From NCBI RefSeq assembly GCF_002874965.1, contig NZ_CP025624.1, positions 1,736,001-1,800,000 of the forward strand: 64,000 nt of DNA, read 5' to 3'. Position 1 is the stretch's first letter. The number at the start of each line of letters is the position of its first letter. The notes under the pieces were generated by a model. The model saw nothing but the letters and a program-made list of their open reading frames with translations. It was not told where the DNA came from and did not search any database. This document shows positions 1 through 64,000 of this stretch, in pieces. A program made the translations under genes and the position numbers. This DNA comes from Pseudomonas sp. NC02 (GTDB lineage: Bacteria; Pseudomonadota; Gammaproteobacteria; Pseudomonadales; Pseudomonadaceae).

Positions 1-1727
1 TTAAACCCTTTGCCTTGGCGATAGGCGAAGCGCACAAAACTCTGGTGAGCCCGTTCTTCACCGACAAACCGCGCTGCGAGGCTGAGCAAATCATTGATCT
101 GCACCGAAAGCATTGAGCGGGCGCTGGCCCGCTGGCTGATTTCCTGGCCAATAAAACGCCCGGCCTGCCAATGCTCCGACACCCGCGTGCGGGACAGCAT
201 CGAGACCCACACGAACAACGTGAAGTTACCCGCCAGGGAAAATACGGTGCCCAGCGTCAGAGAAGTTACAGACAAGCCCAGCGGGTGCGAATGCAGCCAC
301 GTCATGCCCGGGAAAAGGCTGAACGACCAGCCCAGACTTTTCGCGGTGACCGGCAGGACCAAGGTGTAGAACCACAGGAACGTACCCGCCGCCAATCCGG
401 CAAACACGCCGCGCCGGTTGGCCTGTTTCCAGTACAGCGCACCCAGCATCGCCGGTGCCAGCTGGGTCACGGCGGCGAACGCAATCTGGCCAATGGTTGC
501 AAGGCTGGCGGAGGACCCCAGCAGCCGGTAACTGACGTAAGCCAGCAGCAGGATGATGACAATGCTCACCCGGCGTACCGACAGCATCCAGTGACGGAAC
601 ACTTCGAACGGCCGCTCGGCACTGGAACGGCGCAGCAGCCAGGGCAGCAGCATGTCGTTGGAGACCATGGTCGACAGGGCGATGCTTGCGACGATCACCA
701 TGCCCGTAGCCGCCGAGGCGCCGCCGATAAACGCCAGCACGGCGAGCGCCGGATGGGCTTCGGCCAACGGCAGGCTGATCACGTAGGAATCCGGCAATAC
801 CGAACCCGGCAGCAGCATCTTCCCGCCGAGGGCAATCGGGATCACAAACAGGGCGGCCAGGATCAGATAGGCCGGGAACACCCACTTGGCCAGCCGCAGG
901 TCCTGGGGGTCGATATTTTCCACCACGGTGACATGGAACTGCCGGGGCAGGCAGATGATCGCCATCATCGCGACGCCGGTCTGCACCACCATCGAGGGCC
1001 AGTTGACGGTCTCTTTCCAGTATTCCTCCAGCCGTGGCGCGAGCATCGCCTGGCTGAACAAATCGTCGAAACCGTCGTACAGGCCGTAGGTCACAAACGC
1101 ACCGACGGCGAGAAACGCGAACAGCTTGACCAACGATTCAAAGGCAATCGCCAGCACCATGCCGCGGTGGTGTTCCGTGGCGTCCAGGTTGCGGGTACCG
1201 AACACAATGGTGAACAACGCCAATACCAGCGACACGATCAGCGCCGTGTCCTGGGAGCGGGTGCCGGTGGTGTCGGCGCTGGCGCCGATCAGCAGGTTCA
1301 CCCCCAGCACGATGCCTTTGAGTTGCAAGGCAATATAAGGCAGGACGCCCACCAGGCAGATCAGCGCCACCACCACCGCGAGGGATTGGGATTTGCCGTA
1401 CCGGGCGGCGATAAAGTCGGCGATGGAGGTGATGTTTTCCTGTTTGCTGATCAGCACCATCTTCTGCAGGACCCACGGCGCGAGCACCAACAGCAGCACC
1501 GGTCCCAGGTAGATCGGTAAAAACGCCCACAACTGTTCGGCCGCCTGGCCTACGGCACCAAAGAATGTCCAGCTGGTGCAATACACCGCCAGCGACAGGC
1601 TATACACCCAGGCACGCATCCGCGGCGGCAGCGGCGCATGGCGACGGTCACCGTAAAAGGCGATGGCAAACATAATGGCCATATAGGCCAGGGCAACGGC
1701 GGCGATCAGCCCGCTGGACAGCGTCAT
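1..1727 (-). CDS. mxtR: SSS-type sensor histidine kinase, N-terminal part (MxtR/CrbS-like)
   Basis: The reading frame opens at the ATG at 1727-1725 and stays open to the window edge, giving about 575 residues without a stop. The protein starts MTLSSGLIAAVALAYMAI and contains many hydrophobic helices, with stretches such as SWTFFGAVGQAAEQLW and ENITSIADFIAARYGKS. These are typical of the sodium:solute symporter-like sensor module of the CrbS/MxtR and CbrA hybrid kinases. The residues near the edge (EERAHQSFVRFAYRQG) fit the segment that follows the transporter module. The PAS, HisKA, HATPase and receiver parts would lie outside the window. CrbS/MxtR family kinases control acetate and carbon use. 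The start resembles MxtR more than CbrA from memory, but a plain SSS symporter cannot be fully excluded without the C-terminus. Confidence 0.75.
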   Translation of the reverse strand, partial: MTLSSGLIAAVALAYMAIMFAIAFYGDRRHAPLPPRMRAWVYSLSLAVYCTSWTFFGAVGQAAEQLWAFLPIYLGPVLLLVLAPWVLQKMVLISKQENITSIADFIAARYGKSQSLAVVVALICLVGVLPYIALQLKGIVLGVNLLIGASADTTGTRSQDTALIVSLVLALFTIVFGTRNLDATEHHRGMVLAIAFESLVKLFAFLAVGAFVTYGLYDGFDDLFSQAMLAPRLEEYWKETVNWPSMVVQTGVAMMAIICLPRQFHVTVVENIDPQDLRLAKWVFPAYLILAALFVIPIALGGKMLLPGSVLPDSYVISLPLAEAHPALAVLAFIGGASAATGMVIVASIALSTMVSNDMLLPWLLRRSSAERPFEVFRHWMLSVRRVSIVIILLLAYVSYRLLGSSASLATIGQIAFAAVTQLAPAMLGALYWKQANRRGVFAGLAAGTFLWFYTLVLPVTAKSLGWSFSLFPGMTWLHSHPLGLSVTSLTLGTVFSLAGNFTLFVWVSMLSRTRVSEHWQAGRFIGQEISQRASARSMLSVQINDLLSLAARFVGEERAHQSFVRFAYRQGKGF

Positions 1728-1847
1728 GAGAACTCCAGACATAAGAACGCCCGGGCATTCCCGGCCCGGGCGAACAGTCTCGCATGATGCTTGGCGTTAG
1801 TCAGTGTCGACCAAGGTCGGAGCGTGGTGTGATGTCGCAGCGTTGGT

Positions 1848-2594
1848 TCAGGCGCCGAAACCGCCGTCGATGGTCAGGCTGGCGCCGGTGATGTAGCCGG
1901 CCTCAGGGCCTGCCAGATAGGCGACGAAACTAGCGATCTCTTCTACATGGCCATAACGGCCCACGGCCATGAAGCCGATCAGGCTTTCGGCGAAATCACC
2001 GCTTGCCGGGTTCATGTCGGTGTCCACCGGACCTGGCTGCACGTTATTGATGGTGATGCCCCGTGGGCCCAGGTCGCGGGCCAGGCCTTTGGTCAGGCCG
2101 ACCAGCGCCGATTTGCTCATGGCGTACGGGCCGCCACCGGCAAACGGCATGCGATCGGCATTGGTGCTGCCGATGTTGATGATGCGGCCACCTTCGCCCA
2201 TGTGCCGCGCGGCTTCCTGGGTGGCGACAAATACGCTGCGTACGTTGATGGCGAGGGTGCGGTCGAAGTCTTCCAGCTTGAAATCTTCCAGCGGGCCGAC
2301 GGCCAGCACGCCTGCGTTGTTGACCAGGATATCCAGGCGCCCGAAGGCTTCGACGGTGGCGTTGACGGCGCTGCGGATGGCGGCTGCGTCGGCGCTGTCA
2401 GCGTGGATCGCCAGGGCTTTGCCGCCTTGGCTGATCACGCTGTTCTGCAACGCTTCAGCCTTGGCAGCCGAACTGACGTAGGTAAAGGCGACGGCAGCGC
2501 CCTGTGCGGCCAGACGCTTGACGATGGCGGCGCCGATACCGCGGGAACCGCCCTGGATCAAGGCGACTTTGCCGCTGAGGTTTTGTGTGGTCAT
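1848..2594 (-). CDS. SDR family oxidoreductase (3-oxoacyl-ACP reductase-like)
   Basis: A 248-residue classical short-chain dehydrogenase. The nucleotide-binding glycine motif is GGSRGIG (about residues 15-21), NNAG follows at about residue 90, and the catalytic YxxxK is in PYAMSK. The C-terminus GYITGASLTIDGGFGA is typical of FabG-like members. The ATG at 2594 is chosen over an upstream TTG at 2606 because GGAGA sits about six bases before it. The gene is divergent from a LysR regulator 114 bp away, the usual arrangement for a regulator and its target. The substrate cannot be read from the sequence. Confidence 0.9.
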   Translation of the reverse strand: MTTQNLSGKVALIQGGSRGIGAAIVKRLAAQGAAVAFTYVSSAAKAEALQNSVISQGGKALAIHADSADAAAIRSAVNATVEAFGRLDILVNNAGVLAVGPLEDFKLEDFDRTLAINVRSVFVATQEAARHMGEGGRIINIGSTNADRMPFAGGGPYAMSKSALVGLTKGLARDLGPRGITINNVQPGPVDTDMNPASGDFAESLIGFMAVGRYGHVEEIASFVAYLAGPEAGYITGASLTIDGGFGA

Positions 2595-2656
2595 GTCGTT
2601 CTCCAAAAGGTGTGTTGAGGTTGGAGTCGAGTATCGACCTCGTGTGGCGTCCTCGG

Positions 2657-2678
2657 TAGACCGTGATTGCTATAGTCT
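2657..2678. promoter_or_regulatory. Candidate LysR operator in the SDR/lysR intergenic region
   Basis: The 114-bp divergent intergenic region holds an interrupted inverted repeat, TAGAC at 2657-2661 and GTCT at 2675-2678. It sits about 30 bp before the lysR ATG and 65 bp before the SDR ATG, a usual place for a LysR site controlling both genes. The arms are short, so this is a weak call. Confidence 0.3.
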
Positions 2679-2708
2679 GTGTAAACCAAAAGTTTAGAGT
2701 GGGGCGAT

Positions 2709-3632
2709 ATGGAAAGCTTTGGCAGTATCGAATGCTTCGTGCGCAGCGCCGAAGGCGGCAGTTTTGCCGAGGCTGCCCGGCACCTGAGCCTGACCCCGGC
2801 GGCCGTGGGCAAAAGTGTGGCCAAGCTGGAGGCGCGCCTGGGTGTAAGGCTGTTCCAGCGCAGTACCCGGCGCCTGACGCTGACTGAGGCCGGCAAGCTC
2901 TTCCTCGAAGAAGTCAGCGGCAGCCTCACCACCATTCAAAACGCCGTGGCTAACCTGGCCAGTGCCGAAGGGCGGCCAGTGGGCACGCTGAAAGTGAGCA
3001 TGGGCACGGTGTTCGGCAACCGTTATGTGGTGCCGTTGCTGGGGGAGTTTCTAAAGCGCTTTCCTGATATCAACCCCGACTGGCATTTTGATAACCGCCA
3101 GGTGGACCTGATCGGGCAGGGCTTCGATGCCGCGATCGGCGGTGGTTTTGAGCTGCCCCAGGGCGTGGTCGCGCGCAAGCTGGCGCCGGCGCACCGGATC
3201 CTGCTGGCCTCACCGGAATACCTCGCCAAACGCAAGCCGGTGGTCGTGCCCGAGGACTTGTCTGTGTGCAACGGCATCCTGATCCGCTCACCGCAAACCG
3301 GCCGCGTGCGTTCGTGGCAACTCACCCACCGCACGCGCGAACAACGCCCGCTGGTGCTCAAGCCGCGCATGACCATGAGCGACTCGGGCGCTGCCTGCTG
3401 CGCCAGTGCCCAGGGCCTGGGGATTGCGCTGGTCAGCATGCCGATGGCGGTGCCGTATCTGGACAGCGGCCAACTGGTGCGAGTGCTGCCCGACTGGTAT
3501 GTCGACGACGGCAACATCTCGCTGTACTACGCCGAACACAAGCTGCTGCCCGGCAAGACCCGGGCGTTTGTGGATTTCATCCTGGAGCAGTTTGTCGAAC
3601 GCGAGTTGGGGCGGCGGTTCAGCGCCATTTGA
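2709..3632 (+). CDS. LysR family transcriptional regulator
   Basis: A 307-residue protein of normal LysR length. The N-terminal winged helix (about residues 1-60) contains the typical string AARHLSLTPAAVGKSVAKLE followed by LGVRLFQRSTRRLTLTEAG. The effector-binding domain follows (about 90-300). It is transcribed away from the SDR gene and probably regulates it and itself. The start ATG follows GGGGCGAT, a modest ribosome-binding site. The domain resembles the subgroup that regulates neighbouring short-chain dehydrogenases; the inducer is unknown. Confidence 0.92.
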   Translation: MESFGSIECFVRSAEGGSFAEAARHLSLTPAAVGKSVAKLEARLGVRLFQRSTRRLTLTEAGKLFLEEVSGSLTTIQNAVANLASAEGRPVGTLKVSMGTVFGNRYVVPLLGEFLKRFPDINPDWHFDNRQVDLIGQGFDAAIGGGFELPQGVVARKLAPAHRILLASPEYLAKRKPVVVPEDLSVCNGILIRSPQTGRVRSWQLTHRTREQRPLVLKPRMTMSDSGAACCASAQGLGIALVSMPMAVPYLDSGQLVRVLPDWYVDDGNISLYYAEHKLLPGKTRAFVDFILEQFVERELGRRFSAI

Positions 3633-3651
3633 TCCTTGTGGGGATCAAAGT

Positions 3652-3739
3652 GTGGGAGCGGGCTTGCTCGCGAAGGCGGTGTGACAGTCACCACATGCAT
3701 CGACTGATCCACCGCTTTCGCGAGCAAGCCCGCTCCCAC
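3652..3739. repeat. REPIN-type inverted repeat, copy A
   Basis: Two REP sequences face each other: GTGGGAGCGGGCTTGCTCGC at 3652 and its reverse complement ending at 3739, with a short variable centre. It lies between the convergent lysR and racemase-like genes. Nearly the same arms occur at 16372, 22024 and 51764. Confidence 0.9.
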
Positions 3740-3750
3740 CTTTCGGATCT

Positions 3751-4479
3751 TCAGTGTCCGAACTTTCCGGGCCAGCCGATCACTTTCTTCGGCCTCGGCG
3801 TCGCATACGTGCGGATCTTCGAGGTCGACAGCCCTAACCGCACCAGCCCTTCAGCAATGGTCACCGCTGCGGTCACGCCGTCCACTACCGGCACACCCGT
3901 GCGGTAGCGAATCTGCTCATCCAGCCCGGCCATGCCGCCGCAGCCCAGGCAGATCACTTCGGCCTTGTCTTCGCTGATCGCCAATTCGGCCTGGCGCACG
4001 ATGGCCTCCATGGCCCGCAGCGGGTCTTCTTCCAGCTCCAGTACCGCCATGCCGCTGGCCCGTACCGACGCGCAGCGCTGATACAAACCCGCCAGTTTCA
4101 GTCGGTCCTCGATCAGCGGCACGGTGCGGTCCAGGGTGGTCACCACCGAATAGGCATGCCCGAGGAACATCGCGGTGCTGGCGGCGGCTTCGGTGATGTC
4201 CACCACCGGCACGTTGAGCAACTCCTGCAAGCCTTCGCGGCCATGTTCGCCGTAGCCGGCCTGGATTACCGCATCGAACGGCTGGTCGTAGGCCATCACC
4301 CGGTCCATCACCGCGATGGCCGCCAGGTAGCTTTCGAAATTGCCTTCCACCGATTCGGCACCGAAAAACGGAGTCAGGCCGACGATCTCGGTGCCGGGGG
4401 ACGCCACCGCCCGTGCCTGTTTGGCGATGGCCTCGGTGATGGACTCGGTGGTGTTGACGTTGACCACAAGGATGCGCAT
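3751..4479 (-). CDS. Asp/Glu/hydantoin racemase superfamily protein with one catalytic Cys missing
   Basis: A 242-residue protein of the Asp/Glu/hydantoin racemase superfamily, opening MRILVVNVNT as in hydantoin and allantoin racemases. The family uses two cysteines. The second is present (C180 in ICLGCGGM). At the first, the usual ACFGDPG-like motif reads AGYGEHG, so position 75 is Gly. Arylmalonate decarboxylase has the same Gly/Cys arrangement, so a decarboxylase or another one-base reaction is possible. The gene is 13 bp downstream of an NCS1 permease gene and almost certainly co-transcribed, which suggests metabolism of an imported hydantoin, allantoin or related compound. Confidence 0.85.
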   Translation of the reverse strand: MRILVVNVNTTESITEAIAKQARAVASPGTEIVGLTPFFGAESVEGNFESYLAAIAVMDRVMAYDQPFDAVIQAGYGEHGREGLQELLNVPVVDITEAAASTAMFLGHAYSVVTTLDRTVPLIEDRLKLAGLYQRCASVRASGMAVLELEEDPLRAMEAIVRQAELAISEDKAEVICLGCGGMAGLDEQIRYRTGVPVVDGVTAAVTIAEGLVRLGLSTSKIRTYATPRPKKVIGWPGKFGH

Positions 4480-4492
4480 GGAATGTCCTTAC

Positions 4493-6022
4493 TTAATGAC
4501 TGATGTTATCGACTGCAATGCTTTCGCCGCTCACATCGGCGTAGTACGGCTGGCGCTTGGCGAACAGCAGGTACAGCAGCCCTGCAATACCGGCGCCAAT
4601 CAGCCAGGAGAAGGGCGAGACGAGGGCGAAACCGGGCAGCAGGGCGAGGAGAATGGCGATCACCGCCGCAGGAATAAACGCCGCCACCGCCCGCAGATTG
4701 ACTCCGCGGCTGTAGTAATAAGCGCCATTCGGGTCTTCGCTATACAGCTGCGGCACGTCCACCTGGCTTTTGCGGATCAACCAGTAGTCGACCATGATCA
4801 CCCCGTACAACGGCCCCAGCAGAGCGCCCAGCCCCGAGAGGAAATACACGATCACCAGCGGGCTGTTGTAGAGGTTCCACGGCAGGATCAACACCGCCAC
4901 GGTGGCGCTGATCAGCCCGGCGCGGCGGAAGTTCAGGTACTTGGGCGCCAGGTTGCTCAGCACAAAGGCGGGTGCGACGAAGTTGGCCATGATGTTCACC
5001 GCCACGGTCACAATCAGGAACGCCAGGCAGCCCAGTACCAGGAAGAACGTATTCGGAATCGCCGCAATGATTTCCGTAGGGCTCTCGATCACCCGGCCAT
5101 TGAGGTGGAACTGCCCGCCGCACAGCAGCACGGTGATGGCCGCGAATACCAGAATATTCACCGGCAGGCCCCAGAAGTTGCCGACCTTGATGGTCTTGCG
5201 GCACGGCGAGGAGCGGGCGAAGTCGCAGAAATTCAGGATCAGCGTGCCGTAGATCGCCAGCCACAGCGCGCCGCCGGCAAAGATATTGCGCCACATCTCA
5301 CCACCGGTCAGCGGCTCGCGGATCGACCAGGCGATCTGGCCGCCGGCCTGGAAATACATCCAGCCGGCCAGGGACGCTACTGTCAGCAGAATCACCGGCC
5401 CGGCGAAGGCTTCATAGCGGCGCACCATCTCCATCCCATAGGCGAGGATGGCGAGCTGCACAAACCAGATCGCCACAAAACACGCCCAGCCCAGGGTGGA
5501 CAGGCCGAGGATCGAGTTGTGGTCGTAGTCGGCAAAACCTGGATGAACCGCTGTCAATAGAACGCGGAAAACCACCGAGGCCAGGTAGGTCTGTATCCCG
5601 AACCAGGCAATCGCGATCACCGCACGAATCAGTGCCGGAATCTGCGCACCATGGATGCCAAAACTGATGCGGCTGATCACTGGAAACGGTACGCCGGTCT
5701 TCTGCCCCATATAGCCCGACAGGTTCATGAAGAAGTACACCAGCGCCGCGCCGATCCCCAGGGACAGCAGAATCTGCCAGCCACCCAGGCCCAGCGCATA
5801 CAGGCCGATGGCGAAGGAGTAGTTGGCGATGTTGTGCACATCGTTGGTCCACAAGGCAAAGATGCTGTAGCGGCCCCAGCGCCGGCCTTCGGCCTTGGTA
5901 GGCGCCAGGTCCTTGTTGTGCAGGCGCGGGCTGAGGACCAACGGGCCGGGGCTCGTGGCCTCGGGGTTCAGGGTGGAGGAGGGCAGATCCAGTGCGATGT
6001 TATTGGAGAGACTTGTACGCAT
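4493..6022 (-). CDS. NCS1 family permease (hydantoin/allantoin/nucleobase type)
   Basis: A 509-residue integral membrane protein with about 12 hydrophobic segments. The N-terminus NKDLAPTKAEGRRWGRYSIF followed by WTNDVHNIANYSFAIGLYAL is the signature start of the nucleobase:cation symporter-1 family (Mhp1, PucI, UraP type). The segment AIAWFGIQTYLAS corresponds to the helix carrying the conserved Trp and Gln of the substrate site. It is the first gene of a two-gene unit with the racemase-superfamily gene, so the cargo is probably that enzyme's substrate or its precursor. A palindromic GntR-like site lies about 70 bp upstream. The exact substrate is not decidable here. Confidence 0.88.
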   Translation of the reverse strand: MRTSLSNNIALDLPSSTLNPEATSPGPLVLSPRLHNKDLAPTKAEGRRWGRYSIFALWTNDVHNIANYSFAIGLYALGLGGWQILLSLGIGAALVYFFMNLSGYMGQKTGVPFPVISRISFGIHGAQIPALIRAVIAIAWFGIQTYLASVVFRVLLTAVHPGFADYDHNSILGLSTLGWACFVAIWFVQLAILAYGMEMVRRYEAFAGPVILLTVASLAGWMYFQAGGQIAWSIREPLTGGEMWRNIFAGGALWLAIYGTLILNFCDFARSSPCRKTIKVGNFWGLPVNILVFAAITVLLCGGQFHLNGRVIESPTEIIAAIPNTFFLVLGCLAFLIVTVAVNIMANFVAPAFVLSNLAPKYLNFRRAGLISATVAVLILPWNLYNSPLVIVYFLSGLGALLGPLYGVIMVDYWLIRKSQVDVPQLYSEDPNGAYYYSRGVNLRAVAAFIPAAVIAILLALLPGFALVSPFSWLIGAGIAGLLYLLFAKRQPYYADVSGESIAVDNISH

Positions 6023-6374
6023 TCCGGCAGGCTCCTGGACATCAGCAGGAGAGCGGCTGATGTCAAAGTGTATGTATCTTTTTTATTAATTGTATACAAA
6101 GTGTGTTTTGCCTTAAGCCACATGCGTGCCAGATTTTCGCCGGGTGAAATACACGGCGATTTGGTTTTTAGCGTGATTGGAAATAACAGACTGAATTTAA
6201 AGCGATATAAATTGACCGTTTGAACAGCTATTTATTTTGTGGTGCAGAGAGGGGCGGGGATTTTAGAAGAGGTGTGACGAGGGAGGATGTAACTTTTCGG
6301 TGCAGGATTTTATAAGTGCACACAAAAATGGCACCGATGGTGACATTTCTGTGTACAGGATTCTGGCTCAGGCG
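6023..6374. other. AT-rich intergenic region, no gene seen
   Basis: This 352-bp stretch lies between the permease start and the end of cysH. It is clearly richer in A+T than its neighbours and holds the promoter side of the permease unit, including the TTGTATACAA palindrome. I see no convincing coding frame, RNA gene or terminator in it. Confidence 0.6.
6090..6099. promoter_or_regulatory. Perfect palindrome TTGTATACAA, candidate GntR operator
   Basis: TTGTATACAA is a perfect 10-bp palindrome in AT-rich DNA 68-77 bp upstream of the permease start. FadR-type GntR regulators of purine, hydantoin and allantoin genes bind sites of this type. No GntR gene is adjacent, so the regulator would be encoded elsewhere. 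Confidence 0.4.
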
Positions 6375-7109
6375 TTATGCCTTGCTGATGATGTTCCCGG
6401 CGTGCAACCCGCATTCTTTTTGGGTTGCTTCTTCCCACCACCAACGGCCTTCGCGTTCGTGCTGGTTCGGCAGTACCGGACGGGTGCACGGCTCACAGCC
6501 GATGCTGATAAAACCGCGCTCGTGCAGGCTGTTGTACGGCAACTCCAGCATGCGGATGTAACCCCATACTTCCTCACTGGTCATCTGCGCCAGCGGGTTG
6601 AACTTGTACAGGGTGCGTTCCGGGGTGGAAAAAGCCGTATCGATTTCCAGCGCGGCCACCTGGCTGCGGGTGCCGGGGCTCTGGTCGCGGCGCTGGCCGG
6701 TGGCCCAGGCGCTTACACCGGACAGCTTGCGGCGCAGCGGTTCGATCTTGCGCACGCCACAGCACTCGCCATGGCCGTCCTTGTAGAAACTGAACAGGCC
6801 CTTTTCCTTGACGAAGGGTTCCAGCTTGCTCTGGTCCGGCGAGATCAGTTCGATGTCGATCTTGTAGAACTCACGCACCTGCTCGATAAACCGGTAGGTC
6901 TCCGGGTGCAGGCGACCGGTGTCGAGGCTGAACACCTTGACGTTCTTGTTCAGCTTCCAGGCCATGTCTACCAGCACCACGTCCTCGGCACCGCTGAAAG
7001 AGATCCACAGGTCGTCGCCAAACTGGCTGAAGGCCAGCTTGAGAATGTCCTGGGCGGATTTGTTGGCGTAAGTCGCGGCGAGTTCAGCGACGTCGAAGGC
7101 TTGGTTCAT
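6375..7109 (-). CDS. cysH: Adenylyl-sulfate (APS) reductase, assimilatory
   Basis: A 244-residue PAPS/APS reductase that reduces activated sulfate to sulfite with thioredoxin. The PP-loop segment [14 protein letters not shown] is near residue 38. Two cysteine pairs, ECCGVRK and GCEPC, are the [4Fe-4S] ligands that mark the bacterial APS-using form. The C-terminal ECGLH carries the catalytic cysteine. The gene is divergent from thrH with about 150 bp between them. This is the sulfite-producing step for ordinary cysteine synthesis; the cluster at 25-32 kb holds a second, different sulfur route. Confidence 0.96.
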
Positions 7110-7261
7110 CAGGACGGTTCCTACAGGTCAGTGGCGCTGAGCGCTCTATAGGGGGGCGATGGTAACAAAATCCCGCCTGCGTTGCGGCGGCCAGCGTGAA
7201 TCGCTAGAGTTCGGCAGTCCTTTTGCTCGCTCAACTCAATAACTTTAAATGGGAGTGTCTT

Positions 7262-7879
7262 GTGGAAATTGCCTGTCTCGACCTGGAAGGGGTGCTGGTT
7301 CCGGAAATCTGGATCGCCTTCGCCGAAAAAACCGGTATTGAATCCTTGCGGGCCACCACCCGGGACATCCCCGACTACGACGTGCTGATGAAACAGCGCC
7401 TGCGCATTCTTGATGAGCATGGGCTGAAGCTCTCGGACATCCAGGAAGTGATCGCCACCCTCAAGCCGCTGGACGGCGCCATCGAGTTCGTCAATTGGCT
7501 GCGCGAGCGCTTCCAGGTGGTGATCCTGTCTGACACCTTCTATGAGTTCTCCCAGCCGCTGATGCGCCAACTGGGTTTCCCGACCTTGCTGTGCCACCGG
7601 TTGATCACCGACGAGAGTGACCGGGTGGTGAGCTACCAGCTGCGTCAGAAAGATCCCAAGCGTCAGTCGGTGCTGGCCTTCAAGACCCTGTACTACCGCG
7701 TGATTGCCGCCGGTGATTCCTACAACGACACCACCATGCTGGGTGAGGCCGACCGTGGGATTCTGTTCCACGCGCCGGAGAACGTGATTCGCGAGTTCCC
7801 GCAGTTCCCGGCGGTGCATACGTTTGAGGATTTGAAGAAGGAGTTCATCAAGGCGTCGAATCGGCAGTTGAGCCTGTAA
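7262..7879 (+). CDS. thrH: Phosphoserine phosphatase / phosphoserine:homoserine phosphotransferase
   Basis: A 205-residue HAD-superfamily enzyme of ThrH type. The nucleophile motif is DLEGVL, with Glu where most phosphatases have the second Asp, which is characteristic of ThrH. Later HAD motifs are ILSDTF and GDSYNDTTML. ThrH hydrolyses phosphoserine and can transfer the phosphate to homoserine. The frame extends upstream to 7223, but the GTG at 7262 is preferred: GGGAG sits at 7251-7255 and the length then matches known ThrH. Confidence 0.95.
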   Translation: MEIACLDLEGVLVPEIWIAFAEKTGIESLRATTRDIPDYDVLMKQRLRILDEHGLKLSDIQEVIATLKPLDGAIEFVNWLRERFQVVILSDTFYEFSQPLMRQLGFPTLLCHRLITDESDRVVSYQLRQKDPKRQSVLAFKTLYYRVIAAGDSYNDTTMLGEADRGILFHAPENVIREFPQFPAVHTFEDLKKEFIKASNRQLSL

Positions 7880-7904
7880 GTTATTTGGCGTGGCTGACGC
7901 CTCA

Positions 7905-7972
7905 GCGCAGGCAAGCCAGCTCCCACATGTTGACCGCGCTCCCATGTGGGAGCCGGGCTTGCCCGCGATAGG
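7905..7972. repeat. REP-type inverted repeat, outward-facing variant
   Basis: CGCAGGCAAGCCAGCTCCCACATG is followed by CATGTGGGAGCCGGGCTTGCCCGCGATAG. The two REP arms are imperfect complements and are arranged in the opposite order from copies A-D. It lies between thrH and the end of higA. Confidence 0.8.
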
Positions 7973-7994
7973 GCCGGTATGGCCACTGCACAGC

Positions 7995-8351
7995 CTAGAC
8001 CCCTGCCAGCAAACTCTCATAAGGAATGCGCAAGCCTTCATGCAGGCGTTTGATCATCGACAAGCTCAGCTTGCGCTTATGATTCAACACTTCGGAAACC
8101 CGCCCGCTCGGACCTATGAAAGGCTCCAGGTCACGGGCGGTCAGGCCTAGTTGCTCCATTCGAAATTTAATCGCTTCTACGGGATCCGAAGGCGGCATTG
8201 GGAAATGCTCCGCTTCGTACTTTTCGATAAGTATCGCGAGAATTTCCAGCTCGTCACCCTCGGGCGAGCCGATTTCCGCTTCCCAGAGCTGTTCGACGCG
8301 CGCGAGCGCAGCGGTCAGGTCTTCCTGGGAATGAATGGGTTTGATGTTCAT
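7995..8351 (-). CDS. higA: HigA-type antitoxin, HTH domain
   Basis: A 118-residue protein starting MNIKPIHSQEDLTAALARVE. The C-terminal half is an XRE-type helix-turn-helix (LGLTARDLEPFIGPSGRVSE followed by VLNHKRKLSLSMIKRLHEGL). The N-terminal half, with acidic helices, is typical of antitoxins paired with HigB-family toxins. Its ATG overlaps the higB stop by one base (TGATG), so translation is probably coupled. It should neutralise HigB and repress the operon. A longer frame reaching 8669 is rejected because it would swallow most of the toxin gene in another frame. Confidence 0.9.
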   Translation of the reverse strand: MNIKPIHSQEDLTAALARVEQLWEAEIGSPEGDELEILAILIEKYEAEHFPMPPSDPVEAIKFRMEQLGLTARDLEPFIGPSGRVSEVLNHKRKLSLSMIKRLHEGLRIPYESLLAGV

Positions 8352-8653
8352 CACACGGTCTCCGCATTGATCTGATCGTACTGCGCGTGGGTCCCCACGA
8401 AGCGAATGAACGCAAGCTGTCGCTGATAATTGATCGCCATGATCACTCGATACTTGTTGCCGCCTATGTTGAACACAACCCTGCCCCCTTTGAGAATGCT
8501 CGCTGTCCTTAGCTCTGCCTTGAGGGCCTGAGGGGTTGGGTAAACAGCTTTTTCCATATGGCGATACAGCTCGACCAGCGGCGTTTTGGCATCCATGCAA
8601 CCAGGGTGGTTTTCCCAGAATATTCGTAGGGCAGACAGAGCGATTATCCGCAT
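8351..8653 (-). CDS. higB: HigB-family toxin (mRNA interferase)
   Basis: A 100-residue RelE-superfamily protein starting MRIIALSALRIFWENHPGC. The segments LKAELRTASILKGGRVVFNI, GGNKYRVIMAINYQRQ and AFIRFVGTHAQYDQI are those of ribosome-dependent HigB endonucleases. Toxin-before-antitoxin order is usual for higBA. The ATG at 8653 is chosen over an upstream in-frame start at 8728 because it gives the normal length and follows a palindromic operator. The pair sits alone between thrH and pabB, consistent with an inserted toxin-antitoxin module. Confidence 0.9.
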   Translation of the reverse strand: MRIIALSALRIFWENHPGCMDAKTPLVELYRHMEKAVYPTPQALKAELRTASILKGGRVVFNIGGNKYRVIMAINYQRQLAFIRFVGTHAQYDQINAETV

Positions 8654-8662
8654 CGCTGCGAC

Positions 8663-8677
8663 CTCCCAATTTGGGAG
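8663..8677. promoter_or_regulatory. Palindromic operator of higBA
   Basis: CTCCCAA-T-TTGGGAG is a perfect palindrome with one central base, 10 bp upstream of the higB start. Binding there would block ribosome access or transcription. This is the expected site for HigA autorepression. Confidence 0.6.
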
Positions 8678-8881
8678 ATAATAGGTGCGGTTGAGGGCAG
8701 ATGCAATCTCGGAAATCTTTCCTGACAAGTAGGCAGTCGTTTCATGTGATCCTTCACAGACGGCTGGTGGACGGTTGAAACCGGACGCTATCCTCCGGCT
8801 TCGACCCCGTCTACTTCGGTACTGATTCAGGTCTTTTCCGCTGCGTGGCTCTACGTCAGCGAGCCAGGAAGGGGCTGCGTG

Positions 8882-10222
8882 CTACAGGCTTTCCAAGGTT
8901 TGTAACAACACCCGCACCTTGGTCATCGACTCCTGATACTCCGCCTGCCACTCCGAGTCCGCGACAATCCCGCCGCCGCCCCAGCAGCACACCTGACCAT
9001 CCTTGACCAACAGGCTGCGAATGGCGATGGAGCTGTCCATCTCGCCGCGCACGTCCAGATACACCAGCGAACCGCAATACAACCCGCGCCGGGTCGGCTC
9101 CAGCTCGTCGATGATCTGCATCGCGCGAATCTTCGGTGCGCCGGTGATGGAGCCGCCGGGGAAGCTGCCGGCGATCAGGTCGAGGGCGTCTTTATCGTCG
9201 GCCAATTCGCCGGTCACGCTGCTCACCAGATGATGCACATTTGGATAGCTTTCCAGGCTGAACAACTCCGGGACCCTCACCGAGCCGGTGCGGCAGGTGC
9301 GGCCCAGGTCGTTGCGCAGCAGGTCGACGATCATCAGGTTTTCGGCACGATCCTTGGGGCTGGCCAGCAATTCAGCGGCGTTGGCTGCATCTTCCTCGGG
9401 CGTCGCCCCCCTTGGCCGGGTGCCCTTGATCGGGCGGGTTTCCACCTGGCGCTGGCTGATTTTGACGAAGCGCTCCGGCGATAAACTCAATACCGCGCCA
9501 TCATCCGGCAAGCTCTGGAACCCGGAAAACGGCGTCGGGCAGGCTTCGCGCAAGGCGCAGTAGGCCACCCACGGATCGCCACTGCACGGGGCACGGAAAC
9601 GTTGGGCAAAGTTGACCTGGTAGCAGTCACCCGCCTGGATGTAATCCTGGATGCGGGCGAGTGCGTGTTTGTAGGTGTCGGCTGTCACGTCCGGGGCCAT
9701 TGGGCCTTGCAGCTTGAAGGTGGCCGATGCGCTGATGGTCGGCTGACCGAACAAGGTAATCAGGTGTTGCCGTTCGCTTTCCGCCAGTTTGGGGTGGAAC
9801 ACCAGTTGGCTGGTCTGCGCCTGGTGATCGCTGATCAAGGCCCAGGCGTACAGGCCAAAGCGTGCATCCGGCAGGTGCAGGTCGTCCACCGCCAGGTGCG
9901 GCAGTTGTTCCAGATGGCGACCGAAGTCGTAGCTCAGGTAGCCGATGAGGCCACCGGCAAACGGCAGTTCGTAGGGCGCGGGGATCGTGGCTTCACCCAG
10001 CAACGTCAGGTTTTCCCGCAGGCGCTGCAGGAAATCACTGCCGCTTTCGTCGGGCAGTACCGCCAGGGTCGTCTCGGGCCAGGCGCTCAGCAGGTCATAA
10101 CGGCCGCGCTCGGCCGCCGGTCGGCCACTGTCCAGCAGCACCGCGCCGGGCGCATGGCGGATTGCTGCAAAGTATTCGGCAGGGTTGGCCCGGTAGGGCA
10201 GCGGGTGTACGGAGCAGGTCAC
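8882..10222 (-). CDS. pabB: Aminodeoxychorismate synthase component I
   Basis: A 446-residue chorismate-binding enzyme that makes 4-amino-4-deoxychorismate for folate. RPIKGTRPRG carries the active-site Lys of PabB (PIKGT; anthranilate synthases have PIAGT). GSFPGGSITGAPKIRAMQII is the classic chorismate-binding motif. The start is GTG at 10222. The gene follows the ATP-grasp gene by 5 bp and may be read from the same transcript. Length is normal for PabB. Confidence 0.95.
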   Translation of the reverse strand: MTCSVHPLPYRANPAEYFAAIRHAPGAVLLDSGRPAAERGRYDLLSAWPETTLAVLPDESGSDFLQRLRENLTLLGEATIPAPYELPFAGGLIGYLSYDFGRHLEQLPHLAVDDLHLPDARFGLYAWALISDHQAQTSQLVFHPKLAESERQHLITLFGQPTISASATFKLQGPMAPDVTADTYKHALARIQDYIQAGDCYQVNFAQRFRAPCSGDPWVAYCALREACPTPFSGFQSLPDDGAVLSLSPERFVKISQRQVETRPIKGTRPRGATPEEDAANAAELLASPKDRAENLMIVDLLRNDLGRTCRTGSVRVPELFSLESYPNVHHLVSSVTGELADDKDALDLIAGSFPGGSITGAPKIRAMQIIDELEPTRRGLYCGSLVYLDVRGEMDSSIAIRSLLVKDGQVCCWGGGGIVADSEWQAEYQESMTKVRVLLQTLESL

Positions 10223-10227
10223 TGGGT

Positions 10228-11214
10228 TTATCCCTCGACCGCCGGAATATGCCCAAACATTTCCTGCACAAACTTAACCCGTTCCTCCGGTGTTTCCGTC
10301 ACGCCCGCCGCCTTCAGCTCTTCCAATCGAGCCTCCACGGCATGGGTGCGCAAGGTCAGGCCGCAGTCGTTGGCAATCTGGATGTTCAGCCCCGGGCGAG
10401 CGTTAAGTTCCAGGATCAACGGACCCTTTTCCTGGTCCAGCACCATGTCCACGCCGATATAGCCCAGGCCGCACAGCTCGTAGCAGCCGGCGGCGAGCTT
10501 CATGAAACCGTCCCAGTTGGGCAGTTGCACGCCGTCCACCGCATTGGTGGTGTCGGGGTGCTTGGTGATGATGTTGTTCAGCCAGGTGCCGCGCAGGGTC
10601 AGGCCGGTGGCGAGATCGACACCCACGCCAATCGCGCCCTGGTGCAGGTTGGCCTTGCCGCCGGACTGGCGGGTGGGCAAGCGCAGCATGGCCATCACCG
10701 GGTAGCCCATCAGCACGATGATGCGGATGTCCGGTACGCCTTCGTAGCTGATGCTTTTGAAGATCTGGTCGGGCACCACCCGGTATTCGATCAGCGCGCG
10801 GTCACGGTGGCCGCCGAGGGAATACAGGCCGGTGAGGATGCTGGAAATCTGATGCTCGATTTCTTCATGGCTGATGATCTTGCCGGAGACCGTTCGATAG
10901 CGCCCTTCAAAACGGTCGGCGATCACCAGGATACCGTCACCACCGGCGCCCTGGGCCGGCTTGATCACGAAGTCGCTGCGCCCGCCGATGATCTCGTCGA
11001 GCTTGTCGATTTCCTTCTCGGTGGAAATGACCCCGTACATTTCCGGCACGTGGATGCCGGCGGCCATGGCCCGTTCCTTGGTGATGATCTTGTCATCGAC
11101 GATCGGATACAGGCTGCGCTTGTTGTACTTGAGCACGTAGTCGGCATTTCGCCGGTTGATGCCCATGATCCCCCGCGCTTCCAGGGCCTTCCAGGTCTTC
11201 CAGAAGCCGAACAT
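10228..11214 (-). CDS. RimK-like ATP-grasp protein of the retropepsin/7TM trio
   Basis: A 328-residue ATP-grasp enzyme of the alpha-L-glutamate ligase-like (sugar-transfer-associated) type. FVIKPAQGAGGDGI holds the first ATP-binding lysine, and LELNARPGLNIQIAN is the metal-binding end of the fold. Such enzymes join a carboxylate to an amine or other nucleophile through an acyl phosphate. Its ATG overlaps the stop of the membrane gene by one base (TAATG). The substrate is not known to me. The linked membrane protein and periplasmic protease-like protein suggest an envelope-related ligation. Confidence 0.85.
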   Translation of the reverse strand: MFGFWKTWKALEARGIMGINRRNADYVLKYNKRSLYPIVDDKIITKERAMAAGIHVPEMYGVISTEKEIDKLDEIIGGRSDFVIKPAQGAGGDGILVIADRFEGRYRTVSGKIISHEEIEHQISSILTGLYSLGGHRDRALIEYRVVPDQIFKSISYEGVPDIRIIVLMGYPVMAMLRLPTRQSGGKANLHQGAIGVGVDLATGLTLRGTWLNNIITKHPDTTNAVDGVQLPNWDGFMKLAAGCYELCGLGYIGVDMVLDQEKGPLILELNARPGLNIQIANDCGLTLRTHAVEARLEELKAAGVTETPEERVKFVQEMFGHIPAVEG

Positions 11215-12746
11215 TACGAGTCAGCCTTGAGGAAGGCCTTGAAACGCACCAGTTCGGTCAGGCGGTAGCCGCGATAACGACCCATGGCCAGCATGAAGCC
11301 CACCAGGATCAACAGGATCGCCGGGAAGGTGAACACGAAGTAGATCAGTTCCGGCACGCTCATGATGATGTGCGCCAGGGACGCGGCGAACAGCGTGCCG
11401 ATCGCGACTTTCATCGCATGGCCGCCACCGCGTTCTTCCCAGGTGATCGACAGGCGTTCGATGGTCATGGTCAGGATCACCATCGGGAACAGTGCCACCG
11501 ACAACCCGCGCTCCAGGCCGAGCTTGTGGCTGAACAGACTGATGGCGGCGATCAGCACCACCACGAAGGTCAGCACCACCGAGAGCCTCGGCAGCATCTG
11601 CAGCTTCAAGTGTTCCAGGTAAGACCGAAGCGACAGCCCCAGCGCCGTAATAATGGTGAACAGCACAATCCCGAAGCCCAGCTGTGTCTCTCGGAACGCC
11701 AGGGCAATCAGCACCGGGGTAAACGTGCCAAGGGTCTGCAGGCCGATCAGGTTGCGCAGGATCAGGATCACCAGCACGCCAATCGGGATCATCACCATGA
11801 TCATGAAGGTCTGCTGGGTTTGCAGCGGCAGGCCGTACAGCGAGTACTCGAGGAAGTTGGCGTCGGTGTTTTCGTCCGTCAGCTTGGCCAGGCGAATCGC
11901 GTTCATTTCGCTGTTGTTGAGGCTGAAGGTCACCATGGCCTTCTTGCCGCCGTCGACGGTGATCAGGTTTTCATCACCGGTCCACCACAGCAGGCGGTCG
12001 GCCGGCAGCCCTTGCTCGCCGGTGTCGGGGTTGAAGTACAGCCAGTCGTTGCCATTGAAACTGCGCAGCCAGAGTTCCGGGGTTTGCGGCTGGTCGGCCA
12101 CCAGGCGGATGGTGTGGACCTTTTCCACCGGCACATGGGCGATGGACAGCAGCAACTCGACGATCTTGGCCTTGTGCGGCGTCGACGGGTCGCCCGCCAG
12201 CAGCAGCTTCACGTTGTCGTCGTTGAGGTTGTTGGTGCGCTTGATGGCTTCGCTGATAAAGGTCTCGACGTCGGCCGAGTGCTGGCGGATCGGCGCCAGC
12301 AGGGCTTCGGCGGCGATTTTTTCCGGGCCTTCGACGGCGATGCTGTCGCGGAAGGTCGGGCCCTTGACCTTGACCTTTTCACCGCTGTAACGCTTGGTCA
12401 GCACCAGGCGGTAGTAGAGGGTCTGGTTGCCCTTGGCCCGGCGTGCCGACCAGGTGACCTTGCGGTTGCCGTCGAGGCGATTGACGCTGACGCCGTAGTT
12501 ATTCGAGATAAAGCTTTCATTCAGGCTGACGAAGTCGCGGCTCAGGGGCGGCACGAACATCTGGATTTTCACCGGGTCCTTGGCGCTGGCGACGAACTCG
12601 ACCTTGGCGTCGATGTTCCACAGGTCGTCGGTGGCGTCCTCGGTGACGGGAATCCCCAGCACGAAAATCTGATAGGCGGTGACCGAAATGCCCAAGACCA
12701 CCAAAACGGCGATCAGGATTTTCAGGTGCAGATTAAGAGAGCGCAT
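11214..12746 (-). CDS. Membrane protein with inactive transglutaminase-like domain and C-terminal 7TM-type helices
   Basis: A 510-residue protein with one N-terminal membrane helix (about 8-28), a soluble region of about 280 residues facing the periplasm, then six or seven helices from about residue 315. The stretch AKIVELLLSIAHVPVEKVHT sits where a transglutaminase core would have its catalytic Cys, which is absent, so the domain is probably a binding module. It is the middle gene of a three-gene set, 5 bp after the retropepsin-like gene and overlapping the ATP-grasp gene by one base. The set is common in gammaproteobacteria but is poorly understood. Confidence 0.8.
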   Translation of the reverse strand: MRSLNLHLKILIAVLVVLGISVTAYQIFVLGIPVTEDATDDLWNIDAKVEFVASAKDPVKIQMFVPPLSRDFVSLNESFISNNYGVSVNRLDGNRKVTWSARRAKGNQTLYYRLVLTKRYSGEKVKVKGPTFRDSIAVEGPEKIAAEALLAPIRQHSADVETFISEAIKRTNNLNDDNVKLLLAGDPSTPHKAKIVELLLSIAHVPVEKVHTIRLVADQPQTPELWLRSFNGNDWLYFNPDTGEQGLPADRLLWWTGDENLITVDGGKKAMVTFSLNNSEMNAIRLAKLTDENTDANFLEYSLYGLPLQTQQTFMIMVMIPIGVLVILILRNLIGLQTLGTFTPVLIALAFRETQLGFGIVLFTIITALGLSLRSYLEHLKLQMLPRLSVVLTFVVVLIAAISLFSHKLGLERGLSVALFPMVILTMTIERLSITWEERGGGHAMKVAIGTLFAASLAHIIMSVPELIYFVFTFPAILLILVGFMLAMGRYRGYRLTELVRFKAFLKADS

Positions 12747-12751
12747 TCAAA

Positions 12752-13285
12752 TTACTCAGCGGTATGAGCGTCGGAGGCGCAGGCAGGTTTGCCCGCCGCG
12801 TATTTAAGACTGGGGTCGACCAGCGCATCAAAGCGTTTCAGCGCTTCGGAGCCGATCAGCAGCGGGTATTGGAAGGCGCTGCGGTCAGTCAAGTTCACTT
12901 CGATACTGCGTAAAGCGGTGCCCATGCAGATGTCCAGGGCGATGACTGGACGGGCGGTGTAGTTCTTGTCTTCATCGGGGTCGTAGTCACCGGCGCGGCG
13001 CTTGATCTTGCTCACGCGGGCCAGGGGACGCTCGATGGGGTGGGAGTGTGCGGTGTCGATGGCCAGGTAGAAGCGCACCCAGGACTCGCCGTTGCGCTTG
13101 AAGCGCTTGATGTCGCGGGCGCTCAAGGACGCGGTCTTGGCCCCGGTGTCGAGCTTGGCGGCCACTTCCAGGTCAATGCCGGCCAACTTGGCGTATTCAT
13201 TGAGTCCATAAACGGTCTTCTCGGCAGCAACGCCAAGGCCCGGGATAAACAGTAGAAGCAAAAGGGGGAAGGGCTTGAGTCTCAT
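12752..13285 (-). CDS. Secreted retropepsin-like protein (putative ATP-dependent zinc protease family)
   Basis: A 177-residue protein with a signal peptide (MRLKPFPLLLLLFIPGLGVA). KLDTGAKTASL contains the DTGA motif of pepsin-fold aspartic proteases, and the C-terminal RSAFQYPLLIGSEALKRF fits the second half of that fold. The family label 'ATP-dependent zinc protease' is historical; the visible motif is aspartic. It is the first gene of the trio and is divergent from the prp cluster. A role in envelope or osmotic homeostasis is plausible but inferred. Confidence 0.85.
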   Translation of the reverse strand: MRLKPFPLLLLLFIPGLGVAAEKTVYGLNEYAKLAGIDLEVAAKLDTGAKTASLSARDIKRFKRNGESWVRFYLAIDTAHSHPIERPLARVSKIKRRAGDYDPDEDKNYTARPVIALDICMGTALRSIEVNLTDRSAFQYPLLIGSEALKRFDALVDPSLKYAAGKPACASDAHTAE

Positions 13286-13472
13286 AAATCCTGACGCGGT
13301 GCAGTGCGATGTTCAATTCAAGGCGACTGGCATTGCTGCGCAAGCTCCCTCGTGCGCCTTTTCATCCAGGGATGTGAGGCAAAAGTGGCCGGCATTCTAA
13401 CATGAAGGTTTTCTGGCGCCAGCGCTGGCAGCCGGCCATGCCCCGATAGAGTGCAAGGCGGGTTATTAGACG

Positions 13473-13484
13473 ATTGTCGACAAT
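13473..13484. promoter_or_regulatory. Candidate PrpR operator 1 (ATTGTCGACAAT)
   Basis: A perfect 12-bp palindrome 74-85 bp upstream of the prpR ATG. Its TGTCGACA core recurs at 13548-13555, overlapping the prpR translation start region. FadR-type GntR proteins bind such symmetric sites. Confidence 0.55.
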
Positions 13485-13547
13485 GTGTATTTATTCTTTG
13501 ACTATCCTGGGCTGATTGGCTAGTTTTTGCGGCATTGCTTTTAAAGG

Positions 13548-13555
13548 TGTCGACA
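13548..13555. promoter_or_regulatory. Candidate PrpR operator 2 (TGTCGACA)
   Basis: The palindromic TGTCGACA core sits between the ribosome-binding site AAAGGTG (13543-13549) and the ATG of prpR. It repeats the core of the site at 13473-13484, so binding could repress prpR and the genes behind it. Confidence 0.45.
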
Positions 13556-13557
13556 AT

Positions 13558-14271
13558 ATGCTGGATCAACTGGAAACCCCAGTGATGGCCCAAGACGATT
13601 CCCAGACCATGTCCGAGAACGTCTTCCGGCGTATCCAGGCCGCCATCGTCAAGGGCGAAATCGCCCCCGGCAGCAAGATCTCCGAGCCGGAACTGGCGCG
13701 CACCTATGGCATCAGCCGTGGCCCGCTGCGCGAGGCGATCCACCGCCTGGAAGGCCAGCGCCTGCTGGTGCGCATCCCCCATGTGGGCGCGCGAGTGGTC
13801 TCGTTGAGCCATGAAGAACTGATCGAACTCTACGAAATCCGCGAATCCCTGGAAGGCATGGCCTGCCGCCTGGCCGCCGAGCGCATGACCGACGCCGAGA
13901 TCGAAGAGCTGCGCCAGGTGTTGCACACCCACGAGCGCGATGCGGCCTTCCAGGCCGGTGTCGGCTACTACCAGCAGGAAGGCGACTTCGATTTTCATTA
14001 CCGGATAATTCAAGGCGCCGGTAACCGCACCCTGACCCAAATGTTGTGCGGCGAGCTGTATCAGTTGGTGCGCATGTACCGCATCCAGTTCTCCGCCACC
14101 CCCAATCGTCCACGCCAGGCCTTTGCCGAGCATCACCGCATTCTTGACGCGATTGCCGATCGCGACGGTGAACTGGCCGAGTTGTTGATGCGCCGGCATA
14201 TCGGTGCCTCCAAACGCAACATTGCCCGTCACTTCCCGGACGGCGCTCCCCAATCACGAGGTGAGTCATGA
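13558..14271 (+). CDS. prpR: GntR-family regulator of the 2-methylcitrate cluster
   Basis: A 237-residue FadR-subfamily GntR protein. The winged helix (about 20-85) includes [20 protein letters not shown] and [19 protein letters not shown], followed by an FCD ligand domain. In Pseudomonas the prp genes have this GntR regulator instead of the sigma-54 activator of enterobacteria. The start at 13558 has AAAGGTG eight bases upstream; an earlier in-frame start at 13516 lacks one. Its stop overlaps the prpB start (ATGA), so the regulator is co-translated with the pathway. Palindromes in its leader suggest self-control. Confidence 0.92.
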
Positions 14272-15161
14272 GTTCCAATAACAACACCACTCCAGGCCAG
14301 CGTTTCCGTGACGCGGTTGCCAGCGAGCACCCGTTGCAGGTAGTCGGCGCGATCAACGCCAACCACGCGCTGCTGGCCAAGCGCGCCGGCTTCAAGGCGA
14401 TCTACCTGTCGGGTGGCGGGGTGGCTGCCGGCTCCCTCGGTGTGCCGGACCTGGGCATCACCGGCCTGGATGACGTGCTGACGGACGTGCGCCGCATCAC
14501 CGACGTGTGCGACCTGCCGCTGCTGGTGGACGTGGACACCGGTTTCGGCTCCTCCGCGTTCAACGTGGCGCGCACCGTCAAGTCGATGATCAAGTTCGGC
14601 GCGGCGGCGATCCATATCGAAGACCAGGTGGGCGCCAAGCGTTGCGGCCATCGCCCGAACAAAGAAATCGTGTCCCAGCAGGAAATGGTCGACCGCATCA
14701 AGGCTGCGGTGGATGCGCGTACCGATGACAGCTTCGTGATCATGGCCCGCACCGACGCACTGGCCGTGGAAGGTTTGGAATCCGCCCTGGAACGTGCGGC
14801 CGCCTGCATCGAGGCCGGTGCCGACATGGTGTTCCCGGAAGCCATCACTGAGCTTGAGATGTACAAGCTGTTCGCCTCCCGGGTGAAAGCGCCGATCCTG
14901 GCCAACATCACCGAATTCGGTGCGACACCTCTCTATACCGTCGATCAACTGAAATCTGCGGATGTTTCCATCGTCCTGTACCCGCTCTCGGCCTTCCGCG
15001 CCATGAACAAGGCGGCCGAGAACGTCTACACCGCGATCCGTCGCGACGGCACCCAGCAGAACGTGATCGACACCATGCAAACCCGCATGGAGCTTTATGA
15101 TCGCATCGACTACCACACCTTCGAGCAGAAGCTCGACGCGCTGTTCGCCGCCAAGAAGTAA
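14268..15161 (+). CDS. prpB: 2-methylisocitrate lyase
   Basis: A 297-residue isocitrate lyase-superfamily enzyme that splits 2-methylisocitrate into pyruvate and succinate. The catalytic loop [10 protein letters not shown] and the metal-site segment [10 protein letters not shown] are present. It overlaps prpR by four bases and is followed 40 bp later by prpC, as in other pseudomonad prp clusters. Length is normal. Confidence 0.97.
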
Positions 15162-15201
15162 CGCGAGCGCCTCACTAATAACTACAAGATTGGAGATAAC
15201 C

Positions 15202-16329
15202 ATGGCCGAAGCAAAAGTACTCAGTGGAGCTGGCCTGCGTGGCCAGGTTGCCGGGCAAACCGCACTGTCCACCGTGGGCCAGGCCGGTGCCGGCTTGACC
15301 TATCGCGGCTACGACGTGCGCGAACTCGCCGCCGATGCCCAGTTTGAAGAAGTCGCCTACCTGCTGCTCCACGGCGAACTGCCGACCAAAGCCGAACTGG
15401 CCGCCTACACCGCCAAGCTCGGCAAACTGCGCGACCTGCCCCAGGCGCTGAAAGAAGTGCTGGAACGCATCCCCGCCGACGCGCACCCGATGGACGTGAT
15501 GCGCACCGGTTGCTCGTTCCTGGGCAACATCGAGCCGGAGAAAGACTTCTCCGTGCAGCGCGACGTGACCGACCGCCTGCTGGCCGCGTTCCCGGCGATC
15601 ATGTGCTACTGGTACCGCTTCAGCCACGACGGCCAGCGCATCAACTGCGTGACCGACGAGCCGAGCATCGGCGGGCACTTCCTGCACCTGCTGCACGACA
15701 AGAAGCCCAGCGACTTGCACGTCAAGGTGATGAACGTGTCGCTGATTCTCTACGCCGAGCACGAATTCAACGCCTCGACCTTCACCGCCCGCGTGTGTGC
15801 GTCGACCCTGTCGGACCTGTATTCCTGCGTCACCGCCGCCATCGGCTCCCTGCGTGGCCCGTTGCACGGTGGTGCCAACGAAGCGGCGATGGAGATGATC
15901 GAGCGTTTCTCTTCCGCCCAGGAAGCGGTGGAAGGCACCCTCGGCATGCTGGCGCGCAAGGACAAGATCATGGGCTTTGGCCACGCGATCTATAAAGACA
16001 GCGACCCGCGTAATGAAGTGATCAAGGCCTGGTCGAAAAAACTCGCCGACGAAGTGGGCGACACCGTGCTGTTCCCGGTTTCTGAAGCCATCGACAAGAC
16101 CATGTGGGAGCAGAAGAAACTGTTCCCCAACGCCGACTTCTACCATGCCTCGGCGTACCACTTCATGGGCATCCCGACCAAGCTGTTCACCCCGATTTTC
16201 GTCTGCTCGCGGCTTACAGGGTGGGCCGCGCATGTATTTGAACAGCGTGCCAACAACCGCATCATCCGTCCGAGCGCCGAGTACATCGGCGTTGAGCAGC
16301 GCAAGTTCGTGCCAATCGAACGTCGCTGA
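15202..16329 (+). CDS. prpC: 2-methylcitrate synthase
   Basis: A 375-residue citrate synthase-fold protein that condenses propionyl-CoA with oxaloacetate. Active-site segments are LHGGANEAAMEMIERF and MGFGHAIYKDSDPRN. The frame is open further upstream, but the ATG at 15202 follows TGGAGATAACC, a strong ribosome-binding site, and matches the family N-terminus MAEAKVLSGAGLRGQVAG. Housekeeping citrate synthase is longer and differs; the prp context settles the call. Confidence 0.96.
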   Translation: MAEAKVLSGAGLRGQVAGQTALSTVGQAGAGLTYRGYDVRELAADAQFEEVAYLLLHGELPTKAELAAYTAKLGKLRDLPQALKEVLERIPADAHPMDVMRTGCSFLGNIEPEKDFSVQRDVTDRLLAAFPAIMCYWYRFSHDGQRINCVTDEPSIGGHFLHLLHDKKPSDLHVKVMNVSLILYAEHEFNASTFTARVCASTLSDLYSCVTAAIGSLRGPLHGGANEAAMEMIERFSSAQEAVEGTLGMLARKDKIMGFGHAIYKDSDPRNEVIKAWSKKLADEVGDTVLFPVSEAIDKTMWEQKKLFPNADFYHASAYHFMGIPTKLFTPIFVCSRLTGWAAHVFEQRANNRIIRPSAEYIGVEQRKFVPIERR

Positions 16330-16361
16330 GTGGAGAAACCGCTGATCTTGGGGTGAAACCG

Positions 16362-16468
16362 GATCAAAAATGTGGGAGCGGGCTTGCTCGCGAAGGCGGT
16401 GTGACAGTCGCCATGTGTGTTGCATGACACACCGCTTTCGCGAGCAAGCCCGCTCCCACATTTTGATC
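16362..16468. repeat. REPIN-type inverted repeat, copy B
   Basis: The two REP arms (16372 onward and ending at 16459) are nearly the same as copy A. Here the symmetry extends outward to GATCAAAA / TTTGATC, so the whole element is longer. It lies inside the prp operon, between prpC and acnD, where a folded repeat could stabilise the upstream mRNA or reduce downstream expression. Confidence 0.9.
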
Positions 16469-16530
16469 GCATTCCACCTTGGATCAGCACCGGTTCTTCC
16501 TTTTGCAACTACCGTGACCGAGTCCTGACG

Positions 16531-19125
16531 ATGAACACTGAACACCGCAAACCGCTCCCCGGCAGCCGCCTCGATTTCTTTGACGCCCGCGCGGCAGTCG
16601 ATGCAATCACCCCCGGCGCCTACGCCACACTGCCGTACACCTCCCGCGTGCTCGCGGAAAACCTGGTGCGTCGCTGTGACCCGGCGACCCTCAACGCGTC
16701 CCTGAGCCAACTGATCGAGCGCAAGCGCGACCTCGATTTCCCATGGTTCCCGGCCCGCGTGGTATGCCACGACATCCTCGGCCAGACCGCCCTGGTGGAC
16801 CTCGCCGGCCTGCGCGACGCCATCGCCCTGCAAGGCGGTGACCCGGCCCAGGTCAACCCGGTGGTGCCGACCCAACTGATCGTCGACCACTCCCTGGCCG
16901 TCGAAGCCGGTGGTTCTGACCCGCAGGCGTTCGAGAAAAACCGCGCCATCGAAGACCGTCGCAACGAAGACCGTTTTCACTTTATCGAATGGACCAAAAA
17001 GGCCTTCAAGAACGTCGACGTGATCCCGCCGGGCAACGGCATCATGCACCAGATCAACCTGGAGAAAATGTCTCCGGTGATCCAGGTACGTGACGGCGTG
17101 GCCTTCCCGGATACCTGCGTCGGCACCGACAGCCACACGCCTCACGTTGATGCCTTGGGCGTGATCGCCATCGGCGTTGGCGGCCTTGAAGCAGAGAGCG
17201 TGATGCTCGGCCGCGCCTCGTGGATGCGCCTGCCGGAAAGTGTCGGCGTGGAGCTGACGGGCAAGCTGCAACCGGGCATCACCGCCACCGACATGGTGCT
17301 GGCGCTGACCGAGTTCCTGCGCAAGCAGAAGGTCGTCGGTGCGTGGCTGGAGTTCTTCGGTGAAGGTGCTTCGGCGCTGACTCTGGGCGACCGCGCCACC
17401 ATCTCCAACATGGCCCCGGAATATGGCGCCACCGCCGCGATGTTTTACATCGACCAACAGACCATCGCCTACCTGAAACTCACCGGTCGTGAAGACGAGC
17501 AAGTCACCCTGGTGGAGCAGTACGCTCGCCACACCGGCCTGTGGGCGGACGACCTCAAGGGCGCGCAATACGAGCGTGGCCTGAGCTTCGATTTGTCCTC
17601 GGTGGTGCGCAACATGGCCGGCCCGAGCAACCCCCACGCCCGCGTCGCCACCAGCGACCTGGCGGCCAAGGGCATCTCCGGCCAGTGGGATGACGTGCCG
17701 GGGCAAATGCCCGACGGCGCGGTGATCATCGCCGCCATCACCAGTTGCACCAACACCAGCAACCCGCGCAACGTGATTGCCGCCGGCCTGCTGGCACGCA
17801 ATGCCAACAAGCTCGGCCTGGCCCGCAAGCCGTGGGTCAAGTCGTCCCTGGCACCGGGTTCGAAAACCGTCGCGATGTACCTCGACGAAGCCGGGCTGAC
17901 CACCGAACTGGAGCAACTCGGTTTTGGTGTGGTGGCGTTCGCCTGCACCACCTGCAACGGCATGTCCGGTGCACTCGATCCGGTGATCCAGCAAGAGATC
18001 ATCGACCGCGACCTGTACGCCACCGCCGTGCTTTCGGGTAACCGCAACTTCGACGGCCGTATCCACCCGTACGCCAAGCAAGCGTTCCTCGCGTCGCCGC
18101 CGCTGGTGGTGGCCTATGCGATTGCCGGCACCATCCGTTTCGACATCGAAAAAGACGTGCTGGGCCTGGACGCCAATGGCAAGGAAATCCGCCTCAAGGA
18201 CATCTGGCCAAGCGACGAAGAAATCGACGCGGTGGTCAAGGCGTCGGTCAAGCCGGAGCAGTTTCGCCAGGTGTACATCCCGATGTTCGCGATCCACGAA
18301 GACACCGGCCCGAAGGTCACGCCGCTGTACGACTGGCGCCCGCAGAGCACCTACATCCGTCGCCCGCCGTACTGGGAAGGTGCCCTGGCCGGTGCACGTC
18401 CGCTCAAGGGCATGCGCCCGCTGGCGGTGCTGCCGGACAACATCACTACCGATCACCTGTCGCCGTCCAACGCGATCATGCTCGACAGCGCCGCGGGAGA
18501 ATACCTGGCGAAAATGGGCCTGCCGGAAGTCGACTTCAACTCTTACGCGACCCATCGCGGCGACCACTTGACCGCGCAGCGCGCCACCTTCGCCAACCCG
18601 AAACTGTTCAATGAAATGGTGGTTGAAGACGGCAAGGTCAAACAGGGTTCGCTGGCGCGCCTGGAGCCGGAAGGCAAGGTCACGCGCATGTGGGAAGCCA
18701 TCGAAACCTACATGGAGCGCAAGCAGCCGCTGATCATCATTGCCGGCGCCGACTACGGCCAGGGTTCGTCCCGGGACTGGGCGGCCAAGGGCGTACGCCT
18801 TGCCGGTGTTGAAGCGATTGCCGCCGAAGGTTTCGAGCGCATCCACCGCACCAACCTGGTGGGCATGGGCGTGCTGCCGCTGGAGTTCCTGCCGGGCACC
18901 GACCGCAAGACCCTGAAGATCGACGGCACTGAAACCTACGACGTGATCGGCGAACGCACCCCGCGTGCGCAACTGACGTTGCTGATCAACCGCAAGAACG
19001 GCGAGCGTGTCGAGGTGCCGGTGACCTGCCGGCTGGACACGGCTGAAGAAGTGTCGATCTACGAGGCGGGCGGCGTGTTGCAACGTTTTGCCCAGGACTT
19101 CCTGGAATCGGCTGTTACTGCCTGA
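16531..19125 (+). CDS. acnD: Fe/S-dependent 2-methylisocitrate dehydratase
   Basis: An 864-residue aconitase-family enzyme. The [4Fe-4S] cysteines are in TSCTNTSNP and FACTTCNGMSG, and the C-terminal swivel domain contains DYGQGSSRDWAAKG. AcnD dehydrates 2-methylcitrate to an aconitate isomer that PrpF then corrects. The frame opens at 16417 within the repeat, but the ATG at 16531 gives the family N-terminus MNTEHRKPLPGSRLDFFDAR. Its ribosome-binding site is weak (GAGTCC), consistent with internal control of the operon. Confidence 0.96.
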   Translation: MNTEHRKPLPGSRLDFFDARAAVDAITPGAYATLPYTSRVLAENLVRRCDPATLNASLSQLIERKRDLDFPWFPARVVCHDILGQTALVDLAGLRDAIALQGGDPAQVNPVVPTQLIVDHSLAVEAGGSDPQAFEKNRAIEDRRNEDRFHFIEWTKKAFKNVDVIPPGNGIMHQINLEKMSPVIQVRDGVAFPDTCVGTDSHTPHVDALGVIAIGVGGLEAESVMLGRASWMRLPESVGVELTGKLQPGITATDMVLALTEFLRKQKVVGAWLEFFGEGASALTLGDRATISNMAPEYGATAAMFYIDQQTIAYLKLTGREDEQVTLVEQYARHTGLWADDLKGAQYERGLSFDLSSVVRNMAGPSNPHARVATSDLAAKGISGQWDDVPGQMPDGAVIIAAITSCTNTSNPRNVIAAGLLARNANKLGLARKPWVKSSLAPGSKTVAMYLDEAGLTTELEQLGFGVVAFACTTCNGMSGALDPVIQQEIIDRDLYATAVLSGNRNFDGRIHPYAKQAFLASPPLVVAYAIAGTIRFDIEKDVLGLDANGKEIRLKDIWPSDEEIDAVVKASVKPEQFRQVYIPMFAIHEDTGPKVTPLYDWRPQSTYIRRPPYWEGALAGARPLKGMRPLAVLPDNITTDHLSPSNAIMLDSAAGEYLAKMGLPEVDFNSYATHRGDHLTAQRATFANPKLFNEMVVEDGKVKQGSLARLEPEGKVTRMWEAIETYMERKQPLIIIAGADYGQGSSRDWAAKGVRLAGVEAIAAEGFERIHRTNLVGMGVLPLEFLPGTDRKTLKIDGTETYDVIGERTPRAQLTLLINRKNGERVEVPVTCRLDTAEEVSIYEAGGVLQRFAQDFLESAVTA

Positions 19126-19167
19126 TAACTGCGGCCGGGGTCAACGCCCCGGCCCATGAGGACCACC

Positions 19168-20358
19168 ATGGCACACGTACCGCAGATCAAGATTCCCGCC
19201 ACCTACATGCGTGGCGGCACCAGTAAAGGCGTGTTTTTCAGCCTCAAGGATTTGCCCGAGTCGGCCCAGGTGCCGGGCGCGGCGCGGGATGCGTTGTTGT
19301 TGCGGGTGATCGGCAGCCCCGACCCGTATGACAAGCAAATCGACGGCATGGGCGGCGCGACTTCCAGCACCAGCAAAACCGTGATCCTGGCCAAAAGCAC
19401 CCGCGCCGATCACGACGTGGACTACCTGTTCGGCCAGGTGTCCATCGACAAACCGTTCGTGGACTGGAGTGGCAACTGCGGCAACCTGTCGGCGGCGGTG
19501 GGTTCGTTCGCCATCAGCGCCGGCCTGGTAGATGCCGCGCGCATTCCGCACAACGGCGTGGCCGTGGTGCGGGTGTGGCAGGCGAATATCGCCAAGACCA
19601 TCATCGCTCACGTACCGATCACCGACGGTGCGGTGCAGGAAACCGGCGACTTCGAACTCGACGGCGTGACCTTCCCGGCCGCCGAGGTGCAGTTGGAATT
19701 CATGGACCCGGCGGCGGAAGAAGAGGGCGGCGGTGGCTCAATGTTCCCTACCGGCAACCTGGTGGATGACCTGGAAGTGCCGGGTGTCGGCACGTTCAAG
19801 GCGACGCTGATCAATGCCGGGATTCCCACCATCTTCATCAACGCCCAGGACCTGGGTTACACCGGCGCCGAGTTGCAGGGCGCGATCAATGGCGACCCCA
19901 AGGCCCTGGCGATGTTTGAAACCATCCGCGCCCATGGTGCGCTGCGCATGGGCTTGATCAAACACCTGGACGAAGCGGCCCAGCGTCAGCACACGCCGAA
20001 GGTGGCGTTTGTGGCGCGGCCTGCGGACTACGTGGCGTCCAGCGGTAAGGCGATCAAGGCGGGTGATGTCGACCTGCTGGTGCGGGCGCTGTCCATGGGC
20101 AAGTTGCACCACGCGATGATGGGCACGGCGGCGGTGGCGATTGGCACGGCGGCGGCGATTTCCGGCACGCTGGTGAATTTGGCGGCGGGCGGCGTGGAGC
20201 GCAATGCGGTGCGGTTCGGGCATCCCTCCGGGACGTTGCGCGTAGGCGCCGAGGCCAGCCAGGTCGACGGTGAATGGGTCGTGAAAAAAGCCATCATGAG
20301 CCGCAGTGCGCGAGTGTTGATGGAAGGGTTCGTACGCGTCCCCGGCGACGCTTTCTAA
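19168..20358 (+). CDS. prpF: 2-methylaconitate cis-trans isomerase
   Basis: A 396-residue PrpF-family protein with a diaminopimelate epimerase-like fold. MRGGTSKGVFF near the N-terminus and SGNCGNLSAAVGSFAI in the first half are the family's conserved segments. It isomerises the product of AcnD. The ATG at 19168 is used because AGGA lies seven bases before it; an in-frame ATG at 19156 is possible. A poly-Gly/Glu segment (EEEGGGGSMF) is visible mid-protein. Confidence 0.95.
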   Translation: MAHVPQIKIPATYMRGGTSKGVFFSLKDLPESAQVPGAARDALLLRVIGSPDPYDKQIDGMGGATSSTSKTVILAKSTRADHDVDYLFGQVSIDKPFVDWSGNCGNLSAAVGSFAISAGLVDAARIPHNGVAVVRVWQANIAKTIIAHVPITDGAVQETGDFELDGVTFPAAEVQLEFMDPAAEEEGGGGSMFPTGNLVDDLEVPGVGTFKATLINAGIPTIFINAQDLGYTGAELQGAINGDPKALAMFETIRAHGALRMGLIKHLDEAAQRQHTPKVAFVARPADYVASSGKAIKAGDVDLLVRALSMGKLHHAMMGTAAVAIGTAAAISGTLVNLAAGGVERNAVRFGHPSGTLRVGAEASQVDGEWVVKKAIMSRSARVLMEGFVRVPGDAF

Positions 20359-20360
20359 CC

Positions 20361-20470
20361 GATCGTTCCCACGCTCTGCGTGGGAATGCATCCCGTGACG
20401 CTCTGCGTCACCCTTTTACGGGACGCAGAGCGTCCAAGGCGGCGTTCCCACGCAGAGCGTGGGAACGATC
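20361..20470. repeat. Intergenic inverted repeat with nested palindromes
   Basis: The outer arms GATCGTTCCCACGCTCTGCG (20361) and its complement ending at 20470 enclose further copies of ACGCTCTGCGT-like units. The 110-bp element is unrelated in sequence to the REPINs. It separates prpF from prpD and could act on their mRNA. Confidence 0.9.
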
Positions 20471-20519
20471 ACCCTGACCCTGAGGATGGACCACACCTAA
20501 CCCACTTTGGAGTACTGCC

Positions 20520-22004
20520 ATGAGCGCCAACGTCGACCAGAACAACCGCCCCGACTACGACCAGGTCCTGCAGGACATCGCCGACTACGTACTGAATTTC
20601 AGGATCGAATCCCGCGATGCCCTCGACACCGCCCGCAACTGCCTGATGGACACCCTCGGTTGCGGCCTGCTGGCCCTGCGTTTCCCGGAGTGCACCAAGC
20701 ACCTGGGGCCGATCGTCGAAGGCACGGTGGTGCCGTTCGGCGCACGGGTGCCGGGCACCTCGTTCCGCCTGGACCCGGTCAAGGCCGCATGGGACATCGG
20801 CTGTATCGTGCGCTGGCTCGACTACAACGACACCTGGCTTGCCGCCGAATGGGGTCACCCTTCCGATAACCTCGGTGGCATCCTCGCGGTCGCCGACCAT
20901 CTCTCGCAAAAACGCGTGGCCAACGGCGACGCACCGCTGACCGTGCGGGCAGTGCTGGAGGCGATGATCATGGCCCACGAAATCCAGGGTGTGATTGCCC
21001 TGGAAAACTCCTTCAACCGTGTCGGCCTTGACCACGTGCTGCTGGTGAAAGTCGCCTCCACCGCCGTCACCGCCAAGCTGATGGGCGCCAACCGTGAGCA
21101 ACTGCTGTCGGCCCTGTCCCAGGCGTTTGTCGATGGCCAGGCATTGCGTACTTATCGTCATGCGCCGAACGCCGGTTCGCGCAAGTCGTGGGCGGCGGGG
21201 GATGCGTCGAGTCGCGGGGTGCGCCTGGCGGATATCGCCATGCGCGGCGAGATGGGCATTCCCGGTGTGTTGAGCGCGCCGCAGTGGGGCTTTTACGACG
21301 TGCTGTTCAGCCACACCAACAAGGACCTGGCGCTCAAGCCCGAAGACAAGCGCGCCTTCAGCCTGTCGCAGCCCTACGGCACGTATGTGATGGAGAACGT
21401 GCTGTTCAAGATCAGCTTCCCCGCCGAGTTCCACGCACAAACCGCCTGCGAGGCAGCAGTCACCCTGCACCCACAGGTGAAGCACCGCCTGCATGAGATC
21501 GACAAGATTGTGATCACCACCCACGAATCGGCGATCCGGATCATCTCCAAGGTCGGGCAGTTGGCCAACGCGGCGGACCGCGACCATTGCCTGCAGTACA
21601 TGACCGCCGTACCGCTGGCGTTTGGCAACCTGGTGGCCGAGCAATACGAAGATGAATTCCACGCGGCCCATCCGATCATCGATGAGCTGCGGGAGAAGAT
21701 GGTGATTGTCGAGGAGCCGCGCTACAGCCGCGAATACCTGGAGGCCGACAAGCGCTCCATCGCCAATGCGGTGCAGGTGTTCTTCAAGGATGGTTCCAGC
21801 ACCGAACAGGTGGCCGTGGAATACCCGATTGGCCACCGTCGCCGTCGGGTGGATGGCATTCCGTTGCTTGAAGACAAGTTCAAGGCCAACCTGGCGACCC
21901 GGTTTACCGCGCAGCGCAGTGCCGAGATTTTTGCGCTGTGCAAGGATCAGGCACGGCTTGAGGCCACTCCGGTAAACCGGTTTGTGGACCTGTTCGTCAT
22001 CTGA
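20520..22004 (+). CDS. prpD: 2-methylcitrate dehydratase PrpD
   Basis: A 494-residue MmgE/PrpD-family dehydratase. [20 protein letters not shown] and [20 protein letters not shown] are typical of PrpD. This cofactor-free enzyme can do the step that AcnD plus PrpF also do, so the cluster holds both versions. It is the last prp gene, set apart by the repeat at 20361-20470. The ATG at 20520 follows TTGGAGTACTGCC. Confidence 0.96.
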
Positions 22005-22021
22005 AGAACACCACTGGTCAA

Positions 22022-22112
22022 ATGTGGGAGCGGGCTTGCTCGCGAATGCGGAGTGTCAGCCAATACATATATGGCTGATCCACCGCATTCGCGAGCAAGC
22101 CCGCTCCCACAT
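22022..22112. repeat. REPIN-type inverted repeat, copy C
   Basis: ATGTGGGAGCGGGCTTGCTC at 22022 and its complement ending at 22112 flank a variable centre with CATATATG. It lies between the convergent prpD and ABC ATPase genes and may serve as a shared terminator. Confidence 0.9.
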
Positions 22113-22117
22113 TAAAC

Positions 22118-23440
22118 CTACATGCTGCCTTCCACATCATCCAGGCTGAACGTCTCGGTATGGTCGTCATAGGAGAAGATCTCCGCATACCGCCCCCAGG
22201 CCACCACGCTTTCCAGGGTTTTCTCCACAAAGGCTTCCGTCATCGAGTCTTCCAGTTCCTGCTCGAAGCGCACCCGTGGCGCCCGGTGGCCGCTGCGCTC
22301 AAGCAACACCTGGTGAATGCGCGCGGCCAATGGCACGTGGCGGATCAAGTGTTCGGCGAACAGGGTTTTACGCTCCTGGGTGCCGTAGTCGGCGAACAGT
22401 TTGCCGGCATCGGTCAGGGTGATATCGGCACCCTTGAGTTCGGCGAAGCCCAAATGCTCAAGCATCTCCGCCACCGGGAACAGATCGTCGACTTCCAGCA
22501 AACGCCGTTCAGCCACGGTCGGCAGGCCGGCGTGGCCATTGTAGGGCTCGGCGGCCAGGGTTTCGATCAGGCCAGCCATCAGGTTGGTGGAGACTTCCGG
22601 CAACAGGCTGCCCATTTTCAGCTCAGGCAAACCTCTGCTCGCGTCGGCGCTGCGGCGGTCGGTCATCAGGGCGTAGATGTCGTCGACCATTTGCCGGAAG
22701 GTCGGGTCCAGGCGGTTGCGCGGGTGGGCAAACGGCACCTTGATCTCGGCCACCACCCGGCCAGGGTTGGACGACAGCACCAGGATGCGGTCGCACATCA
22801 GCACGGCTTCTTCGATGTTGTGGGTCACGATCAGGATCGACTTGATCGGCAGTTGCTTGCCGCTCCACAGATCCAGCAGGTCGGTGCGCAGGGTTTCGGC
22901 GGTGAGTACGTCCAGCGCCGAGAACGGTTCGTCCATCAGCAGCAGGGTCGGGTTCACCACCAGCCCGCGGGCGAAACCCACGCGTTGGCGCATGCCGCCG
23001 GACAGTTCGCGCGGGTAGGCGTTTTCAAAACCGTCCAGGCCGATCAGGTCGATGGCCGCCAGGGCGCGCCTGCGGGATTCCTTGCGCTCGACCTGCAAGG
23101 CTTGCAGGCCGGCCTCGACGTTTTCCAGCACGGTCAGCCACGGGAACAGCGCGAAGGTCTGGAACACCATGGCCACGCCTTCGGCCGGGCCGGTGAGTGG
23201 CGCGCCGTTGTAGCGCACTTCGCCCGACGACGGCTGAATCAGCCCGGCGATGATGCGCAGCAAGGTCGACTTGCCCGAGCCGGACCGGCCGAGCATGCCG
23301 ACAATCTCGCCTTCGTGCAGGCTCAAGTTCACGCCGCTGAGGACTTGCAGCTCGTCTTTACCTTTGCCGAACACCCGGTTCACGTTTTTCAACGAGTAGA
23401 TTTCCGGAGTGTCGGCGGCATGCTCGGTATAGGTAGTCAT
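22118..23440 (-). CDS. ABC transporter ATPase with C-terminal AAA-associated domain (nitrate/sulfonate type)
   Basis: A 440-residue ATPase. Walker A is GRSGSGKST, the signature LSGGMRQRVGFARGLV, and Walker B LLLMDEPFSALD, all in the first 190 residues. About 180 extra C-terminal residues form the AAA-associated winged domain found on some nitrate/taurine-family ATPases. The start at 23440 (MTTYTEH) follows GGGACTCGC; an in-frame ATG at 23455 overlaps the permease stop by one base. It pairs with the fused permease just upstream. No periplasmic binding protein is encoded next to it. Confidence 0.88.
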   Translation of the reverse strand: MTTYTEHAADTPEIYSLKNVNRVFGKGKDELQVLSGVNLSLHEGEIVGMLGRSGSGKSTLLRIIAGLIQPSSGEVRYNGAPLTGPAEGVAMVFQTFALFPWLTVLENVEAGLQALQVERKESRRRALAAIDLIGLDGFENAYPRELSGGMRQRVGFARGLVVNPTLLLMDEPFSALDVLTAETLRTDLLDLWSGKQLPIKSILIVTHNIEEAVLMCDRILVLSSNPGRVVAEIKVPFAHPRNRLDPTFRQMVDDIYALMTDRRSADASRGLPELKMGSLLPEVSTNLMAGLIETLAAEPYNGHAGLPTVAERRLLEVDDLFPVAEMLEHLGFAELKGADITLTDAGKLFADYGTQERKTLFAEHLIRHVPLAARIHQVLLERSGHRAPRVRFEQELEDSMTEAFVEKTLESVVAWGRYAEIFSYDDHTETFSLDDVEGSM

Positions 23441-23454
23441 CACAGCGAGTCCCA

Positions 23455-25200
23455 TCAATTCAGACGAAGTTTGTTTTCAGCCATGGCGTACATCGGCCGC
23501 CACACAGCGCGGTTGAACGCCACCACGAAGATCGACATCACCACCACGCCCAGGGCGATCTTCGGGAAGTCGCCGGCCGCGGTGGTCTGGGCGATGTAGG
23601 CGCCCAGCCCGTGGGCGACCACGTTGTCGTGGCCCCAGGACACGTACTCGGACACGATACTGGCGTTCCAGGCACCGCCCGAGGCGGTAATCGCGCCGGT
23701 GACGTAGTACGGGAAAATCCCCGGCAGCATCACCTTGCGCCACCACAACCAGCCGCGAATGCGGAAGTTGGCGGCGGCTTCCTTGAAGTCATTCGGGAAC
23801 GCGCTGGCTCCGGCGATCACGTTGAACAGGATGTACCACTGGGTGCCCAGCACAATCAGCGGGCTCAGCCAGATATCCGGGTTGAGGTTGTAGTGCAGGA
23901 TCACGATGACGAACACCGGGAACAGCAGGTTCGCCGGGAAGGCCGCGAGGAACTGCGCCAGCGGCTGGATCTTTTCCGCCAGGGCCGGGCGCAAGCCGAT
24001 CATCACGCCCAGCGGCACCCAGATCAGCGAGGCGATCAGGATCAGGCCAGCCACACGCAGCAGCGTGATGAAGCCCAGCACAAATACGTGGCCGACTTCG
24101 GCCAGGGTCACTTCGGTGCCGACGTACTGCACGATGTGGTACAGCGCATAAGCGGCCAGCAGCGCGATGAGTGCGCCCCATACCCAGTCGATCACTTTTG
24201 ACGCTTTCGGGGTTTCTGCCGGCAGCGCCTTGAGTGCACCGCCCGCCAGGCTGAAGCGCTTGTTGCCAATGCGGCTGATGGCGCGGGTGACAGGCCGCAG
24301 GACGCGCTGGACGATGCGCGTGCGCTGGATCAGGTTCAGCAGCCAGGATTGCGGCGCGGCACCCTGGGAGGCGGTGGTCTCCATGCGGAACTTGTCGGCC
24401 CAGGCCACCAGTGGGCGGAACAGGAACTGGTCGTACATCAGGATGACCACAATCATCGCCAGGATCACGTAGCCCACGGCGTGCAGGTCTTTCTGGGCAA
24501 TCGCCAGGGCCAGGTATGAGCCCACGCCCGGCAAGGTGATGGTCTTGTCGCCGACGGTAATGGCCTCGGAGGCGACCACGAAAAACCAGCCGCCGGACAT
24601 GCTCATCATCATGTTCCACACCAGCCCGGGCATGGCGAAGGGTACGTCGAGCTTCCAGAACCGCTGCCAACCGGAAAGCCGCAGGTTGGTCGACACTTCC
24701 ACCAGGTCATGGGGCAGCATGCGCAGCGACTGGTAGAAGCTGAACGTCATGTTCCAGGCCTGGCTGGTGAAAATCGCAAAGATGGCCGCGAACTCCGCGC
24801 CGAGCACACGCCCGGGGAACAGCAGCAGGAAGAACGTCACCGTGAACGAGATGTAACCCAGTACCGGTACCGATTGCAGGATGTCGAGCACGGGCACCAG
24901 CAGTTTCTCGGCGCGCCGGCTTTTGGCGGCCAGGGTGCCGTACAACAGGGTGAACACCAGCGCTGCAACCATCGCCGCCAGCATGCGCATCGTGGTGCGC
25001 ATCGCGTATTCCGGCAGGTTGGCCGGGTCCAGCGAGATCACTTCACTCTGCAGGGTGGCGATAGGCGCCCAGGTTTCCCGCGCAGTGATGGAGAAAAACA
25101 GTAAAAAGCCGATCACCAGGGGCAGGGCGACCAAATCCCAGCGGTTGGGTAGCAAGCGCAATGTGGATGCAGGGATGTAGTGACGGAACACTCTTTTCAT
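23455..25200 (-). CDS. Double-length ABC permease (two BPD-type halves in one chain)
   Basis: A 581-residue membrane protein containing two binding-protein-dependent permease domains in tandem (about 70-290 and 370-570), each with an EAA-like loop (SLRMLPHDLVEVSTNLRLSG; GASAFPNDFKEAAANFRIRG). One chain could therefore form the whole membrane channel. It overlaps or abuts the ATPase gene and is the first gene of the pair. Nitrate, sulfonate or bicarbonate-like substrates are usual for the family; the substrate here is unknown. The 227 bp upstream carry no gene. Confidence 0.88.
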   Translation of the reverse strand: MKRVFRHYIPASTLRLLPNRWDLVALPLVIGFLLFFSITARETWAPIATLQSEVISLDPANLPEYAMRTTMRMLAAMVAALVFTLLYGTLAAKSRRAEKLLVPVLDILQSVPVLGYISFTVTFFLLLFPGRVLGAEFAAIFAIFTSQAWNMTFSFYQSLRMLPHDLVEVSTNLRLSGWQRFWKLDVPFAMPGLVWNMMMSMSGGWFFVVASEAITVGDKTITLPGVGSYLALAIAQKDLHAVGYVILAMIVVILMYDQFLFRPLVAWADKFRMETTASQGAAPQSWLLNLIQRTRIVQRVLRPVTRAISRIGNKRFSLAGGALKALPAETPKASKVIDWVWGALIALLAAYALYHIVQYVGTEVTLAEVGHVFVLGFITLLRVAGLILIASLIWVPLGVMIGLRPALAEKIQPLAQFLAAFPANLLFPVFVIVILHYNLNPDIWLSPLIVLGTQWYILFNVIAGASAFPNDFKEAAANFRIRGWLWWRKVMLPGIFPYYVTGAITASGGAWNASIVSEYVSWGHDNVVAHGLGAYIAQTTAAGDFPKIALGVVVMSIFVVAFNRAVWRPMYAMAENKLRLN

Positions 25201-25427
25201 AGGCAGTCATTCCTGCAGCGTTCAGGTTCAGGGGCGTGATGGGAGTGAGCTTAGCTGCTGCACGAATGACCCACCGAGAAGGGCGGGCGCTGTTTTCGCG
25301 AGTCAGGGGCAACGAGGCGTTGCTGGCGGGATTGTACGTTTCTGAATGTTACAAGCGCATAAATTTGCTGTCAGTTTCCTGTACGAACGGCGACTAGGGC
25401 GTCGGCGCCCCGGTCGTCGCTCGGCGG

Positions 25428-26156
25428 TTATTCAAACCGCAGGATCACCCTGCGATTGTGTTTGCTCTTCTTCTCGATTTTTTCGCAGAACACCCGGCCG
25501 ATTTCCTCGGTATTGGTCACATGGGTGCCGCCGCAGGGCTGGATATCGATCCCGGCGATTTCAATCACCCGTACTGCCCCCTGGATGACCGGTGGCGCCA
25601 CCGCCTGGGTGCGAGTGATCTGCAGCAGGGTTGAATACTCCGAGGCGGGCATGGACAGGGTTTTCACCCCATGAGCCTGTTCGATCAAGGCATTGAGGTC
25701 ACGGGTGATGGTCTCTTTGTCGAGGGTCATTTCCGGCAGGTCGAAATCCAGGCGGCCCTTGTCGGCGCCGATACTGCAACCGGTCACCGGAGCGTCGATG
25801 ATCGAGCACAGGAGGTGCAGGCAGGTGTGCATTTTCATGTGCTGGTAGCGACGTTCCCAGTCCAGGCTGGCGTCTACCTGCATCCCGGCGGCCAGTTGCT
25901 CGGGGCAGTGTTCTACCTGGTGCCAGATGATCGAGCGCAGCACCGGGTCACGCACGGTGCCGGTGATGTCGACGCGGCTGCCGTCGGGCAGGATGAAATG
26001 GCCGGTGTCCCCCGGTTGGCCGCCGCCGGTGGGGTAGAACAGCGTGTGCTCCAGGGCGATTCCCTGTTCGCTGACGGCAATCACCCGCGCACTGAAGGCA
26101 TTTTGGTAAGGCGCGCTGTCGAACAGCGCGAGGGTTTCCATGGTGTGCACGGACAT
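25428..26156 (-). CDS. alaX: AlaX-type trans-editing protein
   Basis: A 242-residue AlaX-M homologue, related to the editing domain of alanyl-tRNA synthetase. The zinc ligands are MHTCLHLL (HxxxH) and PCGGTHVTN (CxxxH), and the GGGQPGDTG segment is conserved. AlaX removes wrongly attached amino acids, usually Ser or Gly, from tRNA(Ala). The ATG at 26156 has GGAGG six bases upstream and follows the acetyltransferase stop by two bases. As last gene of an amino-acid-making operon with an exporter, it may protect translation from the operon's own product. Confidence 0.9.
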   Translation of the reverse strand: MSVHTMETLALFDSAPYQNAFSARVIAVSEQGIALEHTLFYPTGGGQPGDTGHFILPDGSRVDITGTVRDPVLRSIIWHQVEHCPEQLAAGMQVDASLDWERRYQHMKMHTCLHLLCSIIDAPVTGCSIGADKGRLDFDLPEMTLDKETITRDLNALIEQAHGVKTLSMPASEYSTLLQITRTQAVAPPVIQGAVRVIEIAGIDIQPCGGTHVTNTEEIGRVFCEKIEKKSKHNRRVILRFE

Positions 26157-26158
26157 GT

Positions 26159-27151
26159 TCAACCTCCGACGATCAGTGGGCTGGCTTGCAGCAGGCGACG
26201 AACCATCGCGCTCAAGCCAGGAGGAGATAGCAGGGTGATTTCAAATTCGGGCCCGGTCACTTTCAGGTTCAGCGGCAGGCGCGGCGGGTAGGCGTTGGTT
26301 TCGATGTGCCGCAGGCGGAATTGCAGGTGATGACGTTCCTTGACTGTCGGCTCCAGCAGCAGGCCGGGCAGGGGATGAAAGTCAGCGTCCAATACCGTCA
26401 CCTTGTGGCTGGCGTTGACTTCGCCCACCACGTGCAGGCGTTCGTCGAGGGCAAACGCGCCGAGGTAATTGCTGTGGTCCGACTCATCGTTTTTCTGCAA
26501 CTGGATCTGGTTGACCACCTTGACCTTGGTGCCGGCCGGCACGTCCTGGGTGATCACGCAGGACGGGCTGATGAACACGTTGTCGCCGATCAGCACGTAA
26601 CCGAGCACCCGTGCGCCGGAGCCGACTTCCACGTTGTTGCCCAGCCGCGGGTGGCGCTTGCCGTCCGGGTTGTTGGCGATGCCCCGGGCGCCGAGGGTCA
26701 CGCCGCAGAGGATGTAGCAGTCGTTGCCGATCTCGCAGGTTTCACCGATGACCGTGCCGTAACCGTGGTCCAGCACAAAGCGCCGGCCGATCCGCGCCGC
26801 AGGGTGAATTTCGGCGCCGGACAGGATCTTGCCCTGGTTGCTCAGCTTCAGGGCGATGGCGGAAAACACGCCGTTGTTCTTGTCCGGGAAATTCCACACC
26901 AGGTGGGCCAGGCGGTAATACAGCACGGCCTTGAACGAGGCGTAGGACTCCAGGATCAGCTCTCCGCGCCCACGGGACGCCGGGTCGCGCCAGGCATAGG
27001 CGATCAGGTCTTCGGCCACCGCCTGGGCCGCCGCCTGGATCAGCGGCGCGAGATGCGCCTCCAGCTGCTTCAACTGCGCAGGCGTAAGCGTGGTGATGAG
27101 GTGGGTGAGCAACTCATCGTGCAGTTGTTGCATGTCGATAAAGCCCCCCAT
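26159..27151 (-). CDS. Serine O-acetyltransferase-like protein with C-terminal extension
   Basis: A 330-residue CysE-like acyltransferase. Residues 1-110 match the helical N-terminal domain (AYAWRDPASRGRGELILESY). Residues 110-215 are the hexapeptide left-handed beta helix, with the active-site segment LDHGYGTVIGETCEIG; CysE has DHGTG, so a Tyr replaces the Thr. About 110 further residues (220-330) lie after the helix and do not look like the short CysE tail. The start at 27151 follows GGGGGTG. It probably acetylates serine or a related hydroxy amino acid for the synthase encoded just upstream. Confidence 0.82.
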   Translation of the reverse strand: MGGFIDMQQLHDELLTHLITTLTPAQLKQLEAHLAPLIQAAAQAVAEDLIAYAWRDPASRGRGELILESYASFKAVLYYRLAHLVWNFPDKNNGVFSAIALKLSNQGKILSGAEIHPAARIGRRFVLDHGYGTVIGETCEIGNDCYILCGVTLGARGIANNPDGKRHPRLGNNVEVGSGARVLGYVLIGDNVFISPSCVITQDVPAGTKVKVVNQIQLQKNDESDHSNYLGAFALDERLHVVGEVNASHKVTVLDADFHPLPGLLLEPTVKERHHLQFRLRHIETNAYPPRLPLNLKVTGPEFEITLLSPPGLSAMVRRLLQASPLIVGG

Positions 27152-27173
27152 GGAGGCACCCCCGCAATAGTTG

Positions 27174-28103
27174 TTATTCAAAACAGGGCAGATAGCTGTC
27201 GGCACTGTCGTAGACCATGGTCAGCACGACGGTGTCGGTGGGCAGCTCCGGCGCCAGCTTGGCGATGGCTACCATGTTGGCGGCCGACGACAGCCCGAGG
27301 CTGATGGCGTCGGTGCGCATGATGCGTTTGATCATGTCGAGGCATTCCTGGCGCGACACCTTGAGCATTCCGTCAATGATCGCGACGTTGAGAATGCTCG
27401 GGATCAAGCCGATCGACAGGCCCTGGATATGGTGCGGCGCATGGCGGTCGCTGAGCAGGTCGCACTCTTCCGGCTCCACCCCCATCACGCGGATCGCCGG
27501 CCAGGTGCTCTTGAGGGTTTCGCCGATGCCGGTGATATGGCCGCCGGTGCCGATGCCGCTGACGAAGTAGTCCACACGCAGCTCGCCGAAGGCGCGGATG
27601 ATTTCCCGGGCGGTGGTGTCACGGTGGGTCTGCGGGTTGGCGCCGTTGCGCTGCTGGTTGAGCATCACGTAGCTGGGGTTTTCCAGCTGCAGCTCCATGC
27701 ACTTTTCGCCGTGGGAATTGTTGCCCAGGCGGCTGTCCGACAGCACCACCCTGGCGCCGTACAGGCGCAGCAGTTTCTGCTTCTCGGGGCTGTAGTTGTC
27801 GGGGATCACCAGCACCACTTTGTAGCCCAGCACGTTACCGGCCATCACCAGGCCGATGCCGGTGTTGCCGCCGCTGGGCTCAATGATGGTTTGCCCTGAG
27901 CCACGAATCAGAATGCCCCGGCGCTCGGCGTCGAGGATCATGCCCAGGGCGATGCGTGCCTTGTGGCTGCCGCCGGGGTTGAGGGATTCCAGCTTGGCGT
28001 AGACCTCGATGCCGAGGTCTTCGGAAAACTGTTCCAGGCGCACGATGGGCGTTTGGCCAATGGCGTCGAGTATCGAGTTATGCAACATCAAGTAAGAGCC
28101 CAT
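27174..28103 (-). CDS. Cysteine synthase-like PLP enzyme, divergent active site
   Basis: A 309-residue fold-type II PLP enzyme close to O-acetylserine sulfhydrylases (DAIGQTPIVRLEQF). The PLP lysine is K48 in NPGGSHKAR, where CysK has SxKDR. The substrate loop reads EPSGGNTG instead of EPTSGNTG, and the phosphate loop is GIGTGGHITG. These changes suggest another donor or acceptor, as in CysM/CysO systems or SbnA-like enzymes. It starts 9 bp after the JAMM-E1 fusion gene. An internal ATG at 28088 (MLHNSIL) is an equally possible start. Confidence 0.85.
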   Translation of the reverse strand: MGSYLMLHNSILDAIGQTPIVRLEQFSEDLGIEVYAKLESLNPGGSHKARIALGMILDAERRGILIRGSGQTIIEPSGGNTGIGLVMAGNVLGYKVVLVIPDNYSPEKQKLLRLYGARVVLSDSRLGNNSHGEKCMELQLENPSYVMLNQQRNGANPQTHRDTTAREIIRAFGELRVDYFVSGIGTGGHITGIGETLKSTWPAIRVMGVEPEECDLLSDRHAPHHIQGLSIGLIPSILNVAIIDGMLKVSRQECLDMIKRIMRTDAISLGLSSAANMVAIAKLAPELPTDTVVLTMVYDSADSYLPCFE

Positions 28104-28112
28104 GGCCGCTGA

Positions 28113-29972
28113 TCAGTACAAAGGCATGTCGGGTTCGACGTCGCGAACCCAGTGTTTCATGCCACCTTGCAGTACTTTGGTGTTGGCGAATCCGGCGGCC
28201 AGCAAGGTGCTGGCGGCTTGCTCCGCGCGGGTCCCGGCGTAGCAGATGAGGTAGTGGGTGTTGTCGCGGCTGAGGTTGGCGAGTTGCCCGTCGAGCTCGG
28301 CCAGCGGGATGTGCACCACCCCCGGCAACTTGCACACTTCCAGCTCGCTGGCGTCCCGCACATCCAGCAGTACGTCGGCCTTGCTGTGTTGCTCGAGCAG
28401 TTGCTTGAGCACCCGCGGCTTGATGTAGCGTTCTTCGGCCAGGGAAGGTTGGCTTGGCAGGGCGTCGGCGCAGACGGCGGGGGCGATGGTTTGGCTGTGG
28501 CGCAGTTCCGAGCAGCAAGGGCAGTCGGCGCGGCGCTTGAAGCGGATCTCGCTGAACTTCATCGCCAGCGCATCAAAGCGCATCAGCCGGCCCGAGAGTG
28601 GTTCGCCAATGCCGATCAGCAGCTTGATCGCCTCGGTGGCCTGGATCATCCCGACCACCCCGGGTAATACGCCGATGACCCCGCCGGCGCTGCAGTTGGG
28701 CGCCAGTTCCGCCGGTGGTGCCTGGGGAAACAGGCAGCGATAGCACGGCCCGCCTTTATAGTTGAGCACGCTGATCTGCCCGTCGAAGCGGTAGATGGCG
28801 CCGTACACCAACGGCTTGCCCAACTGCACGCAAGCGTCGTTGACCAGGTAGCGGGTTTCGAAATTGTCGGTGCCGTCGATCACCAGGTCATAGGCGCCCA
28901 CCAGTTCCAGGGCGTTGTCGGTGTTGAAGGCGGTGTCGTAGGTGTTGATCTGGATGTGGCTGTTGAGGTCCTGCAAGCGCTGCTTGGCGGACTCGACCTT
29001 GGGCAGGCCCAGGGTGCTGTTGCCGTGGACGATCTGGCGTTGCAGGTTGCTGCTTTCCACCACGTCGAAATCCACCAGCCCCAGGGTGCCGATGCCGGCT
29101 GCCGCCAGGTACAGGCTGATGGGCGAACCGAGGCCGCCGGTGCCGATGATCAGCACGCGGGCTTTCTTCAGGTTCAACTGGCCTTCGCGGCCGACGCCGG
29201 GCAGGGTGATGTGGCGCACGTAGCGCTGCACTTCTTCGTTGCTCAGTTGGTCGACGTCCATGCCGCCGGAGGTGGCCAGCAACACTTCGATTTTGGCTTT
29301 TTCGGGCAACCGGTCGTTGGCGTCGATCAGTTCCTCTTCGGCGGTGAACAGGAAGTGTTCCTTGAGCTGGTTGTTCTCGTAGAGCAGGTGCGCCCGCAAT
29401 TGCGGGTGCTCGATGCAGAGGTTTTCAATGACTTCGCGCAATGTCGATCCGGCACCCTCGAGGGTCGATGCTGGCAGCTTGGCCACGCGGACCAGGATGT
29501 CGGGGAAAGAGACAGCGTTCATGCACAACTCCGTTTGCAGGTCGTTGAAGGGGTTTTGGGCGAAACGTTTGCCATCCCAGGCAAACAGCTTGGAACCTTG
29601 GGTCTTGCCCTGGCGAACATCCACCACCAGGTAACTTACGGGGTAGATCGGCTCGCCCATGAAGAGGGCCTTGTCCTGGTCTTCGTCGCTGAAATACGCG
29701 CCGACGTCAGGGTGGGAGTGGTAGATCACCACCACCGGGTTATCACCGCGAAACGCCTTGTTCATCATCAGCGTGTCGGCCACCGAAAAGGTGTAGCCGT
29801 TGGCGGCGCTGCGTGGATACATCTCGGGGTTCTTGCGGTGCAGCTCGTTCTGGATGTTGCTGCCCAGGTACACGCTGCCATCGGCGAAAACGAAGCCGCA
29901 GCATTCCTCGGGGTAGCTGCGGTCGGCGTGGGCGTAGATCTGCTCCAGTGCGCTTGGGCTCAGGACCTTCAT
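28113..29972 (-). CDS. JAMM protease - ubiquitin-like carrier - E1/MoeB - rhodanese fusion
   Basis: One 619-residue chain with four modules. Residues 1-147: JAMM/Mov34 metalloprotease with E22/E23, H85-S-H87-P, S95 and D98. Residues 151-237: a MoaD/ThiS/CysO-like beta-grasp domain starting MNAVSFPDILVRVAKLP and ending LLATSGG (G236-G237). Residues 238-about 490: an E1/MoeB adenylyltransferase with GTGGLGSP, zinc pairs CYRC and CPCC, and the cysteine in PNCSAGG. The C-terminus is a rhodanese with CYAGTRAEQ. Separate proteins of these kinds make protein thiocarboxylates for cysteine (CysO/Mec in mycobacteria) and siderophores. The Gly-Gly is internal, so cleavage after G237, perhaps by the JAMM domain, would be needed. 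The ATG at 29972 starts one base after the exporter stop. Confidence 0.88.
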   Translation of the reverse strand: MKVLSPSALEQIYAHADRSYPEECCGFVFADGSVYLGSNIQNELHRKNPEMYPRSAANGYTFSVADTLMMNKAFRGDNPVVVIYHSHPDVGAYFSDEDQDKALFMGEPIYPVSYLVVDVRQGKTQGSKLFAWDGKRFAQNPFNDLQTELCMNAVSFPDILVRVAKLPASTLEGAGSTLREVIENLCIEHPQLRAHLLYENNQLKEHFLFTAEEELIDANDRLPEKAKIEVLLATSGGMDVDQLSNEEVQRYVRHITLPGVGREGQLNLKKARVLIIGTGGLGSPISLYLAAAGIGTLGLVDFDVVESSNLQRQIVHGNSTLGLPKVESAKQRLQDLNSHIQINTYDTAFNTDNALELVGAYDLVIDGTDNFETRYLVNDACVQLGKPLVYGAIYRFDGQISVLNYKGGPCYRCLFPQAPPAELAPNCSAGGVIGVLPGVVGMIQATEAIKLLIGIGEPLSGRLMRFDALAMKFSEIRFKRRADCPCCSELRHSQTIAPAVCADALPSQPSLAEERYIKPRVLKQLLEQHSKADVLLDVRDASELEVCKLPGVVHIPLAELDGQLANLSRDNTHYLICYAGTRAEQAASTLLAAGFANTKVLQGGMKHWVRDVEPDMPLY

Positions 29973-29973
29973 C

Positions 29974-30924
29974 TCAGTTTTTCTTCGCCAGGAGCTTTTC
30001 GATGGGCAGCTTGGTGATGGCAAAGCCGGCCAGCAGGATCGCCGAATACATCATCAGGTCCCTGGAAATCTGCACGCCCTCGTACCAGGCCCCGATGATC
30101 ACCGCGAACACCGGGAAGATGATGAACACGAAGGACAAAATGATCGGGCTCAGGCGCTTGAGCAGCATGAAATACACGATAAAGCCGCCCACCGAGGCCA
30201 CCAGCCCGAGGTAGAACAGCGCACTCCAGGAACGCAGGGTGATGTCTTCAAAGGTCGGGGTTTCAAACCACAGCCCGGCGACAAACAGCATCAACCCGGC
30301 GATGCCGATGGGCAGGGTGTTGTAGGTGATCACGCTGATGGCACTGCCTTGTTTCTTGGTAATCACGTAGCACAAGGCATGCATGATCGCCGCAGCGAGG
30401 ATCGCCAGCACGCCGAAGAACTCGGCGTGGTCCAGGTGCAGGCCCTGGCTCTTGATGATCATGTACAGGCTGCCGAACCCGATGGCGATGCCGATCACCT
30501 GGGAAAAGTAGATGCGCTCGCGCAGGAACAGCGCGGAGAAAATCAGGATAAACACCGGCATGCAGCTGAACAGCAGCGCGGTGAGGCCGGACGAGACATG
30601 CATTTCGCCGTAGTTGAGCAGGTAATACGGAACGCTGAAGTAGGACAGCGTCACAAACACGAAGAACCAGCGGCTTTCCCGGGGAAACAGGATCGGCTCG
30701 CGGCGCACCCAGGCGAAACACAGGAACAGCGGAAACGCGATCAGGAACCGCAGCCCGGCGGAGGTCAGCGGTGGCACGCTTTCCACGGCGATCTTGATGC
30801 CCAGCCAGGTAGTGCCCCAGCTGAGACACACGATCAGGAACATCACACTGGTAATCAGCCCGGCCAACCACTGCTTGTGAGTTTTTGTTTTTCCAGCATT
30901 TTCGAGAACGGCGGACATTGGCAT
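29974..30924 (-). CDS. EamA/DMT-family exporter
   Basis: A 316-residue membrane protein with about ten helices in two EamA repeats (LSWGTTWLGIKIAVESVPPL near the N-terminus; a repeat from about residue 165). DMT exporters such as YdeD and RhtA release cysteine pathway metabolites and amino acids. It is the first gene of the sulfur-transfer operon and divergent from the MocR regulator 90 bp away, so it probably exports the operon's product. The start could be the ATG at 30924 or 30918. Confidence 0.9.
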   Translation of the reverse strand: MPMSAVLENAGKTKTHKQWLAGLITSVMFLIVCLSWGTTWLGIKIAVESVPPLTSAGLRFLIAFPLFLCFAWVRREPILFPRESRWFFVFVTLSYFSVPYYLLNYGEMHVSSGLTALLFSCMPVFILIFSALFLRERIYFSQVIGIAIGFGSLYMIIKSQGLHLDHAEFFGVLAILAAAIMHALCYVITKKQGSAISVITYNTLPIGIAGLMLFVAGLWFETPTFEDITLRSWSALFYLGLVASVGGFIVYFMLLKRLSPIILSFVFIIFPVFAVIIGAWYEGVQISRDLMMYSAILLAGFAITKLPIEKLLAKKN

Positions 30925-30971
30925 CGTGACATTGCTTCCATGAGACCGAATTGACCTCTATATTGAGTGCC

Positions 30972-30985
30972 GTGATTCGGTGATT
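30972..30985. promoter_or_regulatory. Candidate MocR direct-repeat site
   Basis: Within the 90-bp divergent region, GTGATT occurs twice in the same orientation (30972-30977 and 30980-30985). MocR proteins often bind direct repeats between their own gene and the target operon. The repeat is short and could be chance. Confidence 0.25.
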
Positions 30986-31014
30986 GAACCCGTAAAAGCA
31001 CACTATTAGGGCGA

Positions 31015-32442
31015 ATGATGGCTGTCAAAACAAATATTGACATGGTGTCAATTATGCGAGAAGGACTCTCCAACGGGCAGGGCGTGAAGTACAAGCGCCT
31101 GTCCGATGTCATGGAGCGAGGCATCCTTGAAGGCTTGATTGAACCGGGAAGAAAACTGCCGCCTCATCGGGTGCTTTCCGACAATCTGGGGGTCACCATT
31201 GGCACCATCAGCCGCGCCTACGGCGAGCTGGAACGCCTGGGGCTGGTAGTGGCGCGGGTCGGCGACGGTACTTTCGTACGCAAGCGTGGGATGGAGCGCC
31301 AGCGGGATGAAGGCTTTCGCAACTTCAGCGACGAGCCGCGGCAATACTTTGATATGAGCCGCAACATGCACATCCCCGGGCAGGAGACCACGTTCCTGGC
31401 CCAGAGCTTCCAGACGCTGGCGAACAACGCCAAGTTCTTGCAGGACATCAGTGCCTACACCCCGGATGCCGGGCTGCCGCGTTACCGGGCGGCGGGTGCG
31501 CAGTGGCTGGTGCAGCGGGATTTCCACCCGATTCCCGAGCAGGTGATTTGCGTGAACGGCGGCCAGCATGGGTTGCTCTGCGCAATGATGGCGCTGTTGC
31601 GAGCCGGTGATACGGTGGTGACCGAACAGTTGACCTATCCAGGGTTGATCACCGCCGCGCGCATGCTGGGCATCCGCCTGATCGGCCTGGAAATGGATGA
31701 AGAAGGGCTGCTGCCGGGGGCGCTGGATGAAGTCTGCCGCAATCACCGGGTGTCGGCGTTGTACTGCACGCCGACCATCCAGAATCCTACGACAGCGGTG
31801 CTATCGGTCCCGCGCCGTGAGGCATTGGTGAAGGTCTGTCGGGAACACAACCTGCTGATTCTCGAGGATGAGGCCCACGGTGTGCTGGTGGAAGACCGTC
31901 CGCCGCCCCTGAGTCATTTTGCCCCGGAGCGTACGATTCTGATCAGCAGCCTGAGCAAGGCGGTATCGGCAGGCTTGCGCGTTGGGTACGTGCATGCACC
32001 GCCGGCGCTGGTCAGCCGGATTTCTGCGGCCTTGCGTTCCACCTGCTGGATGGCCACGCCGGTCACCCTGGAACTGGCGACCCAGTGGATCGAAAACGGC
32101 ACGGCGGAACACCTGTTGCACCAGCAGATCCAGGAAATCAGCCGCCGCAAGGCACTGGTGGAAGGTTTGTTGATCGGGCTGGAGTACCGCACTCACCTGA
32201 ACAGCCCGCACTTCTGGATCGAAGTCCCGGAGCCATGGCGCGCGTCGGAAATCGAAGCGGAGTTAAAGCAGAACAATTACCTGATTGCGACAGCCGAAGC
32301 GTTCGCGGTGGGGCAGACGGCGGTGCCGCAATTCATTCGGGCGAGCATCTGCAATACGTCGGGGGATGATCAGTTGCTGCTGGATGGGTTCGATGCGCTG
32401 GCGACGGCGCTGGGGCAGGGTGGGGGGCGGTTTCACCTGTGA
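31015..32442 (+). CDS. MocR-type GntR regulator with aminotransferase-like domain
   Basis: A 475-residue protein. The GntR winged helix (about 20-90) contains LPPHRVLSDNLGVTIGTISR and the rest is a fold-type I aminotransferase-like domain. Its PLP lysine is in SSLSKAVSAGLRVGYV, and EDEAHGVLVEDRPPPLSHF carries the Asp-type PLP contact. MocR proteins sense PLP or an amino compound bound to it. Divergent position and the operon's amino acid enzymes make it the likely regulator. The start is uncertain: tandem ATGs lie at 31015 and 31018, and another at 31042. Confidence 0.92.
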   Translation: MMAVKTNIDMVSIMREGLSNGQGVKYKRLSDVMERGILEGLIEPGRKLPPHRVLSDNLGVTIGTISRAYGELERLGLVVARVGDGTFVRKRGMERQRDEGFRNFSDEPRQYFDMSRNMHIPGQETTFLAQSFQTLANNAKFLQDISAYTPDAGLPRYRAAGAQWLVQRDFHPIPEQVICVNGGQHGLLCAMMALLRAGDTVVTEQLTYPGLITAARMLGIRLIGLEMDEEGLLPGALDEVCRNHRVSALYCTPTIQNPTTAVLSVPRREALVKVCREHNLLILEDEAHGVLVEDRPPPLSHFAPERTILISSLSKAVSAGLRVGYVHAPPALVSRISAALRSTCWMATPVTLELATQWIENGTAEHLLHQQIQEISRRKALVEGLLIGLEYRTHLNSPHFWIEVPEPWRASEIEAELKQNNYLIATAEAFAVGQTAVPQFIRASICNTSGDDQLLLDGFDALATALGQGGGRFHL

Positions 32443-32470
32443 ACCCAACAGCTTGTGTGAACATGACCCC

Positions 32471-32607
32471 TGTGGCGAGGGAGCTTGCTCCCGCTGGGCT
32501 GCGAAGCAGCCCCAAAGCCATTCACTAAATACCAGTCGTCTGGTTTGCGACTGCTGCGCAGTCGAGCGGGAGCAAGCTCCCTCGCCACAGAAGCTCCCTC
32601 GCCACAC
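32471..32607. repeat. Inverted repeat with nested hairpins, GAGGGAGCTTGCTCCC family
   Basis: TGTGGCGAGGGAGCTTGCTC at 32471 is matched by its complement ending at 32590. Each arm contains its own GGGAGCTTGCTCCC-like palindrome, and a partial extra copy of the arm lies at 32591-32607. It sits between the convergent MocR and ppsR genes and may terminate both. Confidence 0.88.
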
Positions 32608-32631
32608 AAGCACCTTGGCCAGCGCGCGGAG

Positions 32632-33450
32632 TTACTTGAACCGCCGCTCCACCCCTTTCTCCACCAGTATCTTCGCCGAAATCTCTTCCACCGAAAAATG
32701 CGTGGAATTGATGTGCGCAATATTTTCCCGGCGGAACAGATTTTCCACCTCCCGCACTTCAAATTCGCACTGCGCATAGCTGGAGTAACGGCTATTGGGC
32801 TTGCGCTCGTTGCGAATCGCCGTCAGGCGGTCCGGGTCGATGGTCAGCCCGAACAGCTTGTGCTGGTGCGCGCGCAGGGCGCTCGGCAGCGTCAGGTGCT
32901 CCATGTCGTCTTCGGTCAGCGGGTAGTTGGCCGCGCGAATCCCGAACTGCATGGCCATATAAAGGCAGGTCGGCGTCTTGCCGCAGCGGGACACGCCCAC
33001 CAGGATCAAATCAGCCTTGTCGTAGTAGTGGGTGCGGGCGCCGTCGTCGTTGTCGAGGGCGAAGTTCACCGCCTCGATCCGCTCCATATAGTTGGAGTTA
33101 TGGCCAATGGAGTGAGATTTTCCGACAGAGTATGACGAATGTTCACTTAACTCTTGTTCCAGCGGCGCCAGGAAGGTAGAGAAGATGTCGATCATGAAAC
33201 CATTGGAGGTGGCGAGGATCTCACGAATGTCCTGATTGACGATGGTGTCGAAAATGATCGGACGAAATCCGTCTTTTTCGGCCGCCAGATTGATTTGTTG
33301 TACCATGGCTCGCGCTTTATCCACGCTATCGATATAGGGTCGCGTGAATTTGCTGAAGGTAATGTTTTCGAACTGCGCCAGCAGGCTTTGACCCAGGGTT
33401 TCGGCTGTAATGCCGGTGCCGTCGGAGATAAAGAAAGCAGATCGTTTCAT
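32632..33450 (-). CDS. ppsR: PEP synthase regulatory kinase/phosphorylase
   Basis: A 272-residue DUF299-family protein ([20 protein letters not shown]) with the nucleotide-binding loop [10 protein letters not shown]. It inactivates PEP synthase by ADP-dependent phosphorylation of a Thr and reactivates it by phosphate-dependent dephosphorylation. It is divergent from ppsA, its target, with 178 bp between. The start at 33450 has AAGG upstream and gives normal length; the longer frame to 33555 is rejected. Confidence 0.95.
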
Positions 33451-33628
33451 TTGAGCCTTGGGCCTTAAGCTGATGACGAATCTTGGATATGATAGGCGCG
33501 ATTTTGCCGTCCCGCAGTGGGCCGCATTCTCACTTATTTTCCAGGTCCAGGCCACAAACGCCGGTAACCGCTCCTACTGAGCCGCCGGCGTCCTGAGCTT
33601 TTCCAACACAGAAAGTGGAGAGATCACC

Positions 33629-36004
<2,376 letters not shown>

Positions 36005-36022
36005 CACGCAACACCCAAAAGT

Positions 36023-36054
36023 GCCGGTCAACCTTGCGGTTGGCCGGCATTTCT
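36023..36054 (+). terminator. Intrinsic terminator after ppsA
   Basis: GCCGGTCAACC-TTGC-GGTTGGCCGGC is an 11-bp stem with one G-T wobble, followed by ATTTCTCATT. It starts 19 bases after the ppsA stop. Confidence 0.75.
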
Positions 36055-36065
36055 CATTCTGTACA

Positions 36066-36098
36066 GGGCGGAACTCCTTCCGGACGCCGCCCTTTTTT
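36066..36098 (+). terminator. Second hairpin with T-run, 14 bp before the hydrolase start
   Basis: GGGCGG at 36066-36071 pairs with CCGCCC at 36087-36092 and six Ts follow. It may back up the ppsA terminator or attenuate the hydrolase gene, whose ATG is at 36112. Confidence 0.6.
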
Positions 36099-36111
36099 GT
36101 GCAAGAGCATT

Positions 36112-37101
36112 ATGCAAAGCAGCAGCAACCTGTTTCCCGTCGCCTTGATCAGCGCTGAGCGTCGTGGCGACCTGAGTGAAGATGTGTATCGGCTGAAACC
36201 CGGCAACAGCCCTGACGGTACCGTCGAGCTGGCCGTGACCCGCCTGGGCCTGGCTGACGTCCCGGAAAACCGGGGCGTGCCGGTGGTTTTGTTGCATGGC
36301 AGTTTTTCCAACCGCCGCTTCTGGTACTCGCCCAAGGGGATCGGCCTGGGCGCCTACCTGGCGCGCGAAGGGTTTGACGTCTGGATCCCGGAAATGCGCG
36401 GTCACGGGCTGTCCCGGCGCAACCAGGACTACGCCAGGAATCGTGTCGCCGACTATGCTCGCTACGACTTGCCGGCCATTGCCGCCTTCGTGCGTGAGCA
36501 AAGCGGGCAGATTCCCCACTGGATCGGGCATTCCCTGGGTGGCACAACCCTGGCTGCGGCCCTGGGTGGGCAGCACCTTGGCGCGCCGGCAGTGGCCTCG
36601 GTGGCGCTGTTTGGCTGCCAGGTCAGTCGCACGCATTGGCCGTTGAAGTTGCCACCGGTGGAGTGGACCGGTCGCCTGCTCTTGAAACGTTTCGGCCAAT
36701 TGTCCGGCGCTCGGTGGAAACGCGGCCCGGAGGACGAGCCGGCGGGCGTATTGATTGAAGCCATGCGCTGGAATGGGCTGTTCGGCCGCTTTGGCGAAGG
36801 TAAGCAGGATTGGTGGAAAGGCCTGGCCGAGGTTGACGTGCCGCTGTTGGCGGTGAGCGCCGCCGGCGATCACCAGGACCCGGACTGGGCCTGTCGCAAG
36901 CTCTTTGAGCAGGTCGGCTCCGAGCATCGCCAATACCTGTGCCTGGGGCGCCAGCAAGGGTTCAGCGGGAATTTCGGGCATGTCGAGATGCTCGTCAGCA
37001 AGGCCGCCCAGGCTGAAGTGTGGCCGCTGGTGACGCGCTGGTTGAAAAATCCGCTTACACCTTTGCTGGGGGCGCAGGCGCAGGAACTGGCAGCGGTTTG
37101 A
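36112..37101 (+). CDS. Alpha/beta hydrolase (esterase-like)
   Basis: A 329-residue alpha/beta hydrolase. VVLLHGSFSNRRFW supplies the oxyanion region, GHSLGG carries the nucleophilic Ser, SAAGDHQDPDW the probable acid, and NFGHVEML the catalytic His. The substrate is unknown. It lies between ppsA and rraA, as in P. aeruginosa from memory. The frame extends upstream through the hairpin region, but the ATG at 36112 gives a sensible N-terminus. Confidence 0.88.
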   Translation: MQSSSNLFPVALISAERRGDLSEDVYRLKPGNSPDGTVELAVTRLGLADVPENRGVPVVLLHGSFSNRRFWYSPKGIGLGAYLAREGFDVWIPEMRGHGLSRRNQDYARNRVADYARYDLPAIAAFVREQSGQIPHWIGHSLGGTTLAAALGGQHLGAPAVASVALFGCQVSRTHWPLKLPPVEWTGRLLLKRFGQLSGARWKRGPEDEPAGVLIEAMRWNGLFGRFGEGKQDWWKGLAEVDVPLLAVSAAGDHQDPDWACRKLFEQVGSEHRQYLCLGRQQGFSGNFGHVEMLVSKAAQAEVWPLVTRWLKNPLTPLLGAQAQELAAV

Positions 37102-37323
37102 GCGCAAGGCTCTATCAGGGGCGTTTCGCTTGTTTGCCGTAGAGGCTAAGATATGACGCGTTGGGTGGTTCTGGTCATATTCAGTCGCGCAGTGGGTCTT
37201 GCGTTGCTATCCGATGGGCCTGACTATTCGGCCCGGATTAAAGAACCTTCACGGCAAAGCGTTTCCAGATGTAAGTAAACAGTGGGATGTTTGACACCTT
37301 CTTTCACCTACAGGAGTTTCTCG

Positions 37324-37815
37324 ATGAACCATTACCTTACCCCCGACCTGTGTGATGCCTATCCGGAGCTGGTGCAGGTGGTTGAGCCGATGTTCAGCAA
37401 TTTCGGCGGCCGGGACTCCTTTGGTGGCGAGATCGTGACCATCAAGTGCTTTGAAGACAATTCCCTGGTCAAGGAACAAGCCGAGCTCAATGGGGCCGGC
37501 AAGGTGCTGGTGGTCGATGGTGGAGGTTCCCTGCGCCGCGCGTTGCTGGGCGACATGATCGCCGAGAAAGCCGCGAAAAACGGCTGGGAAGGGCTGGTGA
37601 TCTACGGCTGCATCCGCGATGTCGACGTAATCGCCCAGACCGACCTGGGCGTGCAGGCCCTGGCCAGCCACCCGATGAAGACTGACAAGCGCGGTATTGG
37701 CGATTTGAACGTGGCGGTGACATTCGCCGGCGTGACCTTCCGCCCGGGCGAGTACGTGTACGCCGACAATAACGGTGTGATCGTCTCCCCCAGCCCGCTG
37801 AAGATGCCTGAATAA
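37324..37815 (+). CDS. rraA: RraA-family regulator / HMG aldolase-like protein
   Basis: A 163-residue RraA-fold protein. In E. coli RraA binds RNase E and slows mRNA decay, while some family members are 4-hydroxy-4-methyl-2-oxoglutarate aldolases. The metal/substrate segment [20 protein letters not shown] and GCIRDVD are present, the latter with the Arg-Asp pair used by aldolases. The start has AGGAG eight bases upstream. Both functions remain possible. Just after it lies the CorA-type transporter gene. Confidence 0.9.
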
Positions 37816-37840
37816 ACAGCAGTAGCCGACAGGGGTGAGG

Positions 37841-38836
37841 ATGTTCGAGGAAGAAAACGCGCAGTGGGGGCTGGTGCATGCCCTGGTGCTGGACGGTAAA
37901 GGTGGTGCGCGTTCGATTGCCCGGACAGAGCTTGATGAGCTGCAACTGCAGCCTCAGGAAAGCCTGTGGCTGCATTGGGACCGTAGCCATCCCCAGACCC
38001 AGACCTGGTTGCGCAAATCCAGCGGCCTCAGCGAATTCGCCTGTGACCTGCTGCTGGAGGAGAACACTCGCCCACGCCTGTTGCCGCTGCCGGATGCCGA
38101 GCTGCTGCTGTTTTTGCGCGGGGTCAACCTCAATCCCGGCGCCGAACCGGAAGACATGGTCTCGGTGCGGATCTTTGCCTCGGCAGCGCGGGTGATTTCC
38201 CTGCGTTTGCGCCCATTGCGCGCCACCGACGAGTTGCTGGTGCAACTGGCAGACGGCAAGGGGCCGAAGACTTCCTCGGAACTGGTCCTGTATATGGCGC
38301 AGTACCTGACCAACAAGGTTCAGGATCTGGTCAGCGACTTGTCCGAAATCGTCGATATCGAAGAAGAAAAACTGGATGCCGACGAACGGTATACTCCGGA
38401 GCATGGCAGCGTTTTGCAGATCCGTCGGCGCGCCGCCGGGCTTAAACGTTTCCTGTCGCCGCAGCGGGATATTTTCGCGCAGTTGACCCGGATCAAATTG
38501 CCCTGGTTCTGTGACGACGATGCTGACTACTGGAACGAATTGAACAACAGCCTGACCCGCTACCTGGAAGAGCTTGAGCTGGCCCGGGAGCGCGTGGGGC
38601 TTGTGCTGGAGACCGAAGACCGGCGTTTGAGCCTGCGCATGAACCGCACCATGTACCGCTTCGGGATCATCACCGGGATCTTCCTGCCGATGAGTTTCCT
38701 GACCGGTTTGCTGGGCATCAATGTGGGCGGAATTCCGTTCTCTTCCAGCCCTTACGGGTTCCTGATTGCTTGCCTGATGATGGTCACGGTGGCGGTCGGG
38801 CAATGGTGGTTGTTTCGACGGTTACGTTGGGTTTGA
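37841..38836 (+). CDS. cmaX: CorA-family metal transporter (ZntB/CmaX-like)
   Basis: A 331-residue CorA-superfamily channel. A large cytoplasmic N-terminal domain with long acidic helices is followed by two C-terminal membrane helices. The signature after the first helix is LLGINVGGIP (GIN type). Position next to crfX-cmpX-sigX corresponds to CmaX of P. aeruginosa, from memory. AGGGGTGAGG precedes the ATG at 37841. It probably moves Mg, Zn or a related divalent ion. Confidence 0.9.
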   Translation: MFEEENAQWGLVHALVLDGKGGARSIARTELDELQLQPQESLWLHWDRSHPQTQTWLRKSSGLSEFACDLLLEENTRPRLLPLPDAELLLFLRGVNLNPGAEPEDMVSVRIFASAARVISLRLRPLRATDELLVQLADGKGPKTSSELVLYMAQYLTNKVQDLVSDLSEIVDIEEEKLDADERYTPEHGSVLQIRRRAAGLKRFLSPQRDIFAQLTRIKLPWFCDDDADYWNELNNSLTRYLEELELARERVGLVLETEDRRLSLRMNRTMYRFGIITGIFLPMSFLTGLLGINVGGIPFSSSPYGFLIACLMMVTVAVGQWWLFRRLRWV

Positions 38837-38922
38837 GCTGAATGTGACCTGAACGTGGAAAGAGGTCATGTGACCCGAAGAATTTTACCCTCGTCTTTTA
38901 AATCACTTGCGAGAGGTTTTTT

Positions 38923-39168
38923 ATGCACGATCCGTTCGAACAGTCTTTGCGTGACATGCTCAATGCCTCGCCGTCCAACCGGGACGACGATGCTTGCCTG
39001 GGTCGCGTCTTGAAAACCGCCAACCGCCAGGTCGGGGCTGGGGATCTGTTCGGTCTGCTTGGCCGCTGGTTGCCGGCGTTGATGATGGCCTTGAACAATG
39101 GTTCGGCCCATGTCTCACCGGTTTCCCGTCGTAAACCTCTTGCTCGCACTGCTGATAAGGCTGAATGA
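38923..39168 (+). CDS. crfX: CrfX-like small protein
   Basis: An 81-residue protein (MHDPFEQSLRDMLNASPSNR) matching by position and start the small CrfX of the cmpX-crfX-sigX region. It has a short hydrophobic stretch (LFGLLGRWLPALMMAL) and a basic tail, with no known catalytic motif. GAGAGG precedes the ATG, and the stop overlaps the cmpX start by four bases (ATGA). Its molecular role is not known to me; the link is to envelope-stress control with SigX. Confidence 0.85.
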   Translation: MHDPFEQSLRDMLNASPSNRDDDACLGRVLKTANRQVGAGDLFGLLGRWLPALMMALNNGSAHVSPVSRRKPLARTADKAE

Positions 39169-39995
39169 ATATGGAACTCGATCTCTGGACCCAGAGTCTG
39201 GTAACTGCAATGACTGCGTTGTGGACCAAGGTGGCGAATTTCATTCCCAACCTGTTTGGTGCACTGGTGGTGGTACTGCTGGGTTTTGTCGTGGCCAAGC
39301 TGCTTGACACCCTGCTTTCCAAATTGCTGGCTAAGCTGGGTCTTGATCGATTGATGGGTGGCACCGGCCTGACCAAGATTTTGGGGCGTGCCGGGTTGCA
39401 AGTGCCGATCTCGACCCTGATCGGCAAGATCGTTTATTGGTTTGTTTTGCTGATTTTTCTGGTTTCTGCGGCTGAATCCCTTGGACTTGAGCGAGTTTCA
39501 GCTACGCTCGACATGCTGGCGCTGTATTTGCCGAAAGTATTCGGTGGCGCGCTGGTGTTGCTGGTAGGGGTTTTGCTGGCGCAACTGGCCAATGGCCTGG
39601 TGCGTGGCGCGGCTGAAGGCGTGGGTCTGGATTACGCCAGCGGCCTGGGGCGAATTGCCCAGGGTCTGGTGATTATCATCAGTATTTCGGTCGCGATCAG
39701 CCAGCTGGAGGTCAAGACTGACCTGCTGAACCATGTGATTGTGATTGTTTTGATTACCGTTGGTCTGGCCGTTGCGCTGGCCATGGGACTGGGAAGCCGG
39801 GAAATTGCCGGGCAGATTCTTGCGGGAATCTATGTGCGTGAGCTATATCAGGTTGGGCAACAAGTGCGTGTGGGCGAGGTCGAAGGGCAGATCGAGGAGA
39901 TCGGCACGGTCAAGACGACAGTGCTGACGGACGATGGCGAACTGGTGTCGCTTTCGAACCGGATCCTGCTGGAACAGCATGTGACTAGCCGCTAA
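39165..39995 (+). CDS. cmpX: Small mechanosensitive-channel-like membrane protein
   Basis: A 276-residue protein of the conserved TM-helix/MscS-like group. Four or five N-terminal helices (for example LFGALVVVLLGFVVAKLLDT) are followed by GLGSREIAGQILAGIYVREL and a small beta domain with VRVGEVEGQIEEIGTVKT, as in MscS channels. It is translationally coupled to crfX and followed by sigX. It probably senses membrane tension and affects SigX activity. Confidence 0.9.
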   Translation: MNMELDLWTQSLVTAMTALWTKVANFIPNLFGALVVVLLGFVVAKLLDTLLSKLLAKLGLDRLMGGTGLTKILGRAGLQVPISTLIGKIVYWFVLLIFLVSAAESLGLERVSATLDMLALYLPKVFGGALVLLVGVLLAQLANGLVRGAAEGVGLDYASGLGRIAQGLVIIISISVAISQLEVKTDLLNHVIVIVLITVGLAVALAMGLGSREIAGQILAGIYVRELYQVGQQVRVGEVEGQIEEIGTVKTTVLTDDGELVSLSNRILLEQHVTSR

Positions 39996-40082
39996 CCCGG
40001 CGAATCCTGCTAATGTACGCCGCCGCAAACCTGGGTATCCAGGCCATGGCGGACATTGACCTGACTGTCGGCACGACTTGTT

Positions 40083-40673
40083 TTGAATAAAGCCCAAACG
40101 CTGTCCACGCGCTATGACCCCCGTGAGCTCTCTGATGAGGAGTTGGTCGCGCGCTCGCACACGGAGCTGTTTCACGTAACACGCGCGTACGAAGAATTGA
40201 TGCGCAGGTATCAACGCACTCTGTTCAACGTTTGTTCAAGGTATTTAGGGAACGATAGAGATGCGGATGATGTCTGTCAGGAAGTGATGCTCAAGGTGCT
40301 ATACGGCCTGAAGAACTTCGAGGGAAAATCGAAGTTCAAGACATGGCTCTATAGCATCACGTACAACGAGTGCATCACGCAGTATCGGAAGGAACGGCGA
40401 AAGCGTCGCTTGATGGATGCTTTGAGTCTGGACCCCCTTGAGGAAGCGTCTGAGGAAAAGGCGCCTACCCCGGAAGAAAAGGGCGGACTCGATCGCTGGT
40501 TGGTGCATGTGAATCCGATTGACCGGGAAATTCTGGTGCTACGATTTGTCGCAGAGCTGGAGTTTCAGGAGATCGCTGACATCATGCATATGGGTTTGAG
40601 TGCTACAAAAATGCGTTACAAACGCGCTCTTGATAAATTACGTGAGAAATTTGCGGGCAGCACTGAAACTTAG
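40083..40673 (+). CDS. sigX: ECF sigma factor SigX
   Basis: A 196-residue ECF sigma factor. Region 2 contains YQRTLFNVCSRYLGNDRDAD, DDVCQEVMLKVLYGL and KFKTWLYSITYNECITQYRK; region 4 contains ILVLRFVAELEFQEIADIMH. SigX drives oprF and membrane lipid genes in pseudomonads. The start is TTG at 40083 (NKAQTLST follows), with no strong ribosome-binding site visible. No anti-sigma gene follows; oprF is directly downstream. Confidence 0.95.
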   Translation: MNKAQTLSTRYDPRELSDEELVARSHTELFHVTRAYEELMRRYQRTLFNVCSRYLGNDRDADDVCQEVMLKVLYGLKNFEGKSKFKTWLYSITYNECITQYRKERRKRRLMDALSLDPLEEASEEKAPTPEEKGGLDRWLVHVNPIDREILVLRFVAELEFQEIADIMHMGLSATKMRYKRALDKLREKFAGSTET

Positions 40674-40780
40674 TGCGTGGCAAATATCTCTTACGTGTAG
40701 GCAAGTTCTGTTAGACTTGTCGCCGAGTTGTCCCCCGGTATGTGGGACTGCTTTACAATCACCAGATGGGGATTTAACGG

Positions 40781-41764
40781 ATGAAACTGAAAAACACCTT
40801 GGGCTTGGCCATTGGTACTCTTATTGCTGCCACTTCTGTCGGCGCTCTGGCACAAGGCCAAGGCGCAGTTGAAGGCCAGCTGTTTTACAAAAAGCAGTTC
40901 AACGATAGCGTCAAACATATCGAAGACGGCTTCAATCCTGGCGCCAGCATCGGTTACTTCCTGACCGACGACGTGTCGATCAACCTGAACTACGACACTA
41001 CCAACCACACCCGTTCGAACGACGGTACTGGCAACCAGAAGATCAAAGGTGATACCGGCAGCGTTACTGCCCAGTACCACTTCGGTCAAGCTGGCGTCGA
41101 CTCCCTGCGTCCATACGTAGAGGGCGGTTTCGGCCACCAGAGCCGTACCAACGTTGAAGCTGATGGTCACAAAGGTCGCGATCAATCGACCCTGGCTATC
41201 GCTGGCGCTGGTGTGAAGTACTACTTCACCGACAACCTGTTCGCACGTGCTGGTGTTGAAGCTGACTACGCTATCGACAACGGCAAGTGGGACTACTCCG
41301 CACTGGTTGGCCTGGGCGTAAACTTCGGCGGCAACGCTGGCAAAACTGCTCCAGCTCCTACCCCAGCACCAGCTCCAGAGCCAACCCCAGAGCCAGAAGC
41401 TCCGGTTGCTCAGGTTGTTCGTGTTGAGCTGGACGTGAAGTTCGACTTCGACAAGTCGGTTGTTAAGCCTAACAGCTACGGCGACGTGAAAAACCTCGCT
41501 GACTTCATGAAACAGTACCCACAAACCACCACCGTTGTTGAAGGTCACACTGACTCCGTCGGTCCTGACGCTTACAACCAGAAGCTGTCCCAGCGTCGTG
41601 CTGACGCTGTTAAGCAAGTCCTGGTCAAAGACGGTATTGCTCCTAACCGTGTAAGCTCGGTTGGTTATGGCAAATCCCGCCCAGTTGCTGACAACGCAAC
41701 TGAAGCTGGCCGTGCTATCAACCGTCGCGTAGAAGCCTCGGTAGAAGCACAAGCAGCTCAGTAA
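40781..41764 (+). CDS. oprF: Major outer membrane porin OprF
   Basis: A 327-residue OmpA-family porin. A signal peptide (about 1-24), an eight-stranded barrel domain (to about 185), a Pro/Ala/Glu-rich hinge (APTPAPAPEPTPEPEAP) and an OmpA peptidoglycan-binding domain (NQKLSQRRADAVKQVL; NRRVEASVEAQAAQ) are visible. Codon use is skewed to a small set (GCT, CGT, GTT, AAC), as expected for a very abundant protein. The gene is preceded by GGGGATTTAACGG and ends in a strong terminator. Confidence 0.97.
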   Translation: MKLKNTLGLAIGTLIAATSVGALAQGQGAVEGQLFYKKQFNDSVKHIEDGFNPGASIGYFLTDDVSINLNYDTTNHTRSNDGTGNQKIKGDTGSVTAQYHFGQAGVDSLRPYVEGGFGHQSRTNVEADGHKGRDQSTLAIAGAGVKYYFTDNLFARAGVEADYAIDNGKWDYSALVGLGVNFGGNAGKTAPAPTPAPAPEPTPEPEAPVAQVVRVELDVKFDFDKSVVKPNSYGDVKNLADFMKQYPQTTTVVEGHTDSVGPDAYNQKLSQRRADAVKQVLVKDGIAPNRVSSVGYGKSRPVADNATEAGRAINRRVEASVEAQAAQ

Positions 41765-41780
41765 TTACTGAGTTGTAGAA

Positions 41781-41809
41781 AAAAGCCCGGCTTAGGCCGG
41801 GCTTTTTTT
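41781..41809 (+). terminator. Intrinsic terminator of oprF
   Basis: AAAAGCCCGGC-TTAG-GCCGGGCTTTTTTT forms a perfect GC-rich stem with a T-run, 17 bases after the oprF stop. The A-run on the other side could let it also stop transcripts coming from cobA. Confidence 0.92.
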
Positions 41810-41824
41810 CGCCTGTAATTTGCC

Positions 41825-42568
41825 TCAGGCCGTGGCGCTGGCCAGGGCCGCAAGCGCCTGCGTCGCTTGAGCAACCCGGCCAATCACCAGGATAGCCGGG
41901 CTCTTGAGCGCGAATTCGTGCGCATCATCCTGCATCCGGGCGAGGCTGCTGCGGCATTCGCGCTGTTGTGGCAGTGAAGCGTTTTCAATCATCGCCACCG
42001 GCATGTCATCGCTCATGCCACCTTCCAGCAATTGCCGGCGGATTTCCCCCAGTTTCGCCACCCCCATATAGATCACCAGCGTGGTGCCGCCCTCTGCCAG
42101 GGCCCGCCAATTGAGGCTGCTGTCGTCCTGGGTATGGGCCGTGACCAACGTGACGCCACGGCTGACACCGCGCAACGTCAGCGAAATATCGCAGTTCGTT
42201 GCCCCGGCCAGCCCTGCCGTAATGCCGTTGACCAACTCCACTTCCACCCCTTGCTGCCTGAGCCACGCCGCCTCTTCGCCGCCGCGACCAAAAATGCACG
42301 GGTCGCCGCCCTTGAGCCGCACCACGCACTTACCCTGCCGGGCATAACGCAACATCAGGCGATGGATAAACGCCTGTGGGGTGGAACGGCAGCCACCGCG
42401 TTTGCCCACGGTGATCAGCCGTGCAGCGGGGCAATGCTCCAGCAGCGCCGGGTTGACCAGATCATCGATCAGCACCACATCGGCTTCCCGCAGGGCTCTC
42501 ACCGCCTTGAGTGTCAGCAGTTCCGGATCGCCGGGGCCTGCGCCCACCAGCCAGACTTTTGCGCTCAT
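41825..42568 (-). CDS. cobA: Uroporphyrinogen-III C-methyltransferase
   Basis: A 247-residue SUMT that methylates uroporphyrinogen III twice on the way to siroheme. VWLVGAGPGDPELLTLKAV and VRLKGGDPCIFGRGGEEA are the family motifs. It ends the nirB-nirD-nasC-cobA operon, supplying precursor for the siroheme of NirB. Nine bases separate it from nasC. Confidence 0.96.
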   Translation of the reverse strand: MSAKVWLVGAGPGDPELLTLKAVRALREADVVLIDDLVNPALLEHCPAARLITVGKRGGCRSTPQAFIHRLMLRYARQGKCVVRLKGGDPCIFGRGGEEAAWLRQQGVEVELVNGITAGLAGATNCDISLTLRGVSRGVTLVTAHTQDDSSLNWRALAEGGTTLVIYMGVAKLGEIRRQLLEGGMSDDMPVAMIENASLPQQRECRSSLARMQDDAHEFALKSPAILVIGRVAQATQALAALASATA

Positions 42569-42577
42569 ATGCTTGCC

Positions 42578-45286
42578 TCACACTCTGATCGCGATTGGCT
42601 GCTTGCCGCTCGCCAATAACCGTTTGATTTCCGGCACACAGGAGCCGCATTGCGTGCCGCAACCCAGTTCCTGCTTCAGCCCGTTCAGGTCCAGGCCCCG
42701 GGCAATGCCGGCGCAGACCGCGCTTTCGCTGACGTTCTTGCAGTTGCACAGCGTCTTGTTGCTGCTCGAGCCGCCCCCCGGTGGCGCACTCAATGGTGCC
42801 AACAACCAGCGGCGTAACTGCTCATCGGTGCGACCTTCCAGCCACAGGCTTTGCAGCCAGTGGCGAGCCAGGGTTTCGCCAGCCAGGCGGATCGCGGTGA
42901 TACGGCCTTTTTCAATCTTTACCCGCTTGCCAATGGAGCGCCGCGGGTCGTCGTACGCCATCACGGGGCCGTCGTTGAGGCCCAGCAGTTGGTCGATCTG
43001 CTTGAGCAGTTCAAGGGCGGGCGCCTCGTGATGCGCCGCACGAATCAGCAGGGCAGGCCGCTCGCGTCCGGTCAGGCTCAGGCTGACGTAGGCAAAGCCG
43101 TCACACAGCGGTCGCAACGCTTCGAAGTGTTGCTGCACATCGCCTTCAATCAGCGCAAACAAGTGCCAGGGCAGTCGCACCGCCTCCAGGCGCACGCCGC
43201 TGTGCTTGAGTTCCGGCTGTTTGGACAGCGGGTCGAATGCCGGCTGGGTCAGCGCATTTACGCCGCCTTTAAGAAAACGGTCGCCCCAGTGCATCGGCAG
43301 GAAAGCCTGGCCGGGACGCACGCTGTCATCGCTGCCGACGGCCACAATCACGCTGCCGCGCCGGCTTTTCAGGCTGACCAGATCCCCTTCCTTCAAGCGA
43401 TGGCGACGCAGTTCGTCCGGGTGCAGGCTGAGCACTGCTTCACTGACATGGCCGAACAGCTGCGCAGCGGTGCCGGTGCGGCTCATGCCATGCCATTGGT
43501 CCCGCAGGCGGCCGGTGATCAGGGTGAGTGGGAAGCGCGCGTCACGCTGCTCCTTGGCGGCGCGATAAGGGTCGGCGACAAAGTGCGCGCGGCCAGTCTC
43601 CGTAGGGAAAAATCCGTCGGTGTACAGCCTTGGTGTTCCGCCCACCGCATCGGCCGGGAATGGCCATTGCTGCGGGCCTATCCGGTCCAGCAGCGCGTGG
43701 CTGATACCCGACAGGTCCAGGTCCCGGCCACGGGTCAGCAGCTTGTATTCATCAAAGATCTGTGCCGGTTGCTCAAAGGCAAAAAGCCCCGGTTTTCCGG
43801 GACAAAGACGCTGCTCCAGGCGTTGGGCAAAATCCACGGTGATTGCCCAGTCCGGCCGCGCTTCCCCAGGTGGGGCGATGGCTCGGCGAACGTGGGAAAT
43901 GCGCCGCTCAGAGTTGGTCACTGTGCCTTCCTTCTCGCCCCAGCTCGCGGCTGGCAGCAACAGGTCGGCGTAACGCGCCGTCTCGGTTGTACGAAAGGCT
44001 TCCTGTAGCACCACGAACGGACACGCTTCCAGGGCCTGGCGCACGGTGTTCTGGTCGGGCAGGGATTGGGCGGGGTTGGTGCACGCGATCCACAAGGCCT
44101 TGATCTTGCCGGCCTGCATCTGTTCAAACAATTCGATGGCGGTCAGCCCGGTGCTGGCCGGCAGTTGGTCGACCCCCCAATACGCGGCTACTTCTGCCCG
44201 ATGTTCGGGGTTGGCAGCCTCACGATGGCCAGGCAGTAAATTCGACAAACTGCCGGTTTCCCGCCCACCCATGGCATTCGGCTGACCCGTCAGGGAGAAA
44301 GGTCCGCAGCCAGGGCGGCCGATGGTGCCGGTCGCCAAATGCAGGTTAATCAAGGCGCTGTTCTTCGCGCTGCCGGCGGTGGACTGATTGAGCCCCATGC
44401 ACCACAACGACAGAAAACTCGCCGAGGTGCCGACCCATTCCGCACACAGGTGCAGTTGCTCGACACTGATCCCGCACAACTGCGTGACCATTTGCGGTGT
44501 GTAGTCGTGAACCAGGCGTTTGAGTTCGACCAGGCCGTCGGTATGGGCCTGGATAAAGTCGCGGTCGATCCAGTCTTCCCACAACAGCAAGTGCAGGATC
44601 CCATGGAACAATGCGACATCCGTACCCGGCAGAATCGCCAGATGCAGGTCCGCCAAGTCGCAGGTGTCGGTGCGCCGGGGATCAATTACCAGCACTTTCA
44701 TCTGTGGCCGGCGGGCCTTGGCTTCCTCCAGGCGTCGGAACAACACCGGATGCGCGTAGGCCATGTTACTGCCGACGATCATCACGCAGTCGCTCGACTC
44801 CAGGTCCTCGTAGCTGCACGGTGGCGCGTCGGCCCCCAGGCTGCGCTTGTAGCCGACCACCGCCGAAGACATGCACAGCCGCGAGTTGCTGTCGATGTTG
44901 TTGGTGCCCACCAGCGCCCGCGCCAGTTTGTTGAAGCTGTAGTAATCCTCGGTCAGCAACTGCCCGGAAATATAGAACGCGACGCTGTCCGGCCCGTGTT
45001 CAGCGATGGTTTCGACAAACACGTTCGCCGCGTGCTCCAGGGCGGTATCCCAGTCGGTGCGGCTGCGGGCCAGGCCTTTGCCCAGCCGCAGTTCCGGGTA
45101 CAACGCGCGGGCCGTGAGGTCTCCGGTGAGGTGCAGGCTGGAGCCCTTGCTGCACAATTTTCCGAAGTTGGCCGGATGACTCGGATCGCCACTGACGCCG
45201 AGGATCTGCGAGCCATCATGCTCGATCAGTACGCCGCAACCGACCCCGCAGTAGCAGCAGGTGGACGCGGTGGTCTGGCGGTTCAT
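42578..45286 (-). CDS. nasC: Assimilatory nitrate reductase catalytic subunit
   Basis: A 902-residue molybdopterin enzyme reducing nitrate to nitrite in the cytoplasm. The N-terminal [4Fe-4S] motif CCYCGVGCGV is followed by the molybdopterin domains, including MGLNQSTAGSAKNSALINLH. The C-terminus carries an extra BFD-like [2Fe-2S] domain (CNCKNVSESAVC; GCGTQCGSCVPEIK) for electron entry. The ATG overlaps the nirD stop by one base (TGATG). A TTG at 45289 is an alternative start. Confidence 0.95.
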   Translation of the reverse strand: MNRQTTASTCCYCGVGCGVLIEHDGSQILGVSGDPSHPANFGKLCSKGSSLHLTGDLTARALYPELRLGKGLARSRTDWDTALEHAANVFVETIAEHGPDSVAFYISGQLLTEDYYSFNKLARALVGTNNIDSNSRLCMSSAVVGYKRSLGADAPPCSYEDLESSDCVMIVGSNMAYAHPVLFRRLEEAKARRPQMKVLVIDPRRTDTCDLADLHLAILPGTDVALFHGILHLLLWEDWIDRDFIQAHTDGLVELKRLVHDYTPQMVTQLCGISVEQLHLCAEWVGTSASFLSLWCMGLNQSTAGSAKNSALINLHLATGTIGRPGCGPFSLTGQPNAMGGRETGSLSNLLPGHREAANPEHRAEVAAYWGVDQLPASTGLTAIELFEQMQAGKIKALWIACTNPAQSLPDQNTVRQALEACPFVVLQEAFRTTETARYADLLLPAASWGEKEGTVTNSERRISHVRRAIAPPGEARPDWAITVDFAQRLEQRLCPGKPGLFAFEQPAQIFDEYKLLTRGRDLDLSGISHALLDRIGPQQWPFPADAVGGTPRLYTDGFFPTETGRAHFVADPYRAAKEQRDARFPLTLITGRLRDQWHGMSRTGTAAQLFGHVSEAVLSLHPDELRRHRLKEGDLVSLKSRRGSVIVAVGSDDSVRPGQAFLPMHWGDRFLKGGVNALTQPAFDPLSKQPELKHSGVRLEAVRLPWHLFALIEGDVQQHFEALRPLCDGFAYVSLSLTGRERPALLIRAAHHEAPALELLKQIDQLLGLNDGPVMAYDDPRRSIGKRVKIEKGRITAIRLAGETLARHWLQSLWLEGRTDEQLRRWLLAPLSAPPGGGSSSNKTLCNCKNVSESAVCAGIARGLDLNGLKQELGCGTQCGSCVPEIKRLLASGKQPIAIRV

Positions 45287-45603
45287 CAACCGGCGTCCCG
45301 CAGCGCCAACATCACCCGGCCGTTTTCCACACGGGCCGGGTGGTGATGGGCGCAGCCGACGTCCGGTGCCTGGGCCTCCCCGGACTCCAGGTCGATCTGC
45401 CAGTTGTGCAGCGGGCAGGCCACGCGCTTGCCGTAGATCAAGCCTTGGGACAGCGGGCCACCCTTGTGCGGGCAGCGGTCGTCGAGGGCGAAAACCTCGT
45501 CGTCACTGGTACGAAAAATCGCGATGTCGCCTTTTGGCCCGCTGATGATGCGCGAGCCCAGGGCGTTGATTTCTTCGAGGGCGCATATATCCAGCCAGTT
45601 CAT
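45286..45603 (-). CDS. nirD: NADH nitrite reductase small subunit
   Basis: A 105-residue Rieske-like protein. The two cluster-type motifs CPHKGG and CPLHNW retain Cys and His, so this NirD could hold a [2Fe-2S] cluster. ATGA overlap links it to nirB. A longer frame to 45681 is rejected since MNWLDIC at 45603 is the normal start. Confidence 0.95.
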   Translation of the reverse strand: MNWLDICALEEINALGSRIISGPKGDIAIFRTSDDEVFALDDRCPHKGGPLSQGLIYGKRVACPLHNWQIDLESGEAQAPDVGCAHHHPARVENGRVMLALRDAG

Positions 45604-48053
45604 GCCGGCACCTCCAGCAGTTTGACGGGGATGGTGTCGAATTCCTTTTTCAGCAGCGGCTGTTCCAGGCGTTCTTTCCACGGGTCCTGCTCGAACGACA
45701 GGGAGAATTGCAGGCGTTCATTCAGTGCCTGGCGCCGCGCCGGGTCTTCCAGTACAGCCTTCTTGATGTGCTCCATGCCGACCCGTTGCAGGTAGTGCAC
45801 GGTGCGCTCCAGGTAGAAGGCTTCTTCCCGGTAGAGCTGTAGGAAAGCGCCGTTGTATTCGCGCACTTCTTCGGCGGTTTTCAGCTTGACGAAGAACTCG
45901 GCGACCTCGGTCTTGATCCCGCCGTTACCGCCGATGTACATCTCCCAGCCGGAATCGACGCCGATGATTCCCACGTCCTTGATCCCCGCTTCCGAGCAGT
46001 TGCGCGGGCAGCCGGACACTGCAAGCTTGACCTTGTGGGGCGACCACATATTGAACAGGTCATGTTCCAGCTCAATCCCCAGTTGCGTCGAGTTCTGCGT
46101 ACCAAAGCGGCAGAACTCGCTGCCGACGCAGGTCTTCACGGTGCGGATGGATTTGCCGTAGGCATGGCCGGATGGCATATCGAGGTCTTTCCATACGCCG
46201 GGCAAGTCCTGCTTCTTGATGCCGAGCAAATCGATGCGCTGCCCGCCGGTGACCTTGACCATCGGCACGTTGTACTTGTCGGCCACATCAGCGATGCGCC
46301 GCAGTTCCGACGGATTGGTCACACCACCCCACATCCTTGGGACTACCGAGTAGGTGCCGTCTTTCTGAATATTGGCGTGGGCGCGTTCGTTGATCAGGCG
46401 CGATTGCGGATCGTCTTTTGCCTCGCCGGGCCAAGTGGAGATCAGGTAGTAGTTGAGTGCCGGGCGGCAGGTGGCACAGCCGTTCGGGGTGCGCCAGTTC
46501 AGGTAGCTCATGGTGCCGGCGATGGTCAGCAGGTGCTGGTCGCGGATGGCCTGGCGGATTTGCCCGTGGTTGAGGTCGCTGCAGCCGCAGATGGCTTTTT
46601 CGCTTTTCGGTTTGACGTCCGCCGCGCCGCCCACGGTGTTGATCAGGATCTGTTCCACCAGCCCGGCGCAGGAACCGCAGGAACTCGCGGCCTTGGTGTG
46701 CTTCTTCACATCGTCGACGCTGAACAGACCGTGTTCCTGAATCGCCTTGACGATGGTGCCCTTGCACACGCCGTTGCAGCCGCAGACTTCGGCGGTGTCG
46801 GCCATGCTCATGGCTTTGTCCTGGCCTTGGTGGCCTACATCGCCCAAAGCATTTTCACCGAACATCAGGTGATCGCGGATCTCGCCAATGGCATGGTTCT
46901 CACGGATCTGCCGGAAATACCAGCCGCCGTCAGCCGTATCGCCGTACAGGCAGGCGCCGACGAGGATGTCGTCCTTGATCACCAGCTTCTTGTACACGCC
47001 GCCAATCGGGTCGGAAAGCGTGATGGTTTCCGTGCCTTCGCCGCCCATGAAGTCCCCGGCGGAGAACAGGTCGATGCCGGTGACTTTCAATTTGGTCGAA
47101 GTCACCGAGCCTTGATAGCGCGCGAAACCCAGTTGGGCGAGGTGGTTGGCGCAGACCTTGGCCTGCTCGAACAGCGGTGCCACCAGGCCGTAGGCAATCC
47201 CGCGATGGCTGGCGCATTCGCCGATGGCATAGATGCGCGGGTCGTAGGTTTGCAGGGTGTCGTTGACCAGAATCCCACGGTTGCACGGGATGCCGGATTT
47301 TTCCGCGAGTTCGGTGTTGGGGCGGATGCCCGCAGCCATCACCACCAGGTCGGCGGGGATCACATCGCCATTCTTGAATTGCACCGAGCCGACGCGGCCG
47401 TTGCCGGCGTCATGCAGCGCCTCGGTCTGCTCCTTCAAGCGAAACACCAGGCCACGGCTTTCCAGTTCGGTTTGCAGCAACTGGCCGCTGGTCTTGTCCA
47501 GTTGCCGTTCCAGCAGCCACTCGCCGATATGCACCACGGTCACGTGCATGCCACGCAGCATCAGGCCGTTGGCGGCCTCCAGGCCCAGCAGGCCGCCGCC
47601 GATGACGACCGCGTGCTTGTGGGTCTTGGCGGTGTCGATCATGGCCTGGGTGTCGGCGATGTCGCGGTAGCCGATCACACCCTGCAACGTATTGCCCGGG
47701 ATCGGCAGGATAAACGGCGTGGAGCCGGTGGCGATCAGCAGGCGATCGTACTCGGCCTCGCTGCCGTCTTCGGCGATGACTTTGCGTTTGACCCGGTCGA
47801 TCTGCACCACTTTGCGGTTAAGCAACAGCTTGATGTTGTTATCGAGGTACCAGCTCAAGTCATTGAGCACGATCTCTTCGAAGGTCTGCTCACCGGCCAG
47901 CACCGGCGACAGCAAAATGCGGTTGTAATTGGTGTGGGGCTCGGCGCCGAAAACGGTGATGTCGTACAGGTCGCTGCTCAGCTTGAGCAATTCTTCAAGG
48001 GTGCGAACCCCGGCCATGCCGTTGCCGATCATCACCAGTTTGAGTTTCTTCAT
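45600..48053 (-). CDS. nirB: NADH nitrite reductase large subunit
   Basis: An 817-residue siroheme enzyme reducing nitrite to ammonium. An FAD/NAD domain (1-about 400; VMIGNGMAGVRTLEELL), BFD-like [2Fe-2S] domain (GCNGVCKGTIVKAI) and sulfite/nitrite reductase domains with cluster cysteines in TCVGSEFCRFG and SGCPRNCSEAG follow in order. The ATG at 48053 has GGAGA six bases upstream. A sigma-54-type promoter, hexaloop hairpins and terminator precede it. Confidence 0.96.
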   Translation of the reverse strand: MKKLKLVMIGNGMAGVRTLEELLKLSSDLYDITVFGAEPHTNYNRILLSPVLAGEQTFEEIVLNDLSWYLDNNIKLLLNRKVVQIDRVKRKVIAEDGSEAEYDRLLIATGSTPFILPIPGNTLQGVIGYRDIADTQAMIDTAKTHKHAVVIGGGLLGLEAANGLMLRGMHVTVVHIGEWLLERQLDKTSGQLLQTELESRGLVFRLKEQTEALHDAGNGRVGSVQFKNGDVIPADLVVMAAGIRPNTELAEKSGIPCNRGILVNDTLQTYDPRIYAIGECASHRGIAYGLVAPLFEQAKVCANHLAQLGFARYQGSVTSTKLKVTGIDLFSAGDFMGGEGTETITLSDPIGGVYKKLVIKDDILVGACLYGDTADGGWYFRQIRENHAIGEIRDHLMFGENALGDVGHQGQDKAMSMADTAEVCGCNGVCKGTIVKAIQEHGLFSVDDVKKHTKAASSCGSCAGLVEQILINTVGGAADVKPKSEKAICGCSDLNHGQIRQAIRDQHLLTIAGTMSYLNWRTPNGCATCRPALNYYLISTWPGEAKDDPQSRLINERAHANIQKDGTYSVVPRMWGGVTNPSELRRIADVADKYNVPMVKVTGGQRIDLLGIKKQDLPGVWKDLDMPSGHAYGKSIRTVKTCVGSEFCRFGTQNSTQLGIELEHDLFNMWSPHKVKLAVSGCPRNCSEAGIKDVGIIGVDSGWEMYIGGNGGIKTEVAEFFVKLKTAEEVREYNGAFLQLYREEAFYLERTVHYLQRVGMEHIKKAVLEDPARRQALNERLQFSLSFEQDPWKERLEQPLLKKEFDTIPVKLLEVPA

Positions 48054-48090
48054 GTCGTTCTCCGCAGTGGCTCGACAAATCGTGCGCAAC

Positions 48091-48132
48091 AAAAAAAGGC
48101 GTCCCCGCTACGTAAGTAGCGAGGACGCCTTT
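48091..48132 (-). terminator. Leader terminator upstream of nirB
   Basis: On the minus strand AAAGGCGTCC (48104-48095 side) pairs with GGACGCCTTT, with an inner CGCTA/TAGCG stem, and ends in seven Ts at 48097-48091. It lies 38 bp before the nirB ATG. NasT should suppress it when nitrate is present. Confidence 0.88.
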
Positions 48133-48139
48133 GTCCTGG

Positions 48140-48179
48140 TCCCGTTCTCTCGGGAAGCCCGACCTTCGACGTTGAAGGT
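48140..48179 (-). promoter_or_regulatory. ANTAR (NasT) target: tandem hexaloop hairpins in the nirB leader
   Basis: Hairpin 1 is ACCTTC-AACGTC-GAAGGT (48179-48162) and hairpin 2 is TCCCG-AGAGAA-CGGGA (48155-48140). Both loops have six bases with A at position 1 and G at position 4, the published signature of ANTAR-protein targets. They lie directly before the leader terminator. Confidence 0.85.
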
Positions 48180-48210
48180 GCGGCTATATGTGTGTTGATG
48201 GGAAAGCTAA

Positions 48211-48226
48211 TGCAGCGGTTGTGCCA
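48211..48226 (-). promoter_or_regulatory. Sigma-54-type promoter of nirB
   Basis: Minus-strand TGGCACAACCGCTGCA has GG and GC separated by ten bases, as in -24/-12 promoters. Transcription would start near 48200, about 20 bases before the first hexaloop hairpin. It suits nitrogen (NtrC) control. Confidence 0.7.
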
Positions 48227-48285
48227 AGTAGGATTTTGGCCGGTTTTGCTAAGTGAGGCGGTGATGTATCAAGAAATTTCGCCTC

Positions 48286-49956
48286 TTAGTGGTGCAACAG
48301 CCAGTACAACAGCACCAGATTGATCAGCAGCGACAGCACGGCCAACGTTTGCCAGACCTTCAGCGGTTCGCGCTCCAGCAGCGGTTTTGGTCGCGTGCTC
48401 AACTCGCGGCGATCCGCCTGCTCCAGTACCAGCAACCATTCCTCGGCAGTTTCATAACGTTGCTCGGGTTGCGCGGCGACTGCGCGCTCCAGGCTCTGTT
48501 GCAGCCAGTCGGGCAGGTCGGGGCGGTAGCGGCTGGCGCCGACAAGCGTAGTGAACCTGGGACGCTGGAAAGCTTCGATTTCGCCGTAGGGGTAATGCCC
48601 GGTGAGCAGGTAATACAAGGTCACACCGACGCTATACAAGTCCTGTTGCGGGGTAGGGCGTTCGCCGTTGAAGGCTTCCGGGGCGATAAAGCTTGGCGTG
48701 CCAGGCAACAGGTGCGCGCGATCCTCCGAGAGCCCGGGGCAGTAGGCCAGGCCGAAGTCCAGCACACGCAATTCGCCATCCTCTCCCAGCAGCAGGTTTT
48801 CCGGCTTGATGTCGCGGTGCAGGATCTGCCGGCGGTGCAGCAGCCCGACGGCACGCAACAGGCGCTCGGCCAGGGTTTGCCACTGCGCCAGGGGCAATGG
48901 GCCCTGGTGCTTGAACAGTTCGGCCAGGGTTTGGCCGGAGTATTCACGCATCACGTAGTACAAATGCTGACGGCCACTGGCTGGATGGACTTCAGGGAAC
49001 GCGCGGCCGGCGACCCGGCGCAGGAACCATTCCTCTGACAGCAATGCCTGGGCGGCGAACACGTCATCGTCGTGGCTGAGCGGCAAGGTCTTCAGCAGCC
49101 ACGCCTGTTGATGGGCATCGCGCACCCGATAGAGCAAGGATTGGCGGCTTTGCCCCAACAGCGACTCTACGTGCCAGCCTTCGAAGCGCTGGCCGGGTTT
49201 CAGGGGGGGCGGCAGGGGCCATTGCTGCAACTGCACCAGCGCATCGCCGAGGGTGGCGGCGCCAAGCTGGTCGACGCGGACCAGCAGGGCGCTGGCGTTG
49301 TCCTGGCTACCAGCCAGGTGCGCGGCGCTGACCAGGGTGTTTACCGCGAGGTCCAGGTCCGACTGTTCCCGCAGGATTGCGCTGATGTTGTTGTCATCCA
49401 GGGTCGCCCACACGCCGTCGCTGAGCAGCAGGAAACACTCGCCTGCCCGCAACTCGCCGTCGAGGAAATCCAGCACCAGATGCTGATCCAGGCCCATGGC
49501 GCGCTTGAGCACATGCTGCATGCCCGGTTGCTCCCACACATGCTCCTGGCTCAGGCGCTGCAACTGGCCATCGAGCCAGCGGTACACCCGGCAATCACCC
49601 ACATGGGCCAGGGTGAAACGCTGGCCGCGAAACACCAGGGCGCTGAGGGTGGTCAGCAACGGCTGACCGCCGCCATTGGCTTGCAGCCAGCGATTCTGGG
49701 CCACCAGCAAGCGTTCCAGGGCCTGGGCCACGCCCCAGGTTTGCGGCGTGGCGTAATAGTCCAGGGCCAGCGCTTGCAAGGTCGAGCGTGCAGCCAGTCC
49801 GCCATCGGCGCATTGGCTGACGCCATCGGCGATGGCACACAAGTAGCCTTTGCTGGCGGCCAGCTCCGGGGCGGGAGTGACCAGGCGCAAGGCGTCCTGG
49901 TTTTCCTGCCGTGGGCCGGTGGCGCTGGCTTGGGCGAAGCTCAGTTGCAGGCTCAT
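48286..49956 (-). CDS. PP2C phosphatase - Ser/Thr kinase fusion with C-terminal membrane anchor
   Basis: A 556-residue protein. Residues 1-230 are a PP2C-type phosphatase (ENQDAL, IADGVSQCADGG, AHVGDCRVYRW, LLLSDGVW, GSQDNASAL). Residues 260-520 are a Hanks-type kinase with K289, HRDIKPENLLL (D382) and LDFGLAY (D400). The Gly-rich loop (LLGQSRQSLL) is degenerate. A membrane helix (about 535-553, LAVLSLLINLVLLYWLL) ends the chain. The gene overlaps nasA by one base (TGATG), so it is expressed with the nitrate transporter and may control transport or NasT signalling. Substrates are unknown. Confidence 0.9.
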   Translation of the reverse strand: MSLQLSFAQASATGPRQENQDALRLVTPAPELAASKGYLCAIADGVSQCADGGLAARSTLQALALDYYATPQTWGVAQALERLLVAQNRWLQANGGGQPLLTTLSALVFRGQRFTLAHVGDCRVYRWLDGQLQRLSQEHVWEQPGMQHVLKRAMGLDQHLVLDFLDGELRAGECFLLLSDGVWATLDDNNISAILREQSDLDLAVNTLVSAAHLAGSQDNASALLVRVDQLGAATLGDALVQLQQWPLPPPLKPGQRFEGWHVESLLGQSRQSLLYRVRDAHQQAWLLKTLPLSHDDDVFAAQALLSEEWFLRRVAGRAFPEVHPASGRQHLYYVMREYSGQTLAELFKHQGPLPLAQWQTLAERLLRAVGLLHRRQILHRDIKPENLLLGEDGELRVLDFGLAYCPGLSEDRAHLLPGTPSFIAPEAFNGERPTPQQDLYSVGVTLYYLLTGHYPYGEIEAFQRPRFTTLVGASRYRPDLPDWLQQSLERAVAAQPEQRYETAEEWLLVLEQADRRELSTRPKPLLEREPLKVWQTLAVLSLLINLVLLYWLLHH

Positions 49957-51167
49957 CAGACCCGTGCAGCCGTCACCGCAGCCGAGCCCCAGGTGGTTCT
50001 CCAGCGACGCTTGACGCCGTACAGGCCGAACCAGGCCAGCACGCCCAGGCTGGCGAACAGCCACAGCGCCAACTGATAGCTGCCGGTGCTTTGCTTGATC
50101 GCGCCCATGCCCGCCGCCAGGGCGAAACCGCCGATGCCGCCGGCCATGCCGATCAGGCCGGTCATCACACCAATCTCGCGGTGAAAGCGTTGGGGCACCA
50201 GTTGGAAGACTGCACCGTTACCGGCACCCAAACCGAGCATGGTGCACACAAAAAGCGCCAGTGCTGCGTAGGAGCTTGGCAGGTTGAACCCCACCGCCGC
50301 GATGCAGATCGCTGCCACGCCGTACATGCCGAGCAGGGTGCGAATCCCGCCGAAACGGTCGGCCAGGGCGCCGCCCAAAGGCCGCATCAGGCTGCCGCCG
50401 AATACGCAGGCGGCGGTGTAGTAGCCGGCGGTGACCGGGCTCAGGCCGTATTGGTCGTTGAAATAGCCGGGCAGGGCGCTGGCCAGGCCGATGAAACCAC
50501 CGAAGGTCACACTGTAGAAGAACATGAACCACCAACTGTCGCGGTCGCCCAGGGCTTTGAAGTAGTCGGCCATGGACTTGGCCTTGGGTCGTTGCGGGGC
50601 GTTGCGGGCGAGCCAGGCGAAGACGATCAGCGTCAGGATCAGCGGGATCAGTGCGAAGCCGAACACATTGCTCCAGCCAAACGCGGCGGCGAGCACCGGT
50701 GCCAGCAGGGCCGCAAACACCGTCCCGGAGTTGCCGGCGCCGGCGATGCCCATGGCCTTGCCCTGGTGCTCGGCGGGGTACCACTGGGACGCCAGGGGCA
50801 GGGCGACGGCGAACGAGGCTCCCGCCATGCCGAGGAACATGCCCAGCAGCAGGGCTTGCTCGTAGCTGTGGATTCCGAGTTTCCAGGCGACGAACAAGGC
50901 GCCGATGACAATCACCTGGCCGATCAGGCCGGCGGTCTTGGGGGAGAGTTTGTCGGCGAGCATGCCCATCAGGAACCGCAGCACCGCGCCGGCCAGGATG
51001 GGGGTGGCGACCACCAGGCCGCGTTGTTGGGTGGTGAGGTGCAGGTCGGCGGCGATTTGTACCGCCAATGGGCCCAACAGGTACCAGACCATGAAGCTCA
51101 GGTCGAAATACAGGAACGCGGCGAACAGGGTCGGGGTGTGACCGGATTTCCAGAAGCTTGATTTCAT
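49956..51167 (-). CDS. nasA: Nitrate/nitrite MFS transporter
   Basis: A 403-residue major facilitator with 12 helices of the nitrate/nitrite porter family. Both nitrate signatures are present: GIAGAGNSGTVFAALLAP in helix 5 and GLGAGNGAVFQLVPQRF in helix 11. The first Arg of the substrate pair lies in AVLRFLMG. The ATG at 51167 follows GAGGTG. It heads the nasA-kinase unit and has its own sigma-54-type promoter and NasT leader. Confidence 0.95.
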   Translation of the reverse strand: MKSSFWKSGHTPTLFAAFLYFDLSFMVWYLLGPLAVQIAADLHLTTQQRGLVVATPILAGAVLRFLMGMLADKLSPKTAGLIGQVIVIGALFVAWKLGIHSYEQALLLGMFLGMAGASFAVALPLASQWYPAEHQGKAMGIAGAGNSGTVFAALLAPVLAAAFGWSNVFGFALIPLILTLIVFAWLARNAPQRPKAKSMADYFKALGDRDSWWFMFFYSVTFGGFIGLASALPGYFNDQYGLSPVTAGYYTAACVFGGSLMRPLGGALADRFGGIRTLLGMYGVAAICIAAVGFNLPSSYAALALFVCTMLGLGAGNGAVFQLVPQRFHREIGVMTGLIGMAGGIGGFALAAGMGAIKQSTGSYQLALWLFASLGVLAWFGLYGVKRRWRTTWGSAAVTAARV

Positions 51168-51259
51168 CACGCACCTCAGCGGTAAGGGGTCTTATGAGAA
51201 GGCCTGGTGATGGAACGGCTGGGGCCGCCCCATCGGCCCCGGGCTATGGGGCCAAAACG

Positions 51260-51306
51260 AAAAAACGCCGCCACCGGGTTCGCTGGGGCAAACCGGGTGT
51301 GCGACG
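51260..51306 (-). terminator. Leader terminator upstream of nasA
   Basis: Minus-strand CGTCGC then CACCCGGTTTG pairs with CGAACCCGGTG then GCGGCG, with one bulged A and one mismatch, and six Ts end it at 51260. The first arm overlaps the second hexaloop hairpin (51302-51306), so the two folds exclude each other. Confidence 0.8.
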
Positions 51307-51341
51307 TCTTTGTCGTGGAGGGGGCAACCGCCGTTGGCTAC
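51302..51341 (-). promoter_or_regulatory. ANTAR (NasT) target: tandem hexaloop hairpins in the nasA leader
   Basis: Hairpin 1 is GTAGCC-AACGGC-GGTTGC (51341-51324, with two G-T pairs) and hairpin 2 is CGAC-AAAGAC-GTCG (51315-51302). Both six-base loops have A1 and G4. Stabilising hairpin 2 would prevent terminator formation. Confidence 0.78.
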
Positions 51342-51356
51342 CTGTGGGGATTCTTT

Positions 51357-51373
51357 AGCAAGAGGTGGGCCAA
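51357..51373 (-). promoter_or_regulatory. Sigma-54-type promoter of nasA
   Basis: Minus-strand TTGGCCCACCTCTTGCT has GG and GC ten bases apart. The predicted start near 51347 is just before the first hexaloop hairpin. Confidence 0.68.
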
Positions 51374-51404
51374 CAGGGGGTGGGGGCGTTGTGGTGTGGT
51401 GTGG

Positions 51405-52215
51405 TGTACATATCCGTTGCTGCGGTAACGGCGGCTTAGGGTTCCGCTCTTACAGCGGGTCACTTTTGGCAAACGCCCCAAAAGTAACCAAAAGGTCTTT
51501 GCCCCACCACTCGGTGCCTCGCTTAGGCTCGGCATGCCCGCACTCCGGCCCGGTTCCGCGGGCCGCCGCGACGGGCCATCCATGGCCCGGCGCGGCTAAA
51601 CCGGCGTCCTGCCGGTTTACCCGCTCCACCGTGCCTACTTGCGGCCATCGTGGTTGACGGGGCCTGCAGATCAAAATCAAAAGCAAGAGCACAGCGGCCT
51701 CCCGGCCGGCTTGAGTGTTAAAAGCAAAAGCAAAGACCAGAGCGAAAACAGATCTGCTTTTCTGTGGGAGCGGGCTTGCTCGCGAAAAACCTGAGAGCGC
51801 CGCGTTCATTCAGGATGCCCGCGTAATCGTTAACGACCTTCGCGAGCAAGCCCGCTCCCACATTTTTTGGACCGTGCCCGCTTTAGATTTTGATTTTGCT
51901 CTTCAACACTCAAGCCGGCCGGTAGGCCGCTGTGCTTTTGCTTTTGCTTTTGATCTTAGGCGCCCCGTTAAACCACGCTGGCCGAACGCAGGCAGTACGG
52001 AGCGGGTAAACCGGCAGGACGCCGGTTTAGCCGCGACGGGGCAGGACGCCCCGTCGCGGCGGCCCGCGGAGTAATGCCGGAGTGCGGGCACACCGAGCCT
52101 AAGCGAGGTGCCGAGTGGTGGGGCAAGAGCGTTTTGCTTACTTTTGCGCTGTTCAAAAGTGAGCCGCCGTAAGGGCGGAACCAATAGCGGCCGTTACCTA
52201 AATAACGGATATACA
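51405..52215. repeat. Composite ~810-bp palindrome with a REPIN at its centre
   Basis: The left arm (51405-about 51730) and the reverse complement of the right arm (about 51885-52215) match over most of their length. Shared strings include CCCCACCACTCGG, CCTCGCTTAGGCTCGG, GCTAAACCGGCGTCCTGCCG, GCGGGCCGCCGCGACGGG and GCCGGCTTGAGTGTT. Smaller hairpins are nested in each arm. The element fills most of the 1063 bp between the nasA start and the end of nasT. Open frames inside it are by-products of the repeat, not genes. Confidence 0.9.
51764..51861. repeat. REPIN-type inverted repeat, copy D
   Basis: GTGGGAGCGGGCTTGCTCGC at 51764 and its complement ending at 51861. It sits at the centre of the larger palindrome, so the two repeat types are nested. 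Confidence 0.9.
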
Positions 52216-52230
52216 CCCCGCCCCCCCCTC

Positions 52231-52806
52231 TCACCCCAACAACTCACTCATCGCAATAATCTGCTCCGCCACCTGAATCAGCTTCTGCTGCCGACTCATC
52301 GCCTGACGCCGCATCAGCGTGTAGGCCTCTTCCTCATTACACCCCTTCATTTTCATCAACAACCCCTTGGCCGTTTCGATCCGCTTGCGTTCGGCCAACT
52401 GCTGATCCCGCGCCTGCAACTGCGCGCGTAGCGCCTGGTCACTCTCGAACCGCGCCATCGCCACATCCAGAATCGGCTGCAACCGCTGCGCCTGAATCCC
52501 CTCGACAATGTAGGCACTCACCCCGGACTTGATCGCCTGACGCATCACCCCCGGATCATGCTCATCGGTAAACATCACAATCGGCCGTGGCTGGTCGCGA
52601 CTCACCAGCACCACCTGCTCCATCACATCGCGTCCCGGCGACTCGGTATCGATCAAAATCACGTCCGGGCGCACCGCTTCGACCCGCGCCGGCAAGTCGA
52701 TCGTCAACCCCGATTCATCGATCACCTCAAACCCGGCCTCGGTCAACGCAGCCTTGAGCCGCCCGACCTTGCGCGGTGTGTCATTGATCAACAGGATTCG
52801 TAGCAT
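52231..52806 (-). CDS. nasT: ANTAR-domain antiterminator NasT
   Basis: A 191-residue response-regulator-like protein. The receiver-like domain (1-about 125) starts MLRILLINDTPRKVGRLKAA. The ANTAR RNA-binding domain (about 130-190) reads ERKRIETAKGLLMKMKGCNE and EEAYTLMRRQAMSRQQK. Free NasT binds hexaloop hairpins in leader RNA and prevents termination; NasS holds it when nitrate is absent. It follows nasS by 12 bp. Confidence 0.95.
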   Translation of the reverse strand: MLRILLINDTPRKVGRLKAALTEAGFEVIDESGLTIDLPARVEAVRPDVILIDTESPGRDVMEQVVLVSRDQPRPIVMFTDEHDPGVMRQAIKSGVSAYIVEGIQAQRLQPILDVAMARFESDQALRAQLQARDQQLAERKRIETAKGLLMKMKGCNEEEAYTLMRRQAMSRQQKLIQVAEQIIAMSELLG

Positions 52807-52818
52807 GGGTTCCTCCTG

Positions 52819-54018
52819 TCAGCGCAAGGCCTGGCGGCTGGCAACATCTGCCATGGCATGCAGGCGAAAGCTGCGGGCATACCCGGCCGGGTCCGAACCG
52901 TCCCAGATTTTTCCGTCGATCAACTGGCTGCTGCGCATGGCCTCGCCACCGGCAGGCACGCCCACGGCGCTGGCCGCCTGGCGATAGATGTCCAGTTGTT
53001 GCACACGCCGGGCAACGCCGAGGTAGTCCGGGTCCTCCCGCAGCAGGCCCCAGCGGCGGAACTGGGTCATGAACCACATGCCATCAGACAGGTAGGGCAG
53101 GTTCACCTCGCCGTCGCCATAAAAACGCAGCGCGTGGGGATCCTGCCAGTGGTTGCCGAGGCCGTCATCGTAGTCGCCGAGCAGGCGCGGTTCGATGCAA
53201 TCGAGCGGGGCGTCGAGGTACTGCGGGGCGCTCAGCAACTGTGCAGTGGAGCGGCGGTTTTCCGTGCTCTGTTCGATAAAACGGCTGGCCTGCAGGATCG
53301 CCATCACCAGTACCCGGGCGGTATTGGGGTATTGCTCGACAAATGCCTGGGTGCAGCCGAGTACTTTTTCCGGATGGTCCGGCCACAGTGCCTGGGTGGT
53401 GGCCAGGGTAAAACCCTGGTTCTGCTTCACCGCACTGGCGCACCAGGGCTCGCCCACACAAAAGCCGTCGATGCGCCCGGCTTGCAGGTGCGCAACCATC
53501 TGCGGCGGCGGCACCACCACACTGTCCACATCCTGCAGGGGATGGATGCCCTGGCTGGCCAGCCAGTAATACAACCACATGGCGTGGGTACCTGTGGGAA
53601 AGGTCTGGGCGAAGGTGAGTTTTGTTCGGCTTTGGTGCACGTGGCGGTCCAGTGCCTCAGGACTGGTCACCCCCAGCTGTTGCAAGCCACGGGACAGGTT
53701 GATGCTCTGGCCGTTCTGGTTCAGGCCCATCAGCACCGCCATATCGGTGGGTGCCACGCCGCCGATGCCCAGGTGTACGGCGTAGATCAGGCCGTACAGG
53801 CTGTGGGCGGCGTCCAGTTCGCCGCTGACCAGGTTGTCCCGCAGGCTGGCCCATGATGACTGGCGCCTGAGATTCAAGGTCAGGCCACAGGGCTGGGCGA
53901 AGCCCTGGGTGGCGGCGACCACCACCGAGGCGCAATCGCTCAGGGCCATGAAACCCAGGTTGAGGCTGCTCTTTTCCGGGGCATCGCTGCCGTTGACCCA
54001 AGCCAGGGGATCACTCAT
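52819..54018 (-). CDS. nasS: Nitrate-sensing NasT partner NasS
   Basis: A 399-residue protein of the NrtA/CmpA substrate-binding family with no signal peptide, so it stays in the cytoplasm. LNLGFMALSDCASVVVAATQ, DAAHSLYGLIYAVHLGIGG and RIDGFCVGEPWCASAVKQNQ are typical of the family. It binds nitrate and then releases NasT. The ATG at 54018 (MSDPLAWVNG) has AAAGGT upstream. Its own leader carries the same control module as nasA. Confidence 0.94.
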   Translation of the reverse strand: MSDPLAWVNGSDAPEKSSLNLGFMALSDCASVVVAATQGFAQPCGLTLNLRRQSSWASLRDNLVSGELDAAHSLYGLIYAVHLGIGGVAPTDMAVLMGLNQNGQSINLSRGLQQLGVTSPEALDRHVHQSRTKLTFAQTFPTGTHAMWLYYWLASQGIHPLQDVDSVVVPPPQMVAHLQAGRIDGFCVGEPWCASAVKQNQGFTLATTQALWPDHPEKVLGCTQAFVEQYPNTARVLVMAILQASRFIEQSTENRRSTAQLLSAPQYLDAPLDCIEPRLLGDYDDGLGNHWQDPHALRFYGDGEVNLPYLSDGMWFMTQFRRWGLLREDPDYLGVARRVQQLDIYRQAASAVGVPAGGEAMRSSQLIDGKIWDGSDPAGYARSFRLHAMADVASRQALR

Positions 54019-54035
54019 CAATACGTACCTTTCAT

Positions 54036-54088
54036 AAAAAAACGCCGTTCCGTCGGGTACTCAGAAGAAGAGCCCGGGGTAACGACGT
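54036..54088 (-). terminator. Leader terminator upstream of nasS
   Basis: Minus-strand ACGTCGTT (54088-54081) pairs with AACGGCGT, with an inner GGGCTC/GAG-CCC stem, followed by seven Ts (54042-54036), 18 bp before the nasS ATG. The first arm overlaps hexaloop hairpin 2. Confidence 0.8.
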
Positions 54089-54124
54089 CTGTGTCCTTGA
54101 GCCCGTTCCGCCGTTGGCGCGAGC
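54081..54124 (-). promoter_or_regulatory. ANTAR (NasT) target: tandem hexaloop hairpins in the nasS leader
   Basis: Hairpin 1 (54124-54101) has outer stem GCTCG/CGGGC, an internal loop, and the loop AACGGC, identical to that in the nasA leader. Hairpin 2 (54098-54081) is AAGGAC-ACAGAC-GTCGTT with one mismatch. Both loops have A1 and G4. Stems are weaker than in the nirB leader. Confidence 0.68.
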
Positions 54125-54141
54125 TGCGATAGACAAGGCAA

Positions 54142-54157
54142 AGCAAGGCACATGCCA
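54142..54157 (-). promoter_or_regulatory. Sigma-54-type promoter of nasST
   Basis: Minus-strand TGGCATGTGCCTTGCT is a near-consensus -24/-12 element with GG and GC ten bases apart. The start would be near 54132, just before the first hexaloop hairpin. Confidence 0.72.
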
Positions 54158-54254
54158 CGATGCGCACAGGATGGGCTGGGCGTCAGCTTTCCATCAGGAT
54201 TGAAATTGGCCTGCCTCGCAGTATGGCCGCTCTTTCAGCCCGGGCCATGCAGGC

Positions 54255-55718
54255 ATGTTCAGCCACCTTCACCGTTTCTCGACGCTGCTTTTCGGCCTGC
54301 TGCTGCTGGGCAGCCCCGGCGCGTTCGGGGGCTCCTACCAAGCCCGTGATGAAAGCCTGCACACTTTTTTTACCGCGTTGTCCCTGCCGCTGGGGCAGCC
54401 GATCGTTGTCAGTCAGGCGGCAGCTCGCAAGCGCATCAGCGGGGCGTTCGATTTCGGCTCGCCCCAACCGCTGCTGGAGTCGGTCGCCCAGCAGCAAGGC
54501 CTGATCTGGTACACCGATGGCCAGGTGCTTTACCTCTATGACGCCGACGAGGCGAAAAGCTCGGTAGTGACCCTGCGGCATATCTCGGTCGACCTCCTGC
54601 GCGGGTTCATGCGCCGTTCGGGGCTCGAAGAGGCGCGCTACCCGCTGCGTGCGAGTGGGGCGCGGGTGTTCTACGTGTCCGGGCCGCCGAACTATGTCGA
54701 CCATGTGCTGCGCCTGGCCCAACTGATGGACCGCCAGCGTGCGGAACTGCGCCTGGGGCCGCAGCGGATCGGGGTGGTGCAGGTGCTCAACACCCACGTT
54801 GCAGACCGCGAGTACAACATGGGCGACAGAACCGTCACGGTGCCGGGCATGGCATCGATGATCGAAAAACTGCTGGCCGTCGAGCAGGAGAGTGCGTCCC
54901 CGCGGCAACCCGGATTACTGGCCGACAAGAATATCTCGGTGCTGGCGTACCCGGACACCAACAGCCTGCTGATCAAGGGCAAGCCCGCGCAGGTGAGCTT
55001 TATCGAAGGTCTGGTGGCAGAACTGGACGTACCGAAGCGCGCGGTGGAGGTTTCGATGTGGCTGGTGGATGTGGACCGCGATGAGCTCAAGAAGATCGGC
55101 GCGACCATGCACAAGGGGGCGGACAAGCCTTCAGCGACCCGGGTCATGGCACCCATCGAGGACGAAGCATTCATGCAGCGGATCACCGCCTTGGAGTTGC
55201 GCAGGCGAGCGAGGGTCACGACGTTGCCGGTGATTCTCACCCAGGAGAATGTGCCCGCGGTTTTCAACGACAACCAGACGTTCTATCTGCCCCGGCCGGG
55301 TGAAGAACACGACGAATGGCAACCGGTGGTCTTTGGTACGCAGGTCAGTGTTCTGCCGCGCTTTGCCGAGGCGAATGAAATCGAGATGCTGCTCACCGTC
55401 GAGGATGGCCGCCAGATGGGCAAGGCTACCAGTCGCGACAAACCCTCGGCGGGGGTGGAGCGGATGGGGATCAACACGGTGGTGCGTGTGGCTCCGGGCA
55501 GGCGATTGCTGGTGGGGAATTTTCAGCGCGATACCGGCACAGCCTTGCTCGGACGCTACAACGGGCCCATGGCCAACAGTGTGCGATTGTTTGTGATTCA
55601 GGCGACGGCGGTCGCAAATGTGCTGCATACCGCTGCCGAGCCGGGGCAGGCGCCGCCGTTGACGCGCTCCCAGCATGAGCAGGTGAAGCGGGCATTTAAC
55701 CGGGTGACCGAAGGATAA
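54255..55718 (+). CDS. sctC: Type III secretion-type outer membrane secretin (SctC/InvG-like)
   Basis: A 487-residue secretin with a signal peptide (about 1-25). N-terminal N0/N1 ring domains (LPLGQPIVVSQAAARKRISG; LRHISVDLLRGFMRRSG), an N3-type segment (DRTVTVPGMASMIEKLL; SVLAYPDTNSLLIKG) and the beta-barrel secretin domain (ARVTTLPVILTQENVPAVFN; INTVVRVAPGRRLLVGNFQR) are all visible. It is somewhat shorter than typical SctC. It stands next to a HilA-like regulator and an IagB-like transglycosylase but no inner-membrane or ATPase genes. The start at 54255 lacks a strong ribosome-binding site. Confidence 0.85.
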   Translation: MFSHLHRFSTLLFGLLLLGSPGAFGGSYQARDESLHTFFTALSLPLGQPIVVSQAAARKRISGAFDFGSPQPLLESVAQQQGLIWYTDGQVLYLYDADEAKSSVVTLRHISVDLLRGFMRRSGLEEARYPLRASGARVFYVSGPPNYVDHVLRLAQLMDRQRAELRLGPQRIGVVQVLNTHVADREYNMGDRTVTVPGMASMIEKLLAVEQESASPRQPGLLADKNISVLAYPDTNSLLIKGKPAQVSFIEGLVAELDVPKRAVEVSMWLVDVDRDELKKIGATMHKGADKPSATRVMAPIEDEAFMQRITALELRRRARVTTLPVILTQENVPAVFNDNQTFYLPRPGEEHDEWQPVVFGTQVSVLPRFAEANEIEMLLTVEDGRQMGKATSRDKPSAGVERMGINTVVRVAPGRRLLVGNFQRDTGTALLGRYNGPMANSVRLFVIQATAVANVLHTAAEPGQAPPLTRSQHEQVKRAFNRVTEG

Positions 55719-55892
55719 GAACGTTGGTGGCGCCCCTGGGCGGGCATCGTCGAAAGGTCCTACGTGCCCAGTCTGAAAAAATCAGTGCCTATGGGGTTTT
55801 TTCCTCTCCTATACAGCGAGTGGGCTTTTTATAGTCGCGACCTTCAGGAAACCAGTGTTGGAAATGAAGGTGAGTTGGGTGCGGAGGTACGA

Positions 55893-56270
55893 ATGGCCGT
55901 GGTGAACGATGGGGTACTGGCTACCCCCATGGTCTTTGAGCGCTGGACGTTGCACGGCGACGGTAGATTGACCAGTGAAGACTCGGATATTCAACTCCCG
56001 CCCAAGGAGTGGCAGGTGTTGCGCCTGTTGCTGTCCTCGGCCGGAGTGCTGGTGACCAAGGACCACTTGCTGGAACAGGCATGGCCCCATAACGAGGCCA
56101 CGGAAGAGTCCCTGACCCGTTGCATCTGTTCGCTGCGCAAATATTTGAAGGGCGGCAAGGGCCTGATCAAGACGGTATACGGCAAGGGGTACCGGGTGAC
56201 CTGTGCGGTCAGGATGACCAGCCTGACGGTGGGCACTGTCTGTTCCACCTGCGGTCGGGGGCAGGCATGA
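55893..56270 (+). CDS. Winged-helix (OmpR/HilA-type) DNA-binding protein
   Basis: A 125-residue protein that is almost only a Trans_reg_C winged helix: LPPKEWQVLRLLLSSAGVLV, then LTRCICSLRKYLKGGKGLIK and TVYGKGYRV. It lacks a receiver or other sensor domain, as in HilA-type activators but much shorter. The ATG at 55893 has GGAGG six bases upstream; earlier starts (GTG 55764, ATG 55791) lack one. It overlaps the transglycosylase gene by four bases. The regulator-IagB order copies Salmonella hilA-iagB, from memory. Confidence 0.85.
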   Translation: MAVVNDGVLATPMVFERWTLHGDGRLTSEDSDIQLPPKEWQVLRLLLSSAGVLVTKDHLLEQAWPHNEATEESLTRCICSLRKYLKGGKGLIKTVYGKGYRVTCAVRMTSLTVGTVCSTCGRGQA

Positions 56271-56734
56271 GCAGCGCCCGGTGCAAGGGGGCGCTGCTGC
56301 TGATGCTCACGCTCGGCTTCGGCAATGAAGCCCGGGCGTATTGCTGGGCCGAGGCTGCCAGCCGATACGGCATGGAGCCGGAATTGTTGCAGGCCATCGC
56401 CGCGGTGGAGTCGGGCTACCGCGCCAAGGCCATGAATTACGCCAACAACAACGGCACCCGTGATATCGGGCTGATGCAGATCAACAGCATTCACCTGCCG
56501 CGCCTGCTCAAGGAGGGCATTACCGAGCAGCGCTTGCTGGATGAGCCTTGCCTGTCGGTGGAGGTGGGGGCGTCGATCCTTGCCGACTTCGTCAAACAGT
56601 TCGGCTACAACTGGACAGCGATCGGTTCCTACAATGTGGGCGGCGGGCCCGGGCCTCAGCGTGAGGCCCTGCGTCTTCGCTATGCGCAAAAAATCTGGGT
56701 CCGCTATGAGGAACTGATGACGCACCGTAACTGA
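56267..56734 (+). CDS. IagB/IpgF-type lytic transglycosylase
   Basis: A 155-residue secreted lysozyme-fold protein. A signal peptide (about 1-24, [15 protein letters not shown]) is followed by the SLT domain: catalytic Glu in [13 protein letters not shown], then [15 protein letters not shown] and IGSYNVGGG. Enzymes of this small type open peptidoglycan for type III secretion and pilus machines. ATGA overlap with the winged-helix gene indicates coupled translation. Confidence 0.9.
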
Positions 56735-56820
56735 CGATTGGACGGCACGCCTCGCATGCAGCCCGTCACCCCGGCTATAATCGCCGCCACCTTTCGCCGC
56801 CATCCGAGTCAAGCCCGCCC

Positions 56821-57846
56821 ATGTATACCCTGGCCCGCCAGCTGTTGTTCAAACTCTCTCCGGAAACTTCCCACGATCTCTCCCTGGACTTGATCGGTGC
56901 CGGTGGCCGCCTGGGGCTCAATGGCCTGGTGTGCAAGGCCCCGGCGAAAATGCCGGTGTCGGTGATGGGGCTCGATTTCCCCAACCCGGTAGGCCTGGCT
57001 GCGGGTTTGGACAAAAACGGTGCGGCCATCGACGGTTTTGCGCAGCTGGGTTTTGGCTTTGTCGAAATCGGCACCGTGACCCCACGGCCGCAGCCGGGCA
57101 ACCCGAAGCCGCGGATCTTCCGCCTGCCGGAAGCCGAGGCGATCATCAATCGCATGGGCTTCAACAACCTGGGTGTGGATAACCTGCTGTCACGGGTTCA
57201 GGCGGCGAAGTACACCGGTATCCTCGGGATCAATATCGGCAAGAACTTCGACACGCCGGTGGAGCGTGCGGTGGATGACTATCTGATTTGCCTGGACAAG
57301 GTGTACGCCCACGCCAGCTACGTCACGGTCAACGTCAGCTCGCCTAACACCCCGGGCCTGCGCAGCCTGCAGTTTGGCGACTCCCTCAAGCAACTGCTCG
57401 AAGCCTTGCGCCAGCGCCAGGAAGATTTGGCTGTGCGCCACGGCAAGCGTGTGCCCCTGGCAATCAAGATTGCCCCGGACATGAACGACGAAGAGACCGT
57501 ACTGGTGGCCCAGGCCCTGGTGGATTCGGGCATGGATGCGGTGATCGCTACCAACACCACCCTGAGCCGCGTCGGTGTCGAAGGCCTGGCGTATGGTGAC
57601 GAAGCGGGCGGCCTGTCCGGTGCGCCGGTACGCGACCAGAGTACCCACATCGTCAAGGTGCTGGCGGCCGAGTTGGCAGGGCGCTTGCCGATCATTGCCG
57701 TGGGTGGCATCACCGAGGGCAAGCACGCGGCCGAAAAAATCGCCGCCGGCGCGAGCCTGGTGCAGTTGTATTCCGGCTTTATCTACAAGGGCCCGGCGTT
57801 GATTCGCCAGGCGGTGGATGCGATTGCGGCATTGCCGCGCGGCTGA
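56821..57846 (+). CDS. pyrD: Dihydroorotate dehydrogenase (quinone), class 2
   Basis: A 341-residue membrane-associated flavoenzyme of pyrimidine synthesis. The N-terminal helices ([20 protein letters not shown]) mark class 2. [28 protein letters not shown] with the catalytic Ser, and IIAVGGI carry the FMN and substrate sites. It converges with rmf. Confidence 0.97.
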
Positions 57847-57857
57847 CAACAGTCAAT

Positions 57858-57881
57858 AAAAAGGGCTCCTTGAAGGAGCCC
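57858..57881 (-). terminator. Intrinsic terminator of rmf
   Basis: GGGCTCC-TTGAA-GGAGCCC is a perfect stem; on the minus strand it is followed by a run of five Ts. It lies between the ends of pyrD and rmf. Confidence 0.82.
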
Positions 57882-57966
57882 CTGGGCCGAAGCCCGCCGC
57901 CCGGATGGGGCGTGCGTGGTTAAGTGGTTGCGTATTCGTGCTGGTGTCGGAATTAAATGCCCTTGA

Positions 57967-58182
57967 TTAGCCGACGGCGTGAAGTTCGTTGAGTCTGTGG
58001 ATTCCCGCAGTGCCAGTCATACCGTCCCAGTTGTCGCCGCGTCCTTCTCGCCAGCCGTTGATCCAGGCTTGGCGTACCGACGGTAGAGTAAATGGGCAAA
58101 GCTCACGGGATTTGCCATGAACGCCATATTGATATCCGCGTAAAAATGCTCTTTCCAACGGATCACGCTTAAGTCTTCTCAT
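57967..58182 (-). CDS. rmf: Ribosome modulation factor
   Basis: A 71-residue basic protein (MRRLKRDPLERAFLRGYQYG; QAWINGWREGRGDNWDGM) that dimerises 70S ribosomes into inactive 100S particles in stationary phase. GAGGGAAACACCC precedes the ATG. Length and sequence are typical, and the adjacency to pyrD and rlmL is conserved in pseudomonads. Confidence 0.96.
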   Translation of the reverse strand: MRRLKRDPLERAFLRGYQYGVHGKSRELCPFTLPSVRQAWINGWREGRGDNWDGMTGTAGIHRLNELHAVG

Positions 58183-58713
58183 AGGGTGTTTCCCTCACTT
58201 GTTGACTGTCTTGATATCCTTCGGCCTCGTCCGAGGCCGGGCAGAGTTTTTCTGCCGTTGGTGCGCTCGCTGCCGGCGTGGCGAGCTATGTGTCGGCGTC
58301 GTTACGGCGCCAACCTGTGTTGAGTTCTAACCAATAGGTCACATGGATTCAATGATCGTTTTGTCATAAGCACGTAACGATAATGATGCTATAGCCATAA
58401 GCTGGGATGGCTTTTCGCCCCTTTTGTTGGGCAAACCCAGCTATGATGTGCCCTTCAAAGAGGATGGGTTTAATCCTTTAGTGAGAATGTCCGCCTGTTG
58501 CAGTCGGTTATTATTCGACGAAGGGTCGGAATGTTTCTTTTTGTTGCTTCAAATACTTGAACTGCCCCGTCGATAAAGGCCCGAAAGGCCGGTAGCCGGG
58601 GTGGAACGGCACATTCGTGCCACACGAGCGTTCTTCAAGAAAAGCGCTTGATTGAAAACCGAACGCGCGATGCGTCGCCCGTTCACTTATTGCTGAAAAG
58701 CCTGGAATGCCCC
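58183..58713. other. Intergenic region between rmf and rlmL
   Basis: A 531-bp region without a convincing gene holds both divergent promoters. Within the rmf leader are two hairpins side by side, CGGCCTCG/CGAGGCCG (58222-58239) and GGCAGA/TCTGCC (58240-58256). A long stretch from 58330 to 58560 is rich in A+T. The hairpins may affect rmf mRNA stability or translation. No RNA gene could be recognised. Confidence 0.5.
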
Positions 58714-60978
58714 ATGTCGGACCGTTTTGAACTCTTCCTCACTTGCCCCAAGGGCCTCGAAGGCCTGCTGATCGAGGAAGCCGTGGGGCTTGGCCTTGAG
58801 GAAGCCCGCGAGCACACCTCGGCCGTGCGCGGCATGGCCGACATGGAGACCGCCTACCGCCTGTGCCTCTGGTCGCGCCTGGCCAACCGCGTGTTGCTGG
58901 TGCTCAAGCGCTTCCCGATGAAGGACGCCGAAGACCTCTACCACGGGGTGCTGGACATCGAGTGGGAAGACCACATGCTCGCCGACGGCACCCTGGCCGT
59001 TGAATTCAGCGGCCACGGCTCGGGCATCGACAACACCCACTTCGGCGCGCTGAAGGTCAAGGATGCGATTGTCGACAAGCTGCGCACCCCGACCGGCGAA
59101 CGTCCATCCATCGACAAGATCAACCCGGACCTGCGCATCCACCTGCGCCTGGACCGTGGCGAAGCGATCCTCTCTCTCGACCTGTCCGGCCACAGCCTGC
59201 ACCAGCGCGGCTACCGCCTGCAGCAGGGCGCGGCACCGTTGAAAGAGAACCTGGCGGCGGCGATCCTGATTCGCTCCGGCTGGCCGCGCATCGCTGCCGA
59301 AGGCGGCGCGCTGACGGACCCGATGTGCGGCGTCGGTACCTTCCTGGTGGAAGGCGCGATGATCGCCGCCGACATGGCGCCCAACCTGAACCGTGAGCTG
59401 TGGGGTTTCACCGCCTGGCTTGGCCACGTTCCGGCGCTGTGGAAAAAACTTCACACAGAGGCCAGCGAACGTGCCGCCATCGGCATGGCCAAGCCACCGC
59501 TGTGGATTCGTGGTTACGAGGCGGATCCTCGCCTGATCCAACCCGCCCGCAACAACATCGAACGCGCAGGCCTTAGCCACTGGATCAAGATCTACCAGGG
59601 CGAAGTCGGTACCTTCGAGCCGCGTCCGGACCAGAACCAGAAAGGCCTGGTGATCTGCAACCCGCCGTATGGCGAGCGTCTGGGTGATGAAGCCAGCCTG
59701 TTGTACCTCTATCAGAACCTCGGCGAGCGTCTGCGCCAGGCGTGCCTGGGCTGGGAAGCGGCGGTGTTCACCGGTGCTCCGGACCTGGGCAAGCGCATGG
59801 GCATCCGCAGCCACAAACAGTATTCGTTCTGGAACGGCGCCTTGCCGTGCAAATTGCTGCTGATCAAGGTCACCCCGGATCAGTTCGTCACCGGCGAGCG
59901 TCGCACCCCGGAACAACGCCAGGCCGAGCGCGAGCAAGCGGCCTACGACCAGGCGCCGACCGAGCCGCAAGAGCGCCAGTACAACAAGAACGGGAACCCG
60001 ATCAAACCCGCCCCGGCCCCAGTGGTCGAGCAGGCGCGCTTGAGCGAAGGCGGGCAGATGTTTGCCAACCGCCTGCAAAAGAACCTGAAACTGCTGGGCA
60101 AGTGGGCCAAGCGCGAAGGCGTCGATTGCTACCGTGTGTACGATGCCGACATGCCGGAATACTCCATGGCCATCGACCTGTACCACGACTGGGTCCACGT
60201 CCAGGAATACGTGGCGCCGAAGTCGATTGACCCGGAAAAAGCTTCGGCACGCATGTTCGATGCCCTGGCGGCCATTCCCCAGGCGCTGGGCATCGACAAG
60301 AACCGTGTGGTGGTCAAGCGTCGCGAACGCCAGAGCGGCACCAAGCAGTACGAGCGCCAGAGCGCCCAGGGCAAGTTCACCGAGGTCAGCGAAGGCGGCG
60401 TCAAGTTGCTGGTCAACCTGACCGATTACCTGGACACCGGCCTGTTCCTCGACCACCGTCCAATGCGCATGCGCATCCAGAAAGAGGCGGCCGGCAAACG
60501 CTTCCTCAACCTGTATTGCTACACCGCCACCGCCAGTGTGCACGCCGCCAAGGGTGGCGCGCGCAGCACCACCAGCGTCGACCTGTCGAAGACCTACCTG
60601 GACTGGGCGCGCCGCAACTTCTCCCTCAACGGTTTCTCCGACAAGAACCGCCTGGAGCAGGGCGACGTGATGGCCTGGCTGGAAGCCAGCCGCGATGAGT
60701 TCGACATGATCTTCATCGACCCGCCGACCTTCTCCAACTCCAAGCGCATGGAAGGCATCTTCGACGTGCAACGCGACCACGTGCAGTTGCTGGACCTGGC
60801 CATGGCACGCCTGGCGCCGGGCGGCGTGTTGTACTTCTCGAACAACTTCCGCAAGTTCCAGCTGGAAGACAACCTCGTCGAGCGGTATGCCGTCGAAGAG
60901 ATCAGCGACAAGACCATCGACCCGGATTTTGCGCGTAACGCCAAGATCCATCGGGCGTGGAAAATCACCGCGCGCTGA
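58714..60978 (+). CDS. rlmL: Bifunctional 23S rRNA (G2445-N2/G2069-N7) methyltransferase
   Basis: A 754-residue fusion methyltransferase. A THUMP domain and the RlmL methyltransferase come first (DPMCGVGTFLVEGA; VICNPPYGERLG). A linker rich in Gln, Glu and Pro (about 415-460) precedes the RlmK half (FLNLYCYTATASVHAAKGGA; FIDPPTFSNSKRM). It modifies two guanosines of 23S rRNA during ribosome assembly. The ATG at 58714 (MSDRFELFLTC) is favoured over 58648 by family N-terminus. Confidence 0.96.
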   Translation: MSDRFELFLTCPKGLEGLLIEEAVGLGLEEAREHTSAVRGMADMETAYRLCLWSRLANRVLLVLKRFPMKDAEDLYHGVLDIEWEDHMLADGTLAVEFSGHGSGIDNTHFGALKVKDAIVDKLRTPTGERPSIDKINPDLRIHLRLDRGEAILSLDLSGHSLHQRGYRLQQGAAPLKENLAAAILIRSGWPRIAAEGGALTDPMCGVGTFLVEGAMIAADMAPNLNRELWGFTAWLGHVPALWKKLHTEASERAAIGMAKPPLWIRGYEADPRLIQPARNNIERAGLSHWIKIYQGEVGTFEPRPDQNQKGLVICNPPYGERLGDEASLLYLYQNLGERLRQACLGWEAAVFTGAPDLGKRMGIRSHKQYSFWNGALPCKLLLIKVTPDQFVTGERRTPEQRQAEREQAAYDQAPTEPQERQYNKNGNPIKPAPAPVVEQARLSEGGQMFANRLQKNLKLLGKWAKREGVDCYRVYDADMPEYSMAIDLYHDWVHVQEYVAPKSIDPEKASARMFDALAAIPQALGIDKNRVVVKRRERQSGTKQYERQSAQGKFTEVSEGGVKLLVNLTDYLDTGLFLDHRPMRMRIQKEAAGKRFLNLYCYTATASVHAAKGGARSTTSVDLSKTYLDWARRNFSLNGFSDKNRLEQGDVMAWLEASRDEFDMIFIDPPTFSNSKRMEGIFDVQRDHVQLLDLAMARLAPGGVLYFSNNFRKFQLEDNLVERYAVEEISDKTIDPDFARNAKIHRAWKITAR

Positions 60979-60991
60979 TCACTGCGTTCTG

Positions 60992-61033
60992 AAGCCGCAG
61001 GCCCGGATCATTCCGGCCTTGCGGCTTTTTTTT
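60992..61033 (+). terminator. Intrinsic terminator of rlmL
   Basis: AAGCCGCA-GGCC-GGA pairs with TCCGGCC-TTGCGGCTT, followed by a T-run, 14 bases after the rlmL stop. Confidence 0.88.
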
Positions 61034-61119
61034 GCGCTGGTCAAACGCAAGTCCTGTGGCTATAACTTAGGGCCTGGCCAAAGTGACGCACCCGCACGCT
61101 GGCGTTCTGAGTCTTGTCT

Positions 61120-63519
61120 ATGCCGCTGCATGCCGTCCGCCCGAAAATCCTAGGCTTTATCAGTGAGCAGGTGTCGGCGTGGCTGGTGGCGGTGGTGGTG
61201 TTGCTGGGCGGTATCGCGCTGACGATTGTCGTCGCCTGGGCCGCGTCCGAGCTTTACCAGCAGCAGATGCGCCAGCGCTTTCAACTGCTGGTCAACGAGC
61301 GCTACAGCCGTCTCCAGGAGCGTTTCGAGGACCAGGAACAACGCCTGGGCAGCCTGCGGCGGTTCTTCGTCAATTCAAATACAGTCTCGCGCAAAGAGTT
61401 CGAAGGGTTCGCGCAGCCCTTGCTGTTGCGTACCCGCGCCTATGCCTGGGCACCCCGGGTTTTGCGTGACCAGCGCGGTGCGTTCGAGCAGGCAATCACG
61501 GCGGAGCGCGGTGCGAATTTCTCCATTCGTGAATTGAATGCGGCGGGCGAACTGACCCCGGCGACTGATCGCGATGAGTATGTGCCGGTGCTGTACAGCC
61601 AGACCCAGAGCATTCTCGGCTCGCCGCTGGGTTTTGACCTGTTGGCCCAGCCACTGCGGCGCTCGACGGTGGAGCGTGCGCAACAGTCAGGGAAGATGGC
61701 GGTGTCCCAGCCCATGCAACTGGTGGGTGTGGAGCCGGCCTATGCCATGGGTGTATTGCTGGTGGCACCGGTCAGCCGGGCACCGACGACACAAGTGCCC
61801 AACAGTGAACCTTACGGCTACGTCATGGCGGTGATCAGCATGCGCCAGCTGGTGGCCGATGGCTTGCCCAAGGCCGCACGGGACAACCTGGTGATGCAGA
61901 TTGTCGACACCTCCGATGCAGAGCAACGGGTGTTGTACGAATCCAGCAACCCCGTGGCAGACAGTGACCTGGTGGCAGCACGCCGGCTGACGCTCGGCGA
62001 CCACGTCTACGCCTTGAGCCTGCGCCCCAGCCAGGTGTTCCAGCAGGGCAATCACTCGTCGCTGGTCAGTATCCTGGTCATGGGCAGCCTGCTGAGTGTG
62101 CTGCTCAGTGCGTTGCTCTACGTGGTGGTCAGCCAGCGCCAGCGCGCATTGAAGCTGGTGGAGCAGCGCACCGCCCAATTGCGTCAGCGGGAACAGGAGC
62201 TGCGAGGCACCCACGGCCAACTGCGCAGCGTGCTCAATGCGGCCACCCAGGTGGCGATCATCGCGACGGACTTGCGCGGTGTGATCACCACCTTCAACGC
62301 CGGCGCCGAGCAGATGCTGGGCTTTGAAGCACAAGAGGTACTGGGCCACCTGACCCTCGAAAGCCTGCACCTGGCCCCCGAGCTGGAAGCCCGTGCCGCG
62401 CAATTGAGCGCAATCCTCGGCAAGCGCATCGCGCCAGCCCAGGCGATGCTGGTGGACAGCGCCGATGCAGTGCATGAGGCCCGCGAGTGGACGCTGGTAC
62501 GCAAGGACGGTAGCCAACTGACGGTAAACATGCTCGCCACTGTTCTGCTGGACGAGCATGGCCTGTGGGTCGGGCACCTGGCGATCTGCCTGGATGTCAC
62601 CGAGCAGAAGCGCGCCTATGAGGCACTGGCCGCGCGGGACCGCCTGCTGAAGAAACTCAGCGCCCATGTGCCCGGCGGTATTTTCCAGTTCATCCTGGAA
62701 CCGAACAATGTCTCGCGTTTCATTTATGCCAGCGATGGCATCCGCGACATCTACGAAATCGAGCCTGGGGTGTTGCAGCAGGATGCGCGAAAGGTCTTCG
62801 AGCGGATTCATCCGCTGGATGTCGAGCGGGTACGGGAGTCCATTCGCCTGTCCACCCTGCAACTGAGCCATTGGCGTGAAGAATACCGGGTGCAGTTGCC
62901 CCATCGGGGGCTGCGCTGGGTTCGCGGTGAGGCGACGCCGGAAGAGCTGGCCGGTGGCGGTACGTTATGGCATGGCTATGTGTCGGATATTTCCGATCTC
63001 AAGCGGGTCGAGGAAGAGCTGCGGGCGCTGTCGATTACCGATTCCCTGACCGGCATTCATAACCGACGCTACTTCCAGGACCGGCTGAAGGCCGAGATGA
63101 TCCGGGTCAAGCGTGCCTCGGGGGCGTTGTCGGTGATCATGTTCGACATCGATCACTTCAAGCGCATCAACGACCAGCATGGTCACGCGGTGGGTGATGA
63201 AGTGCTCAAGGAGTTATGCCGGCGCATCAGCCAGCGGTTACGACGCACGGATGTGTTTTGCCGGCTGGGCGGCGAGGAGTTTGTGGTGCTGTGCGCCAGT
63301 ACCGACGGCAGCCAGGCGTTCAATGTTGCCCTGGAGTTGTGGCAGGCGTTGCGCGGTGAGCCGATGGAAGGTGTCGGCACGGTGACGGCGAGCTTCGGGG
63401 TCGCCAGTTGGCGGGTCGAGGAGGGCGTCGACAGCTTGTTGCTGCGGGCGGATTCGGGTGTCTATGCCGCCAAGCAGGCGGGCAGGGACAGGGTTGAGGC
63501 GGAGCGGGTGCTTGCCTGA
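61120..63519 (+). CDS. Membrane diguanylate cyclase (CHASE-PAS-PAS-GGDEF)
   Basis: A 799-residue c-di-GMP synthase. Two membrane helices (about 18-45 and 325-350) enclose a periplasmic CHASE sensor (SRKEFEGFAQPLLLRTRAYA; QPMQLVGVEPAYAMGVLLV). Two PAS domains follow (about 370-500 and 510-630). The GGDEF domain contains DIDHFKRINDQHGHAVGD and an active GGEEF, with the inhibitory RxxD site (RRTD) five residues before it. No EAL domain is present, so it should only make c-di-GMP. A TTG at 61114 is an alternative start. It lies alone between rlmL and dacB. Confidence 0.93.
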   Translation: MPLHAVRPKILGFISEQVSAWLVAVVVLLGGIALTIVVAWAASELYQQQMRQRFQLLVNERYSRLQERFEDQEQRLGSLRRFFVNSNTVSRKEFEGFAQPLLLRTRAYAWAPRVLRDQRGAFEQAITAERGANFSIRELNAAGELTPATDRDEYVPVLYSQTQSILGSPLGFDLLAQPLRRSTVERAQQSGKMAVSQPMQLVGVEPAYAMGVLLVAPVSRAPTTQVPNSEPYGYVMAVISMRQLVADGLPKAARDNLVMQIVDTSDAEQRVLYESSNPVADSDLVAARRLTLGDHVYALSLRPSQVFQQGNHSSLVSILVMGSLLSVLLSALLYVVVSQRQRALKLVEQRTAQLRQREQELRGTHGQLRSVLNAATQVAIIATDLRGVITTFNAGAEQMLGFEAQEVLGHLTLESLHLAPELEARAAQLSAILGKRIAPAQAMLVDSADAVHEAREWTLVRKDGSQLTVNMLATVLLDEHGLWVGHLAICLDVTEQKRAYEALAARDRLLKKLSAHVPGGIFQFILEPNNVSRFIYASDGIRDIYEIEPGVLQQDARKVFERIHPLDVERVRESIRLSTLQLSHWREEYRVQLPHRGLRWVRGEATPEELAGGGTLWHGYVSDISDLKRVEEELRALSITDSLTGIHNRRYFQDRLKAEMIRVKRASGALSVIMFDIDHFKRINDQHGHAVGDEVLKELCRRISQRLRRTDVFCRLGGEEFVVLCASTDGSQAFNVALELWQALRGEPMEGVGTVTASFGVASWRVEEGVDSLLLRADSGVYAAKQAGRDRVEAERVLA

Positions 63520-63552
63520 AGTGCACGGCCATTCAAGCTATTAGAGATCAAT

Positions 63553-63635
63553 GTGGGAGCTGGCTTGCCTGCGATAGCATCACCTCGGTATTCCTGATAG
63601 ACCGAGGCGTCTGCATCGCAGGCAAGCCAGCTCCC
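63553..63635. repeat. REP-type inverted repeat, copy E (variant arms)
   Basis: GTGGGAGCTGGCTTGCCTGC at 63553 faces its complement ending at 63635. The arms belong to the GCTGGCTTGCCTGCGAT variant seen also at 7905. It lies between the convergent GGDEF and dacB genes. Confidence 0.88.
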
Positions 63636-63649
63636 GATATTTGCTGCTG

Positions 63650-64000
63650 TTAGAGGACCGGGGCCGCCGCCGCCAGTTTCGGCTGGCGATACAGGTCCAG
63701 CAGCACCTGGTCCAGTACCGAGGACGCGCCCCACGGTTTCGGATCGTTGAGAATCGCCACCACAGCCCAGGTATTGCCATTGTTGTCGCGGCTGAACCCG
63801 GCAATCGCCCGCACGGTGTTCAGGGTGCCGGTCTTGACGTGGGCTTCGCCGCGCATGGCCGTGGTCTTCAGGCGTTTACGCATGGTGCCGTCGGTGCCGG
63901 CAATCGGCAGCGAACTGATGTACTCCGCTGCGTATGGGCTTCTCCACGCCGCTTGCAGCATGGTCGCCATTTCGCGGGCGCTGACCCGTTCAGCACGGGA
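63650..64000 (-). CDS. dacB: D-alanyl-D-alanine carboxypeptidase/endopeptidase (PBP4), C-terminal part
   Basis: The last 116 or so residues of a penicillin-binding protein 4. HVKTGTLNTVRAIAGF contains the KTG active-site triad member, and SSLPIAGTDGTMRKRL is typical of the S13 peptidase family. The reading frame is open at the right window edge, so the N-terminal SxxK and SxN motifs lie outside. The enzyme trims peptidoglycan cross-links in the periplasm. Confidence 0.92.
   Translation of the reverse strand, partial: SRAERVSAREMATMLQAAWRSPYAAEYISSLPIAGTDGTMRKRLKTTAMRGEAHVKTGTLNTVRAIAGFSRDNNGNTWAVVAILNDPKPWGASSVLDQVLLDLYRQPKLAAAAPVL

Follow-up and report, generated by a model that had tools for sequence, protein, structure and literature searches.

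A predicted CysO-like sulfur-carrier pathway of Pseudomonas with an extreme gene fusion, a retained internal start and a Gly-Gly-tailed acetyltransferase

A gene of Pseudomonas sp. NC02 joins in one frame a JAMM metalloprotease, a ThiS/MoaD/CysO-like carrier, a MoeB/ThiF-type E1 and a rhodanese, and it lies in a conserved cassette that we read as a CysO-like sulfur-carrier pathway of Pseudomonas, with an extreme fusion, a retained internal start and an acetyltransferase ending in Gly-Gly. In the reading that we favor, at a probability of roughly 55%, the operon makes cysteine or a close relative by thiocarboxylate chemistry like that of CysO/CysM/Mec, the chain gene yields two products, and the JAMM domain cuts after Gly237. 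The observations beneath this reading are the domain content, its conservation, the fixed gene order, a single late JAMM fusion and a start conserved at the nucleotide level. The earlier note on this DNA knew of no assigned function for the chain, which was too pessimistic: the fixed neighbors, a CysK-like enzyme and a serine acetyltransferase, indicate a pathway of the CysO/CysM/Mec type.

The Cassette and Its Chain Gene

The window (the whole 64,000-nucleotide stretch that was analyzed) holds a divergent regulator and a run of minus-strand genes that includes the chain:

31015..32442, plus strand: MocR-type (GntR-aminotransferase) regulator, divergent (Pfam; 80/80 loci)
29974..30924, minus strand: EamA-family exporter (Pfam EamA)
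29972 down to 28113, minus strand: four-module chain gene, 619 codons and stop
27174..28103, minus strand: CysK/CysM-like PLP enzyme, loop EPSGGNTG (Pfam PALP; 80/80 loci)
26159..27151, minus strand: serine O-acetyltransferase (CysE/EpsC type) with C-terminal extension (cysE model; start picked by conservation)
25428..26156, minus strand: AlaX-type alanyl-tRNA editing protein (AlaXM, 200.5 bits, below the cut-off of 300)

The plus strand over 28113-29972 carries an in-frame stop; the open frame is that of the minus strand, where the uninterrupted 619 codons of the earlier note are confirmed, in a genome consisting of one 6.89 Mb contig. The chain's nearest named matches come from Pseudomonas yamanorum and relatives. 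Comparisons cover 80 named loci, each from a different genome record. These are the best 80 of the 158 JAMM-carrier relatives among 194 pattern matches; because the other 78 were left out, the share of fused forms is biased towards the query. The chain is fused and intact in 64 of these loci, fused with a frame break in three (L067, L079 and L084) and split in 13. Could the fusion frame be an artefact of assembly or gene calling? The three breaks, and a further one in genome G586, would suit such an origin, but 64 intact frames from separate records and a host genome in one contig refute it, leaving it practically no probability.

The cassette is compact and its composition constant. The stop of the upstream exporter gene, on the same strand, lies one base from the chain ATG, and the gaps from the chain through the CysK-like, acetyltransferase and AlaX genes are 2 to 22 bases with the starts as chosen. 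The MocR, EamA, chain and CysK-like genes are present in 80/80 loci, as are the acetyltransferase and AlaX genes, with the same order and strand in 79; in Paraburkholderia L089, the last two are nearby on the other strand, and AlaX is only 30% identical. A carrier, a JAMM domain and a cysteine synthase stand together in one operon, the CysO/CysM/Mec combination, in all 80. Elsewhere the host genome encodes further cysteine synthases, 35-38% identical, and further acetyltransferases, 38-43% identical, so the cassette is an additional pathway.

What would this pathway make? The best model for the CysK-like protein is cysKM (295.5 bits, below the 344.15 cut-off), and the acetyltransferase reaches 147.9 bits with the cysE model (cut-off 210.65). 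In place of the EPTSGNTG that the host's own enzyme (L157) carries, the CysK-like loop reads EPSGGNTG, so the reaction may use another nucleophile or give another product; among the solved relatives, O-ureidoserine synthase 3x43 ranks second. The same relay may thus end in an exported thio- or beta-substituted alanine, with AlaX clearing mischarged tRNA-Ala, a tentative reading that overlaps with the main one. Besides the altered loop, it draws on the exporter and AlaX in all 80 loci (the divergent AlaX of L089 included) and on the other cysteine enzymes that the host owns; however, the cassette shows no enzyme for further elaboration, cysKM remains the top-scoring model for the CysK-like protein, and the specificities of EamA and AlaX are not readable from sequence.

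Behind the cassette, at 22118-25200 on the minus strand, lie a two-permease-domain ABC transporter and an ATPase with an AAA_assoc_C domain; the pair is seen in only part of the 80 loci, namely ones that extend far enough. The one promoter candidate in 25300-31100, at 25374 on the minus strand behind AlaX, was not assigned because shuffles give 1.1 promoter-like sites.

Modules of the Chain

Three of the four modules are recognized directly by Pfam, and the fourth, the carrier, by marginal profiles and an AlphaFold model; the identities proposed in the earlier note were right for all four.

29553..29972, minus strand: JAMM/JAB metalloprotease domain, residues 1-140 (Pfam Prok-JAB; invariant metal residues)
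28503..29249, minus strand: MoeB/ThiF-type E1, residues 242-490 (Pfam ThiF; 1jw9 match; invariance)
28143..28409, minus strand: rhodanese domain, residues 522-610, loop CYAGxR with Cys577 (Pfam rhodanese; Cys577 in 65/65)

In the Pfam scan of the chain, Prok-JAB covers residues 7-119 (E 2.4e-16, over the cut-off), ThiF 251-486 (E 6.5e-83) and rhodanese 522-610 (E 1.3e-14); in the PDB, the JAMM domain matches 2kcq_A (E 1.9e-9) and the E1 module 1jw9 (E 3.3e-61). The E1 carries GTGGLG, NLQRQ, GTDNF, Cys427 and CxxC pairs at 410/413 and 484/487, so that the chain has the adenylating site, both CxxC pairs, the E1 cysteine and the rhodanese cysteine of a MoeB/MoeZ/Uba4-type E1-rhodanese, residues that presumably keep their usual roles here. 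Among the 25 NCBIfam matches listed, the chain exceeds the cut-off for subfamily NF004281 only. The AlphaFold model of the whole chain has a mean pLDDT of 62.1: only the carrier and some of the E1 and rhodanese are modeled well, and the JAMM domain and Gly-Gly junction are mostly below 50; Foldseek matches it best to Uba4, MoeB and ThiF.

The JAMM motif E-HxH-x7-S-x2-D is present as E23, H85, H87, S95 and D98. These five residues, Ser235-Gly236-Gly237, Asp239, Cys427 and Cys577 are all identical in 65/65 intact fused genes, that is, the 64 loci plus the window copy, which are related rows and not independent. The earlier note had left the metal-site glutamate as E22 or E23; since residue 23 is kept in all 65 and residue 22 is E in 63 and D in two, E23 is the likelier one, and the remainder of the proposed site stands. 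Residue 238, just behind the Gly-Gly, is M in 49 genes and I in the other 16.

A Carrier With an Internal Gly-Gly

29262..29522, minus strand: ThiS/MoaD/CysO-like carrier, residues 151-237, ending LATSGG (profile searches and AlphaFold)
29262..29267, minus strand: internal Gly236-Gly237, followed by [M/I/L]-D and the E1 N-terminus (ATSGG in 81/81 loci)

The carrier is not detected by the whole-chain Pfam scan. Taken alone, residues 151-237 reach 22.4 bits with ThiS, a marginal score just below the cut-off of 22.5, and also match SAMP1 and MoaD_arch, each below its own cut-off; a search of the PDB with a profile built from 16 carriers retrieves the ThiS/MoaD protein 4n6e_B (E 0.0016). The structure prediction that the earlier note had called for gives, over residues 151-232, the order strand-helix-strand-helix-helix-strand-strand with block pLDDT values of 70-88, an order that fits a beta-grasp fold. 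The terminal LATSGG is unchanged in 16/16 aligned carriers, though carrier identity falls to 49%.

Could the carrier be one that is conjugated to target lysines and removed by the JAMM domain, as in SAMP/desampylase systems? The nearest named models do point that way (SAMP1 for the carrier, desampylase for the JAMM domain), and such chemistry has been argued where JAB and E1 co-occur, in the text of Iyer et al. (2006; PMC1779556). However, both scores are far below their cut-offs (21.7 against 60 bits and 31.5 against 130 bits), the neighbors belong to amino-acid and sulfur metabolism, export, regulation and tRNA editing, the chain contains a rhodanese, and none of the ten proteins scanned at the locus gave an E2-like match, all of which makes conjugation very unlikely.

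The position of the Gly-Gly, internal and followed by residue 238 and an E1 N-terminus, was correctly described from the single sequence and proves general. The sequence ATSGG-[MIL]-D is found in 81/81 readable loci (the 80 named ones and L007), by a pattern that itself demanded GG; of 82 loci tried, only the window's own, L001, went unmatched, although the window sequence reads SGGMD at this point. Carrier and E1 share one frame in all 86 loci read (in L084, the carrier part contains a frame break). The ancestral and invariant unit is carrier-GG-[MIL]D-E1 as one polypeptide (81/81 loci). In a further locus, L116 (G586:C1), the frame is broken exactly at the Gly-Gly junction (around bases 2140-2210) and the second Gly is lost, which may be decay or an assembly error.

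Adenylation and thiocarboxylate formation on ThiS/MoaD carriers require a free C-terminal glycine carboxylate. In 81/81 loci, the Gly-Gly is internal, and the chain would present the C-terminal Gly-Gly of such carriers only if it were cleaved after Gly237. Because a free carboxylate is needed, we infer that cleavage after Gly237, also in trans, is the best chemical explanation for a conserved internal Gly-Gly beside a JAMM domain.

The opposite possibility is that the carrier is never released: the fused ubiquitin-like domain would dock on or regulate the E1, and the sulfur would be carried by the cell's own ThiS/MoaD or by a Gly-Gly tail on the operon acetyltransferase. The single frame for carrier and E1 in all 86 loci is in keeping with this, as are the ThiF proteins with a fused N-terminal ubiquitin-like domain, which typically stand beside standalone ThiS genes and for which the text of Iyer et al. 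(2006; PMC1779556) suggests a different role. Yet a docking domain would need neither an invariant LATSGG nor a dedicated JAMM domain, and we consider permanent retention doubtful.

Fused and Split Forms

The earlier note offered a self-processing polyprotein as one explanation. Cis-cleavage, with protease and substrate in one chain, could describe the fused forms only: the JAMM gene is separate in 13 of the 80 named loci, Vreelandella and Paraburkholderia among them, as well as in L007 (genome G028) and the more distant L160. In split loci, the JAMM stop lies just ahead of a Shine-Dalgarno sequence and the ATG that starts carrier-E1-rhodanese. A quick tree was built from 14 split sequences and 25 of the 65 fused ones, with two MoeZ-type proteins as outgroup. 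In it, the fused forms form a single clade (SH-aLRT 98) and split L093 is their sister; the remaining split loci, including Vreelandella and Paraburkholderia, fall outside, L089 of Paraburkholderia on a long branch. As far as these sequences tell, the JAMM fusion is a single late event that joined two ordinary genes. Split loci and tree together rule out cis self-processing as the ancestral mechanism; the other half of the proposal, that the JAMM domain frees the carrier, stays the best chemistry, and this cut would be made in trans, at least in part, because JAMM is ancestrally separate and an internal start would give copies without JAMM.

More distant loci suggest how the internal Gly-Gly arose. 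L160, L161 and L162 were taken from class-sample genomes among the matches listed. L160 keeps the cassette order (JAMM, carrier-E1-rhodanese, CysK-like, acetyltransferase, AlaX), with a separate JAMM gene and a carrier-E1 frame that contains IATSGG; the assembly shows breaks in the E1 and CysK frames of this locus, and the 2.1 kb ahead on the same strand hold no frame above 200 codons, hence no EamA. In L161, a carrier gene ends SGG-stop directly ahead of an E1-rhodanese gene, and in L162, one ends AGG-stop directly ahead of an E1 gene; since both carriers end GG-stop before an E1, the internal Gly-Gly probably descends from a C-terminal one. From sequence, the order of events reads as a free carrier beside an E1, then a carrier-E1 fusion that kept the Gly-Gly, then the JAMM fusion in one clade.

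A wide distribution is rejected. Carrier matches occur in 62 of 298 genus genomes (48 of them strong, counting the own genome, and 14 with weak matches alone) and in 8 of 398 genomes of a phylum sample, where six are strong, all from the same genus with the own genome included, and two are weak, from other genera; the acetyltransferase extension is found in the same 6/398. A class sample matched in 275/321 genomes, nearly all through E1 alone.

Plasmid carriage of the JAMM-carrier part was likewise rejected, with two distant matches in 72,556 plasmid records, neither covering 80%; the CysK-like protein matched 532 records, all below 60% identity. One of the two distant matches (L159, on the mobilizable plasmid pACIB of Aliarcobacter cibarius) adjoins a cysteine synthase gene and has a MoaD/ThiS gene nearby; this group, which includes an M67 metallopeptidase gene, is interrupted by IS elements.

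A Conserved Internal Start, Probably Still in Use

29520..29532, minus strand: internal Shine-Dalgarno GGAG (29532-29529) and Met151 ATG (kept in 65/65 fused genes)

If the JAMM domain was added late, what became of the start of the second gene? GGAG precedes the Met151 ATG in 65/65 intact fused genes (six-base gap in the window), and the other in-frame start candidates with a Shine-Dalgarno sequence, at residues 105, 266 and 605, are kept less, in 41, 47 and 28 of the 65. Codon 147 varies in its residue (T, M or A) with a third base that is always G, and codon 148 is always GAG, so that GGAG is preserved. Codons 142-153 show 0.055 of the expected synonymous change, the lowest (rank 1) of 608 chain windows; among inner windows of the EamA, CysK, acetyltransferase, AlaX and MocR genes, 0 of 1542 fall to 0.15 or less, the minimum being 0.352 (overlapping windows beyond codon 15 in the same loci and related rows, with only 38 of 65 rows for CysK).

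Constraint at start sites is not uniform, since the first 12 codons retain 0.62-1.53 of the expected synonymous change in the EamA, chain, CysK, acetyltransferase and AlaX genes, but 0.0 in MocR. The low rate near Met151 could also have another cause, because a second stretch, codons 174-185 (codons 175-183 at window 29424-29450, minus strand), is almost free of synonymous change in the 65 genes; no RNA structure was found for it. RNA structure at the internal start itself was rejected, folding there being no better than in shuffles. The separate carrier-E1-rhodanese gene of split loci begins with a similar Shine-Dalgarno sequence and ATG. Judged by this conservation, the old second-gene start at Met151 is probably still in use, and a carrier-E1-rhodanese protein without JAMM is probably made beside the full chain.

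The Acetyltransferase Tail

26162..26515, minus strand: conserved beta-sandwich extension with a flexible tail ending Val-Gly-Gly (AlphaFold mean pLDDT 81.4)

The acetyltransferase extension, about 110 residues, is modeled as seven strands and one helix followed by a flexible tail, and has no Pfam match and no sequence match in the PDB. This topology led us to reject the extension as another carrier of the beta-grasp type; comparing profiles of extension and carrier gave no match, and the best Foldseek matches are weakly immunoglobulin-like (best E 0.02, none below 0.001).

The C-terminus (26162-26167, minus strand) ends [VIL]-Gly-Gly in 78 of the 79 named sequences that have the extension: a pattern read 77 of them, 76 with GG and L052 with RG, and L086 and L087 were read separately. 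No Gly-Gly end occurs in the CysE-model proteins of relatives (0/30, the best 30 listed) or in the host's second acetyltransferase, L156. This contrast speaks for a never-released carrier with sulfur on the acetyltransferase tail; against it, the acetyltransferase Gly-Gly is missing in L089 and L160, where the chain Gly-Gly is still present. Because L089 has no extension and L160 has one that ends NNNP, a general role of this Gly-Gly is disfavored. In ordinary cysteine synthase complexes, the acetyltransferase tail plugs the CysK active site; as speculation, the tail here could serve the E1 as a second substrate or help the acetyltransferase dock on the CysK-like enzyme.

The Proposed Pathway and Its Relatives

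How might the parts work together? In the favored reading, the chain would be the sulfur-relay part of an operon dedicated to cysteine or a close relative. One gene would give the full chain and, from Met151, carrier-E1-rhodanese without JAMM, and JAMM domains, at least partly in trans, would cut after Gly237 to free the carrier C-terminus. The E1 would adenylate this C-terminus, and the rhodanese and E1 cysteines would pass sulfur to it, forming the thiocarboxylate. The acetyltransferase would supply O-acetylserine and the CysK-like enzyme would convert it to aminoacrylate, which the carrier thiocarboxylate would attack; JAMM would then release the resulting carrier-linked cysteine. EamA may export the product or a precursor, and AlaX may guard tRNA-Ala. 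From the observations listed at the outset, we infer the two proteins, the cleavage, the thiocarboxylate, the cysteine product and the roles of exporter and AlaX. A bolder version, which we think unlikely as a whole, has the two products set by a selected internal start, a single JAMM site that both matures the carrier and releases the amino acid, with GG-[MIL]-D imitating carrier-Gly-Gly-Cys, and an acetyltransferase Gly-Gly that is a second E1 substrate, the tail bringing thiocarboxylate sulfur into the CysK site.

In the CysO/CysM/Mec system of Mycobacterium tuberculosis, the thiocarboxylate on a free carrier donates sulfur and a JAMM protein releases cysteine. The cassette likewise has carrier, JAMM and cysteine synthase in one operon, with the chemistry predicted; it differs in that the carrier is fused to E1-rhodanese and, in one clade, to JAMM, and in the added acetyltransferase, exporter, AlaX and MocR regulator. 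A precedent for an internal Gly-Gly is MoaX of M. tuberculosis, a fused MoaD-MoaE that is cleaved after its own Gly-Gly and reported to need this cleavage; here, too, a carrier with internal Gly-Gly is fused to a partner, although the MoaX partner and pathway differ. In thioquinolobactin synthesis (QbsC/D/E), a JAMM protein trims the residues behind the GG of QbsE. PdtF/G/H of PDTC form a comparable set of E1-rhodanese, JAMM and ThiS-like carrier (Iyer et al., 2006; PMC1779556). The chain has the same three kinds of module, but in both of those systems they are separate proteins with acyl-AMP ligase partners, and the cassette instead has the CysK-like enzyme and acetyltransferase. In two other Pseudomonas loci, L008 and L009, separate E1-rhodanese, JAMM and carrier frames lie beside an aminotransferase-like frame; by eye, these clusters are PDTC/QbsC-like.

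The earlier note took JAMM-carrier-E1 fusions to be known in outline from comparative genomics; what the text and Table 1 of Iyer et al. (2006; PMC1779556) already contain is the unfused operon type and the proposal that JAB may free fused ThiS/MoaD carriers. The CysO/CysM/Mec operon is type 4d there, and type 4c, listed for P. aeruginosa and others, combines ThiS/MoaD, E1-rhodanese, JAB and cysteine synthase. The cassette shares these four activities beside a cysteine synthase, but the type 4c table row notes only the E1-rhodanese fusion, in contrast to the chain, and the term "serine acetyltransferase" has 0 occurrences in the text of PMC1779556, figures apart.

As a natural test case, the cassette could show how an internal Gly-Gly carrier matures, since one genus offers both split and fused forms for comparison. 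It is also a clear example of two genes that were fused while the start of the downstream gene seems to have stayed under selection, and it hints at a serine acetyltransferase whose own tail may bear sulfur.
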